Source of the DNA: Candidatus Mediterraneibacter norfolkensis
GTDB taxonomy: Bacteria; Bacillota; Clostridia; Lachnospirales; Lachnospiraceae
Direction: 5' to 3'
DNA: 42,593 nucleotides
Assembly: GCA_019120615.1 (NCBI GenBank)
Contig: DWUT01000229.1
Coordinates: forward strand, 1-42,593
Part shown: in pieces, positions 1-42,593 of the stretch
How the letters are laid out: every line of letters starts with the position of its first letter
Position numbering within the stretch: the stretch's first letter is position 1
Program-made: the position numbers and the translations under genes
The notes under the pieces: generated by a model
Told to the model about the DNA's origin: nothing
The model's input: the letters and a program-made list of their open reading frames with translations, nothing else
Databases searched by the model: none

Positions 1-970
1 CATGATCGAGGCCGATCCTCCCGATGTAGTTGTGGCAGATATCAAGATGCCCCGCATGGACGGCATGGAACTTTCACGCTATCTGTTCGAAAACCACCGC
101 GGCACACGCATCATCCTTCTGAGCGGCCACAGCGAATTTGAATATGCGCAGAAAGCACTGCAGTATCGCGTGACAGATTATATCCTGAAGCCGGTCACCC
201 GGCAGAAGATAAAAGAACTGCAGACTCTTCTGACGAAGATCGACACAGAACTTGCCGCAAAGAAAGAAATCCGGCGTCTGACAGGGAGCGAAGCACTGAA
301 AGACCGTCTGCTCTCCCTTCTGAGGCGTGGAGATGAAAAAGCCGTCTTCGAATTTCTGCATGAAGGAGTACTTGCTGAAGCACTCCTCCACGACACTGCT
401 GGTACCCTGGGTTCTACGCTTTTAAACTATACCTTTGCTTATCAGAATGAAATCAGAAAAGACAAGTCCTCTATTGAAGACCTGAAAAAGCAGGGAATGG
501 AAGACTACTGGAAACTCAGTTCACCTCCGGAGCGGATCTCTTATCTCTACACCCGCTGCCAGGAACTTATGTCCTTTGCCCGAAACAGAAAAAGCGAATA
601 TGAGCAGCCGATTGTTGCACACTGTATCCAGATGATCCAGGAATGTTTCTCTGATCCCGGCTTTAATATCTCTCAGCTTGCGGACCGGTCCAATCTTTCT
701 CTGCCTTACCTGAGTACAGTCTTTAAACAGGCAATGGGGCAGACGATCAGCAGCTACCTCTCGCAGCAGCGCCTGCTCTGCGCCCAGAAACTGCTGCAGG
801 ATATTTCCATCCCCATCAAAGATGTCTGTGCCCGGTCCGGATATGAAGATCCTCACTATTTCGCCAGATCGTTTAAAAAACAGACCGGCATGACACCAAG
901 CGAATACCGTAATCTCTACAGTTCCAGGGATCTGCATCCTGATCTTCCCGAAAAGGAGGCGAAGCCATGA
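1..970 (+). CDS. AraC-family response regulator (YesN-like), 5' truncated by window edge
   Basis: The C-terminal 322 residues of a two-component regulator; the first ~45 residues lie before the window. The visible part opens inside the receiver domain: the phospho-acceptor Asp is in VVADIKMPRMDG and the conserved Lys in YILKPV. A variable linker follows, and then an AraC-type double helix-turn-helix at about residues 205-305 (ISQLADRSNLSLPYLSTVFK and CARSGYEDPHYFARSFKK). The last codon overlaps the kinase start as ATGA (967-970), so the two are translationally coupled. By family it should activate nearby carbohydrate genes, here most simply the fucosidase downstream. The ligand is not deducible. 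Confidence 0.93.
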   Translation, partial: MIEADPPDVVVADIKMPRMDGMELSRYLFENHRGTRIILLSGHSEFEYAQKALQYRVTDYILKPVTRQKIKELQTLLTKIDTELAAKKEIRRLTGSEALKDRLLSLLRRGDEKAVFEFLHEGVLAEALLHDTAGTLGSTLLNYTFAYQNEIRKDKSSIEDLKKQGMEDYWKLSSPPERISYLYTRCQELMSFARNRKSEYEQPIVAHCIQMIQECFSDPGFNISQLADRSNLSLPYLSTVFKQAMGQTISSYLSQQRLLCAQKLLQDISIPIKDVCARSGYEDPHYFARSFKKQTGMTPSEYRNLYSSRDLHPDLPEKEAKP

Positions 971-2751
971 GCATCACAAAACGCAGCTTCATGATCATAT
1001 GTGTGATCATTTCCGGCATACTGCTAACACTGGATGTGGTCACCTACGGTCTCTTTCGATATTCTATTACTGAACAGATACTGACCTCCTACGATACGCT
1101 GGTGGACGCCAACAACTCCCTTTGCCGTCTTTTCACGCAGGAGCTGGACCAGCTCACTTATATGTATACTTCGGATGAAGAGCTGGGCGATCTTCTCTCC
1201 ATGCCCGTAGGCAATGACCGTCTGGAGGACCTTCAGACAAAATCCAGGCTCTACAGCCGGATGGCCTATATCCTGAATTCCCAGAGTGCACTGTCTAACA
1301 AGGGATTTTCTTCTGTACTTTATATCAATCCAGAGCTCCCGGTAAGCACTCTCTTCAGTTCTGCCGCAACTGTCCAGCGCGTCAGCCGTCTTTTCAGCGC
1401 AGAGATTGTTCTTGACGAAGACTGGTACAACCATGCTCTTGACCAGGTTTCCCGCCAGTATATCTTTGTAGATGAAGAAGAAGGGGTCCTCTGTTTTGCC
1501 AAAAAGCTCCAGAACAGTCATTATTCCGGCCCCCGCCTGGCTGACGGAGTCGGAGTGCTCCTCTGCCGCGTGCCCGCAAACCGTATCCCGCAGATTTTTT
1601 CTTTTCATCCTCTTACAACCCACAGCGGATTTGCGCTTTTCAGCCGGGACGGGGCGCTTTTATATCAGTCGGACACACTCCCCGATCTGTCGGATGCCGC
1701 TGAACAGTTTCTGGGCGATACGTCCCACCAGGAACTGGGCCTGAACGGCAGTCCTTATATTTACAGTTCGGCGGAACTCGACTGGGGACTCCATCTACTC
1801 TTCCTTACGCCGTACAGTGACATTACAGAACAGCTCCATACGATCATGGTCCCCTATCTGTTCTGCTCACTCTTTTTCCTCGCCATCGGCGCACTGTCCT
1901 CTCTTCTGCTCTCAAGGGGCATTACCCGGCCGGTGGTCCAGCTGACCCGGAAGATCGAAAGCATCGAGGACATACGAAGCGTAGATCTCGAAACATTTTC
2001 AGGTTCAGGTCCACCGGAGATCCGTCGGCTGAACGCCAGTTTCGCTGACCTGATCCGCCGTGTCAACCGTCTGAACGAACAGATCCAGAAGTCTGCAGAG
2101 CAAAGAAGGATCAGTGAACTGAAAGCGCTCCAGGCACAGATGAACCCGCACTTTGTCCTAAATGCCATGAACACCGTAAATTACATGGCGCTGATGCGCG
2201 AGCAGGATGATATTGCCGCCACGGTAGATTCTATCGCAAACCTGATGCGCTATAGTATCACAGATCCGGACCAGCTTGTCAGCATTCACACAGAGGTGGA
2301 AAATATCAGGGAGTATATCTCGATCTATACACTGCGTTTCCGGCAGGAAATACGCCTTGAGATCTCAGCGGACCGTCCGGATACGGAAATCTTCATCCCG
2401 AAGTTCACTCTGCAGCCTCTGGTGGAAAATTCAATCCGCCATGGGATCACGCGCCAGGATTCCGGTATCACCGTCTTCCTGCGGGCATGGGAAGAAGACG
2501 ACAGGATCTGTGTACAGGTGACCGATACAGGAAGGGGTGCGGATCCCGACAAACTCAATGCCTATCTCCGGTACGAAGATGTGGATCTGAAAGTATCCCA
2601 CGGCTTCGGTATCCGCAACGTAAACGAACGCATTCGTCTGCATTTCGGCGGTGAGAGCGGCCTTTCATTTTCTATTGATGAAAACGGCCGGCTTGCTGCT
2701 ACACTTGTGATCTGCCAGGATAAAAAAAGTACACCTGATGAAAAGAAATGA
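967..2751 (+). CDS. Sensor histidine kinase, YesM-like
   Basis: A 594-residue membrane kinase partnered with the preceding regulator. A first membrane helix lies at about residues 7-30, followed by an extracytoplasmic sensor region of about 265 residues and a second helix near 296-318. A HAMP-like linker and the His_kinase domain follow; the phospho-acceptor His395 is in QMNPHFVLNAMN. The HATPase domain has the N box (ENSIRHGI), DTGRGAD and a GFGIRNVNERIRL lid. This order is typical of YesM/LytS-type kinases that sense extracellular sugars or binding-protein complexes. Its stop (TGA, 2749-2751) is followed after 68 bases by the fucosidase start, consistent with one operon. Confidence 0.94.
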   Translation: MSITKRSFMIICVIISGILLTLDVVTYGLFRYSITEQILTSYDTLVDANNSLCRLFTQELDQLTYMYTSDEELGDLLSMPVGNDRLEDLQTKSRLYSRMAYILNSQSALSNKGFSSVLYINPELPVSTLFSSAATVQRVSRLFSAEIVLDEDWYNHALDQVSRQYIFVDEEEGVLCFAKKLQNSHYSGPRLADGVGVLLCRVPANRIPQIFSFHPLTTHSGFALFSRDGALLYQSDTLPDLSDAAEQFLGDTSHQELGLNGSPYIYSSAELDWGLHLLFLTPYSDITEQLHTIMVPYLFCSLFFLAIGALSSLLLSRGITRPVVQLTRKIESIEDIRSVDLETFSGSGPPEIRRLNASFADLIRRVNRLNEQIQKSAEQRRISELKALQAQMNPHFVLNAMNTVNYMALMREQDDIAATVDSIANLMRYSITDPDQLVSIHTEVENIREYISIYTLRFRQEIRLEISADRPDTEIFIPKFTLQPLVENSIRHGITRQDSGITVFLRAWEEDDRICVQVTDTGRGADPDKLNAYLRYEDVDLKVSHGFGIRNVNERIRLHFGGESGLSFSIDENGRLAATLVICQDKKSTPDEKK

Positions 2752-2819
2752 CACTTTCCAATATGACAGCCGGGCGGTATATTAGAGTAAACCGGATAAA
2801 AGAAAAGGAGCAGAAGATC

Positions 2820-4178
2820 ATGGCAAAAGCACTTATCGTCAACGGTATACATAACTATACCTCACCGGAAGAATACATTCCTCCGAAATCAGAGACTGTC
2901 AGGGAGCATCTGGAATGGTTTATGGACCAGAAACTCGGTCTGATGATGCACTGGGCTCCCGGATGTCAGCTCGGCACTTATGAGAGCTGGCCTCTTTGCG
3001 ACGGGGACTCCACCTGGAGCCAGGAAGACATGACATGGGATGATATCGAGACCTGTAAACAACAGTACAGGGATGCGAACCGGACATTTAACCCGGTCAA
3101 ATTCGATCCTGCAGGATGGGCGCGCCTTGCTTCCGAATGCGGCTTCCGATATCTGCTCTTCACTACAAAACACCACGACGGATTCTGTATGTATGACACA
3201 GAAACAACCGACTACAAGATCACTGCAGAGAGTTGTCCGTTTCATACCCATAAGGATGCGGATATCGTTGGCGCGCTCTTCCGCGAATTCCACAGACAGG
3301 GCCTTGGTATCTCCGTCTACTTTTCCAAACCGGACTGGCACAGCGAATATTACTGGGCTCCTCAGTTTGGTCCCGCCCCTGACAGGAATGTAAATTACAG
3401 CATTGCGGAAAATCCCGATCTGTGGGAGAAATATGTACAGTTTACACATCAGCAGATCCGTGAACTCTGCACCGGATACGGCAAAGTCGACGTTCTCTGG
3501 CTGGACGGCGGCTGGGTGCGCCCCGACAATCTCGGACAGGATATCCGTCTCGGTGAGATCGTCGAAGAGATCCGCGCCACCTCACAGCCCCATCTGATCG
3601 TCTCTGACCGTACCTGCGGCGGAGAGTATGAAAACTTCATCACGCCGGAGAAGACCGTGCCTGAAACTGCTCTCAGCGTTCCCTGGGAAACATGTACGAC
3701 CGTTGGCAAGAAGTTTTCTTTTCATTACACGGATACGTTTAAGAGCGGGCATCAGCTTGTGCTGCTTCTCCTTGACATAGTGAGCAAAGGCGGAAATCTT
3801 GCACTCAATATCGCTCCCCAGCCGGACGGCGCACTCCCAGCCCCTGCGGTGCGCTCTCTTCTCGATCTGGGCTCATGGCTCAGGATCTTCGGAGACGGTA
3901 TATATGGGACGCGGATCTGCGCTCCGTATTTTGGAGAAAATCTGTTCTATACACAGAAAGAGGACAGACTATATGTCTTTTATGCTTACGGGAATACCCC
4001 CGTTCTTCCGGAACAGCTCCCGCTTCTCTCTGAACGGCCCGTAAAGGCCGTCACCTGTATGCGGACGGGCACTCCTCTGCGCTTCCGGCAGGAAGGGACT
4101 TCGGTCACTGTCTTTACGGAAAATCTGCCGACAGGAGGGGCATTCTACGCCGAGGGATTCTGTGCCGTTACCGAATAA
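2820..4178 (+). CDS. Alpha-L-fucosidase, GH29 family
   Basis: A 452-residue glycoside hydrolase that would release alpha-linked L-fucose from oligosaccharides by a retaining mechanism. The GH29 signature KHHDGFCMYDT is at about residues 117-127. The likely nucleophile is Asp229 in DVLWLDGGWV. The N-terminal LGLMMHWAPGCQLGTYESW is the usual start of the barrel. No signal peptide is visible, so it is probably cytoplasmic. I chose the ATG at 2820 because AAAAGGAG lies 10 bases upstream; an in-frame ATG at 2748 overlaps the kinase stop but adds 24 residues unlike the family. The gene follows the sensor/regulator pair on the same strand and is their most obvious target. The acid/base residue was not assigned. 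Confidence 0.92.
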   Translation: MAKALIVNGIHNYTSPEEYIPPKSETVREHLEWFMDQKLGLMMHWAPGCQLGTYESWPLCDGDSTWSQEDMTWDDIETCKQQYRDANRTFNPVKFDPAGWARLASECGFRYLLFTTKHHDGFCMYDTETTDYKITAESCPFHTHKDADIVGALFREFHRQGLGISVYFSKPDWHSEYYWAPQFGPAPDRNVNYSIAENPDLWEKYVQFTHQQIRELCTGYGKVDVLWLDGGWVRPDNLGQDIRLGEIVEEIRATSQPHLIVSDRTCGGEYENFITPEKTVPETALSVPWETCTTVGKKFSFHYTDTFKSGHQLVLLLLDIVSKGGNLALNIAPQPDGALPAPAVRSLLDLGSWLRIFGDGIYGTRICAPYFGENLFYTQKEDRLYVFYAYGNTPVLPEQLPLLSERPVKAVTCMRTGTPLRFRQEGTSVTVFTENLPTGGAFYAEGFCAVTE

Positions 4179-4220
4179 CAGCTGACTGCAGCTTTAATAC
4201 CTTCCCGCTCTCCTGAGATC

Positions 4221-4261
4221 AGATCGCTGACTGTCTTATTTTCTGAGATAGTCAGCGATCT
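4221..4261. terminator. Hairpin between convergent fucosidase and radical SAM genes
   Basis: A perfect 12-bp inverted repeat (AGATCGCTGACT at 4221-4232 and its complement at 4250-4261) encloses a 17-nt loop. The loop contains the stop codon of the leftward radical SAM gene. Neither side carries a long T run, so it is at best a weak intrinsic terminator; it may instead protect the 3' ends of both convergent messages. Confidence 0.5.
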
Positions 4262-5351
4262 CTTTGATTCGCGGAGCGCATTTTTCAAAAAACATCCGGT
4301 ATCCATCACAGAAATAATTCTTGTATAGTCCTGTCTTCTCATTCCGTATCCTGTGTCTGTGGCATCCGTTACGGCAGAGCCGGAACCACCGGCACTCCCT
4401 GCATTCTTCTTCGTGCTTTAATGACTCCCCTATAAAATGCTTTGCCGTTTCATTTTCAAAAAAATCCCCAATCCTGCTGCTGTTATAATTTCCCAGACAG
4501 TACTCGTCCATGGCATAAAAATCACATGGGTATGCCCTGCCGTCCGCTTCCGCTACACACTGCACGCTGCAGGTTCCTCTCTGTTCACAGGACTCCGGCG
4601 GAATGCCCGCCAGGATCCCGATATAGTTCTCGAACTGCCGGATATATGGCGCTTTCCCTCTCCTCCAGTCTTTCTCCCACAGGTGGAAAAGTTCTGTGAG
4701 GAACGTTCCGTAAGCTTCCGGCGTCAGGGAATACTCCCGGTTCCCCGGCTCATCTCCCGCCGGATCAAGACATGCGATATACTGCTGGTAATGCCAGCCG
4801 TTTTTCTTATATTCCCTGTATATCTCTTCCGCATGCTCGGCGGCCTGACGCGTCACAACGGTAAGGATATTGTACGCCACACCATACCTGTCAAGCAGAT
4901 CCACCGCCTTCCTGACCCGCGCATACGTCGGTCCTCCCGCCGCATCATGACGGTATCTGTCATGCAGTTCTTCGGTTCCATCCACCGATACACCGATCAG
5001 GAAATCATGTTCCTTAAAGAATCGGCACCACTCCCCGTCGATGGCAAATCCGTTCGTCTGCAGTGTATTTATCACCCGGATCCCTCTCCTGTTAAACCGC
5101 TCTTCGAGCCTGATCACCTCCCGGAAGAAGTCCAGTCCCCGCAGAGTCGGCTCGCCTCCCTGAAACGCAAAGCAGATTTCATCTCCTGCCTGTCTCATTG
5201 CTTTTTTGATCAGATTTTTCACCGTATCCATGGACATCATGCCCCGGACTCCCTCCTCGCGTTTGTCCATCTCGTCACAGTAAAAACAGTAACTGCACCT
5301 CATATTGCACAAACCTGAAGCAGGCTTGATCAGTATCGTATGAAGTATCAT
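4236..5351 (-). CDS. Anaerobic sulfatase-maturating-type radical SAM/SPASM enzyme
   Basis: A 371-residue radical SAM protein. The N-terminal cluster motif Cys15-x3-Cys19-x2-Cys22 (LCNMRCSYC) binds the SAM 4Fe-4S cluster, and FAFQGGEPTLRG is the SAM-binding GGE(P) motif. The C-terminal half is Cys-rich (CEQRGTCSVQC, YPCDFYAMDEYCLGN, EECRECRWFRLCRNGC), as in SPASM domains holding two auxiliary clusters. The CDFYxxDxxxLGN stretch matches anSME enzymes, which oxidise a Cys or Ser of sulfatases to formylglycine. The start at 5351 is favoured by GGAGGTGAGATC just upstream and by the ATGA overlap with brnQ; a longer ORF start at 5468 lies inside brnQ. No sulfatase is visible in this window, so its client is unknown. 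Confidence 0.85.
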   Translation of the reverse strand: MILHTILIKPASGLCNMRCSYCFYCDEMDKREEGVRGMMSMDTVKNLIKKAMRQAGDEICFAFQGGEPTLRGLDFFREVIRLEERFNRRGIRVINTLQTNGFAIDGEWCRFFKEHDFLIGVSVDGTEELHDRYRHDAAGGPTYARVRKAVDLLDRYGVAYNILTVVTRQAAEHAEEIYREYKKNGWHYQQYIACLDPAGDEPGNREYSLTPEAYGTFLTELFHLWEKDWRRGKAPYIRQFENYIGILAGIPPESCEQRGTCSVQCVAEADGRAYPCDFYAMDEYCLGNYNSSRIGDFFENETAKHFIGESLKHEEECRECRWFRLCRNGCHRHRIRNEKTGLYKNYFCDGYRMFFEKCAPRIKEIADYLRK

Positions 5352-6688
5352 GATCTCACCTCCGGTCTCATCATAAGCCCCACAACCAGTCCCACGACCG
5401 CCGGAACTGCCCATCCGAATCCCTGTGCAGAAAGCGGAAGGATCCTCCCGGACACATCCGCCAGCCATCCCACCGGCGCCAACGCCTGTATCTGGTCGGG
5501 AAGCGCTCTTAAGAAGTCAAAAAACGCACCTGCCGCAGTGAATCCCAGCGTCCAGCGAAGGACCACCGGACTGCCACCGAACCATTTTCCTGTCAGCGTC
5601 AGCAGGATCAGCACGATCGCCACCGGATAGAGAAACATCAGCACCGGCAGGGACCAGGCGATGATCGCATCCAGCCCCAGGTTGGCGATCAGGAAAGAAA
5701 CGATACAGAAGATCACCGCCCAGACAGAGTAGGAAGGTCCTTTCGGGAACATCTTTGCAAATGTCTCCCCGCAGCTTGTGATCAGTCCCACCGCGGTCTT
5801 CAGACATGCTACTGTGACCGTGACCGCAAGGATGGCCGCACCCACACTGCCAAAGTAATGATCCGCGATATTCGCCAGCGCTTCCCCGCCATTGGCTGAC
5901 GCCGGAAATAACCCCCTGCTCTGGGCGCCCACAACCGTGACCAGGATATAGATCAGCGCCATCAGGATGGAACTCAAGATCCCCGCTTTCACCGTACTCT
6001 CCGCCACATCCTCCGGCTTCTCCACTCCAAGAGAGCGGATCACATCCACTACGATGATCCCAAATGCCAGCCCCGCCAGCGCGTCCATCGTGTTATATCC
6101 CTCCAGAAGTCCTGTAAAGAATGCACTTTCCGCGTAAACGCCGGAGGGCGCTGCCGCATCGATCCCGCCCATTGGTGAGATCAGCGCCCTCACCACCAGG
6201 ATTCCCAGGAAGCACAGAAACAGGGGATTCAGAACCTTTCCCACCCAGGTCAGGATCTCTCCCGGCCGGAGGGAAAAGAAAAGGACCGCTGCAAAAAACA
6301 GAAAAGAAAACACGGCAAGCCCCACGGTCTGCCCGGTTCCCGGGAGGATCCTCTCGATTCCCACAGTATAGGACACTGTAGCGCATCTGGGAATTGCGAA
6401 AAAAGGACCGATGGTCAGGTACAGCGCGCAGGTAAAAAACAGACCGAACTTTCTCCCCGCACGGCTGCTCAGCTCCAGGAGCCCGTCCTCCCGGCTGATC
6501 CCCAGCGCCGCCACGCCGAGAAGCGGCAGCCCGACTCCTGTCACCAGGAATCCTGCTGCCGCCTGCCACATGCTGCTGCCCGCAAGCTGTCCCATGGACG
6601 CGGGAAAGATCAGATTTCCCGCCCCGAAGAACAGGCCGAACAGCATGCTCGCCACAAATATAAGTTCCCTGAATGTCAGTTTTTTCAT
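5348..6688 (-). CDS. brnQ: Branched-chain amino acid transporter, BrnQ/LIVCS family
   Basis: A 446-residue polytopic membrane protein with about 12 hydrophobic segments. The N-terminus (FVASMLFGLFFGAGNLIFP) is the hallmark of BrnQ-type Na+ or H+ symporters for leucine, isoleucine and valine. Length matches the family. An RBS (GAGGGGGA) lies about 9 bases before the ATG. The stop overlaps the radical SAM start by four bases (5348-5351), so the two are co-translated although no functional link is obvious. A TATAAT lies at 6763-6758 on the minus strand, about 70 bases upstream, but no convincing -35 accompanies it. Confidence 0.94.
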   Translation of the reverse strand: MKKLTFRELIFVASMLFGLFFGAGNLIFPASMGQLAGSSMWQAAAGFLVTGVGLPLLGVAALGISREDGLLELSSRAGRKFGLFFTCALYLTIGPFFAIPRCATVSYTVGIERILPGTGQTVGLAVFSFLFFAAVLFFSLRPGEILTWVGKVLNPLFLCFLGILVVRALISPMGGIDAAAPSGVYAESAFFTGLLEGYNTMDALAGLAFGIIVVDVIRSLGVEKPEDVAESTVKAGILSSILMALIYILVTVVGAQSRGLFPASANGGEALANIADHYFGSVGAAILAVTVTVACLKTAVGLITSCGETFAKMFPKGPSYSVWAVIFCIVSFLIANLGLDAIIAWSLPVLMFLYPVAIVLILLTLTGKWFGGSPVVLRWTLGFTAAGAFFDFLRALPDQIQALAPVGWLADVSGRILPLSAQGFGWAVPAVVGLVVGLMMRPEVRS

Positions 6689-6808
6689 GATATGCTGTCC
6701 CCCTCAGACTTCTGAAATATCGTCCCATACTCATCTAATCAGTGCAGTCATATCAGTATTATACTTTATAATCCTTTTAAAATAAAGGCTGCTGTTTGTT
6801 CACATGCT

Positions 6809-7339
6809 TCAAACAACTATTTCTTCATATGCTCTCGAACTCGTGATCACCCGTCCCGGTGTAATACAGCTTCTGAGAACAGTCAGTGCGGCTTCATGCT
6901 CCTCTGTCCCCGATGTGGAGCCGCATAGGTCTTCTATAACCGCGCAGTCCACAAGGTCGTTATAGCAGTCAAGGGCACTGTTTAAGACACAGCAGCCTGT
7001 ATTAACACCGGCAAAATATATTTTTCTGATCTCATGTTCGCGGACAAATGTTTTCAGCTCCGCATTCCAGCAGCTATACTTGTCCTTGTCAAATACTCTC
7101 ATCATGCAGCCACGAAGCGCAGGTACGGTCTCCGCTTCTTCCGATCCCTCCATACAGCTTTTCCATTCCTCAAACATATAACACGCCGTGTGCTTATGAT
7201 TTACATAGCGCGTTCCCGCTGTGATTACATTCGCATTGACACGGCTATGAAACTCGAGTATTTTCCCCACAAGCCCTGCAGTAAAATTGTTAATAAAACC
7301 ATTCTGCATGTCTATAATCAGCAAAAGAATCTTTCCCAT
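6809..7339 (-). CDS. Isochorismatase-like cysteine hydrolase
   Basis: A 176-residue single-domain protein of the isochorismatase/nicotinamidase superfamily. The expected triad is visible: Asp10 in LLLIIDMQNGF, Lys87 in FDKDKYSCW and Cys117 in GVNTGCCVLNSAL. The family hydrolyses C-N bonds (nicotinamide, ureidoacrylate, carbamates) or vinyl ethers; the substrate cannot be read from the sequence. An RBS (CGGAGG) precedes the ATG by about 7 bases. It lies 80 bases downstream of the VanS-like kinase on the same strand and could be read through from that operon. The next gene, brnQ, follows after a 120-bp gap containing a TATAAT-like box. Confidence 0.88.
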   Translation of the reverse strand: MGKILLLIIDMQNGFINNFTAGLVGKILEFHSRVNANVITAGTRYVNHKHTACYMFEEWKSCMEGSEEAETVPALRGCMMRVFDKDKYSCWNAELKTFVREHEIRKIYFAGVNTGCCVLNSALDCYNDLVDCAVIEDLCGSTSGTEEHEAALTVLRSCITPGRVITSSRAYEEIVV

Positions 7340-7419
7340 ATTTCAGCCTCCGAAATCACTATGGTCTGGAAACAGTATTTCCTATATGAAGCTGCTTTAC
7401 CCGGGAATATATCTGAATT

Positions 7420-8706
7420 CTAATCTTTCAAAAAACTTTTCGTCCCCGTCGGCAGTTCCAGCACTGCCCGGAACTGGTCACAGTCGATCCGGATATCAAA
7501 CTCGCCGCCCAGCGCTTTCGTATAGGTGCTGACAATCGCCAGTCCCAGTCCGTTCCCCTCACTGGTCCTTGCCTTATCTCCCCGGGCGAAACGCTCCACG
7601 ATATCCTCCTTTGTAAAATCCATATAGTATCCGGCTGTGTTGGTCATCTCCAGACAGATCTTCCTTGTGCTTCCAGCGTCGGAGCATCCCACTGCCAGTC
7701 CCCCCGCACTTTTAATATACGTCTTCACAAACACCCTGGTTCCCTTCGCGGAGTATTTCAGAGCATTTTCCAGAAGGTTCTGACAGATCCGGTAGCAGTA
7801 CATATTGTCAGAGACGAGTTCCGTGCTTTCCTCCGTCTTCTGTGTGATGAACTCCAGGCCGCTCTCCTTCATCCGGTCGTCCATGTCCGCGAAAATCTGG
7901 TCGATCAGACGGTTCATCTCGAAAGTTTCCATCTTCAGCTCCACATTTCCGCTGCTTGCCTTTGCAAGAGAGAACAGGCTGTTTATCATCTCTCCCAGTT
8001 TCCCCGCCCGCTCTGACAGGACATCCACGTAGTCCTTCATCACGTCGCTGAGTTCTTCCTTCTTCATCAGCTCGATATAGCCGACCATAGAAGTGAGCGG
8101 CGTCTTCAGGTCGTGGGATACATTGGTGATCAGGTCGATCCGGAGCTGGTCGCTCCTTGAGACTTTCTCCAGGCTCTTCCGCTCGATCTCCCGCGCTTCC
8201 TCGATCCTCTGACGGATGACCTCTTCCTTCGCTTCCTCCGCCTTCTCAAGGACCAGATCCAGTTTTTCTCCCCAGAACCGATGCACTGTCCACTCCGCCA
8301 CCATGGTCTGGAGCAGAGCTGTCAGCATGAGTATATATCCCGACACATAAGACATATAATAGAAATATCCAAAGATCAGAATGAGCATATACATTGCTGT
8401 GATCAGAAATGCTCCTGCTCCCGCCTGCAGGACTCTCCGGTCCATCTTCCCGGCCGCTGCTTCCCACTCTTCATATCCTTTTTCCCCTTCCGGCATCCAT
8501 TCTCCGAATCTTGTCTGGAGCGTCTGTCTCAAAAGGAGGACAACTCCCGGACTGAACAGAAGATTTCCCAGAACTCCCGTCAGGATCCCCAGTTCATCCC
8601 CTATCTCATCCCGGAAAACGAGCAGCATTAAAAAGCAGGAGCCCCCCAGTACCATGAGCACTGCTCCGGCAAGCGCCGCCAGGTCACGATTCCGTTCAAG
8701 AATCAC
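7420..8706 (-). CDS. Membrane sensor histidine kinase, VanS/OmpR-partner type
   Basis: A HisKA-class kinase of about 428 residues. Four hydrophobic segments (about residues 7-30, 37-59, 93-115 and 119-138) have only short loops, so it may sense within the membrane, like intramembrane-sensing kinases. A charged coiled-coil region leads to the DHp domain, with His198 in NVSHDLKTPLTSMVGY. The ATPase domain shows QNLLENALKYS (N box) and GNGLGLAIV (G2 box). Two starts are possible: TTG at 8751, overlapping the regulator by 29 bases, or GTG at 8706, which has CAGGAG ten bases upstream and leaves a 16-base gap. I prefer 8706. It pairs with the regulator upstream. Confidence 0.88.
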   Translation of the reverse strand: MILERNRDLAALAGAVLMVLGGSCFLMLLVFRDEIGDELGILTGVLGNLLFSPGVVLLLRQTLQTRFGEWMPEGEKGYEEWEAAAGKMDRRVLQAGAGAFLITAMYMLILIFGYFYYMSYVSGYILMLTALLQTMVAEWTVHRFWGEKLDLVLEKAEEAKEEVIRQRIEEAREIERKSLEKVSRSDQLRIDLITNVSHDLKTPLTSMVGYIELMKKEELSDVMKDYVDVLSERAGKLGEMINSLFSLAKASSGNVELKMETFEMNRLIDQIFADMDDRMKESGLEFITQKTEESTELVSDNMYCYRICQNLLENALKYSAKGTRVFVKTYIKSAGGLAVGCSDAGSTRKICLEMTNTAGYYMDFTKEDIVERFARGDKARTSEGNGLGLAIVSTYTKALGGEFDIRIDCDQFRAVLELPTGTKSFLKD

Positions 8707-8722
8707 AGCCCATTTACTCCTG

Positions 8723-9430
8723 TCATCTGTATTTTTCCATTTTGTAGCCAATTCCCCACACCACCTTTACGTATCTTGGTTTCTTTGTATCGATCTCGAT
8801 CTTTTCCCGGATGTGCCGGATATGCACCATGACCGTGTTCTCCACAGCGAAGTTTGCCGACACTTCCCACACTTTCTCATAAATCTGCTCCGCGGAGAAT
8901 ACCTGTCCCAGGTTCTCCATGAGCAGAAGGAGGATCTTGTACTCCGTGGCGGTCAGACGCACCTCCTCGCCCTCGGCGATGGCGATCCGCTGTTTCTTAT
9001 CCAGCACCAGGCCGCCGTTGACGATCCGGTCCTCATCCTCTTTCGGTGCCCCGCCGCCCCAGGTGTGATACCGCCTCAGATGAGCCTTCACCCGGGCAGT
9101 GAGCTCCGACGGATTGTAGGGCTTCTCCACATAGTCGTCGGCTCCCAGCATCAGTCCTGACACCTTGTCGCTCTCTTCCGTCTTTGCCGACAGGATGATC
9201 ACCGGAATCCGGTATTTCTCCCGCAGCTTCATGAGCGCGGACAGACCGTTCATCTTCGGCATCATCACATCCAGAAGGATCAGGTCGATCCGCTTCTCCT
9301 CCAGCGCTTTTAATGCTTCCATCCCGTCGTAAGCCTTTACCGTATTGTACCCCTCGTACTTCAGCAGTTCACTGATGGAATAGACGATCTCTTTGTTGTC
9401 ATCCACCACCAGGATCGTTTCCTGTTCCAT
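8723..9430 (-). CDS. OmpR-family response regulator, VanR-like
   Basis: A 235-residue regulator. The receiver domain has Asp54 in LILLDVMMPKMNG as phospho-acceptor, acidic residues VVDDN near the start and Lys in YVEKPYNP. The C-terminal winged helix (about 130-235) has LTATEYKILLLLMENLGQVF and VMVHIRHIREKIE, the OmpR/PhoB DNA-binding fold. An excellent RBS (GGGGGAGATGC) precedes the ATG. It is first in the operon with the kinase. Its own promoter has an 11-bp direct repeat just upstream of the -35, a probable autoregulatory site. Confidence 0.93.
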   Translation of the reverse strand: MEQETILVVDDNKEIVYSISELLKYEGYNTVKAYDGMEALKALEEKRIDLILLDVMMPKMNGLSALMKLREKYRIPVIILSAKTEESDKVSGLMLGADDYVEKPYNPSELTARVKAHLRRYHTWGGGAPKEDEDRIVNGGLVLDKKQRIAIAEGEEVRLTATEYKILLLLMENLGQVFSAEQIYEKVWEVSANFAVENTVMVHIRHIREKIEIDTKKPRYVKVVWGIGYKMEKYR

Positions 9431-9469
9431 GCATCTCCCCCGTTTCTTCTTTTTATGTTCATATAAAAT

Positions 9470-9520
9470 ATAATAGACAGGGCTTAAAAAAACCTCAACG
9501 CAATTCTTAAAAAATTCTTA
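9470..9520 (-). promoter_or_regulatory. Promoter of the VanRS-like operon with tandem regulator site
   Basis: On the minus strand, -35 TTGAGG (9498-9493) and -10 TATTAT (9475-9470) are separated by exactly 17 bp. Immediately upstream, AATTCTTA (plus-strand reading) occurs at 9502-9509 and again at 9513-9520. The period is 11 bp, the spacing expected for an OmpR-family dimer binding one face of the helix. Its position next to the -35 suggests activation by the encoded regulator. Confidence 0.65.
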
Positions 9521-9613
9521 TCATTCCGACACAGTCCGCTTGTTATTTCAGGACAAGTACGTTAAACTAATCTGTAACAGCAGCAAAACTTCTGAGAGGA
9601 GTGTGTCAGCAAA

Positions 9614-11329
9614 ATGACTGAGAATATGGATAAGAAAAAAATTCCGATCGGGATTGAAAATTTTGAAAAAATTCGGAAAGATGATTTCTATTACATCGAT
9701 AAGACCGGTCTGCTCCGGGAACTTCTGAATAACTGGGGAGAAGTAAATCTTTTTACCCGTCCGAGACGTTTTGGAAAATCTCTGAATATGAGCATGCTGA
9801 AAAGTTTCTTAGAACTTGGAAGCGATGCCGGGCTGTTTGAAGGTCTTGAAATCTCAGAAGAAACGGAATTGTGCCGTGAGTATCAGGGGCAGTTTCCAGT
9901 TGTCTCTGTTTCGCTGAAAGATGTGGAGGCAGATGATTTTATCTCCGCCAGATCCAGAATGTGTTCGATCATCGGGAACGAGGCGCTCCGCTTTGGATTT
10001 CTGGCGCAGAGCGAAGCGCTCTCCGACACGGAAAAAAGAAGATACAGTGGGCTGATCCATACGGATGATCAAGGAGAGTTCCTGATGTCAGAGGAAATAC
10101 TCACAGGCAGTCTCCTGACCCTGTCCGCTCTTCTCCATAAACATTATGGCAAAAAAGTGATCGTTCTGATCGATGAATATGATGTGCCTCTGGCAAAGGC
10201 AAACGAGAACGGTTATTATGATCAAATGGTCTCCCTGATCCGCAGCATGTTCAGCCGGGTTCTCAAGACAAACAGCAGTCTGTATTTTGCGGTCATGACC
10301 GGTTGCCTCCGCGTGGCAAAGGAAAGTATCTTTACAGGACTCAACAACATCAAAGTCCTCTCTGTCACTGACGTCCGGTTTGACGAATATTTCGGTTTTA
10401 CTGACAGCGAAGTGCGGGAACTCTTAGATTATTACGAGCTGTCCCGCCACTATGAGACAATCCGGGAATGGTATGACGGATATCATTTCGGGGGCATTGA
10501 CGTTTACTGCCCGTGGGATGTAATCTGCTACTGTGACAAACTGCGTGCAGATGACCGTGCCCTCCCGGAAGACTACTGGAAAAACACAAGCAGTAATGAT
10601 GTGATCCGACATTTTCTTGAACAGGCGCGGGGTATGACAAAAAGAGAAATTGAAGACCTGATATCCGGAGGTACAGTGACAAAAGTCATAAATCAGGAAC
10701 TGACATACAAGGATCTGTATTCTTCCATTGATAATATGTGGAGTGTTCTGTTTACTACAGGCTATCTGACACAGCGAGGCAGACCGGACGGGAAAAATCT
10801 GACCCTTGCCATCCCGAACAGGGAGATACAGGATATCTTTACAGAACAGATCAGTTCATGGTTTCTTGAGACCGCCCGCAGAGACGGAAGTACACTCAGC
10901 GCGTTCTGCCGAGCATTTCAGGAAGGCGACGCCGCAGAGGTGGAGAATCGTTTCAATGAATATCTGAGAAAGACCATCAGTGTACGCGATACAGCTGCGC
11001 GAAGAGAACAGAAAGAGAATTTTTATCACGGACTGCTTCTCGGGCTCCTCGGCTTTAAAGATTCCTGGTATGTCTTGTCCAACCGTGAATCCGGGACAGG
11101 GTACAGTGATATTCTTATAGAAATTGATGAACAGAAGCTGGGAATCGTAATCGAAGTCAAATATTCTGAAAAAGAGGATCTCAGCAGGGGATGTGATTCT
11201 GCGCTTGAGCAGATCCGCGAACGTGACTATACCTCCATGCTTGAGGACGACGGGATGAAGTCGATCCTGGAATACGGGATCGCCTGTCACGGAAAGAAAT
11301 GCATGGTAAAGGTCCGGGACTCCCGGTAA
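9614..11329 (+). CDS. AAA-ATPase-like / PD-(D/E)XK nuclease-fold protein
   Basis: A 571-residue two-domain protein of a family abundant in gut Clostridia and Bacteroidetes, of unknown role. The N-terminal AAA-like domain (AAA-ATPase_like, PF09820 type) has a P-loop variant RPRRFGKSL with Lys55 and a Walker B VIVLIDEYD (Asp187, Glu188). The C-terminus carries a PD-(D/E)XK motif (PF08011 type): Asp499 in GYSDILIEI and Glu514-x-Lys516 in IVIEVKYS. Residues needed for ATP binding and metal-dependent nuclease chemistry therefore look intact. It stands alone, divergent from the VanRS-like operon, and ends in a strong terminator. Possible roles are defence or DNA/RNA processing; nothing here decides. 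Confidence 0.85.
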   Translation: MTENMDKKKIPIGIENFEKIRKDDFYYIDKTGLLRELLNNWGEVNLFTRPRRFGKSLNMSMLKSFLELGSDAGLFEGLEISEETELCREYQGQFPVVSVSLKDVEADDFISARSRMCSIIGNEALRFGFLAQSEALSDTEKRRYSGLIHTDDQGEFLMSEEILTGSLLTLSALLHKHYGKKVIVLIDEYDVPLAKANENGYYDQMVSLIRSMFSRVLKTNSSLYFAVMTGCLRVAKESIFTGLNNIKVLSVTDVRFDEYFGFTDSEVRELLDYYELSRHYETIREWYDGYHFGGIDVYCPWDVICYCDKLRADDRALPEDYWKNTSSNDVIRHFLEQARGMTKREIEDLISGGTVTKVINQELTYKDLYSSIDNMWSVLFTTGYLTQRGRPDGKNLTLAIPNREIQDIFTEQISSWFLETARRDGSTLSAFCRAFQEGDAAEVENRFNEYLRKTISVRDTAARREQKENFYHGLLLGLLGFKDSWYVLSNRESGTGYSDILIEIDEQKLGIVIEVKYSEKEDLSRGCDSALEQIRERDYTSMLEDDGMKSILEYGIACHGKKCMVKVRDSR

Positions 11330-11360
11330 CCAGTCCTTACAGAAATGAAAAGAAAGCAGA

Positions 11361-11403
11361 AAAGGCAGCGCACTGATCCTCACTTCAGTCCGCTGCCTTT
11401 TTT
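11361..11403. terminator. Bidirectional intrinsic terminator
   Basis: A long hairpin: outer stem AAAGGCAGCG (11361-11370) with CGCTGCCTTT (11391-11400), inner stem ACTGA/TCAGT, and an 8-nt loop. On the plus strand it runs into six Ts (11398-11403); on the minus strand into TTTTCTGCTTTC. It sits between convergent genes ending at 11329 and 11407, so it can serve both. Confidence 0.85.
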
Positions 11404-11406
11404 CAG

Positions 11407-12144
11407 TCACGCCTGTGCCTTCACATCCTTCTTCTTAAGCCACAGCACTGCCGCCCCGGCAAACACTGCGAAGAACACCGCCACGCTCCCCAGGAACGGG
11501 ACCGGGTTCCCTCCCAGAATATCCTCCGACTTATTCGAATTCATCCCTGCCATCATAAGGGAGTAGGGCCAATAAAGTTCCCATCCTTTATTTATGAAGA
11601 GAAATCCAATGATGCTCCCTGCCAGCGCAATACCTATGGGCACGGCAAAGCTCCGGATGACCATGGACAGCAAAAGCTGCAGCGTCCCGATCGCCGCGGC
11701 GGCAAGAGTTCCCCGGAGCATCCACAGCACCGTATCCAGCGGCGCCACACCCGGGAGCCCGCAGAGTTTTCCACAGACAATATACAGGAGAAAGACCCAG
11801 ACCTGGGTAAACAGTGTGACCCGGAAGATTACCGCCAGCTTTCCCAGAAATACGTCCCGCACCGGAACCGGCGCCGTCATCAGCACATTCCAGTTGCTGT
11901 TCAGATGCTCCAGCCGCCACAGGTAGGAGCAGTAGAGAGCGATCAGAGGCGCGTAGAACAGCCAGGAGTAAAACAGGGTAAACTGAGTCCAGAGAGAGTA
12001 CCACTCCTCCGTCAGCAGCCCCACGTTGTTCAGATAGTTGGCGGTTCCCATGACCGCCGGGATGATGGGGATAAAAATGCAGGCGCACCAGATAATAGAA
12101 TGTTTCAGTTTCATATTTTCCGCCTTGATACATCGAAGCAACAT
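11407..12144 (-). CDS. ABC transporter permease, lantibiotic-immunity (MutG/LanG) type
   Basis: A 245-residue membrane protein with about six hydrophobic segments, the second permease of a three-gene ABC exporter. The arrangement ATPase-permease-permease, beside a dedicated regulator/kinase pair, matches LanFEG-type immunity transporters and the Cpr system of clostridia. These remove lantibiotics and other cationic peptides from the membrane. The visible motif region WRLEHLNSNWNVLMTAPV is typical of this permease class. It starts 3 bases after the stop of the preceding permease, with GGAAGTG as RBS, and ends at a bidirectional terminator. The peptide recognised is unknown. Confidence 0.85.
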   Translation of the reverse strand: MLLRCIKAENMKLKHSIIWCACIFIPIIPAVMGTANYLNNVGLLTEEWYSLWTQFTLFYSWLFYAPLIALYCSYLWRLEHLNSNWNVLMTAPVPVRDVFLGKLAVIFRVTLFTQVWVFLLYIVCGKLCGLPGVAPLDTVLWMLRGTLAAAAIGTLQLLLSMVIRSFAVPIGIALAGSIIGFLFINKGWELYWPYSLMMAGMNSNKSEDILGGNPVPFLGSVAVFFAVFAGAAVLWLKKKDVKAQA

Positions 12145-12147
12145 CTC

Positions 12148-13008
12148 TTACACTTCCTTTCTTAAAAAAATCCATTTTCCAATCAGGTAGATCACCGCTC
12201 CGGCAATGAGGAATCCGATGAAAGATACCGCCGGAAGCGGCTGGTAATACAGATATATCGCCTCGTCCGTCGTTCTCTGCCAGTCCACTCCCGCTACGGA
12301 GAAGATCCCGAAGTATCCCCACAGCACCAGGCGGTTCACCGCCGCCGGAAAGAACATGGAGAACAGTCCCAGGAATCCTCCCGCGATCCCCACGATCAGC
12401 GGCAGGATCTGATTGTCGCTGATCAGAGAGAGCACATGCTGGATACTCAGGATCACAGCTCCCACCGCTGTCATGGCGATGAAATGCTCCGCAAACATGT
12501 CCGGACGGATCCGTTCCGTAAATCCCATCACCTTTCCCAGAAGGATCAGTCCCAGCGTCTCCCCCGCGCTGAAGACAATAAGGTATTTCAGTTCAAACAG
12601 ATATTTTATGTCGTAAAATCTCCCCGGTTTTTCCAGTGTGTAAAGCAGCTTCAGCGTGTTTCCCTTGATCTCCATGTCACAGAGCCGGCTTGCCACCACC
12701 GAGAGCATCACCGGCATGAAAATAGCATTCATCGTGGACATACTGTAGAGAAAATACTGGTATCCTGTCGCCAGGTCCATGTCATCAAAGTTTCGCACCG
12801 ATGCCAGAGTCCACAGAAGGAGCAGCGCCAGAAAACTGACCGGCACAAGCCAGACATACCGGGTACGCAGTTTTCTCTGCTCCGCAAGGAAAAGATGCTG
12901 CCGCGATACCGCCTGCTTCCGTGCATCCTGTTCCTGCGTTTCCCTCCTCTGTGCCGCCGGTCTCATGCCGCTCTTTTTTCCCTCTTTTCCACTCATAATC
13001 CTGCTCAT
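12148..13008 (-). CDS. ABC transporter permease, lantibiotic-immunity (MutE/LanE) type
   Basis: A 286-residue permease. A basic, polar N-terminal stretch of about 48 residues is followed by six hydrophobic segments, with CDMEIKGNTLKLLYTLEKP between helices 2 and 3, a pattern shared with MutE/EpiE proteins. The start overlaps the ATPase stop as ATGA (13005-13008). Internal ATG codons at residues 5 and 15 could be the true start, since the polar N-terminal extension is longer than usual. It should form a heterodimeric membrane channel with the next permease. Confidence 0.83.
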   Translation of the reverse strand: MSRIMSGKEGKKSGMRPAAQRRETQEQDARKQAVSRQHLFLAEQRKLRTRYVWLVPVSFLALLLLWTLASVRNFDDMDLATGYQYFLYSMSTMNAIFMPVMLSVVASRLCDMEIKGNTLKLLYTLEKPGRFYDIKYLFELKYLIVFSAGETLGLILLGKVMGFTERIRPDMFAEHFIAMTAVGAVILSIQHVLSLISDNQILPLIVGIAGGFLGLFSMFFPAAVNRLVLWGYFGIFSVAGVDWQRTTDEAIYLYYQPLPAVSFIGFLIAGAVIYLIGKWIFLRKEV

Positions 13009-13925
13009 AAGCTCACCTTCTTTCCGGTCAGCTTCAGGAAGATGTCTTCCAGACTCATCTGCTGTTCTTCCAGCCGGAGCAGTCCGATATCATGATCGGA
13101 GAGGATCCGTCCGCACCGGAGGACCTTCGCATCCTCCACCGAATCCAGGAGCAGCTCTCCGCTCTCCGTATTCTGTCTCACTGGAAGCTCCGCCCGGGCC
13201 AGGATGCGGTACGCCCTCCCGTCGTCTGTGGTACGGATCCGGATCCTGGTCCGGCTGTGCTGATGGAGGCTTGCCAGGGAGTCCTGGAAAAGGAGTTCGC
13301 CCTGATTGATGATCCCCACATGAGTCGCCATCTGATCAATCTCACTCAGAAGATGGCTGGACACAAGGACTGTCATGCCGAACCGTTCCGGCAGAGAACA
13401 GATCAGCTCTCTCATCTCCTGGATTCCCGCCGGATCCAGCCCGTTGGTAGGCTCATCCAGAAGGAGCAGCCTGGGACGTCCCAGAAGCGCTGCCGCGAGC
13501 CCCAGCCTCTGCTTCATCCCGAGGGAATAATTTTTCACTTTTTTATCCTGCTGATTCTCCATCCGCACGGTTTTCAGGACCGAGTCGATCTCCGACTCCG
13601 GGATTCCTTTCAGGGTGCAGATAATCTGGAGATTTTCCCGCCCACTCAAGTGTCCGTAGTGTGCCGGGGACTCGATCAGGGAACCGGTATGTTTCAGTAT
13701 CTTCAGCCGGTTTTTCTCCTCCAGCGGAGCTCCGAATATCCGGATCTCCCCGTCGGTGGGCTTCGCAAGTCCTAAAAGCATCTTCATGGTCGTGGATTTT
13801 CCCGCGCCATTTGGTCCCAGGAAGCCGTAGATGCTTCCCGCAGGAACGCACAGATCCAGGTTTTTCACCACATACTTCTTTCCGTATCTCTTCGTCAGAG
13901 AATCTGTTGTTATGATATGTTCCAT
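13005..13925 (-). CDS. ABC transporter ATP-binding protein, BcrA/LanF type
   Basis: A 306-residue ATPase. Walker A is GPNGAGKST (about residues 37-45), the signature region is YSLGMKQRLGLA, and Walker B is LLLLDEPTNGLD followed by the switch His in VLVSSHLLSE. The C-terminal ~85 residues are the accessory region found in BcrA/lantibiotic-immunity ATPases. It is the first gene of the leftward operon with the two permeases and is divergent from the regulator at 14155. It should energise removal of a membrane-active peptide. Confidence 0.92.
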   Translation of the reverse strand: MEHIITTDSLTKRYGKKYVVKNLDLCVPAGSIYGFLGPNGAGKSTTMKMLLGLAKPTDGEIRIFGAPLEEKNRLKILKHTGSLIESPAHYGHLSGRENLQIICTLKGIPESEIDSVLKTVRMENQQDKKVKNYSLGMKQRLGLAAALLGRPRLLLLDEPTNGLDPAGIQEMRELICSLPERFGMTVLVSSHLLSEIDQMATHVGIINQGELLFQDSLASLHQHSRTRIRIRTTDDGRAYRILARAELPVRQNTESGELLLDSVEDAKVLRCGRILSDHDIGLLRLEEQQMSLEDIFLKLTGKKVSL

Positions 13926-14021
13926 GGTATTGTCTCTCCTTTCATCGCCGCGGCGGGATGCTAAAGACAGCTGACTGAATTTCTGCCGCGCTCGTCTCCG
14001 CCTTTGTCCGGCTTCTCCTAC

Positions 14022-14119
14022 AGTGTAGAGGTCACCGCTTATCCGGCGATGAAGGTCACCTTATTTTTACCTTAATTCCAGCAAAATCCGGTCCCCTCTC
14101 ATCTTATCCGTGCTATACT
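14022..14119. promoter_or_regulatory. Divergent control region with 11-bp direct repeats
   Basis: The 229 bases between the ABC operon and its regulator hold two repeat types. ACCTTA occurs at 14058-14063 and 14069-14074 (period 11). AGGTCACC occurs at 14029-14036 and 14053-14060 (period 24). A rightward -10 TATACT lies at 14114-14119 and a leftward TACACT at 14027-14022; neither has a recognisable -35, as expected for activated promoters. The 11-bp repeat fits binding by the OmpR-type regulator encoded at 14155. Confidence 0.5.
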
Positions 14120-14154
14120 CTGAACAGAAAACTATCCGGAAGGAGACGATATCA

Positions 14155-14976
14155 ATGAACCTGTACGACAGCAGGATCCTGCTCGTAGATGACAATATAG
14201 AACTTGCGGACATGGTCCGGGATATGCTGAGGAGGAACGGCTACGCCCATGTTTCCTGCGCCCACACCTGTGAAGAGGCGATGCGCGTGTTCCGAGGAGA
14301 GTCGCCCCAGCTCGTGATCCTGGACATCATGCTCCCCGACGGGGACGGCTTCACCCTGTTCCGGAGGATCCGGGATATCTCCGATGTACCGATCCTGTTT
14401 CTCTCAGCAAAGGACGAGGACAATGACCGTCTCTTCGGTCTGGGTCTTGGAGCCGACGATTATATCACCAAACCGTTCCTCTCCCAGGAGCTGCTCCTGC
14501 GGGTAAATGCAGTGCTGAAGCGGACCTATTTTCCCTCCACCCGGATGCCCTACTCTTCCGGTGGAAATGTCCCAGGGGGATCCGTGAACCGGTCCGGCGA
14601 TCCTCACTTCCCGGATTCCGGCTTCAGTCCATCCGCTCCCGGGGAGCCGGATGTCCTCATACTTGGAGAGCACCGCATCTCCTTCGCGGAGGCGTCTGTG
14701 ACTTTCCGTGGAAAGACCACATCCTTCACCGCAAAAGAACTCCAGCTCCTGAGAAAACTGGCACAGAACCGGGGAAACATCGTCACCTTTGACGCTCTCT
14801 GCATGGCTGTGTGGGGAGATTCCTACTACGGTTACGAGAACACACTGATGGTACATATCCGTCATATCCGGGAGAAAATCGAGGATGATCCCTCATCCCC
14901 GAAATGGCTTCTGACTGCCCGGGGACTGGGATATCGTCTGAAGAAAGATGAGAAGAACGATGAAAAGCCTGTTTAA
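14155..14976 (+). CDS. OmpR-family response regulator of the ABC exporter
   Basis: A 273-residue regulator. The receiver domain has Asp57 in LVILDIMLPDGDG and Lys in YITKPFL. The winged-helix domain at the end has FTAKELQLLRKLAQNRGN and LMVHIRHIREKIED. Between them is an unusually long linker (about residues 124-165) rich in Ser, Gly and Pro, with the total well above the usual ~230. I chose ATG 14155 because AAGGAGA lies about 8 bases upstream; an ORF start at 14110 lies upstream of that RBS. It overlaps the kinase gene by 17 bases. Likely targets are its own operon and the divergent transporter. Confidence 0.92.
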   Translation: MNLYDSRILLVDDNIELADMVRDMLRRNGYAHVSCAHTCEEAMRVFRGESPQLVILDIMLPDGDGFTLFRRIRDISDVPILFLSAKDEDNDRLFGLGLGADDYITKPFLSQELLLRVNAVLKRTYFPSTRMPYSSGGNVPGGSVNRSGDPHFPDSGFSPSAPGEPDVLILGEHRISFAEASVTFRGKTTSFTAKELQLLRKLAQNRGNIVTFDALCMAVWGDSYYGYENTLMVHIRHIREKIEDDPSSPKWLLTARGLGYRLKKDEKNDEKPV

Positions 14977-16345
14977 GATCATAAGGCGCTACATTTCCAG
15001 CACCATACTGCTTGTTGTCTTTGTCGTGGTGCTCAACATCCTTGCACTGTCTTATGTAGCGCTGCAGTACGAGGAAGGACTCAATAAGATGGAAGGAACC
15101 TCTTCTACTTCCGTGTCCCGGCAGATGGAGGATATTGCGTCCCAGCTCACAGAAACACCGGAAGGATGGCAGATCTCTGAGCAGGGCATCGACATCCTGA
15201 ACGAGAATCAATATATCTGGGGAATGCTTCTGGATGAAAACGGAGATGCAGTCTGGGAATGGCAGCTCCCGGATGAGTTTCCCCGCTCTTATTCTCTGGC
15301 GGACGTAGCGTCCTTCAGCCGATGGTATCTGAAAGATTATCCGGTGCGGGTATGGGAATACGGGAAAGGGCTCCTTGTACTGGGGCAGGATCCGGGCCGT
15401 TTTTTCCGGGTCATCCTGGTCTTCAACAACGTCTATCTGGACGCGCTCTACCAGTACATCGTTATATTTGTTGCGCTGAATTCGATCCTGATCTTCGGCC
15501 TGACGCTCTGGTTCGGTTATCGCTTTTACCGCTCCCTCCGCCCCCTCGCCCGGGGCGTCGACGCCCTTGCCGAGAGCCGTCCTGTCCTGCTGTCGGAAAA
15601 AGGGATAACGGAAGAACTTGCCCGGAAACTGAACCAGACCTCCCGTATACTGGAACGCCAGTCCGAAAAGCTTCGGCAGCGTGACAATGCCCGTACGGAG
15701 TGGATCTCCGGCGTCTCCCACGACATCCGCACGCCCCTCGCCCTGATCACCGGATACGCTGAGGCGCTGGCCGCAGAAGAAACACTCTCTCCGGAAAATC
15801 ATCAGCGCGCAGAGAGTATCCGCAGGCAGAGCCTGATCATCCGGCAACTCATCTCAGACCTGAACCTGACTTCCAAGCTGGAGTACAATGCCCAGCCTCT
15901 CCACATGGAGGAATACAGTCCGGCCGTTCTCCTCCGCGAGATCGCGGCGGATTATTATAATGAAGGGCTACAGGAATGTTATGAGATCGATGTAAAGATT
16001 TCGGATGAGGCGGAACAGATCCGCCTGACCGGAGACACCGGCCTGATGAAACGTGCACTGAGAAATGTGATCGGCAACAGCATCCGGCATAATCCAGACG
16101 GCTGCCGGATCAGTGCCTGTCTTCTTTCAGACACGGGAAAAGTGATCTGGCGCTTCTCCGATTCCGGCCCCGGGATCCCGAAAGCAGTCGTGGATGTGCT
16201 CCAGGGGCGGGCGGAGGAAAACAGCAGCCTGCACATCATGGGGCTTCGTATCGTTGTCCAGATCATCTCAGCACATGGAGGACGGATCCGGTTTCCGCGG
16301 AACGGGGACGGGGCTTACGGGGTGGAATTTATCCTGCCTGAATAG
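14960..16345 (+). CDS. Sensor histidine kinase of the ABC exporter
   Basis: A HisKA-type kinase of about 461 residues. Membrane helices lie at about residues 12-33 and 158-182, bracketing an extracytoplasmic domain of about 125 residues. A HAMP-like segment (RSLRPLARGVDALAESR) follows. His254 in SGVSHDIRTPLALITGY is the phospho-acceptor. The ATPase has NVIGNSIRHN, FSDSGPGIP and a shortened lid HIMGLRIVVQI. An alternative ATG at 14948 adds four residues (MRRT); 14960 has GAGAAG at better spacing. It overlaps the regulator by 17 bases. By analogy with CprK- or LanK-like systems it probably responds to antimicrobial peptides. Confidence 0.9.
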   Translation: MKSLFKIIRRYISSTILLVVFVVVLNILALSYVALQYEEGLNKMEGTSSTSVSRQMEDIASQLTETPEGWQISEQGIDILNENQYIWGMLLDENGDAVWEWQLPDEFPRSYSLADVASFSRWYLKDYPVRVWEYGKGLLVLGQDPGRFFRVILVFNNVYLDALYQYIVIFVALNSILIFGLTLWFGYRFYRSLRPLARGVDALAESRPVLLSEKGITEELARKLNQTSRILERQSEKLRQRDNARTEWISGVSHDIRTPLALITGYAEALAAEETLSPENHQRAESIRRQSLIIRQLISDLNLTSKLEYNAQPLHMEEYSPAVLLREIAADYYNEGLQECYEIDVKISDEAEQIRLTGDTGLMKRALRNVIGNSIRHNPDGCRISACLLSDTGKVIWRFSDSGPGIPKAVVDVLQGRAEENSSLHIMGLRIVVQIISAHGGRIRFPRNGDGAYGVEFILPE

Positions 16346-16395
16346 AGCGGAGGGGAGATAATTTTTCTCCCCTCCCTGTGCCGGTCCGCTTTTTT
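16345..16395 (+). terminator. Terminator after the regulator-kinase operon
   Basis: A nested hairpin. The inner 10-bp stem is GGAGGGGAGA (16349-16358) with TCTCCCCTCC (16366-16375). The outer pairs AGCGGA and TCCGCT (ending 16390) lead straight into TTTTTTG. It lies directly after the kinase stop and before the convergent decarboxylase gene. Confidence 0.75.
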
Positions 16396-16408
16396 GTTCT
16401 CACCGCCC

Positions 16409-17038
16409 TCATCCATGAATCATATTATAAATTTTTTTCGCTTCATTTCTTTGATCTGCCGCATTCATTATGGCTCCCCCTGTAATGACTATATCCGGTT
16501 TTTCCGCTATGATTTCCGGCAACATTTCATATCCGATACCCCCGGATATAGCCGTTTGCGCTCTGTTGACGGTTCCCTTTATTTTTCTTAGACTTTCCAG
16601 CGGAGCGCCCACACTGTCCCTTAAATCATATGATGTATGTACGCCAATATACCTCGCGCCCAGTTCGTCGATTTCTCTGCTCCTTGTTTCAACATCGGAA
16701 ACACAGATCATATCCACAAATGTTTCTTTTCCGTATTCCTCCGCGGCCCGGACCCCCCCCCGGATTGTTTCGTTTGCAGCAACGCCCAACACCGTCACGA
16801 TATCCGCCCCTGCATTAAATATCATCTGTGCAAGAGGCTGTCCGCCGTCCATCAGTTTCACATCTGACAGCAATATCAAATCCGGATATTGTTCTTTTAG
16901 CGTTTTGATCGCTCTGACCCCTTCACTGATCATCAGTCCCGTTCCCAATTCCGCGATATCCACATATGGATATACATTTGCAAGCGTACTGAGCGCCGTT
17001 TCGATGTCATTGCAGTCTAATGCTATTTGAAGTCTCAT
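16409..17038 (-). CDS. OMPDC-superfamily decarboxylase/aldolase (3-keto-L-gulonate-6-P decarboxylase or hexulose-6-P synthase type)
   Basis: A 209-residue TIM barrel of the orotidine-monophosphate decarboxylase suprafamily. The DxKxxD signature is visible in LLSDVKLMDGG, and ISGGI forms a phosphate-binding loop. Family members either decarboxylate 3-keto-L-gulonate 6-phosphate to L-xylulose 5-phosphate (UlaD, SgbH) or condense ribulose 5-phosphate with formaldehyde (HPS). The adjacent pentulose-type kinase and L-xylulose-type epimerase favour the first. The start at 17038 has CGGAGGG about 9 bases upstream; a longer ORF to 17059 lacks this spacing. It is the last gene of the leftward sugar operon. 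Confidence 0.82.
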   Translation of the reverse strand: MRLQIALDCNDIETALSTLANVYPYVDIAELGTGLMISEGVRAIKTLKEQYPDLILLSDVKLMDGGQPLAQMIFNAGADIVTVLGVAANETIRGGVRAAEEYGKETFVDMICVSDVETRSREIDELGARYIGVHTSYDLRDSVGAPLESLRKIKGTVNRAQTAISGGIGYEMLPEIIAEKPDIVITGGAIMNAADQRNEAKKIYNMIHG

Positions 17039-17096
17039 TTCAGTCCCTCCGTTATTCAATTACTTCTAAGCTGCTATATCCTTTTCAAAATTAAAG

Positions 17097-18587
17097 TTAA
17101 ATTGCATTCATCCTCTCTGCTTTCAGTAAATAACTTATATACTTTTTCTTATATATTTCTGAAAACTCTCTTTGAGGATAAACCGTCTTTTTGATCAGAA
17201 CATTTTTTTTGACAGCTTCTTCATATCCTGAGTATATGCTGCATGCTATTCCGGACATCATAGCCACTCCTCTTACCCCGGTTTCTTCATCTTCCACAAT
17301 TTCTACAGGAAACTGTAATATATCTGCAAACAGCTGGGTCCATACAGACGAACGGCTCACACCGCCTGACAATCTTACTTTATCCGGCAGTTCTCTGTTT
17401 TTCAAAAGCCTCTCTATATGCCATTTATGAGTAAAGACTATGCCCTCATATGCTGCACGCAGCATTTCTTTTCTGCCGTCTGACGGGGACAGTTCCGCCC
17501 ACATTCCTCTGCTTCTGCTATTCAGTGCAGATCCATACAGAAAAGGCATAAAGAGCACACTACTACTGTCAGGACTCTGCTGCTGCACGATCAGATCCGC
17601 CTGCTTATAGATGTCTTCCCCGGACTTTCTCGCTTCTTCAGGATACAGCACCCCAAGCACCCATTCCAGTAACCCTGCCGAAGTGTTGGATCCCTCTTCA
17701 ATGTAATAATAACCCGGAATACAGTAATACGAATTCATCAGAACACTGTGATCACAGACCGGCTTCTTTGAGATATAGGCATTGATTCCACATGTTCCCG
17801 CAATAATAGCCAGTTCCTTTTCGCCTATGATCCCCATACCCAACGCGCTCGCATCTACATCAAACATTCCTGCCATGACTTTTATTCCTGGCCTGCACCC
17901 TAATTCCTGTGCCGCTTCACAAGTCAATTCTCCGCAGATTTCATCAGAATTCTTCAGGGGAGGCAGCTTTTCCATTATTTCTTCTATCCCCAATAATTTG
18001 AATATTTCGGGTTCATACATTCCGGTATTCAGGTTCATATAACTGTTTCCGGACTGATTACAGTAATCGGCGGAAGCCTGTCCCGTCATGCGGTATACGA
18101 GGAAATCCTTCATCGAAAAAACCCAGTGTATGTTATCATAGTTTGTCCTTTCATTCTGTTTTAACCAGGCAAGGATAGAAACCGGATGCGAGGCAAAAAG
18201 TCCTTGATATGTATAATCAAATATTTTGTCTGCAACCCCGGATTCTTTCCATCTCTTTACAATCTCCCACGCTCTTCCGTCAGCCGATGTAATGGCCGGC
18301 CGGACAGGCTTCCCCTCTTTGTCAACTATGTATAATCCTTTTCCCTGTCCCGCAACACCCATGCACTCTATTTTTGATATATCAATTCCGCTTTCTCTGA
18401 TGAGTCTCTTCACACATCTGCAGTTAGCCTTCCATAATTTTTCAGGATCGAGTTCTACACGCCCATCCCGGGTTACTGTTTTTATACTGGGTTCCTTTTC
18501 CAGCTTAATCTGCCTGCCACACTCGTCATACAGGGCCGCTTTTATATAAGACCCTCCATTATCAATCCCTATATAGTATTTACTCAT
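17097..18587 (-). CDS. FGGY-family carbohydrate kinase (L-xylulokinase-like)
   Basis: A 496-residue sugar kinase, the full FGGY length. The N-terminal phosphate motif is IGIDNGGSYIKAALYD. A central ADP-binding region contains IAGTCGINAYISKKP. The C-terminal signature is RLSGGVSRSSVWTQLFADIL. The sequence most resembles LyxK-type kinases that phosphorylate L-xylulose or 3-keto-L-gulonate rather than glycerol kinases. An RBS (AGAGGTAAC) precedes ATG 18587. In this operon it would make the phosphorylated substrate for the decarboxylase and epimerase. Substrate assignment is inferred from neighbours. Confidence 0.86.
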   Translation of the reverse strand: MSKYYIGIDNGGSYIKAALYDECGRQIKLEKEPSIKTVTRDGRVELDPEKLWKANCRCVKRLIRESGIDISKIECMGVAGQGKGLYIVDKEGKPVRPAITSADGRAWEIVKRWKESGVADKIFDYTYQGLFASHPVSILAWLKQNERTNYDNIHWVFSMKDFLVYRMTGQASADYCNQSGNSYMNLNTGMYEPEIFKLLGIEEIMEKLPPLKNSDEICGELTCEAAQELGCRPGIKVMAGMFDVDASALGMGIIGEKELAIIAGTCGINAYISKKPVCDHSVLMNSYYCIPGYYYIEEGSNTSAGLLEWVLGVLYPEEARKSGEDIYKQADLIVQQQSPDSSSVLFMPFLYGSALNSRSRGMWAELSPSDGRKEMLRAAYEGIVFTHKWHIERLLKNRELPDKVRLSGGVSRSSVWTQLFADILQFPVEIVEDEETGVRGVAMMSGIACSIYSGYEEAVKKNVLIKKTVYPQREFSEIYKKKYISYLLKAERMNAI

Positions 18588-18611
18588 TGTTACCTCTTAG
18601 CCCTTTCCGTA

Positions 18612-19466
18612 TCATTCTGGAAGCAAGTCCATCTGTTCAAAAAATTTTTTAAATTCAAGCATTGCCTGCTCAGGCTCATATTCGTATGGAGCAAAGACCT
18701 CACAGCCAAAGTGTCCCTTATATCCCGCTTCATCCAGGACTTCCAGAGCATGCTTTAGATCAAGCACCCCATCCATGGGCAAACGATGCTCATATCTTCC
18801 GGGTGTCAGCTCTGCACAATTATGAAAATGTACATGACAGATTCTGTCTATGCCCAGTTTTTCCACCGCTCCTTCTACCGTTTCATTGATGTAAAACAGA
18901 CAGGACAGATCGATCATGCCTGTTAACGCCCGGGAGCCAACCTCGTCAATCATTTTTATCTGTTTTTCTGTCGATGTAAGTATTGACGAACATCGTGGGG
19001 CTGATTCCAGAAGAAGCTGCACCCCATATGTCTCTGCTATTCCGGCAAGATAAGACATCGTTTCAACTCTGCGCTTCCATCCCTCATCCTGATTTTCGTC
19101 AAAATGTACCCACCCCGGGAAAAACAGACAATATGGAGTTTCAAACTCATTTGCTGCCTGGAGCGCCCTGACATAATGGTCGATCGAACGCGTTTTGGCA
19201 TGGATATTCGTGGAAATCGCATTCACCGGATAGGAACAGTTTTCCGGGCAAAGATTGATCACATGAAGATTATGTTCTTTTAGCATCCGGGCTGTTGTTT
19301 TTATATCCTGAGGCGTAATATCTCCAAGATAAAAGTGGGGATAAGCCGCATAGAATTCGATGTCATGCGCTCCTATTCTTTCGAGAGAATCCAAAGTATA
19401 TTTTAAAGAATATTTATAGTATGGAAAATTTGTATAAGCCACCTGTCTTAAAGATAAATTTTTCAT
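18612..19466 (-). CDS. Sugar-phosphate isomerase/epimerase (xylose-isomerase-like TIM barrel)
   Basis: A 284-residue TIM-barrel protein of the AP-endonuclease-2 superfamily. Metal-ligand regions are visible: LLLESAPRCSS (Glu), GMIDLSCLFY (Asp), CHVHFHNC (His) and a late Glu in FGCEVFAPYEYE. Homologues include UlaE/SgbU (L-xylulose-5-phosphate 3-epimerase) and tagatose-3-epimerase-like enzymes. ATGs lie at 19472 and 19466; the AAAGGAGG RBS abuts the first and is 6 bases from the second, so 19466 is preferred. It lies between the permease and kinase genes of the sugar operon. Confidence 0.84.
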   Translation of the reverse strand: MKNLSLRQVAYTNFPYYKYSLKYTLDSLERIGAHDIEFYAAYPHFYLGDITPQDIKTTARMLKEHNLHVINLCPENCSYPVNAISTNIHAKTRSIDHYVRALQAANEFETPYCLFFPGWVHFDENQDEGWKRRVETMSYLAGIAETYGVQLLLESAPRCSSILTSTEKQIKMIDEVGSRALTGMIDLSCLFYINETVEGAVEKLGIDRICHVHFHNCAELTPGRYEHRLPMDGVLDLKHALEVLDEAGYKGHFGCEVFAPYEYEPEQAMLEFKKFFEQMDLLPE

Positions 19467-19493
19467 TTTCATCCTCCTTTGATTTCTTTACAG

Positions 19494-20306
19494 TCATCCT
19501 TTTACAGAACCTGCCACTCCATTTACAAATGATTTTTGCAAAAGGAGGAATATGATAATTGTAGGCAGAGTACAGCAGGTTACACACAGAAGGATCGCAC
19601 CATAATCCATCCGGTATCCTGTCATCAGATATGCCAGCATTATAGGCATTGTAAACTCTTTATTATCAAGCAGCACAATATTAGGCCACAAATATGCATT
19701 CCATGCATTCATAAATGTAATAGTCAGCGCTGTTGCATAGGTAGGTTTCATTATCGGCATATACATTCTGAAAAAAATCTGTATCTCATTTAGCCCGTCT
19801 ATCCTTGCAGACTGAATAATTTCCCTCGGAAAAGATCTTGAATTCTGCCGAAACAAAAAAATCAGAAACGGTGTGGAAATTGTCGGAAGAATGCAGGCGC
19901 CCATCGTATTCAACATGCCGACCTCCGAAAACATTCTATATAATGGAATTACGATAGAAATCATTGGCACCATCATACCAACAAGAACAATCTGCATAAC
20001 TATGTCCTTTTTACGATCCCTGTATATCTCAAATCCATAGCCTGCCATAGAACATATGATAAGAGAAAGCAGCGAAAGGCAGGATGCGTTTCTGAAAGAA
20101 TTCCAGAGGGCTCCGTAAAGATTATAATCGTTGACAACAGTCGACAGGTTATCAAGCAATGCTGTCCCGGGAATCAGTCTCCCACTCAGGATATCAACGG
20201 TAGTATTCGTAGCCGAAACCAGCATCCACATAATTGGGAACAGTGAAAAAAAGCACAGTATAATTAAAAAAATATATATGAACCCATGCTTTATCCGTCT
20301 ACTCAT
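19494..20306 (-). CDS. Carbohydrate ABC transporter permease, MalG/AraQ type
   Basis: A 270-residue inner-membrane permease of the CUT1 class with six hydrophobic segments. The cytoplasmic EAA-type loop reads SARIDGLNEIQIFFRMYMP, which contacts the shared ATPase. The start overlaps the preceding permease by 8 bases, typical of MalF/MalG pairs. No ATPase gene is present; CUT1 systems commonly share one MsmK-like ATPase encoded elsewhere. Its binding-protein partner is interrupted by an intron, so the transporter may be inactive here. Confidence 0.92.
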   Translation of the reverse strand: MSRRIKHGFIYIFLIILCFFSLFPIMWMLVSATNTTVDILSGRLIPGTALLDNLSTVVNDYNLYGALWNSFRNASCLSLLSLIICSMAGYGFEIYRDRKKDIVMQIVLVGMMVPMISIVIPLYRMFSEVGMLNTMGACILPTISTPFLIFLFRQNSRSFPREIIQSARIDGLNEIQIFFRMYMPIMKPTYATALTITFMNAWNAYLWPNIVLLDNKEFTMPIMLAYLMTGYRMDYGAILLCVTCCTLPTIIIFLLLQKSFVNGVAGSVKG

Positions 20307-21189
20307 CCGAATCCCCCACTTTCATTTGAAGTATTATAAGTACTGCTATGACAACCATAAGAGCAAAACCTATGGCGCATGCATATCCGAAATCAGGAAC
20401 TGATTTGAATGCCACCTCATAAATGTATTCCGAAATCGAAATAGTGGCATTTCCAGGCCCTCCTGCGGTGAGATTATATGGTTCATCAAACAGCTGAAGG
20501 TTCCCGTTTGTAGCCATGATGATGGTCAAAAGTATCACAGGCCGCAACATAGGAATAGTAATATGTCTGAAAGCCTGTACTGATGAAGCGCCGTCTATCT
20601 GTGCCGCCTCATATAATGTGTTGTCAATATTCGTCAGCCCCGTTATATAAAAAATCATGTTATATCCTACCCAGCGCCAGATCAGAGAAAGAATCAGGAC
20701 AAATTTAGCCCAAAAAGTATCTCCCAGAAAATTGATCGCCTGATCAATAACCCCCAGGTTCAGCAATAGCCCGTTCACTATTCCATTTGTTGCAAACATC
20801 AATTTAAATACAATCGCATATGCAACAAGACTCATTGTACAGGGCAAGAACAAAATCGTCCTGAATACCGGTTTAAACTTAATTTTGCTGTTGTTAAGTA
20901 TTCCGGCCAGAAGCAACGCCATTCCCAGCATGATCGGAACCTGCCATACGGCAAAGATCAGCGTATTGATGACAGCTGTTTTCAGCTTTGGATCCGAGAG
21001 CATTCTATGATAGTTGGAAAGGCCGCTCCAGACCATACTGTTTGCATTTCCGCTTTGAAGAGACGTAAAAAAGGCCTGGAGGATCGGATAGAACATAAAC
21101 ACAATAATCAATATTACTGCAGGAGCAAGAAATGCCCATCCTGCCAGACTATGCCTTTGACCCAAAGTCATTTTTTTGCTATAAATCAT
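20299..21189 (-). CDS. Sugar ABC transporter permease, MalF/UgpA type
   Basis: A 296-residue CUT1 permease with six hydrophobic segments and an N-terminal cytoplasmic stretch (MTLGQRHSLAGWAFLAPAVI). The EAA loop is EAAQIDGASSVQAFRHITIP. It forms a heterodimer with the MalG-type protein that follows. An AAGGAT sequence serves as RBS upstream of ATG 21189; an internal ATG five codons in is a possible alternative. A 233-bp gap with an inverted repeat separates it from the binding-protein gene. Confidence 0.92.
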   Translation of the reverse strand: MIYSKKMTLGQRHSLAGWAFLAPAVILIIVFMFYPILQAFFTSLQSGNANSMVWSGLSNYHRMLSDPKLKTAVINTLIFAVWQVPIMLGMALLLAGILNNSKIKFKPVFRTILFLPCTMSLVAYAIVFKLMFATNGIVNGLLLNLGVIDQAINFLGDTFWAKFVLILSLIWRWVGYNMIFYITGLTNIDNTLYEAAQIDGASSVQAFRHITIPMLRPVILLTIIMATNGNLQLFDEPYNLTAGGPGNATISISEYIYEVAFKSVPDFGYACAIGFALMVVIAVLIILQMKVGDSDE

Positions 21190-21279
21190 AATATCCTTAT
21201 ATGATGTCTATAGAATCTTAAACACCACATTTCCTTTCTACTTTTAATCTGATATCGTGGTTCAATACATTCAGGCACT

Positions 21280-21353
21280 GCGGAAGGATGATCTGCATTA
21301 ATTTATGTGCTCTCCTGTAGAAATGCGCCTGTTTTCAGGATCATCCGTTCCGC
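21280..21353 (-). repeat. Inverted repeat between binding-protein and permease genes
   Basis: GCGGAAGGATGATC (21280-21293) and GATCATCCGTTCCGC (21339-21353) pair perfectly apart from one bulged base, across a 45-nt loop. The motif CTGTTTTCAG occurs at 21330-21339 (part of a small palindrome) and again at 21373-21382. There is no T run, so this is unlikely to be an intrinsic terminator. A role in stabilising the upstream binding-protein message is an inference. Confidence 0.55.
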
Positions 21354-21422
21354 GTGAATATGCCGGAACCAGCTGTTTTCAGTATAATCCGGAACAGCTC
21401 CGCCGAAATCCTCTCATCTAAG

Positions 21423-22113
21423 TCATTCGCTCATTTCAAATTCGAGATTTTCCTGTGCCATCTGCATTTCCGTATCAATGTCTGATCCGTTCACCACATT
21501 GATAACTTCCGTAATAAGAGCATCCTGAGCGCTCATGTAATAAGGACTGGAATTAAGAGCCGGCCCTCCGTCAACACAGGCTGCGACATCCGCAAAAAAT
21601 GTAGGACCATAAAACTCACTGTCTACATTCTCATAATATCCGCTTTCAAGCACCGGCTTATATGTTGTTACATATCCTGCAAACTCCGTGAGATACTCCC
21701 AATATTCCTGCGCGCCTTCCCCACAGAGTACATACGAAAGGAAATCAACAATCTCATCCGCATTTTCTCCGGCATTCTTAGTTACCACCCAGCTGGCTCC
21801 GCCGGAATTTGTCATATGTGTTGCCCCATCTATGTCCATTGCAGGTATGTCCGTTACCGCCCACACTCCCTTCTGGTCAGGAGCGTTGGAGATATTTCCA
21901 TTAACCCACATACCGTTGACTACTCCGGCAACTGTCCCCTCATTCAAACACGAATTATACTCATCCCATGATGCCGCAATATACATCGTATTACTGTCCA
22001 CAAGTTCTTTTGTAGTCTCCAGAACTGCCGCCATTATCTCATTGTCAAACGATGGATTCCCCTCTTCATCAAAAAACTGCCCTCCACTCGACGTATAAAT
22101 CTGTTTTGGGATA
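21423..22113 (-). pseudogene. Sugar ABC solute-binding protein, C-terminal half (split by intron)
   Basis: The downstream exon of a CUT1 binding-protein gene whose upstream part is at 24848-25467. Open reading continues without a stop up to the intron edge at 22113, and family features such as ADEIVDFLSYVLCGEGAQEYW (domain 1/2 hinge region, shortened here to ADEIVDFLSYV) are present. Joined to the other part it gives 436 residues, the normal length. The intron lies in antisense orientation and therefore cannot be spliced from the message of this gene, so this fragment is presumably not translated as part of a functional protein. Confidence 0.88.
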
Positions 22114-22814
22114 GTGCGACTTGTTCGCAGGTGGTAAAAAGCCTGCGCACAGGCACGATTATTTCATAATCAGTCTGTGAACTGATAGTTCGATAGGTGG
22201 AATGAAGGGGTAACGCCCTGAAACGCCTAGCCTTGACAGACTAGCGTCGGTTGTAAAGACCGGGGTTAGAAGCTCTGTGACAAAGGTCGAGAGCAGCCGC
22301 AGGAGTTGCCAAAAACTTCCGAAAGCGCCCCAGAGGTGGGGTGTGCTGCCTATAGACCGAGGCTCTATAAAATATCTATGGTTAGAATGTTTGCTTTGGC
22401 GGGCAAACTGACGAATCTGCGAAGGTACGGTTCTAAAAGAAGACCATGTAGAAATGCATGGGTACGTTAAAGCGTAGCCAGTGTGGTTTAGTAGAAATTT
22501 TCCCTACGAACGACCATGATATGTTACAGGCATATGCAAGCTGGCAGGACTATAGCAGAGACCTAAGGGTATACATGCAGAGATAGAACTATTGGAACAA
22601 GGAAAGGTATCAGGTCTCCATATGGAGATTTTCTGGCGAAGAACTATAAGCAGATTAACTGGTGCCGAAAGGTGGAGATCGAACCGCAGATCGCTTCTGT
22701 AACGGGAGCGGGAGGAATGGTCTCTAGTCGGTTGTGAATATCAGATATTATTCAGTCCAACATAAGGATTCGAGTAAGACCAAAAGGGTCACTTTCTATA
22801 GGAGGTGATGCCTT
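22114..22814 (+). ncRNA. Group II intron ribozyme, 5' domains I-IV
   Basis: 701 bases without a gene, forming the structured 5' part of the intron RNA. It begins with GTGCGAC and contains many short self-complementary runs, such as GCCTGCGCACAGGC near its start. It ends with the RBS TAGGAGGTGATG ahead of the maturase ATG at 22815. Individual domain borders were not resolved by eye. Confidence 0.8.
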
Positions 22815-24722
22815 ATGCCAAAGAAAAACAAAAGCCTATGTGTAGATGAACTACGACACGCTGAATACTACGGCATGCAGGACACATTTGATGAATTATA
22901 TCAAAAAAGCATGAACGGCGAAAAATTTGAAGATCTTATGGATCTGATACTAAGCCGGGATAATATTCTGCTGGCGTACAGAAATATGAAAGCGAACAAA
23001 GGAAGCTATACAGCAGGAACAGACAACAGAAACATTACCGAAATCGGGCAAATGGCGCCCGATATGGTGGTGGAGAAAGTGAGGTTTATTGTCACAGGAA
23101 GTCAGCATGGTTACAGACCAAAACCCGTAAGGCGGAAGGATATCCCTAAGCCAAACGGAAAACTTCGCCCGTTAGGTATTCCATGTATTTGGGATCGGCT
23201 GATACAGCAATGTATCAAGCAGGTTTTAGAGCCCATATGTGAAGCGAAGTTCTATAATAACAGCTACGGATTTCGACCGAACCGATCAGTGGAACACGCA
23301 ATCTCAAAGACTTATACAATGCTTCAGAGAATGAATCTGCACTATATAATTGAGTTTGATATAAAGGGATTCTTTGATAATGTGAACCACAGTAAACTGA
23401 TGAAGCAAATCTGGACGCTGGGAATACAAGATAAACAGTTACTGTTCGTTATAAAGCGTATTCTGAAAGCACCCATAAGAATGCAGGACGGCTCTACAGT
23501 TATCCCGAACAAGGGAACGCCTCAAGGCGGAATCATTTCACCTTTGCTGGCAAATATAGTTCTGAACGAGCTGGACTGGTGGGTGGCGAGCCAATGGGAA
23601 GAAAATCCCCTGGCATTACAGGGAGCGAAATACAGAGTTATCAGAACATCAGAGATTCTGGACAAAAGCAAAGGTTACATTGCAATGAGAAGAACGAATC
23701 TCAAAGAAATGCACATCATAAGATACGCTGATGATTTTAGAATCTTCTGCAAAACAAAGGAAGACGCATTGAAAACAAAAGTAGCTGTGACGAAATGGAT
23801 TGAGGAAAGGCTGAAACTCGAAGTATCTCCGGAGAAAACGAGAATTGTAAACACCCGAAAGCGGTGGTCGGAGTTTCTGGGCTTCAAGATCAAAGTTATT
23901 CCAAAACATCACAAGTATATAGTAAAATCGGCAATCTGTGACAAAAAGGCAAAAATTGAAGAAGAAAAGTTAGTGGAGCAGGCGAAAAATATAGCCCGTC
24001 CAAGAGATCAAATGACCTGTCTCAATGAGATACGGCTCTACAACTCTATGGTACTGGGAATTCAGAATTATTATCAGCTTGCAACCTGTATCAGTCTTGA
24101 TTGCAGGGTATTCCACAGAAGAGTGATGACGGTACTGACGAATCGGCTGAACACCGAAAAAGGCTGTATGTTAAAACGTGAGGGCGGAACGATCACCCAA
24201 AGCGAAAAAGAACGGTTTGGAAAATCTAAAATGATCCGCTACGTTGCGGGAATTGATCAGATGATCTATCCCATAGCATACATAAAATATAAGGTGGCAA
24301 TGCCGAAAAGAGTCAAGGTATGCAGTTATACATCAGAAGGCAGGGAACTGATTCATACGAGCTTAAGTCTGAACAAGACAGTGATGTATGAATTGAAAGA
24401 CGACAGATCGAAGAACCACAGCATAGAACTTCTTGACAGCAGAATATCATTATTTTCTGCACAGAAGGGGAAATGTGCGATATGTGGAGAAGAATTCGTT
24501 TCTGCCAGAGATGTAGTCTGCTGGCTCAAAAAGCCAAAAGATCAAGGTGGTACTGAGCGATATAAAAATATGGCCCTTATTCATCGGAAATATCTCCCGT
24601 TATTACAGAACACATTCAATGATGATTTAAAAGCCTTAGCAAAAACACTTAAAGTAACTGCTAAAATGGCTTCCAAGATAAACAGTCTGCGAGAGCAGGC
24701 TGGCCTGACCAAGATAGGATAA
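22815..24722 (+). CDS. ltrA: Group II intron reverse transcriptase/maturase (LtrA-like)
   Basis: A 635-residue intron-encoded protein. Reverse transcriptase blocks are evident: KLRPLGIPCIWDRLIQQ, YGFRPNRSVEHAI, IEFDIKGFFDNV, GTPQGGIISPLLANI and the catalytic YADD at residues 304-307. A maturase (X) domain follows (about 390-500). The C-terminus has a CxxC pair (Cys554, Cys557 in CAICGEEF) and a GGTERYKNMALIHRK segment like the end of an HNH endonuclease. The usual His-His pair between them is replaced by VCWLKKPK. It promotes splicing and retrohoming of its own intron. An RBS (AGGAGGTG) lies 8 bases before the ATG. Confidence 0.96.
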   Translation: MPKKNKSLCVDELRHAEYYGMQDTFDELYQKSMNGEKFEDLMDLILSRDNILLAYRNMKANKGSYTAGTDNRNITEIGQMAPDMVVEKVRFIVTGSQHGYRPKPVRRKDIPKPNGKLRPLGIPCIWDRLIQQCIKQVLEPICEAKFYNNSYGFRPNRSVEHAISKTYTMLQRMNLHYIIEFDIKGFFDNVNHSKLMKQIWTLGIQDKQLLFVIKRILKAPIRMQDGSTVIPNKGTPQGGIISPLLANIVLNELDWWVASQWEENPLALQGAKYRVIRTSEILDKSKGYIAMRRTNLKEMHIIRYADDFRIFCKTKEDALKTKVAVTKWIEERLKLEVSPEKTRIVNTRKRWSEFLGFKIKVIPKHHKYIVKSAICDKKAKIEEEKLVEQAKNIARPRDQMTCLNEIRLYNSMVLGIQNYYQLATCISLDCRVFHRRVMTVLTNRLNTEKGCMLKREGGTITQSEKERFGKSKMIRYVAGIDQMIYPIAYIKYKVAMPKRVKVCSYTSEGRELIHTSLSLNKTVMYELKDDRSKNHSIELLDSRISLFSAQKGKCAICGEEFVSARDVVCWLKKPKDQGGTERYKNMALIHRKYLPLLQNTFNDDLKALAKTLKVTAKMASKINSLREQAGLTKIG

Positions 24723-24770
24723 TGTTATATTTGGTGACTGAATAAATATCTGATGAAAACAATCGATGGG

Positions 24771-24804
24771 GCGCCGGATGCGGTGAAAGTCGCATGTCCG
24801 GTGC
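24771..24804 (+). ncRNA. Group II intron domain V catalytic hairpin
   Basis: A 34-nt hairpin beginning GCGCCGGATGCGG, with a GTGAAAGT tip region and ending GTCCGGTGC. Length, the GAAA tip and the two-part stem with a small bulge match domain V. The catalytic triad position reads CGC rather than the AGC seen in many bacterial introns. Domain VI and the 3' splice site follow within 43 bases. Confidence 0.88.
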
Positions 24805-24847
24805 TAATCGGGGGAAAAGCTGGAGATTGTATCAAAGGCTTACCTAT

Positions 24848-25467
24848 CGAAACAAGCAGGAAGTAGCATCGTCAAGGAGAAGATAATGCCCTGTTTTTTC
24901 ATAGACATCTGCCCCTATTTCGATCACCCTGTCCCATGTAACATTAGACAGATCGTCAATCGTATACCCTGCCTCTTCCAGATAATCTGTTCTATACATC
25001 GCTATCGAGGCTCCGCTGTCCATTGGCAGCGCATAATATCTATCATCAATGGTATAAAGTGATCTTTTGGATTCCACCAAATCCTGCCATGGAATATCAT
25101 AGTCCGTCAAATCTATCAGCATATCCGGATATGAATTGACAAACTGAGAGATAGCCGTATCTTCCATAAGCGTAAAATCAGGTAAGGAGTCATAATCTCC
25201 TGTTTCACCCATTGTCACCAGCTTATTTCTGGAGTCTTCATTCACAACTGTTACCACATCCAACTGAATATTGGCTCCTGTTGCCTCATTATACATATCA
25301 GCAGCCTCTTGTATGGCCTCTACGTTTGCATCCCATGCCCATACAGTATAGGTGTTCCCCTGCGGCTCATCTGATGTTTCCTCTTGTTTTTCGCTGCCCG
25401 AAGAGCATCCTGCCAGGCAAAGCACCATAGTTCCCGCCATTAATAATCCAACTAATCTTTTTTTCAT
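24848..25467 (-). pseudogene. Sugar ABC solute-binding lipoprotein, N-terminal half (split by intron)
   Basis: The upstream exon of a CUT1 binding protein. It begins with a lipoprotein signal peptide: basic start MKKRL, a hydrophobic core and the lipobox LAGC with Cys21. Then comes a Ser-rich linker and the first lobe (YTVWAWDANVEAIQEAADMY). Reading enters the intron at 24847 and meets a TAG at once. RBS TAAGGAGGTAA, a consensus promoter and an operator are intact upstream, so transcription should still occur but give a truncated ~207-residue product. The sugar bound is unknown; the operon suggests a pentulose- or ascorbate-related compound. Confidence 0.9.
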
Positions 25468-25486
25468 TTTTTACCTCCTTACTTCA

Positions 25487-25500
25487 TGAAACCGGCCCCA
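25487..25500 (+). promoter_or_regulatory. Candidate LacI-family operator, site 1
   Basis: TGAAACCGGCCCCA overlaps the expected transcription start of the leftward sugar operon, just downstream of its -10. Twelve of 14 bases match site 2 (25631-25644, opposite orientation). TGAAACCG is a common LacI-family half-site. Binding here would block initiation. Confidence 0.65.
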
Positions 25501-25508
25501 TTTTCTAC

Positions 25509-25537
25509 ATAATAACAATCATAATTAGGTTTGTCAA
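25509..25537 (-). promoter_or_regulatory. Promoter of the leftward sugar ABC operon
   Basis: Consensus -35 TTGACA (25537-25532), a 17-bp spacer and -10 TATTAT (25514-25509) on the minus strand. Initiation is expected near 25502, about 35 bases before the binding-protein ATG. Operator site 1 lies directly on the start point. Confidence 0.8.
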
Positions 25538-25592
25538 CATTATTTTTGTTAGAATATGACAATTTTTCATGTACTTTTTTTATTTTTTACTG

Positions 25593-25644
25593 TATAATAC
25601 TTTAAAGCAACTCGCTTTACAGGCTCTTTTTGGGATCGGTTTCA
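25593..25644 (+). promoter_or_regulatory. LacI gene promoter -10 and operator site 2
   Basis: A perfect TATAAT lies at 25593-25598, 128 bases before the repressor ATG; no good -35 is evident. Downstream, at 25631-25644, is TGGGATCGGTTTCA, the reverse complement of TGAAACCGATCCCA, nearly identical to site 1. The centres are 144 bp apart, so looping or autoregulation is possible. Confidence 0.55.
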
Positions 25645-25726
25645 CAAAATGGTATCCATCGCCTTTATATTGCATAGTTATTGCGAATACGCTATTATAT
25701 ATTAAAAATCAAGGAGTTTTACAGTT

Positions 25727-26764
25727 ATGAACATAAGAGATATTGCTGAGTTAGCCGGAGTGTCAAAATCTACTGTCTCAAGAGTGATCAATAATTCTGA
25801 CAGTGTAGATTCTAAAACCCGAGAATTGGTTTTAAAAGTGATTCGGGAAAACAATTTTCTTCCTTCAGCAATGGCCAGAGGACTGTCAACGCAGGATACG
25901 AACATTATCGGAGTCGTTCTTCCCGAAGTCGACAACTCTTTTTTTGGACAGATCATTCAGGGAATAAATGATGCGTTGATCGACAGTCCTTATACAATGC
26001 TCTTATGCTGTACGGAAAATATCCCGGAACGTGAAATAAAAGCATTAAAAGCATTGCGGCAGCAGCGTGTCCGGGGAGTTTTGATCACCTCTTCTCACGA
26101 CTTCTGTGAAGCGTCAACTGCCGCAGAAATTACAAATGCTCTGTCCAGCATAGACGCTCCGGTAGTACTGATCGACCGTGCTTTAAAAAACACTCCCTGG
26201 GACGGAGTGTATTCTGATAATGTTAACGGCGCATATTCGGCAACAGAGGCTCTGGCTAAAAGAGGTTTTAAAAAAATAAGCGCTTTTGTCAGCGATATGC
26301 AGCTCCCTATCGGGAAAGAACGGTTTGAAGGTTTCAGACTGGCCATGGAAAAAAGCGGGATTCCTCTTGACCCCTCTCAGCTATATTTGCAGGAGTTTCC
26401 TGCCTCCATGTCTGAAGTATATTCTTTTACCTGTGAGCTGATAGAAAATCAAAAACTTCCTGATGCAATTTTTCTCAGCAACGCCATTATTGCAAATGGA
26501 TTTTATAAAGCACTTCTTGAAAAAGGAATTATGCCGGGACAAGCCATCCACTGCGTCGGTTTTAATTATTGCGAAGCTTTGGATATCCTGCACGTCCCCT
26601 ATAGTTATCTGGAGCGAAATTCCATGCTGTTCGGACAAACGGCTACTGAGATACTGCTGCAGCTGTTCAAAACCGCTTCGCCTGTGCGCAAAGAATATAT
26701 TATCCCTGCGATATTACACCTGGATGAAACTCTGCTCTCTATCACAAAACATCCACGATCCTAG
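25727..26764 (+). CDS. LacI-family transcriptional regulator
   Basis: A 345-residue repressor. The N-terminal helix-turn-helix is classic (IRDIAELAGVSKSTVSRVIN) with the hinge helix around SAMARGLS. A periplasmic-binding-protein-like effector domain follows (NIIGVVLPEVDNSFFGQIIQG, then VVLIDRALKNTPWDGVYSDN). RBS AAGGAG lies 11 bases before the ATG. It is divergent from the sugar operon; the two matching 14-bp sites in the shared region are its probable operators. The effector is presumably an intermediate or substrate of the sugar route. Confidence 0.93.
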   Translation: MNIRDIAELAGVSKSTVSRVINNSDSVDSKTRELVLKVIRENNFLPSAMARGLSTQDTNIIGVVLPEVDNSFFGQIIQGINDALIDSPYTMLLCCTENIPEREIKALKALRQQRVRGVLITSSHDFCEASTAAEITNALSSIDAPVVLIDRALKNTPWDGVYSDNVNGAYSATEALAKRGFKKISAFVSDMQLPIGKERFEGFRLAMEKSGIPLDPSQLYLQEFPASMSEVYSFTCELIENQKLPDAIFLSNAIIANGFYKALLEKGIMPGQAIHCVGFNYCEALDILHVPYSYLERNSMLFGQTATEILLQLFKTASPVRKEYIIPAILHLDETLLSITKHPRS

Positions 26765-26793
26765 ATTGCGGCGGATTATTTAATATAACAAAC

Positions 26794-26820
26794 GAGGATG
26801 ACCGTCAGGCGGACATCCTC
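26794..26820 (+). terminator. Hairpin after the LacI gene
   Basis: GAGGATG (26794-26800) pairs with CATCCTC (26814-26820), and inside CCG pairs with CGG across one A-A mismatch. Only ATTTCACTTTG follows, so the U tract is poor. It lies between the convergent LacI and hydrolase genes. Confidence 0.5.
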
Positions 26821-26848
26821 ATTTCACTTTGACGTCAGTAAAGTGTTC

Positions 26849-27643
26849 TCAGCAGTATTTCTGACATGTTGTTTTTATATATTCTGCCAGTTCTTCCGGG
26901 CATGTAATATGGGGCGAATGGGACGACATCATCCACCGATAAGGGAATTTCCCCCGTTTTGCCACAGAAATGTTTGCGGCCACGCACCATGCTGCCGACC
27001 AGCATCCGACCGAGATATCTACATTTTTCATCTGTGCGAGTTCCTCGTCGGTGTACGTGACAAGGTCCACCGTTCCCAGATAATATTTCCCCCAGAATTT
27101 TGAATTTTCTTTTATTCTCTTTCTGCAGCCATCACTTAATTCCATCCATTTATCATAATCCGCTATGGAACCGATATCTCCCGGATCAAATCCATCGCAG
27201 TGCGCCGCATAGGTAGAGACCTGTTTAAAATACTGGATTCCCGCGTATGGAAGAGGCGTGTCCGCCTGCAGCGCCGCCTCATGGACCATGGCGTTCCTGC
27301 ACAATTCCGGATGATACAGCGCTGTGGCAAGTACGGCCTGACCTCCTGAACTGCATCCGTAGAAAGATGCTTTCTCATATCCAAGTTCTGCCACAATGGC
27401 CGCCGCGTCATCTGCCAGGATTTTCGGCGTCACCGCATGGGGCTCGGGATCCATTGACCTGCTCCCTCCCCGGGGATCAAAAGAGAGGACTGTAAAATCA
27501 TTTTTCAGATATTCTGAAACCCTGTCGTACGGTTCACAGTCATTGCTCCCGTCCGGTATTATGACAAGGAGCGGGCCGTTTCCCCTCATTTCACAGTAAA
27601 AATCCATTCCGTTCACATGTGTATAAAAGTTCTTTTTTTCCAT
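26849..27643 (-). CDS. Alpha/beta-fold hydrolase
   Basis: A 264-residue alpha/beta hydrolase. The nucleophile elbow is GCSSGG with Ser98; an oxyanion-loop region VIIPDGSND follows strand 3; and a late His is in SSHSPHITCPEE, with an Asp-containing region just before. No signal peptide is seen, so it is cytoplasmic. Substrates in this superfamily range over esters, lactones and epoxides, and none can be chosen. RBS AGGAG precedes ATG 27643, which starts 10 bases after the stop of the broken symporter gene. It is the last gene of the leftward SnoaL/symporter/hydrolase cassette. Confidence 0.84.
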   Translation of the reverse strand: MEKKNFYTHVNGMDFYCEMRGNGPLLVIIPDGSNDCEPYDRVSEYLKNDFTVLSFDPRGGSRSMDPEPHAVTPKILADDAAAIVAELGYEKASFYGCSSGGQAVLATALYHPELCRNAMVHEAALQADTPLPYAGIQYFKQVSTYAAHCDGFDPGDIGSIADYDKWMELSDGCRKRIKENSKFWGKYYLGTVDLVTYTDEELAQMKNVDISVGCWSAAWCVAANISVAKRGKFPYRWMMSSHSPHITCPEELAEYIKTTCQKYC

Positions 27644-27653
27644 AAGACTTCTC

Positions 27654-29024
27654 CTATTCTTTCTTCAATCCACGCTCTCTCTGTTCCAGTTCTTTCATAA
27701 TCTTCGGGTAGTGTTTATCCAGATCATAAAAATAAAGGAATACTGCAATAATAATTAAGAGGATAACAGGAGTATACAAAAACAGTCCGTTTATCGCACT
27801 TACTGCAGAGGCAGGCTGTACCGCCAGCGTTCCGTCATAACCTGCCGCTCCCATAACCCAGCCAATAATTCCTGTGAGCAGTCCAACCGATAATTTATCT
27901 CCAAGTCCTTTCCCGCTCATCAGCACCCCCTGGGTCCTCACGCCAGTTTTCCAGTGTCCATATTCAACCGTATCTGAAGCCATCGAATTCCCAACTCCCA
28001 TGATCATTGAATACCCGAATCCCCGGCAGGCAAGTCCTGCAAGCATTGCCGTAAAACTGCCGTTGCTTATGATTGAAATGAGCGCGCCTGCCATACCGAT
28101 AATCACCGCCGCGACCAGAACCGGTTTCCTGGAAAATTTCTGCATTAATATTCCGGCAAGGAGAAAACCCGCGATGGGCGGAAGCAGGAACGCACTCAGC
28201 AGAGTTCCCACCAGAGACGGATCTCCCAGCACATACTGGGCATAATACGATGCCACAGAAGCCGTCCCTGTCTGTATTGCCGATCCTGCACAAAGCATGA
28301 TCGTTACCATGATCCAATATTTATTGTGGATCACTGCTTTTAAGATGGTTTTTACATCTGGTCTCTCTCCATGCGTAATTTCCTCCATAATGACACGTTC
28401 CTTTGTGCATGCCACCATGATAACTTTAGTGATTATACTTACGATTCCTACGATTACCGCCAGTTTGATCCAGGCTACTCTGTCTCATCCCAGCATCCCT
28501 ACCCATACCATGGTAAAATTCGATACAATATATGCGGTCAGACCTGCGCTGAGCCCTTTGCACGTATATAAAAGTGCACGGCCCTTCGCATTCCGCGTTA
28601 TGTATGTAGGAAGAGTATTTTCCGATATATCACCGACTGTATAGCAGACAGAAACCATGATATTATAGGTAAGGAAAACATAAACATATGGCGCTATCCC
28701 TGTATTCCCCGGGACAGTAAACAGCAGCACGGTCATAATTGCATAAGGGATACAGATCCGAAGCGTCCAGGACCTGCATGCGCCTAATCTGCTTTTCGTT
28801 CTGTCAAGTATAAATCCAAAAATAACATCCGAAAATCCGTCAAATATTTTTGAAACCAGAATCAGTGTACTGCAGATTGCCACATTCAGTCCGACCACAT
28901 CCGTATAGAAGTATAAAAGATATGTAGAGATCAGAATATATACGGTCAGGCCTGCCTCAGGTCCGATCAGCATTCCCACAACATCTGACGGAGAATATGT
29001 ATTTGCGTTGTTTTCTTTTTTCAT
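27654..29024 (-). pseudogene. GPH-family sugar:cation symporter (MelB-like), broken by in-frame TGA
   Basis: A 457-codon frame for a 12-helix glycoside-pentoside-hexuronide symporter, interrupted only by TGA at codon 180 (28487-28485). Translation is MFS-like on both sides in the same frame: before it ...VWVGMLG, after it DRVAWIKLAVIVG. The stop falls where Trp would fit (TGG to TGA, one transition). The N-terminal motif KIFDGFSDVIFGFILDRT is the GPH signature. The first 179 residues would cover about five helices and cannot transport alone. No RBS supports restart at the internal ATG (28418). An assembly error is possible; TGA serves as a normal stop elsewhere in the window. Confidence 0.85.
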
Positions 29025-29036
29025 ATTGTCACCTCA

Positions 29037-29645
29037 CTAAACTTTACTATGGAGCCATTTAAAACTTTCATCGTATAATTTTCTGACCAATTCAGGCCGG
29101 TCTTCCCCTGGAAGATCGAGATTGATCTTCTCTCCCATTCCACTCAGCACATAGCAGAGATATTTATAACTCTCCCGAAACTGCTGCAGTTTTTCAGCGT
29201 CAGCAATCCACTCTTCATCCGGATTTAAAGGAAGAAACATGTCTTTTTCATAGATACAGTCAATCGATAATATCTTCCACGTTTCTTCTACTCTTCTGAG
29301 CCGATAGAGCAGCCTGACATACGATATCATATCACCTTCTGCTTTCTCTATCGTCTGCCTGCCCTGTATATGGGCTATTATTTCTGCAAGCGCCTTATCT
29401 TCATGGACCTGAACCACTGTATTATAGATCTTGTGTTTTGCCCCTGACATATTGCCGGACCTCTGGATAAAGTCTTCACAGTTTCCATCAAACCACGAAA
29501 TCCTTACCCTTGCGCCCTGCAAAAAAAGTGCCTTCATTTCACTCCACAGACCATAATCCCGGCAATATCGTTCAAATTCAACCGTTTCCCGGATGATGAG
29601 CCTGTCTCTAAGGGACTCATTATTACAGGTATCCAGAGAAAACAT
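29037..29645 (-). CDS. SnoaL-like / NTF2-fold protein
   Basis: A 202-residue protein with the cone-shaped NTF2/SnoaL-like pattern: N-terminal helices (SLRDRLIIRETVEFERYCRDYG), then strands with WFDGNCEDFI and a pair WKILSIDCIYEKD typical of the fold. Such proteins bind or turn over small hydrophobic or polyketide-like molecules; some are dehydratases or isomerases. No catalytic residues can be named with confidence. The C-terminal ~50 residues extend beyond the core fold. RBS GGAGGTGG lies 9 bases before the ATG, and the next gene begins 12 bases after the stop. A 10-bp inverted repeat overlaps its promoter. Confidence 0.7.
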   Translation of the reverse strand: MFSLDTCNNESLRDRLIIRETVEFERYCRDYGLWSEMKALFLQGARVRISWFDGNCEDFIQRSGNMSGAKHKIYNTVVQVHEDKALAEIIAHIQGRQTIEKAEGDMISYVRLLYRLRRVEETWKILSIDCIYEKDMFLPLNPDEEWIADAEKLQQFRESYKYLCYVLSGMGEKINLDLPGEDRPELVRKLYDESFKWLHSKV

Positions 29646-29696
29646 TTAAATGCCACCTCCATGTTTCAGAATCGATTCTTTCTTTATTTTTCTATA

Positions 29697-29736
29697 TGAT
29701 ATTATAGTAATTGCACAAAAACAAGTTATAATATCA
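29697..29736. promoter_or_regulatory. Inverted-repeat operator over the SnoaL-cassette promoter
   Basis: TGATATTATA (29697-29706) and TATAATATCA (29727-29736) form a perfect 10-bp inverted repeat with a 20-bp spacer. The proximal arm contains a minus-strand TATAAT usable as -10 for the cassette starting at 29645. The adjacent TetR-type gene is the natural candidate to bind here. Confidence 0.5.
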
Positions 29737-29821
29737 TCAGTTTTTGTTCATTATGCTACAGTTCTTCTGAAATCTGTACCATTTCCATAACTTTTCTTTC
29801 CCGTTATATTAAAAAACTGTA

Positions 29822-29878
29822 TAAAAAAAGACGCTCCGGATATCTGGTTTATCTTCCAGAATCTGAAACGTCTTTTCT
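29822..29878 (-). terminator. Intrinsic terminator after the TetR gene
   Basis: A long imperfect hairpin immediately after the stop codon (29880), with the outer pair GACG/CGTC and the inner pair TCTGG/CCAGA. On the minus strand it is followed by TTTTTTTAT (29829-29821). It separates the TetR gene from the SnoaL cassette. Confidence 0.8.
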
Positions 29879-29879
29879 G

Positions 29880-30479
29880 TTATTTGGGAAGTTTTAGCTG
29901 AGCTGCTCTTAATCCTGCTATTTTTAAAGGCCCGTCAACTGTTATCCGTGTCAATATTTTTGCCATGTCTTCAACAGAATATGGGCAGTTTTTCTTCAGC
30001 CAGTACTGTACCACCCCCGTATGTGCCGCTATAATATAATGTATCAAAATATCACCGGGAATGCCCTCGTTTAAATTATATTCCCCTATCATTTCCTGAT
30101 ATGCCGCCACTCCCTGCTCAAAAAAATCCTCCGAAAACTCCGACCATTTTCCGCTGTTTATAAAAGAGTTGAAGAAAATACGATTTTTATAAAAATACTC
30201 AAAAAACTTCTGGTAATATTTTTCGCTTGTGAGTCTGTCCGGCATCCGCTCCTTTTCACAGGCTATAAACACTCCTTCCAGAAGTTCCTTTTTGATCTTT
30301 TCTACAAAATCCTCCTTATCCAGGTAATTACGGTAGAAGGTAGTTCTTGCCACTTCTGCTTTTTCCACAATATCTTTTACTGAAATTTCTGCAAAATCTT
30401 TCTCTTCGAGCAGTTCGGCAAACGCATTCATCAACAACCTCTTTGTCCGGATCACCCTGATATCATTCGTATTTCCCAT
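29880..30479 (-). CDS. TetR/AcrR-family transcriptional regulator
   Basis: A 199-residue regulator. The N-terminal helix-turn-helix reads VIRTKRLLMNAFAELLEEKDF and ISVKDIVEKAEVARTTFYRN, followed by a helical ligand-binding and dimerisation domain containing IAAHTGVVQYWLKKNCP. I chose ATG 30479 because GGGAGGA lies 6 bases upstream; a longer ORF to 30578 would overlap the preceding gene with an unlikely Gly/Cys-rich leader. It lies 41 bases after the small gene downstream of the HipA-like kinase, on the same strand, so could be in that operon. The neighbouring inverted repeat suggests control of the SnoaL cassette. Confidence 0.88.
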   Translation of the reverse strand: MGNTNDIRVIRTKRLLMNAFAELLEEKDFAEISVKDIVEKAEVARTTFYRNYLDKEDFVEKIKKELLEGVFIACEKERMPDRLTSEKYYQKFFEYFYKNRIFFNSFINSGKWSEFSEDFFEQGVAAYQEMIGEYNLNEGIPGDILIHYIIAAHTGVVQYWLKKNCPYSVEDMAKILTRITVDGPLKIAGLRAAQLKLPK

Positions 30480-30520
30480 AGTTTCCTCCCATCTGTTGTC
30501 TGATCTCGCAACTGCTCTCC

Positions 30521-30799
30521 TCAGCTTCTTTTCTTCCGGTATTCCTCTGCCACACGGATGCCCTCCGCCACACGGCATGCCTGCAGATAGTAAGCTTCCA
30601 GCGCTGTCTCCAGCACATTGGCCCGTTTTCCGGCAAGAAGGTCCGGACTCAGTCCGACTTTTCGGTGATACTCGATCAGACGTTCCCCCACCTTAATATA
30701 GTTTTCCTGAGTCTCCAGTTCCACGATGAGCTGAGGGTCCTCCCCGATAAAAAGCCTGTTCCCCTCCCGTTTCATCTTCACTTTCTTTTTTTCTTTCAT
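30521..30799 (-). CDS. Small hypothetical protein coupled to HipA-like kinase
   Basis: A 92-residue protein I do not recognise. A lysine-rich start (MKEKKKVKMKREG) is followed by a beta-like segment (NRLFIGEDPQLIVEL) and a largely helical C-terminal half (GERLIEYHRKVGLSPD, ANVLETALEAYYLQACRVAEGI), giving a charged soluble protein. ATG 30799 shares one base with the TAA of the kinase gene (TAATG), and GGGAGAAA lies upstream at good spacing, so translation is probably coupled. A longer start at 30823 is possible. Tight linkage suggests the two proteins work together; whether this one is an antitoxin, a substrate or an adaptor cannot be told. Confidence 0.68.
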   Translation of the reverse strand: MKEKKKVKMKREGNRLFIGEDPQLIVELETQENYIKVGERLIEYHRKVGLSPDLLAGKRANVLETALEAYYLQACRVAEGIRVAEEYRKKRS

Positions 30800-32049
30800 T
30801 ACCAGTATTTCTCCCGCTTCCATATCTTTTTCCCGTTCTGGAACATACTCAGATACTCTATCTTCTCCCTGATGGTCTGCGCGATCTCCTCCGCTCGCAC
30901 CTCTGGTATCTCCGTATTCTGCAACAGAAGGCTTTCCGCCTCATCCGGGAAATCCGCAAGCAGTTCCAGATCCAGACTGATATTTTTTATATAACGCAGC
31001 AGCTCCGTCTCCTGTTTACAGAAAGAATTCACCTTTATATCCAGAAGATTTTCCCCGTGGGGAATCACATCCTGATCATAGAACAGGCTGTTTCCTGTAT
31101 CAAAGATTGGAGCCATATCCGTAAATCTGTGTTGTTCCGGCTCCCAGAGAAATCCCCTATTATTCAGATGCCGGTCTGTATTTGAAAGGATAAAATCTGT
31201 CATGATCGTATATTCCAACTGACGGCGGACCTTTTCTTCTTCCAGTCCCATTGTGACCGCTCTTGATATCAGGGAATCATAAAGTGAACTTTCATTTGGG
31301 ATCTTATAGTCCATCAAAAGCTGGTATGCCGAGACAAATTCCGTTGTCCCGGAAGTAAACAGCGGGCTCAGCGAACATGGATAGTCCTTCCCTTTGATCC
31401 TGATTTTTTCCAGACTGTAGGAAACATGGTTCTTCCAACCAAGCCTTTCATGCAGCCTGCCGGCGATCACTTCATTTACTGTCTGTTGACCGTAATAATT
31501 TGTATTCACTTTCAAAAGGCTGCGTTCTCCGTCTCTTATGACCCATTTCTTTTTCATATCTCCATTCACAGACGCTGATGGAGAAGCTTTCAGGAGTCTG
31601 CCCTCCCCCTCTTCATTTACTTCTGAATCTGTCAGAAGGTTCCCAAGATCTTCAGAAAAATCATTCTCAAAAAAATTCAGGTCTTCCCAGTACAGTTCTC
31701 TGTCAACCGGCTGCAGCCAGTAATGATCCGTAAGACTCAATCCATAAGAGTGAAGCAGAAGGGCCTGGCTTGTCTCCATACCGGTCCTGCTCAGGACCTG
31801 GCGCAGACCTTTTCTCGAATCCGGAATTGCCCGCAGGCTCCACCACCTTGAAAGACTGCTGCCGTCTCCACTGTATCCGACCGGCAGCTCCTCCGGCAGA
31901 TAGACCTCCAGCACATATTCCAGTCTTCCTGTAAAGTTATCCATCTGTATCATCGCGATGTCTTTATTTTTATGCTTCAATACATAAAAAACTGACTGTA
32001 TCTCCGGATCACTTCCGTTCCTCTTCTGCTGGACCATAGGATCTTTCAT
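30799..32049 (-). CDS. HipA-fold protein kinase
   Basis: A 416-residue protein whose C-terminal part has the HipA-type Ser/Thr kinase signature. The catalytic loop is SNTDRHLNNRGFL (Asp292, with Asn297 five residues on). The metal-binding Asp317 is in APIFDTGNSL. A candidate ATP-binding Lys180 is in RSLLKVN, preceded by the Ser/Gly loop SPSASVNGD. The first ~160 residues are distinct and include SLTDHYWLQP and NFFENDFSEDLG, a pattern I associate with HipA-like proteins of Firmicutes. No HipB-type DNA-binding partner precedes it; a small protein follows instead. RBS AAGGAGGAGG precedes ATG 32049. Toxin activity is possible but not shown. Confidence 0.82.
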   Translation of the reverse strand: MKDPMVQQKRNGSDPEIQSVFYVLKHKNKDIAMIQMDNFTGRLEYVLEVYLPEELPVGYSGDGSSLSRWWSLRAIPDSRKGLRQVLSRTGMETSQALLLHSYGLSLTDHYWLQPVDRELYWEDLNFFENDFSEDLGNLLTDSEVNEEGEGRLLKASPSASVNGDMKKKWVIRDGERSLLKVNTNYYGQQTVNEVIAGRLHERLGWKNHVSYSLEKIRIKGKDYPCSLSPLFTSGTTEFVSAYQLLMDYKIPNESSLYDSLISRAVTMGLEEEKVRRQLEYTIMTDFILSNTDRHLNNRGFLWEPEQHRFTDMAPIFDTGNSLFYDQDVIPHGENLLDIKVNSFCKQETELLRYIKNISLDLELLADFPDEAESLLLQNTEIPEVRAEEIAQTIREKIEYLSMFQNGKKIWKREKYW

Positions 32050-32169
32050 GAGAGCCTCCTCCTTTTCCCGTATTTTATCATGCCGGGATTTCAGTGTAAA
32101 GTACGCCGAAACTGATCGGCAACGGGCAGTTCATGTAAGCATGGCGTCCGCTTGCCGGGCTTATTGCAC

Positions 32170-32234
32170 AAAAGCCGGAGCTGTGCTGATATGGTTCCTG
32201 TTCACACCGAACCTGATATCTGCACTTCTCCGGC
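32170..32234 (-). terminator. Intrinsic terminator after thiT
   Basis: A strong long hairpin: GCCGGAG/CTCCGGC at the base (32228-32234 with 32174-32180), then GTGC/GCAC, GATAT/ATATC and GGTTC/GAACC inside. On the minus strand it runs directly into TTTTG. It begins about 20 bases after the thiT stop codon. Confidence 0.88.
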
Positions 32235-32255
32235 ATTTTCATCCATCCTATATTT

Positions 32256-32921
32256 TTACTCCAGCGCGGTCTGTTTCACCCGGTTCAGTCCCTTCGCCAC
32301 CGCCGGGATACGGATGATGATCACAGTGATCACACCTTCCACCAACAGGTAGCTGTAGTTATACAGGATGGGATACAGACTGCTCAGCGCCTTCGGGAAG
32401 TTTTCCGGCATATAGTCCATCCAGTAGAGATAGCCTCCCAGCGCATGGAACGCGCCCCGGGCAATCACCGCGACGATATATCCTTTAATCAGACCGTTTT
32501 TGCTCTTTGCGAAAAATCCGGCCACACCCAGAGCGGCGAAAGCGAGGATATAGTCACAGCACACCTGGAAGAAGGAAAGGACATAAGGCTCCTGAATAAA
32601 CTGAAGGATGCCGTACACCAGTCCCACGAGGACACCCGCCTTCGGGCCGTACCAGTTCCCCACGAGAACAATGAAAAGCATACTGCACAGCGTCACGCTT
32701 CCTCCCCAGGGCATATTGAAGATCTTGATGTAAGATGTGATGAACGCAAGCGCCAGTGCCATCGCGCAGAACACAAGCTGTTTGGTCCCCATCTTCTTTC
32801 TCTCCGAGACCTTTCCCGCAAAGACGAGCGCAGCGATAAAAAGCGCCACGCCGATCACGATACATACCGCATATCCAGCAGTCGTAAGACCGCCCTCTGC
32901 ATTTACAAGAAAACTGAACAT
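32256..32921 (-). CDS. thiT: Thiamine ECF transporter S component ThiT
   Basis: A 221-residue membrane protein with about six to seven hydrophobic segments. The motif FNMPWGGSVTLCSML is diagnostic of ThiT and lies next to the thiamine site; Trp- and Tyr-rich segments later (GGYLYWMDYMPENFP, YNYSYLLVEG) also match. It works with the shared ECF energising module (EcfA, EcfA', EcfT), not encoded here. Expression should be controlled by the TPP riboswitch directly upstream. RBS AAGGAGGG precedes the ATG. Confidence 0.95.
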   Translation of the reverse strand: MFSFLVNAEGGLTTAGYAVCIVIGVALFIAALVFAGKVSERKKMGTKQLVFCAMALALAFITSYIKIFNMPWGGSVTLCSMLFIVLVGNWYGPKAGVLVGLVYGILQFIQEPYVLSFFQVCCDYILAFAALGVAGFFAKSKNGLIKGYIVAVIARGAFHALGGYLYWMDYMPENFPKALSSLYPILYNYSYLLVEGVITVIIIRIPAVAKGLNRVKQTALE

Positions 32922-32984
32922 AATAAAACCCTCCTTATCTTCAAGACTGAAAACAAAAAGGGCTCAAAACACTGCACATTGAGA

Positions 32985-33072
32985 ACGCATCCCTACGCTG
33001 GCATTACCCAGATCAGGTTGTGGGTCGAAGTTTACAACTTCCTCTCAGCCTGTAATACAAGCTCCCCTTGTC
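32985..33072 (-). ncRNA. TPP (THI-box) riboswitch
   Basis: On the minus strand the leader holds GGGGAGC near its 5' end, CTGAGAGG, then ACCC, and the core ACCTGATCTGGGTAATGCC followed by AGCGTAGGGA. These are the conserved pieces of the thiamine-pyrophosphate aptamer in the right order and spacing. About 60 bases separate it from the thiT ATG, leaving room for an expression platform that masks the RBS or ends transcription when TPP is bound. Confidence 0.96.
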
Positions 33073-33104
33073 ATCAATCTTATTCAATTTTTATGTCCTT
33101 TAGA

Positions 33105-33133
33105 AGGATACCGCGAAATATGTCGGATGTCAA
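33105..33133 (-). promoter_or_regulatory. thiT promoter overlapping the end of the upstream regulator gene
   Basis: Minus-strand -35 TTGACA (33133-33128), 17-bp spacer, -10 TATCCT (33110-33105). The -35 overlaps the stop codon of the YesN-like gene. Initiation near 33098 would place the riboswitch about 25 bases into the transcript. Confidence 0.6.
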
Positions 33134-34224
33134 GTTTCATCGGACGGGTTTTCTTTATCCGCCCTGCCCCACACCTGCATCGTGTATGCCTTGGGAGTCT
33201 GTCCCACATATTTCTTAAACGTGTCGCTGAAATATCTGTAGTGATGATATCCGACAAGTTCACTCACCTCATAAACTTTTCTTCCTTCTTTCAGGAATTC
33301 TTTTGCATGTTCTATCCTCAGGTTTGTCAGATATTTTACATAGGACATTCCCACCTCGCTCTTGAAAAGCACGCTGAGATAAGCCGGACTCATCTGCACC
33401 ATGTCCGCCAGTTCATTCAGGCCGATATCTTCATTATAGTGCTGTTCGATATATGCAAGCAGTTCCAGGATCGTACCATGCCTGCTTCCGGTCTTTTCCG
33501 CTTCCAGGTATTTCCCGATGTCCGAAATGATCCGCTGAGAATAGTTCCGTATCTGTTCTCTTTCTGTACATTTTTCCATTTCATGGAACGAAACCAGTTC
33601 ATTTCTGGGGATATCTTTCCGATTCTCCTGAAGGATATCACACAGCATGCAGAGATATTTATACACTTCCCGCCGCAGTTCCTGATCATCCGGATAGAGC
33701 AGTTCCAGTTCATCAAAGATTTCTTTTGCGGACCGGTAAAATTTCTCTACATTCTCATTCAGCATTCCATTGATCCCCTCTTCCAGGATCTTGCTGATCT
33801 TCTCCTGTCTCCTTCTGTTCTCCTCATATTCGTTCTTTTCCCGCCTTGCCCTGAAACAGTTTTTTTCCACCGTCTCAAGCACTGCGTTAAGCTTTTCCAT
33901 ACTGATCGGTTTGTCAATATATCCCATAACGCCAAGACGCAGCGCTTTCTGCGCATACTCAAATTCCGTATAACCGCTGATCACTACGAATGCCGTATCC
34001 GGACATACTTCCTTCGCCGCCTCTATCATAGACAGTCCATCCATTCCCGGGATCCTTATATCCGTGATCACAAGATCCGGTTTATATTTCTCGATGATAT
34101 CCAGGCCATGGATCCCGTCGTAAGCCGAGCCCACCACTTCATAGTCGAGTTTCTGTCTTCCTATCATCGCCTTGATTCCCTCAACCACAATATACTCATC
34201 ATCGATCACTACCAAACGGTACAT
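33130..34224 (-). CDS. AraC-family response regulator (YesN-like)
   Basis: A 364-residue regulator. The receiver has Asp55 in LVITDIRIPGMDG and Lys in YIDKPIS. A helical middle region follows, then a C-terminal AraC double helix-turn-helix (about 255-355) with LNELADMVQMSPAYLSVLFK and VSELVGYHHYRYFSDTFKKY. ATG 34224 is chosen for its GGGGAGG RBS 8-9 bases upstream and because it begins one base after the kinase stop; an ORF start at 34254 lies within the kinase. Its probable targets are the glycan operon upstream on the same strand. Confidence 0.94.
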   Translation of the reverse strand: MYRLVVIDDEYIVVEGIKAMIGRQKLDYEVVGSAYDGIHGLDIIEKYKPDLVITDIRIPGMDGLSMIEAAKEVCPDTAFVVISGYTEFEYAQKALRLGVMGYIDKPISMEKLNAVLETVEKNCFRARREKNEYEENRRRQEKISKILEEGINGMLNENVEKFYRSAKEIFDELELLYPDDQELRREVYKYLCMLCDILQENRKDIPRNELVSFHEMEKCTEREQIRNYSQRIISDIGKYLEAEKTGSRHGTILELLAYIEQHYNEDIGLNELADMVQMSPAYLSVLFKSEVGMSYVKYLTNLRIEHAKEFLKEGRKVYEVSELVGYHHYRYFSDTFKKYVGQTPKAYTMQVWGRADKENPSDET

Positions 34225-34225
34225 T

Positions 34226-35977
34226 CTATATCCTCCCCGGTTTCTCCGGAACAACGATCCTCACCGTTGTTCCCTTTCCAACTTCACTTTTTATGGTAAC
34301 TCCGTAATTTTCACCGTAATTGAGCCGGATCCTCTCCCTTACATTTTTTATCCCGTATCCGTTCTCCAGGCGGCTCATATCCGCAACGCCCACACCGTCG
34401 TCTGAGATCTCGATCACGATCTTCGTTCCCTCTTTGCGCGCTGTAATGCAGATTCTTCCCTTCCCCATCTTCGGTTCCAGTCCGTGGTACATGGCGTTCT
34501 CGACAAATGGCTGGAGGATAAACGAAATGATCCTGCACGACAGCACATCTCTCTTTGCATCCACATACAGAGTAAAACGGTCATTATACCTGATATTCTG
34601 CAGTTTCATATAATCTTCTACCCTGCGGATGGAATCCAGCACAGTCATATATTTTTCCCCGTTGTTCAGCGACAGTTTAAAGTTCTCCGACAGGGCAAGG
34701 ATCATCTCCGCGATCTGATCATCCCCGTGTATGATCGCGAGACAGTAGATAGAATCCAGCGTATTATAGAGGAAATGAGGATTGATCTGAGACTGGAGAA
34801 GAAGGAGTTCCGCCTCACGTTCATTAAGTTTTGAAGCCATCAGTCTCTCGGAGAGTTCCAGATTCGTGTTTACCATTTCCTTGAACTTATTTCCGATCCG
34901 GCCTACTTCACTGTCGTCGAACTCTTCCGTAATATTTCTCTCACCTTCACCCACACTGCTGATCGTCCGCTCAAGCTGCTTCAGAGGATTCGTGATACTC
35001 CGGGAGATAAATTTTGCCAGGATGAAACAGAGCGCTCCGAGCACGACGCCCCAGGCTATCACGATATTGCGCAGGCTCTTGCTTGTAACATTGAGTTCAT
35101 CTTTCTCCACAGCATTTACCATACTCCACCCGGTCAGTGAATTTTCTGTAGAAGAAAAGACATAATTCTTATTTTCCTCTTTTCCGGTAAACGCATTCAG
35201 AACATCCGTAATCTCATCGGAATCGCTGTCACTGAACACCAGCCAATCCCCATGATCGCGGTCCACGATCATATACATGCTGGTCTTATATCCCTCGTCC
35301 CCTTTGACGATCATATTCCGGAACATCTCTCTGCTCAGATTTACAACAAGGCATCCTATAGGCTCTCCGGAAGATGTGTCATTGAGAATCTTCGTAAAAC
35401 AGACAATTCCATCCTGATCCCATCCCCCGAGCACACCACGTCCCCAGAAGACTTCCCGGCCCTGCGCCGCCTCGGTCTTTTCATACCACTCTTCTTCCTT
35501 AAAATCATGGTCACGGTAATAATAATAGAAACTGTAAGTTCCACTGCTTGTATTGCTCATCAGATAATAATGTCCATAAAAATCCATCAGGGCGATACTG
35601 TTGATGGATTTCTCCTGCCTTGTAACAGTCTCCAGCACGGTATCCAGCTTTCTCTGATCTGAAAGTAAAAATTCAATCCCGTTGTATTCCAGTTTTCCCC
35701 CCAGCAGTGTCCCCAGCTCCTTATTCTGCAGGATAGAACGGCTGTTGTCCACGATGGGCTGCATCACAAGATCCATGACCCTGCTGGAATTCTGCAGTGT
35801 GGTCTCATGGGACACCTGATAGTTTTTCTCCATGGAACTCTTATTCGTATAGTAGGCGATCAGCCCAAGGATCACCAGAGAAAAGATCGTAAAAGAGAGC
35901 ATGGCCAGAAAGATCTGCTCCTGTATCGTATGTCTTTTCCACCACATTTTCTGACGCAGGAATCTCTCTTTCATCAT
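34226..35977 (-). CDS. Sensor histidine kinase, YesM-like with Cache-type sensor
   Basis: A 583-residue membrane kinase. One helix lies at about residues 20-45; an extracellular Cache-like domain of ~250 residues includes DFYGHYYLMSNTSSGTYSF; the second helix is near 300-320. HAMP (RSITNPLKQLERTI) follows. The phospho-acceptor His401 is in QINPHFLYNTLDSI. The ATPase has VENAMYHGLEP, SDDGVGVADM and YGIKNVRERIRL. RBS GGAGGCG precedes the double ATG. It is followed after one base by its regulator and lies downstream of a glycan utilisation operon, so it most likely senses that glycan or its fragments. Confidence 0.94.
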   Translation of the reverse strand: MMKERFLRQKMWWKRHTIQEQIFLAMLSFTIFSLVILGLIAYYTNKSSMEKNYQVSHETTLQNSSRVMDLVMQPIVDNSRSILQNKELGTLLGGKLEYNGIEFLLSDQRKLDTVLETVTRQEKSINSIALMDFYGHYYLMSNTSSGTYSFYYYYRDHDFKEEEWYEKTEAAQGREVFWGRGVLGGWDQDGIVCFTKILNDTSSGEPIGCLVVNLSREMFRNMIVKGDEGYKTSMYMIVDRDHGDWLVFSDSDSDEITDVLNAFTGKEENKNYVFSSTENSLTGWSMVNAVEKDELNVTSKSLRNIVIAWGVVLGALCFILAKFISRSITNPLKQLERTISSVGEGERNITEEFDDSEVGRIGNKFKEMVNTNLELSERLMASKLNEREAELLLLQSQINPHFLYNTLDSIYCLAIIHGDDQIAEMILALSENFKLSLNNGEKYMTVLDSIRRVEDYMKLQNIRYNDRFTLYVDAKRDVLSCRIISFILQPFVENAMYHGLEPKMGKGRICITARKEGTKIVIEISDDGVGVADMSRLENGYGIKNVRERIRLNYGENYGVTIKSEVGKGTTVRIVVPEKPGRI

Positions 35978-36148
35978 CTGTTACGCCTCCCTCTCCGCCG
36001 ATCCTCTCAGATCGGACTTTCTTTTATCCGCCGGCTCTGCGCTTCCCCTGCGCAGACGCATACCGACATTGTAACACAGCCCCTGTCTGTCCGCCACACA
36101 ATCCGGCCGCCTCTGACCGCTGTTCCTCCTGCCGGCCGGCTCCGGCAT

Positions 36149-37702
36149 CTATTTTCTTCCGGCACCATCCTTTTTTTGTGTAAGGCGCACTGCCATATAC
36201 TCTCTTCCGGGAAGCTCCACACGGAATTTCCCTTTTGCCGTTCCACGGTCTTCAATGGTCATATTCCAGGTATCGATCACCTCCACCCGGAATTCTGTCG
36301 TGTCGTCAAAATAGAATTCCTTAAACGCCGGGCAGGTAAATCCATAATAGATCAGGTACCAGCTTTTCACCGCTCTTCTCCACTCGCTTTCCGGAACGCC
36401 GCACACACAGTCCCACTTCAGATCATAAGGTGCGATCCCATGCCCCGGCACTTTTGAGATGATATCATACAGGAAACCAAACCTTTTCCAGCTCTCTCCC
36501 CGCAGTTTCCCTCCGTGCGACCACCACAGCTCCTCCTCCGGATTGAGAAGGGTCTCGCCGTGACCTGCGTACCCGCCTCTTAAAAACGCCTCCCAGAATC
36601 TTCTGACCAGCTCCCGGCCACTGATATTTCCCCAGCCAAACTGCAGATTTCCTTCATAACAGATTTCGTCCAGGACTACAGGTTTTCTGTATATTTCCCT
36701 CCACTGCGCCACATTTTCCGCGCTCAGATAAGGGTCCTGCCTCTGGATGCTGCAGTGGGTGATCCAGGGCCTTCTGTAGTCGTAGAAACCATGGCAGTTA
36801 TGAATGGATCGAAGGTGGCTGTATGGATCCTCCTCACAGATGATCTGTGCATATCGCTCCCAGTCCTTCAGCGTCTTATGTTCCATCAGGTCATATTCAT
36901 TTGCCAGGGACCACCACACATTCCGGTATGCGGAAAACCTTGCCAGCACATATCTCCAGTACAGATCGTCCTCTTCTTTTGACATACAGGAAAAGCCCCA
37001 CCGGTCATAGGGATGCATCACAATGATATCTGCCTCGATCCCCAGTTCCATCAGTTTCTGTATACAATCCTCAATATGCCGGAAGTGCTCCGGATTAAAT
37101 CTTGTAAAGTCCCAGTGGTTTCCCTCGGATTTTTCATCATAATCATTGAAGTTGTCCGTGGTCAGCACACTGCAGTCCATGGGCGTCCCCTCGTATGGGA
37201 AACTCCTCGGGGCTGTCAGGTTATATGCATAATGTTTTGGGAAAATGCAGAAACGGATCTTATTAAACCGGGCTTTCTTCAGGTTTTCAAGTGTATCCCT
37301 GATCCGGCTGTCAGACTGCAGTTCCCACACATAGCAGGTTGTCCCCACAGAATAGTAGGGTGTGCCGTCCTCGTAGGCAAAATGATACGTATCCGCCACT
37401 CTGACCGGGCCGTGGTTCCCTGCCTCAGCCGGGAGCGTTTCAAAGGTCCCCTCCTCCGATATCCCGAAACTGGTCTCAACCCGGAACTTATATGTTCCTT
37501 CAAAAGAAGGCATGAAACGGAGCCGGTAGATTCCCTCTCCGTCATAAAAACCTTTGACTGTTTTTTCCTCACTCTTCCCGGAAAATGTACCCTTTATCCA
37601 CTGTTCCGTGAACGGATTTCCACAGTCCGGTCCCTGAATGCTTATCTCCCACGCTCCCCATCGCTGTACTTTATCACTGTATTTTATCGCCTTCTGTTCC
37701 AC
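36149..37702 (-). CDS. Glycoside hydrolase, DUF5060/DUF4038/DUF5605 type (apiosidase-like barrel)
   Basis: A 517-residue protein with the order DUF5060 beta-sandwich (about 10-95: VQRWGAWEISIQGPDCGNPF), a TIM barrel of the DUF4038/GH140-like type (about 105-410: GTPYYSVGTTCYVWELQ, IIVMHPYDRWG, WWSLANEYDLM) and a C-terminal DUF5605-like beta-domain. Likely acidic catalytic residues are Glu in SLANEYD and Glu in VVLDEICYEG, in the expected barrel positions. There is no signal peptide, so it acts in the cytoplasm on imported oligosaccharides. The start codon is GTG with AGGAGG about 10 bases upstream. It is the last hydrolase of the operon. The exact sugar cleaved is unknown. Confidence 0.8.
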   Translation of the reverse strand: MEQKAIKYSDKVQRWGAWEISIQGPDCGNPFTEQWIKGTFSGKSEEKTVKGFYDGEGIYRLRFMPSFEGTYKFRVETSFGISEEGTFETLPAEAGNHGPVRVADTYHFAYEDGTPYYSVGTTCYVWELQSDSRIRDTLENLKKARFNKIRFCIFPKHYAYNLTAPRSFPYEGTPMDCSVLTTDNFNDYDEKSEGNHWDFTRFNPEHFRHIEDCIQKLMELGIEADIIVMHPYDRWGFSCMSKEEDDLYWRYVLARFSAYRNVWWSLANEYDLMEHKTLKDWERYAQIICEEDPYSHLRSIHNCHGFYDYRRPWITHCSIQRQDPYLSAENVAQWREIYRKPVVLDEICYEGNLQFGWGNISGRELVRRFWEAFLRGGYAGHGETLLNPEEELWWSHGGKLRGESWKRFGFLYDIISKVPGHGIAPYDLKWDCVCGVPESEWRRAVKSWYLIYYGFTCPAFKEFYFDDTTEFRVEVIDTWNMTIEDRGTAKGKFRVELPGREYMAVRLTQKKDGAGRK

Positions 37703-37797
37703 TGTTCTTCTCCCTCCTCTGTCGTTTTCACAATGTGCCTGTGCAGAGAAAGCGGATCATACGACCCGCTTTGCTGTCCGTCCTGACGCAGGGCCTG

Positions 37798-39423
37798 TCA
37801 TTCCCCGCTTTCAAGCACTCTGAAATATTTAAAATCAGCATAATTGCTCTGTGTATCCATATCATGGCAGTATATCCCGAAATGAGCCCCTGTAAATCCC
37901 ACACAATGCTCATCCGTCAGGATCTGCGTATCTGCTTCTGCTGTCTTTTTATACTCCTGTCCGTCCCTGGACCAGGAAAACACCGCAGACTTTCCGTCCT
38001 CATCCGTCTCGATCCGCAGATGGATCAACTCTGTCCGTTCCGGTATTCCATCCGCGGAGACCAGCTCTTCTGACAGTACTTCCACCGCCCCGGATCTGCA
38101 CTGCAGAAATCGGAGTACAGCTCTGTCCGTTTCGTCCCTTGTCAGAATGAAGAGGAAGAAGTTACTGGTATCATAAAAATATGCAGCTCCCGCGCCCTGC
38201 CGTTCCGACCGGGGCGTAAATTCCATGCCGCACTCCATCCCGCTCTTCCGGCGGGACTGTTTCACCGCCACAAGGCTGGTACGGAAACAGGAAGTAAGAA
38301 ATTCATGTCCATACAGACGGAGCCACCCTTTCCGCTCAGTCAGGGATAGGATCTTCTCCGGAGGCACCCGCAGAGTAGAAAAGGGCCGGGCAAGGTGCGG
38401 TATGCCAACATCTGTCTCACACCATCTGATCTCATTGCTCTGCCTGATCTTATCAAACCGTTCCGGGTCATCTGCCTTCTCTATCCTGCTCTCTGACCGG
38501 ACCGCATTGAGCCCCTCAGGGAATTCCGTTGTCATTCTCCCGTATCTTCCCCCGGCGCTCAGACGCAGCCAACCGTCTTCATTCCAGAACACTTTCTGAA
38601 CGGCTGTCTCTCTTCCCAGAACGCAAAGCCCTCTGTCGTCCGGCCTCGCACAGAGGTGAAACAGATACCACTCCCCGTTCTGCGTCTGCACCAGGTCTGC
38701 ATGTCCACACTTCTGCAGCGCGTCCGGATCTTCCCGGTCCGAAGTGAGGATCGGATTCTCCGGATCCTGCTCATAGCTGCCCCACAGGCTTCTCGAACGG
38801 CACATGACTTCACAGTGTTCGTAAGCTGTTCCTCCCTCCGCCATCATCAGGTAATACCAGTCTCCGATATGGTAAATATGAGGTCCTTCCGTAAACCCAC
38901 GCCCGGTTCCGGCACATACATTTTTCGCCGGACCGACAAGTCTCTTGCTCTCTCTGTCAAATTCCTGCACCTGGATCCCTTTGAATCCGTTGATCATATT
39001 GACCAGATAGGACCTTCCGTCCGTATCGTGAAACAGGGACGGGTCGAAGCCGGTACTGTTCAGATATACCGGCTCCGACCACTCCCCCATAATATCATCT
39101 GTCCACACAACGTAATTGTGAGTATTAAAATACCCTGAGGTCCCCCTGGTCTTTACGTCTGTAAAAACCAGCCAGAACCGCTCTCCGTCCCAGGAGATAT
39201 CCGGTGCCCACACACCGCAGGAATCCGGATTTCCTTCCATATGAAGCTGACTCTCCCGCACGAGAGGCGAAGGAATCTGCTCATAATGCTCCAGGTCTTC
39301 TGTCCGGTACAGCTTTACCCCGGGAAACCACTCAAAAGTGGACGTTGCCACATAATATACGTCTCCCACACGGACCACACTGGGATCCGGGCTGAATCCC
39401 CTCAGCACCGGATTCCGGATCAT
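37798..39423 (-). CDS. Glycoside hydrolase family 43 (beta-xylosidase-like)
   Basis: A 541-residue GH43 enzyme with an N-terminal five-bladed propeller. The general base Asp13 is in GFSPDPSVVR, the pKa-modulating Asp127 in GFDPSLFHD and the general acid Glu179 in GFTEGPHIY. The C-terminal ~200 residues form a beta-sandwich like that of two-domain beta-xylosidases (REATxYFYDT-like region AAYFYDTSNFF). It is probably a cytoplasmic exo-enzyme on xylose- or arabinose-containing oligosaccharides. ATG 39423 overlaps the preceding stop as ATGA, with GGAGAGG upstream; a longer start at 39438 lies within the preceding gene. Confidence 0.9.
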   Translation of the reverse strand: MIRNPVLRGFSPDPSVVRVGDVYYVATSTFEWFPGVKLYRTEDLEHYEQIPSPLVRESQLHMEGNPDSCGVWAPDISWDGERFWLVFTDVKTRGTSGYFNTHNYVVWTDDIMGEWSEPVYLNSTGFDPSLFHDTDGRSYLVNMINGFKGIQVQEFDRESKRLVGPAKNVCAGTGRGFTEGPHIYHIGDWYYLMMAEGGTAYEHCEVMCRSRSLWGSYEQDPENPILTSDREDPDALQKCGHADLVQTQNGEWYLFHLCARPDDRGLCVLGRETAVQKVFWNEDGWLRLSAGGRYGRMTTEFPEGLNAVRSESRIEKADDPERFDKIRQSNEIRWCETDVGIPHLARPFSTLRVPPEKILSLTERKGWLRLYGHEFLTSCFRTSLVAVKQSRRKSGMECGMEFTPRSERQGAGAAYFYDTSNFFLFILTRDETDRAVLRFLQCRSGAVEVLSEELVSADGIPERTELIHLRIETDEDGKSAVFSWSRDGQEYKKTAEADTQILTDEHCVGFTGAHFGIYCHDMDTQSNYADFKYFRVLESGE

Positions 39424-40706
39424 TTTATTCCTCTCCACTGTGCCATGGGCTCCTTTCCATCCAGTTCATCTCTCATATTCAAAGCAAGGATATTCCAGTT
39501 GATAAATCCGCCGTTCATGATCGGCTCCCCTGTAAACGGGTTATAATACTCGTGCAGACTTCCTGTCTTCTCCAGATCTGTGCCCAGAAGTTTCACTGTC
39601 CTCTCATACATCAGCTCCGCCTCTTTGCGGTACCCGTAATTCATCAGTCCCCGGAATACCACATAGTTTGCGATCAGCCAGATCGGTCCCAGCCAGTTTG
39701 ACGGGTTGTTTGTCACAGAAAGGTCAAACATCTTCTCATCCTTCGCCAGTGTCGTTACTCCATAGTCTGAATTAAATGTAGCTTCGTCAAAGATGTGTTT
39801 CACCATCTCTGCCGCCTGTTCCTCTGTGGCGATCTTCGCGTACATGGGGATGAACCCTGACCAGACTCTCACCTTTATGGGAAGAGTTTTCCAGAATACT
39901 CCCAGTCCCTCGTGAAACCAGTCGAATTTCCGTGTCTTGATGTCCACATCCGCCGAGTAGAAAAACCGATCCCGCGGATCCCAGCACTCTTTCTGGATTG
40001 CCGCGACAAGTTTCTCTCTTTTCTCTCTGTAATGCTGAGCGCGTTCTTCTTTCCCGAACGCAGCGCAGATCTTCTCCATGGCTTCCAGTTCCACGCACAT
40101 AAAGCTGTTCAGAAAAATGTTTGCCGTGGAGAACTTTGGTCTTCCGAATGTCGCCGGATCGTTATCCATTCCGATCATGATATCGTCGCACCAGACATAG
40201 AGACCGCAGTGTTCAAAGTAATAGTTCCTGTCATAGCACTCAAAATATTTCTCCAGATTGTCGAAATATCTTTCACACCATGAGTAATCATTTATGTATT
40301 CACTGATCAGCACGATCTGGCTGCACAGGAAGGGCTTATGCATGTTCATGAGCACGCCTTCCTTGTGCTTCATATTCAGATAAAGCTCAGGCCAGTCCGC
40401 CACTTCGATCATCATGGGAATATATCCGTCCTCAAGCTGATGATCCATAAAGTTGTGTATATTTCCCTTTGCATGTTCGATCAGGAGATTCTTTGTCTCC
40501 CCATCGTCATAGCGGTCCGCCAGATTCAGGAAACCGTAGACCGACCAGTAGGTATCCCAGTCCCATACGTTTCCGTCATACACAGCCCCCGGATCGATAA
40601 AGGGATACCGGATAAAACTTCTCGGCTGTTTCAGCACGTCACCCGTGTGATCCATCACAAATTTCTGCAGTTCATCTGCATAGCGCGTACATCTTTCTCT
40701 GTCCAT
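39420..40706 (-). CDS. Six-hairpin glycoside hydrolase, GH63/trehalase-like (MGH1-like)
   Basis: A 428-residue (alpha/alpha)6-barrel protein. Motifs typical of GH37/GH63 and mannosylglycerate-hydrolase-like enzymes are visible: WDWDTYWSVYG near residue 48, EDGYIPMMIE, CDDIMIGMDND and late NNPSNWLGPIWLIANY with GSLHEYYNPFTGEP. The last two contain likely catalytic acids. It is shorter than eukaryotic GH63 enzymes but a normal length for bacterial single-domain forms. No signal peptide. It starts 3 bases after the MalG-type permease stop and is coupled to the GH43 gene. Substrate unknown. Confidence 0.82.
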   Translation of the reverse strand: MDRERCTRYADELQKFVMDHTGDVLKQPRSFIRYPFIDPGAVYDGNVWDWDTYWSVYGFLNLADRYDDGETKNLLIEHAKGNIHNFMDHQLEDGYIPMMIEVADWPELYLNMKHKEGVLMNMHKPFLCSQIVLISEYINDYSWCERYFDNLEKYFECYDRNYYFEHCGLYVWCDDIMIGMDNDPATFGRPKFSTANIFLNSFMCVELEAMEKICAAFGKEERAQHYREKREKLVAAIQKECWDPRDRFFYSADVDIKTRKFDWFHEGLGVFWKTLPIKVRVWSGFIPMYAKIATEEQAAEMVKHIFDEATFNSDYGVTTLAKDEKMFDLSVTNNPSNWLGPIWLIANYVVFRGLMNYGYRKEAELMYERTVKLLGTDLEKTGSLHEYYNPFTGEPIMNGGFINWNILALNMRDELDGKEPMAQWRGIK

Positions 40707-40709
40707 CTC

Positions 40710-41537
40710 TTATCCTTTCACTGCGCCGGCAGTCATTCCTTCCATTACCTTCTTGTTCAGTCCCATGTATACAAGGAGCATCGGGAAAACGCTCATGGAC
40801 ACAGACGCAAAGATCGCGCCCCAGTTCTTGTTTCCAAACTCATCGGAGAAATACAGCAGTCCTGTCTGCACTGTCTTCAGGGAAGAATCACTGATAAACG
40901 TCATGGAAAACAGCAGGTCATTCCACTTGAAGAAGAACTGAAGTACAAGTACAGTAACGATCGCGTTCTTCATCAGAGGCACAACAATATGCCACATCAT
41001 CTTATAGATACCGCAGCCGTCGATCACCGCCGCCTCCATGATATCATCCGGAAACGATCTCAAGTATCCCTGCACCAGGTAAATGGACAGCGACAGTCCG
41101 AACGCGATATACGTAATGATCAGACATATTCTTGTGTTGAGCAGTCCTGTTCTGTTATAAATCTGGAACAGCGGAATCAGACAGGTAGCGACCGGGATCA
41201 TGATACCCAGGGAGAATATCTTCGCCACGGTATCTTTCATCTTCCATTTCATCTTTGTCACGGCAAAGCCCACTGTCGTTGCAAAGATCACGATAAACAG
41301 CAGAGAGACCACTGTACAGATCAAACTGTTCAGGAAATAGGTTGACATATTTCCTCTTGTCCAGGCATCCACATAGTTCTCAAAATAGAATCCCTCGTTC
41401 AGCGCATAGGCCGGATTGTCACTCCACTCGTGCTGCTGCTTCAGAGATGCGGTGAGCATCCAGAAAAGGGGGTAAACTTCAAGGACGCAGATAAGAAAGA
41501 TGATGACGCCCTTGATACCGGATTTCACTTTTTTCAT
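40710..41537 (-). CDS. Carbohydrate ABC transporter permease, MalG type
   Basis: A 275-residue CUT1 permease with six hydrophobic segments and the EAA loop EAAVIDGCGIYKMMWHIVVP. It ends in GAVKG, a common terminus for this family. RBS AGGAGGAG precedes ATG 41537, 12 bases after the preceding permease stop. It imports the oligosaccharide that the three downstream hydrolases would degrade. Confidence 0.93.
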   Translation of the reverse strand: MKKVKSGIKGVIIFLICVLEVYPLFWMLTASLKQQHEWSDNPAYALNEGFYFENYVDAWTRGNMSTYFLNSLICTVVSLLFIVIFATTVGFAVTKMKWKMKDTVAKIFSLGIMIPVATCLIPLFQIYNRTGLLNTRICLIITYIAFGLSLSIYLVQGYLRSFPDDIMEAAVIDGCGIYKMMWHIVVPLMKNAIVTVLVLQFFFKWNDLLFSMTFISDSSLKTVQTGLLYFSDEFGNKNWGAIFASVSMSVFPMLLVYMGLNKKVMEGMTAGAVKG

Positions 41538-41549
41538 TCTGATCTCCTC

Positions 41550-42434
41550 CTAATATTTTTCTTTCACGTCGAACCGGTTGATCAGCATGGATCCCAGGAT
41601 ACAGATCAGGAAGATCACGATAGCAACAACACTTCCGTATCCGACATTATTGTAGGTAAACGATACGTCATACATGTACATGGACAGCGATTTTGTGGCT
41701 GATCCCGGGCCGCCTCCGGTCAATGCCAGTGAAGATTCGAACATCTTCACGGTTCCGGAGAAACTGAACACGAGACAGGTGATGACCATGGGTCTTAACA
41801 GCGGGAGCAGGATGTGGCGGAACAGACTGAAGCTTCCCGCGCCGTCGATGCGCGCCGCCTCCAGGATATCGTCCGGGATATCCAGCAGCGCTCCGTAGAA
41901 GATAACGGAATAAAATCCCATTGCAACCCAGACGTCCATCACACACAAAGCCCAGAGCGCCGTACTCTGCTGCCCGATCCACGCCTGTACCAGGTTGTCC
42001 AGTCCCACTGCACTGAGCAGTGAATTCAGAAGACCATAGTTCGGCTGGATCTCATAGATCTTCGCGAAAAGCTGTCCCACCGCAACAGTCGGGAGAACGA
42101 CCGGGAAGAAGACCAGTGTACGCACGATCGTCTTGCAGCGGTTCAGCCAGAACTTGAACATCAGCGCCAGGAGCAGTCCCAGTCCCACCTGTCCGACCGT
42201 AACTGCCAGCACATATTTTACATTGACGACCAGTGAGTTCAGAAAGTTCTTGTCACTGAAAAGTTTTACATAGTTGTCCAGTCCCGTAAATTCCCACTGA
42301 AGTCCCGGGCTTCCGCTGTAGAGTGAATAGTACAGCGACCATACGACCGGAACGAGGACAAGGATCGCATAAAGGATGAGCGCAGGGACAACAAACAGCG
42401 CGATCGCTTTTTTATTTCCTAATACTTTATTCAT
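41550..42434 (-). CDS. Sugar ABC transporter permease, MalF type
   Basis: A 294-residue CUT1 permease with six hydrophobic segments and the EAA loop EAARIDGAGSFSLFRHILLP. It forms the membrane heterodimer with the MalG-type protein. RBS AAAGGAC lies about 9 bases before the ATG. It is separated from the binding-protein gene by a strong terminator, so it is probably made in smaller amounts than the binding protein. No ATPase gene is present locally. Confidence 0.93.
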   Translation of the reverse strand: MNKVLGNKKAIALFVVPALILYAILVLVPVVWSLYYSLYSGSPGLQWEFTGLDNYVKLFSDKNFLNSLVVNVKYVLAVTVGQVGLGLLLALMFKFWLNRCKTIVRTLVFFPVVLPTVAVGQLFAKIYEIQPNYGLLNSLLSAVGLDNLVQAWIGQQSTALWALCVMDVWVAMGFYSVIFYGALLDIPDDILEAARIDGAGSFSLFRHILLPLLRPMVITCLVFSFSGTVKMFESSLALTGGGPGSATKSLSMYMYDVSFTYNNVGYGSVVAIVIFLICILGSMLINRFDVKEKY

Positions 42435-42479
42435 ATCATTTTGTCCTTTCTTCTATATCGGATGGATCTGCTATCTGAT

Positions 42480-42528
42480 AAAAAGGAGAAGTGTTCGGGA
42501 TCCAAATGGCTTCTCCGAACACTCCTCC
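42480..42528 (-). terminator. Terminator/attenuator between binding-protein and permease genes
   Basis: A 14-bp stem (GGAGGAGTGTTCGG with CCGAACACTTCTCC on the minus strand, one G-U pair) at 42515-42528 and 42485-42498, followed by TTTTTATC. It lies inside an apparent operon, so partial read-through would give high binding protein and low permease levels. Confidence 0.88.
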
Positions 42529-42547
42529 TGCTTAAAAACCAGATGTT

Positions 42548-42593
42548 TTAGTTGCTCATGTCATAAGCATCCTGGATCGACTGCATATATTCC
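42548..42593 (-). CDS. ABC solute-binding protein, C-terminal end (gene runs off window)
   Basis: The last codons of a leftward gene, ending EYMQSIQDAYDMSN and a TAA at 42550-42548. Position immediately upstream of two CUT1 permeases with a terminator between indicates an extracellular sugar-binding lipoprotein. The peptide is too short to identify on its own. Confidence 0.6.
   Translation of the reverse strand, partial: EYMQSIQDAYDMSN

Follow-up and report, generated by a model that had tools for sequence, protein, structure and literature searches.

Antisense disruption of a sugar-binding-protein gene in Candidatus Mediterraneibacter norfolkensis by a group II intron, very probably through off-target insertion

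In the window analyzed here (the whole stretch of 42,593 nucleotides of contig DWUT01000229.1), a group II intron is inserted exactly, and in antisense orientation, in a gene for a sugar-binding protein. An intact, uninserted orthologue is present in a syntenic position in another genome, and relatives of the intron share a home site in a different gene. We consider it very probable that this is an off-target (ectopic) insertion by a conjugation-associated, IIB-like intron, which broke the sugar-binding-protein gene of the host.

The intron occupies 22114-24853 on the plus strand (2740 bp). Domain I RNA was detected by RF02004 at 22177-22371 (155.1 bits; threshold, 34.5), and RF00029 matched 24769-24853 over its complete model (1-77 of 77; 57.5 bits; threshold, 40). 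Domains V and VI are located at 24770-24853 (fold z = -3.37), and the RF00029 match ends at 24853. The 5′ end of the intron is GTGCG, and both ends are like those of the relatives at their home site. An intact reverse transcriptase/maturase of 635 aa is encoded at 22815-24722 on the same strand; it matches PF00078 and TIGR04416 (342 bits; cut-off, 300). The PF01348 maturase model gave no match in the host genome, in a search that also matched 0 of 14 controls. The features of domain I, domains V/VI and the reverse transcriptase/maturase are those of a mobile group II intron, for which splicing and mobility are predicted. The putative assignment to class IIB was made from the intron anatomy.

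The 3′ end of the intron was corrected. The initial annotation had placed it at 24847 and had stated that deletion of 22114-24847 rejoins the two halves of the gene in frame as 436 residues. The rejoined frame is indeed open and encodes 436 aa; however, it contains two extra residues, which have no counterpart in any of 14 aligned homologues. When the join is made at 24853, the uninterrupted frame is 434 residues instead of 436 and there is no gap at the junction in 14 of 14 homologues. Extra residues at the join had been named as a possible refutation, and on this alignment the boundary at 24847 fails while the insertion itself is unaffected. Moreover, with an end at 24847, the syntenic orthologue needs a 6-nt gap, whereas with 24853 the flanks align with it over 593 nt without any gap. 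In the predicted fold, a bulged A is at 24842, which we take to be the likely branch point, and the domain VI helix closes at 24850, followed by AAC up to the intron 3′ end. Thus, an end at 24847 is excluded by the 3′ ends of the relatives, the homologue alignments, the orthologue alignment and the domain VI fold. Because independent lines agree (the orthologue alignment, the intron ends at home sites and the domain VI fold to 24850), we place the end at 24853: the terminal 6 bp, CGAAAC, are intron and not exon.

The interrupted gene lies on the minus strand. Its N-terminal half (24854-25467) matches positions 1-134 of the PF13416 profile and its C-terminal half (21423-22113) matches positions 144-264. 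The two matches are in the correct order, and the joined flanks give a gene that is open from end to end. The open reading frame of the N-terminal half is 24844-25467; it enters the intron and meets a stop after several codons. Judged from PF13416 across both halves and from the adjoining permeases, the gene is that of a sugar ABC-transporter solute-binding protein. It is followed on the minus strand by genes presumed to belong to the same operon: two sugar ABC permeases (20299-21189 and 19494-20306; both PF00528), a xylose-isomerase-like TIM barrel (18612-19472; PF01261) and an FGGY carbohydrate kinase (17097-18587; PF00370/PF02782). The best NCBIfam model for the TIM barrel, NF007360 (fructoselysine 3-epimerase), scored 103 bits, under its cut-off of 305; judging by this epimerase-like gene, one may guess that the operon handles an Amadori or keto-sugar. 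A LacI-type regulator (25727-26764, plus strand; PF00356/PF00532) is divergent. The same order of LacI, binding protein, two permeases, epimerase and kinase is found in genome G185, which belongs to another genus. There, the syntenic permeases are 81% and 80% identical, respectively, and the binding-protein orthologue is intact (70-77% identity). The intron was not found in the G185 genome, in a search run without a positive control. In the genus of the host, 0 of 57 other genomes (one genome per species) contain a close orthologue of the binding-protein gene.

The claim that a plus-strand intron and its maturase lie inside a minus-strand binding-protein gene is therefore borne out by RF02004 and RF00029 on the plus strand and the PF13416 halves on the minus strand. 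The second claim, that the host message cannot be repaired, agrees with the orientation of the insertion and with an established limit: according to PMC3898094, an intron inserted in antisense cannot leave the host transcript by splicing. The best reading of the sequence is a knockout of the first gene in a sugar-uptake operon that would not be spliceable from the host message. This message would bear the reverse complement of the intron and no ribozyme; therefore, no full-length binding protein would be made and the uptake system would probably lack its receptor. In the region 21200-25800, 7 terminator-like hairpins were found versus 3.4 expected (sd 2.0); four lie within the intron, on the minus strand. 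Although this excess is weak, the intron hairpins could have a polar effect on the permeases. Of the promoter and operator that were earlier stated to be intact, the promoter corresponds to a single 11/12 match, from a scan that yielded fewer sites (8) than its shuffled versions (mean, 10.3), and the operator is putative.

Neither half carries stops, and pN/pS against the orthologue is 0.22 and 0.18 for the two halves, as compared with 0.17 for the neighbouring permeases. These values are no more than compatible with the earlier view that the insertion is recent: dS against the orthologue is saturated or nearly so, and we rejected dating by substitutions. The same stop-free halves and pN/pS near the value of the neighbours might suggest that the split gene still works, either as two half-proteins or from an internal start at ATG 22034 (minus strand), where an ORF of 203 aa begins. 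We regard this as very unlikely. By inspection, the C-terminal half possesses neither a signal peptide nor a lipobox, and the message would have to traverse 2.7 kb of reverse-complemented intron. Because neutral decay takes time, intact halves are no proof of function.

The home site of the relatives is well defined. The 5′ exon TTYTGG(GTN/ACG)A is common to 17 related intron loci, and the exon resumes with ARGC in all 14 loci whose 3′ junction was read (L002, L004-L008, L041, L096-L099, L101, L102 and L104). In L008, the gene pieces match positions 1-129 (160 bits) and 132-442 (394 bits) of NF045973; the first is under the cut-off of 250 because it is a fragment. The pieces in L008 and L002 match PF02534 and PF12696. 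Where tested (L002 and L008), these matches indicate that the home is a VirD4/TraG-type (CD1115-type) coupling-protein gene, entered in sense at an EDFW(V/T)K site. The window intron is not at such a site, since its own copy is antisense in the sugar-binding-protein gene. In the host assembly (94% complete, 317 contigs), neither of the coupling-protein models PF02534 and NF045973 gave a match. We found no paper on a group II intron with CD1115, and none of the papers listed for VirD4 or for conjugative coupling proteins describes this home site in its title or abstract opening.

L003 contains tandem introns; one copy ends CCTATTGTCAT and is followed immediately by GTACG of the next copy. Such tandem related introns, and the fragmentation of the host assembly, could suggest that two unrelated stretches were fused via a repeated intron. 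We give this artefact hardly any credence: the flanks are one gene, joined in frame and gap-free against the orthologue, and the assembly contains a single copy of the intron.

How, then, does the present site resemble the home site? At the insertion, the strand antisense to the sugar gene reads TTTTGGGATA|AAGC, a partial look-alike. The 5′ exon target (22102-22113, plus strand) consists of IBS2 TGTTTT and IBS1 GGGATA, both on the strand antisense to the binding-protein gene, and the 3′ exon target is AAGCAG (24854-24859, plus strand), with the +1 A as the IBS3 candidate. The EBS2 candidate is the loop UAGAAAUG (22449-22456, plus strand) of a predicted hairpin; AGAAATG is conserved in a 10-intron alignment, and by inspection the candidate is complementary to the home-site IBS2. 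The EBS1 candidate, UUUCCC (22499-22504, plus strand), is on the 3′ side of the loop of a GUAG/CUAC hairpin, as judged from the alignment, the pairing table and the fold. It forms 5 of 6 pairs with IBS1 at the insertion site versus 5-6 of 6 in 11 home-site rows. With a home-site matrix from -12 to +6, the insertion site ranks 6 among 79,670 window positions. The rank varies with the stretch used: 22 (-12 to +12), 91 (-16 to +15), 347 (-12 to -1), 408 (+1 to +12) and 1962 (IBS1 alone). When positions are scored for EBS pairing only, 137 of 79,680, counting the insertion site itself, do as well as this site.

It might be argued that the intron lineage was retargeted, EBS1 UUUCCC having evolved to fit the sugar-gene site or a similar one. 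A U of EBS1 faces the A at -3 of this site; among 10 home-site rows in which -3 is T, 9 have G or A at this EBS1 position. However, L103 possesses the identical EBS1 at a coupling-protein home site, where IBS1 is GGGTAA and 5 of 6 pairs also form, and this weakens the idea. Furthermore, the overall EBS pairing of the window intron is 19/26 at the sugar-gene site versus 21-24 at each of 13 home sites (+1 being counted as A at all sites). We consider retargeting unlikely, and off-target insertion remains our preferred explanation, although the partial likeness of the site, its stretch-dependent rank and the weaker EBS pairing also count against the latter.

Also on the negative side, the pattern TTYTGGGNNAARGC occurs, unoccupied, at three other places in the host genome, one of which shares the same 14 letters with the empty site considered here. 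Because a backwards control pattern also gives 2 matches, the core motif occurs at approximately the chance frequency. The three places were considered as empty coupling-protein sites and rejected, none being coupling-protein-like when judged by eye: C119 has an aldolase-like frame, C270 has an ABC-ATPase frame and C48 has no clear identity.

We propose that a mobile intron with coupling-protein-homing relatives retrotransposed off-target into the chromosome. A chance home-site look-alike (TTTTGGG..A|AAGC) on the antisense strand of the sugar-binding gene would have served as target, and EBS1/EBS2/EBS3 pairing would have guided reverse splicing into it. The intron may have been delivered on a conjugative element that was later lost or is absent from the assembly. 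Among full-length introns, the closest share 73-77% identity with it, and none is known to be the donor copy. No near-identical donor was found in plasmids, phages or viral contigs: no plasmid or phage record reaches 80% coverage, and the viral contigs gave 2 loci with 43% and 39% protein identity. The best plasmid relatives are 67.6% identical across 70% of the query. One with these values is an ltrA-containing intron on an Enterococcus faecium plasmid (NC_017961), which adjoins genes annotated as MobT relaxase, conjugal transfer protein and ArdA; in the annotation, it falls between a small ORF and mobT.

Both the antisense knockout effect and ectopic retrotransposition have already been published. 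In the excerpts of PMC4256276, Ll.LtrB of Lactococcus lactis retrotransposes ectopically into the chromosome, a process that its conjugative host stimulates through the relaxase; it too is a conjugation-gene intron that reaches degenerate homing sites in the chromosome. In contrast to the relatives described here, which home to a coupling-protein gene, Ll.LtrB is a group IIA intron (excerpts of PMC3898094) in a relaxase gene, and the event in the window is a natural one, known from sequence alone. According to the same excerpts (PMC3898094), an antisense targetron insertion is a non-conditional knockout, whose transcript contains the intron complement; those knockouts are engineered, whereas the present insertion follows the same antisense principle naturally. 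The group IIB introns of Thermosynechococcus elongatus, as described in part of PMC2882425, were likewise sorted by EBS sequence and target, and some are at poorly matched sites; they are multi-copy and proliferated, whereas the window intron is single-copy.

Because EBS1 and EBS2 fit the coupling-protein home sites better than the present site, re-homing is conceivable. On a speculative reading to which we give a low probability, the stray chromosomal copy could be a silent reservoir: when a conjugative element arrives, the intron could move back into its coupling-protein gene. If so, residence in antisense within a dispensable sugar gene would tide the intron over while such elements are absent from the host. 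The locus is a clean natural example of a conjugation-associated group II intron at a partly matched chromosomal target, at the cost of a broken gene, and the intact syntenic orthologue and the well-defined home site aid comparison. Rules of target recognition can be tested on two named sites, EDFW(V/T)K of the coupling protein as home and the sugar-gene site as off-target.

On the plus strand of the window, Rfam models of group II introns match at 22177-22371 (domain I) and at 24769-24853 (domain V/VI), and an ORF at 22815-24722 encodes a group II RT/maturase of 635 aa (PF00078; TIGR04416, 342 bits against a cut-off of 300). On the minus strand, the two halves of a solute-binding protein lie in order on either side: the N-terminal half at 24854-25467 (positions 1-134 of the PF13416 profile) and the C-terminal half at 21423-22113 (positions 144-264). 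Family searches identified two ABC permeases, an epimerase-like TIM barrel and an FGGY kinase downstream, and a divergent LacI-type regulator upstream. The antisense insertion proposed in the initial annotation is real and well resolved; this class of event is already known. A TPP riboswitch is also present in the window at 32973-33078 on the minus strand (63.7 bits; gathering threshold, 54.3).

The 3′ end of the intron required correction by 6 bp. G185, a genome from another genus of the same family, possesses this operon with identical gene order and an uninterrupted binding-protein gene. The identities are 70% and 77% for the N- and C-terminal halves of the binding protein, 80-81% for the permeases, 81% for the epimerase, 61% for the kinase and 58% for LacI. 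The intron search gave no match in the G185 genome; this search had no positive control there, though the same type of search detects the window's copy. With an intron end at 24853, the window flanks align with the G185 gene over 593 nt without a gap. With an end at 24847, the six bases CGAAAC face a gap in this alignment. We also aligned 14 homologues found in the genus (N-half E < 1e-18), with identical sequences counted once. The end at 24853 leaves no gap at the join in any of the 14, whereas the end at 24847 makes the window protein two residues too long against all of them. In relatives of the intron, the exon restarts with ARGC past the corresponding six bases (CGAAAC, TGTCAT, CACTAT or CAGAAC) in all 14 home-site loci printed, and the tandem copy in locus L003 begins immediately past TTGTCAT. 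In addition, domain VI folds into a helix that is closed at 24850 and has A24842 bulged out, and the Rfam domain V/VI match stops at 24853. Because the G185 alignment, the homologues, the relatives' junctions, the fold and the Rfam end agree, the intron spans 22114-24853 instead of 22114-24847, and the joined product has 434 residues, not 436. In L003 (291-3066), a close relative lies in tandem at the home site, where the end of one intron is the start of the next.

Related introns were found at 39 loci in genome contigs; further searches gave any match in 9 of 61 genomes among relatives and in 52 of 397 family genomes, own genome counted in both. Seventeen loci (L002, L003, L005-L008, L041, L096-L103, L109 and L114) share the 5′ exon TTYTGG(GTN/ACG)A, and some other relatives carry different 5′ exons. 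Across the junction, the shared site encodes (E/D)DFWVK|AE(K/T)L in sense (six loci with frames followed). Searched separately, the two L008 exons both hit the VirD4-like coupling-protein family NF045973: the 5′ exon covers positions 1-129 (160 bits; as a fragment, it stays under the cut-off of 250) and the 3′ exon positions 132-442 (394 bits). They also match PF02534/PF12696, as do those of L002, and the L098 3′ exon matches NF045973 across 75 residues, below the cut-off. The remaining home-site loci were placed by sequence alone. Where families were searched, the home site lies in a VirD4-like coupling-protein gene; among the papers listed, the titles and opening lines of abstracts give no account of this home site. 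The L108 5′ exon matches the same family to NF045973 position 93 (111 bits, a fragment; PF02534, 31.6 bits against 20.1). Because this match ends at 93, not 129, related introns seem, from this one locus, to occupy a second site in the gene. By eye, the flanks of L106 and L034 resemble those of L108 (position 1501). In a crude open-frame test of 30 distinct 5′ flanks, several of them indecisive, the window flank had 199 antisense against 47 sense codons. In most home-site loci the sense frame was longer; L100 went the opposite way (sense 93, antisense 199). At L098 (4246-5736), the coupling-protein 3′ exon continues for about 75 codons and then gives way to the frame of a large serine recombinase, as if another element lay in the same gene. 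A second group II intron tail lies about 0.1 kb upstream of the home-site intron's 5′ end in L096 (4357-4439, minus strand), and in L097 a tail like it is about 0.2 kb distant.

Group II introns select targets by EBS/IBS pairing. The empty site on the plus strand reads TTTTGGGATA|AAGCAGG, and the main home site GAYTTYTGGGTNA|ARGCNGA. From alignment and fold, we place a candidate EBS1 in the loop of a GUAG/CUAC hairpin and a candidate EBS2 in a loop with the conserved sequence AGAAAU. This EBS1 pairs with the window site at 5 of 6 positions; home-site introns with their own EBS1 reach 5-6 of 6 in 11 rows. A matrix was made from home-site exons (13 on the 5′ side, 10 on the 3′ side) with the window site left out; over -12..+6, it ranks the window site 6th among 79,670 positions. 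This rank depends on the stretch: 22nd (-12..+12), 91st (-16..+15), 347th (-12..-1), 408th (+1..+12) and 1962nd (IBS1 alone). If EBS pairing is the sole criterion, 137 of 79,680 positions score at least as high as the window site, itself counted. With +1 set to A, the window site scores 19 out of 26, and each of the 13 home sites pairs better with the window EBS (21-24). Elsewhere in the genome, the core TTYTGGGNNAARGC is found three times, against two hits for a reversed control pattern. Therefore, the genome probably holds many equally good sites, and the insertion appears to be off-target, at a site that resembles the home site without being the best available. Passages of PMC3898094 describe ectopic integration as rare for IIA and IIB introns, and PMC4256276 reports that a conjugative relaxase makes retrotransposition of Ll.LtrB more frequent and more diverse. 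The host genome (3.58 Mb, 317 contigs) has one intron copy, and searches with two families found no coupling protein in it; 5 of 14 controls matched in one search and 6 of 14 in the other, one of these over the cut-off. The donor element is therefore either missing from the genome or unassembled.

Both binding-protein halves are free of stops. The N and C halves have pN/pS values of 0.22 and 0.18 against G185; the neighbours give 0.17 and 0.17 (permeases), 0.13 (epimerase), 0.33 (kinase) and 0.31 (LacI). Because pS is 0.71-0.90 across these genes, this comparison gives no date. Among 57 other genomes of the genus, neither half has a close orthologue; the best matches are at most 43% identical.

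Antisense insertions are described, in the relevant passage of PMC3898094, as not removable by splicing. The host message from the minus strand would carry the reverse complement of the intron. The frame of the N-terminal half enters the intron for a few codons and then stops (ORF 24844-25467); an ATG lies within the C-terminal half, at 22034. On the antisense strand, a GC hairpin followed by TTTTT lies at the start of domain I (22141-22154, minus strand); this terminator-like element could shorten the operon message, and a polar effect on the permeases is possible. We infer that the binding protein, and uptake via its operon, are lost. Other binding proteins in the genome are 40-43% identical in the N half, and therefore they may partially replace the lost protein.
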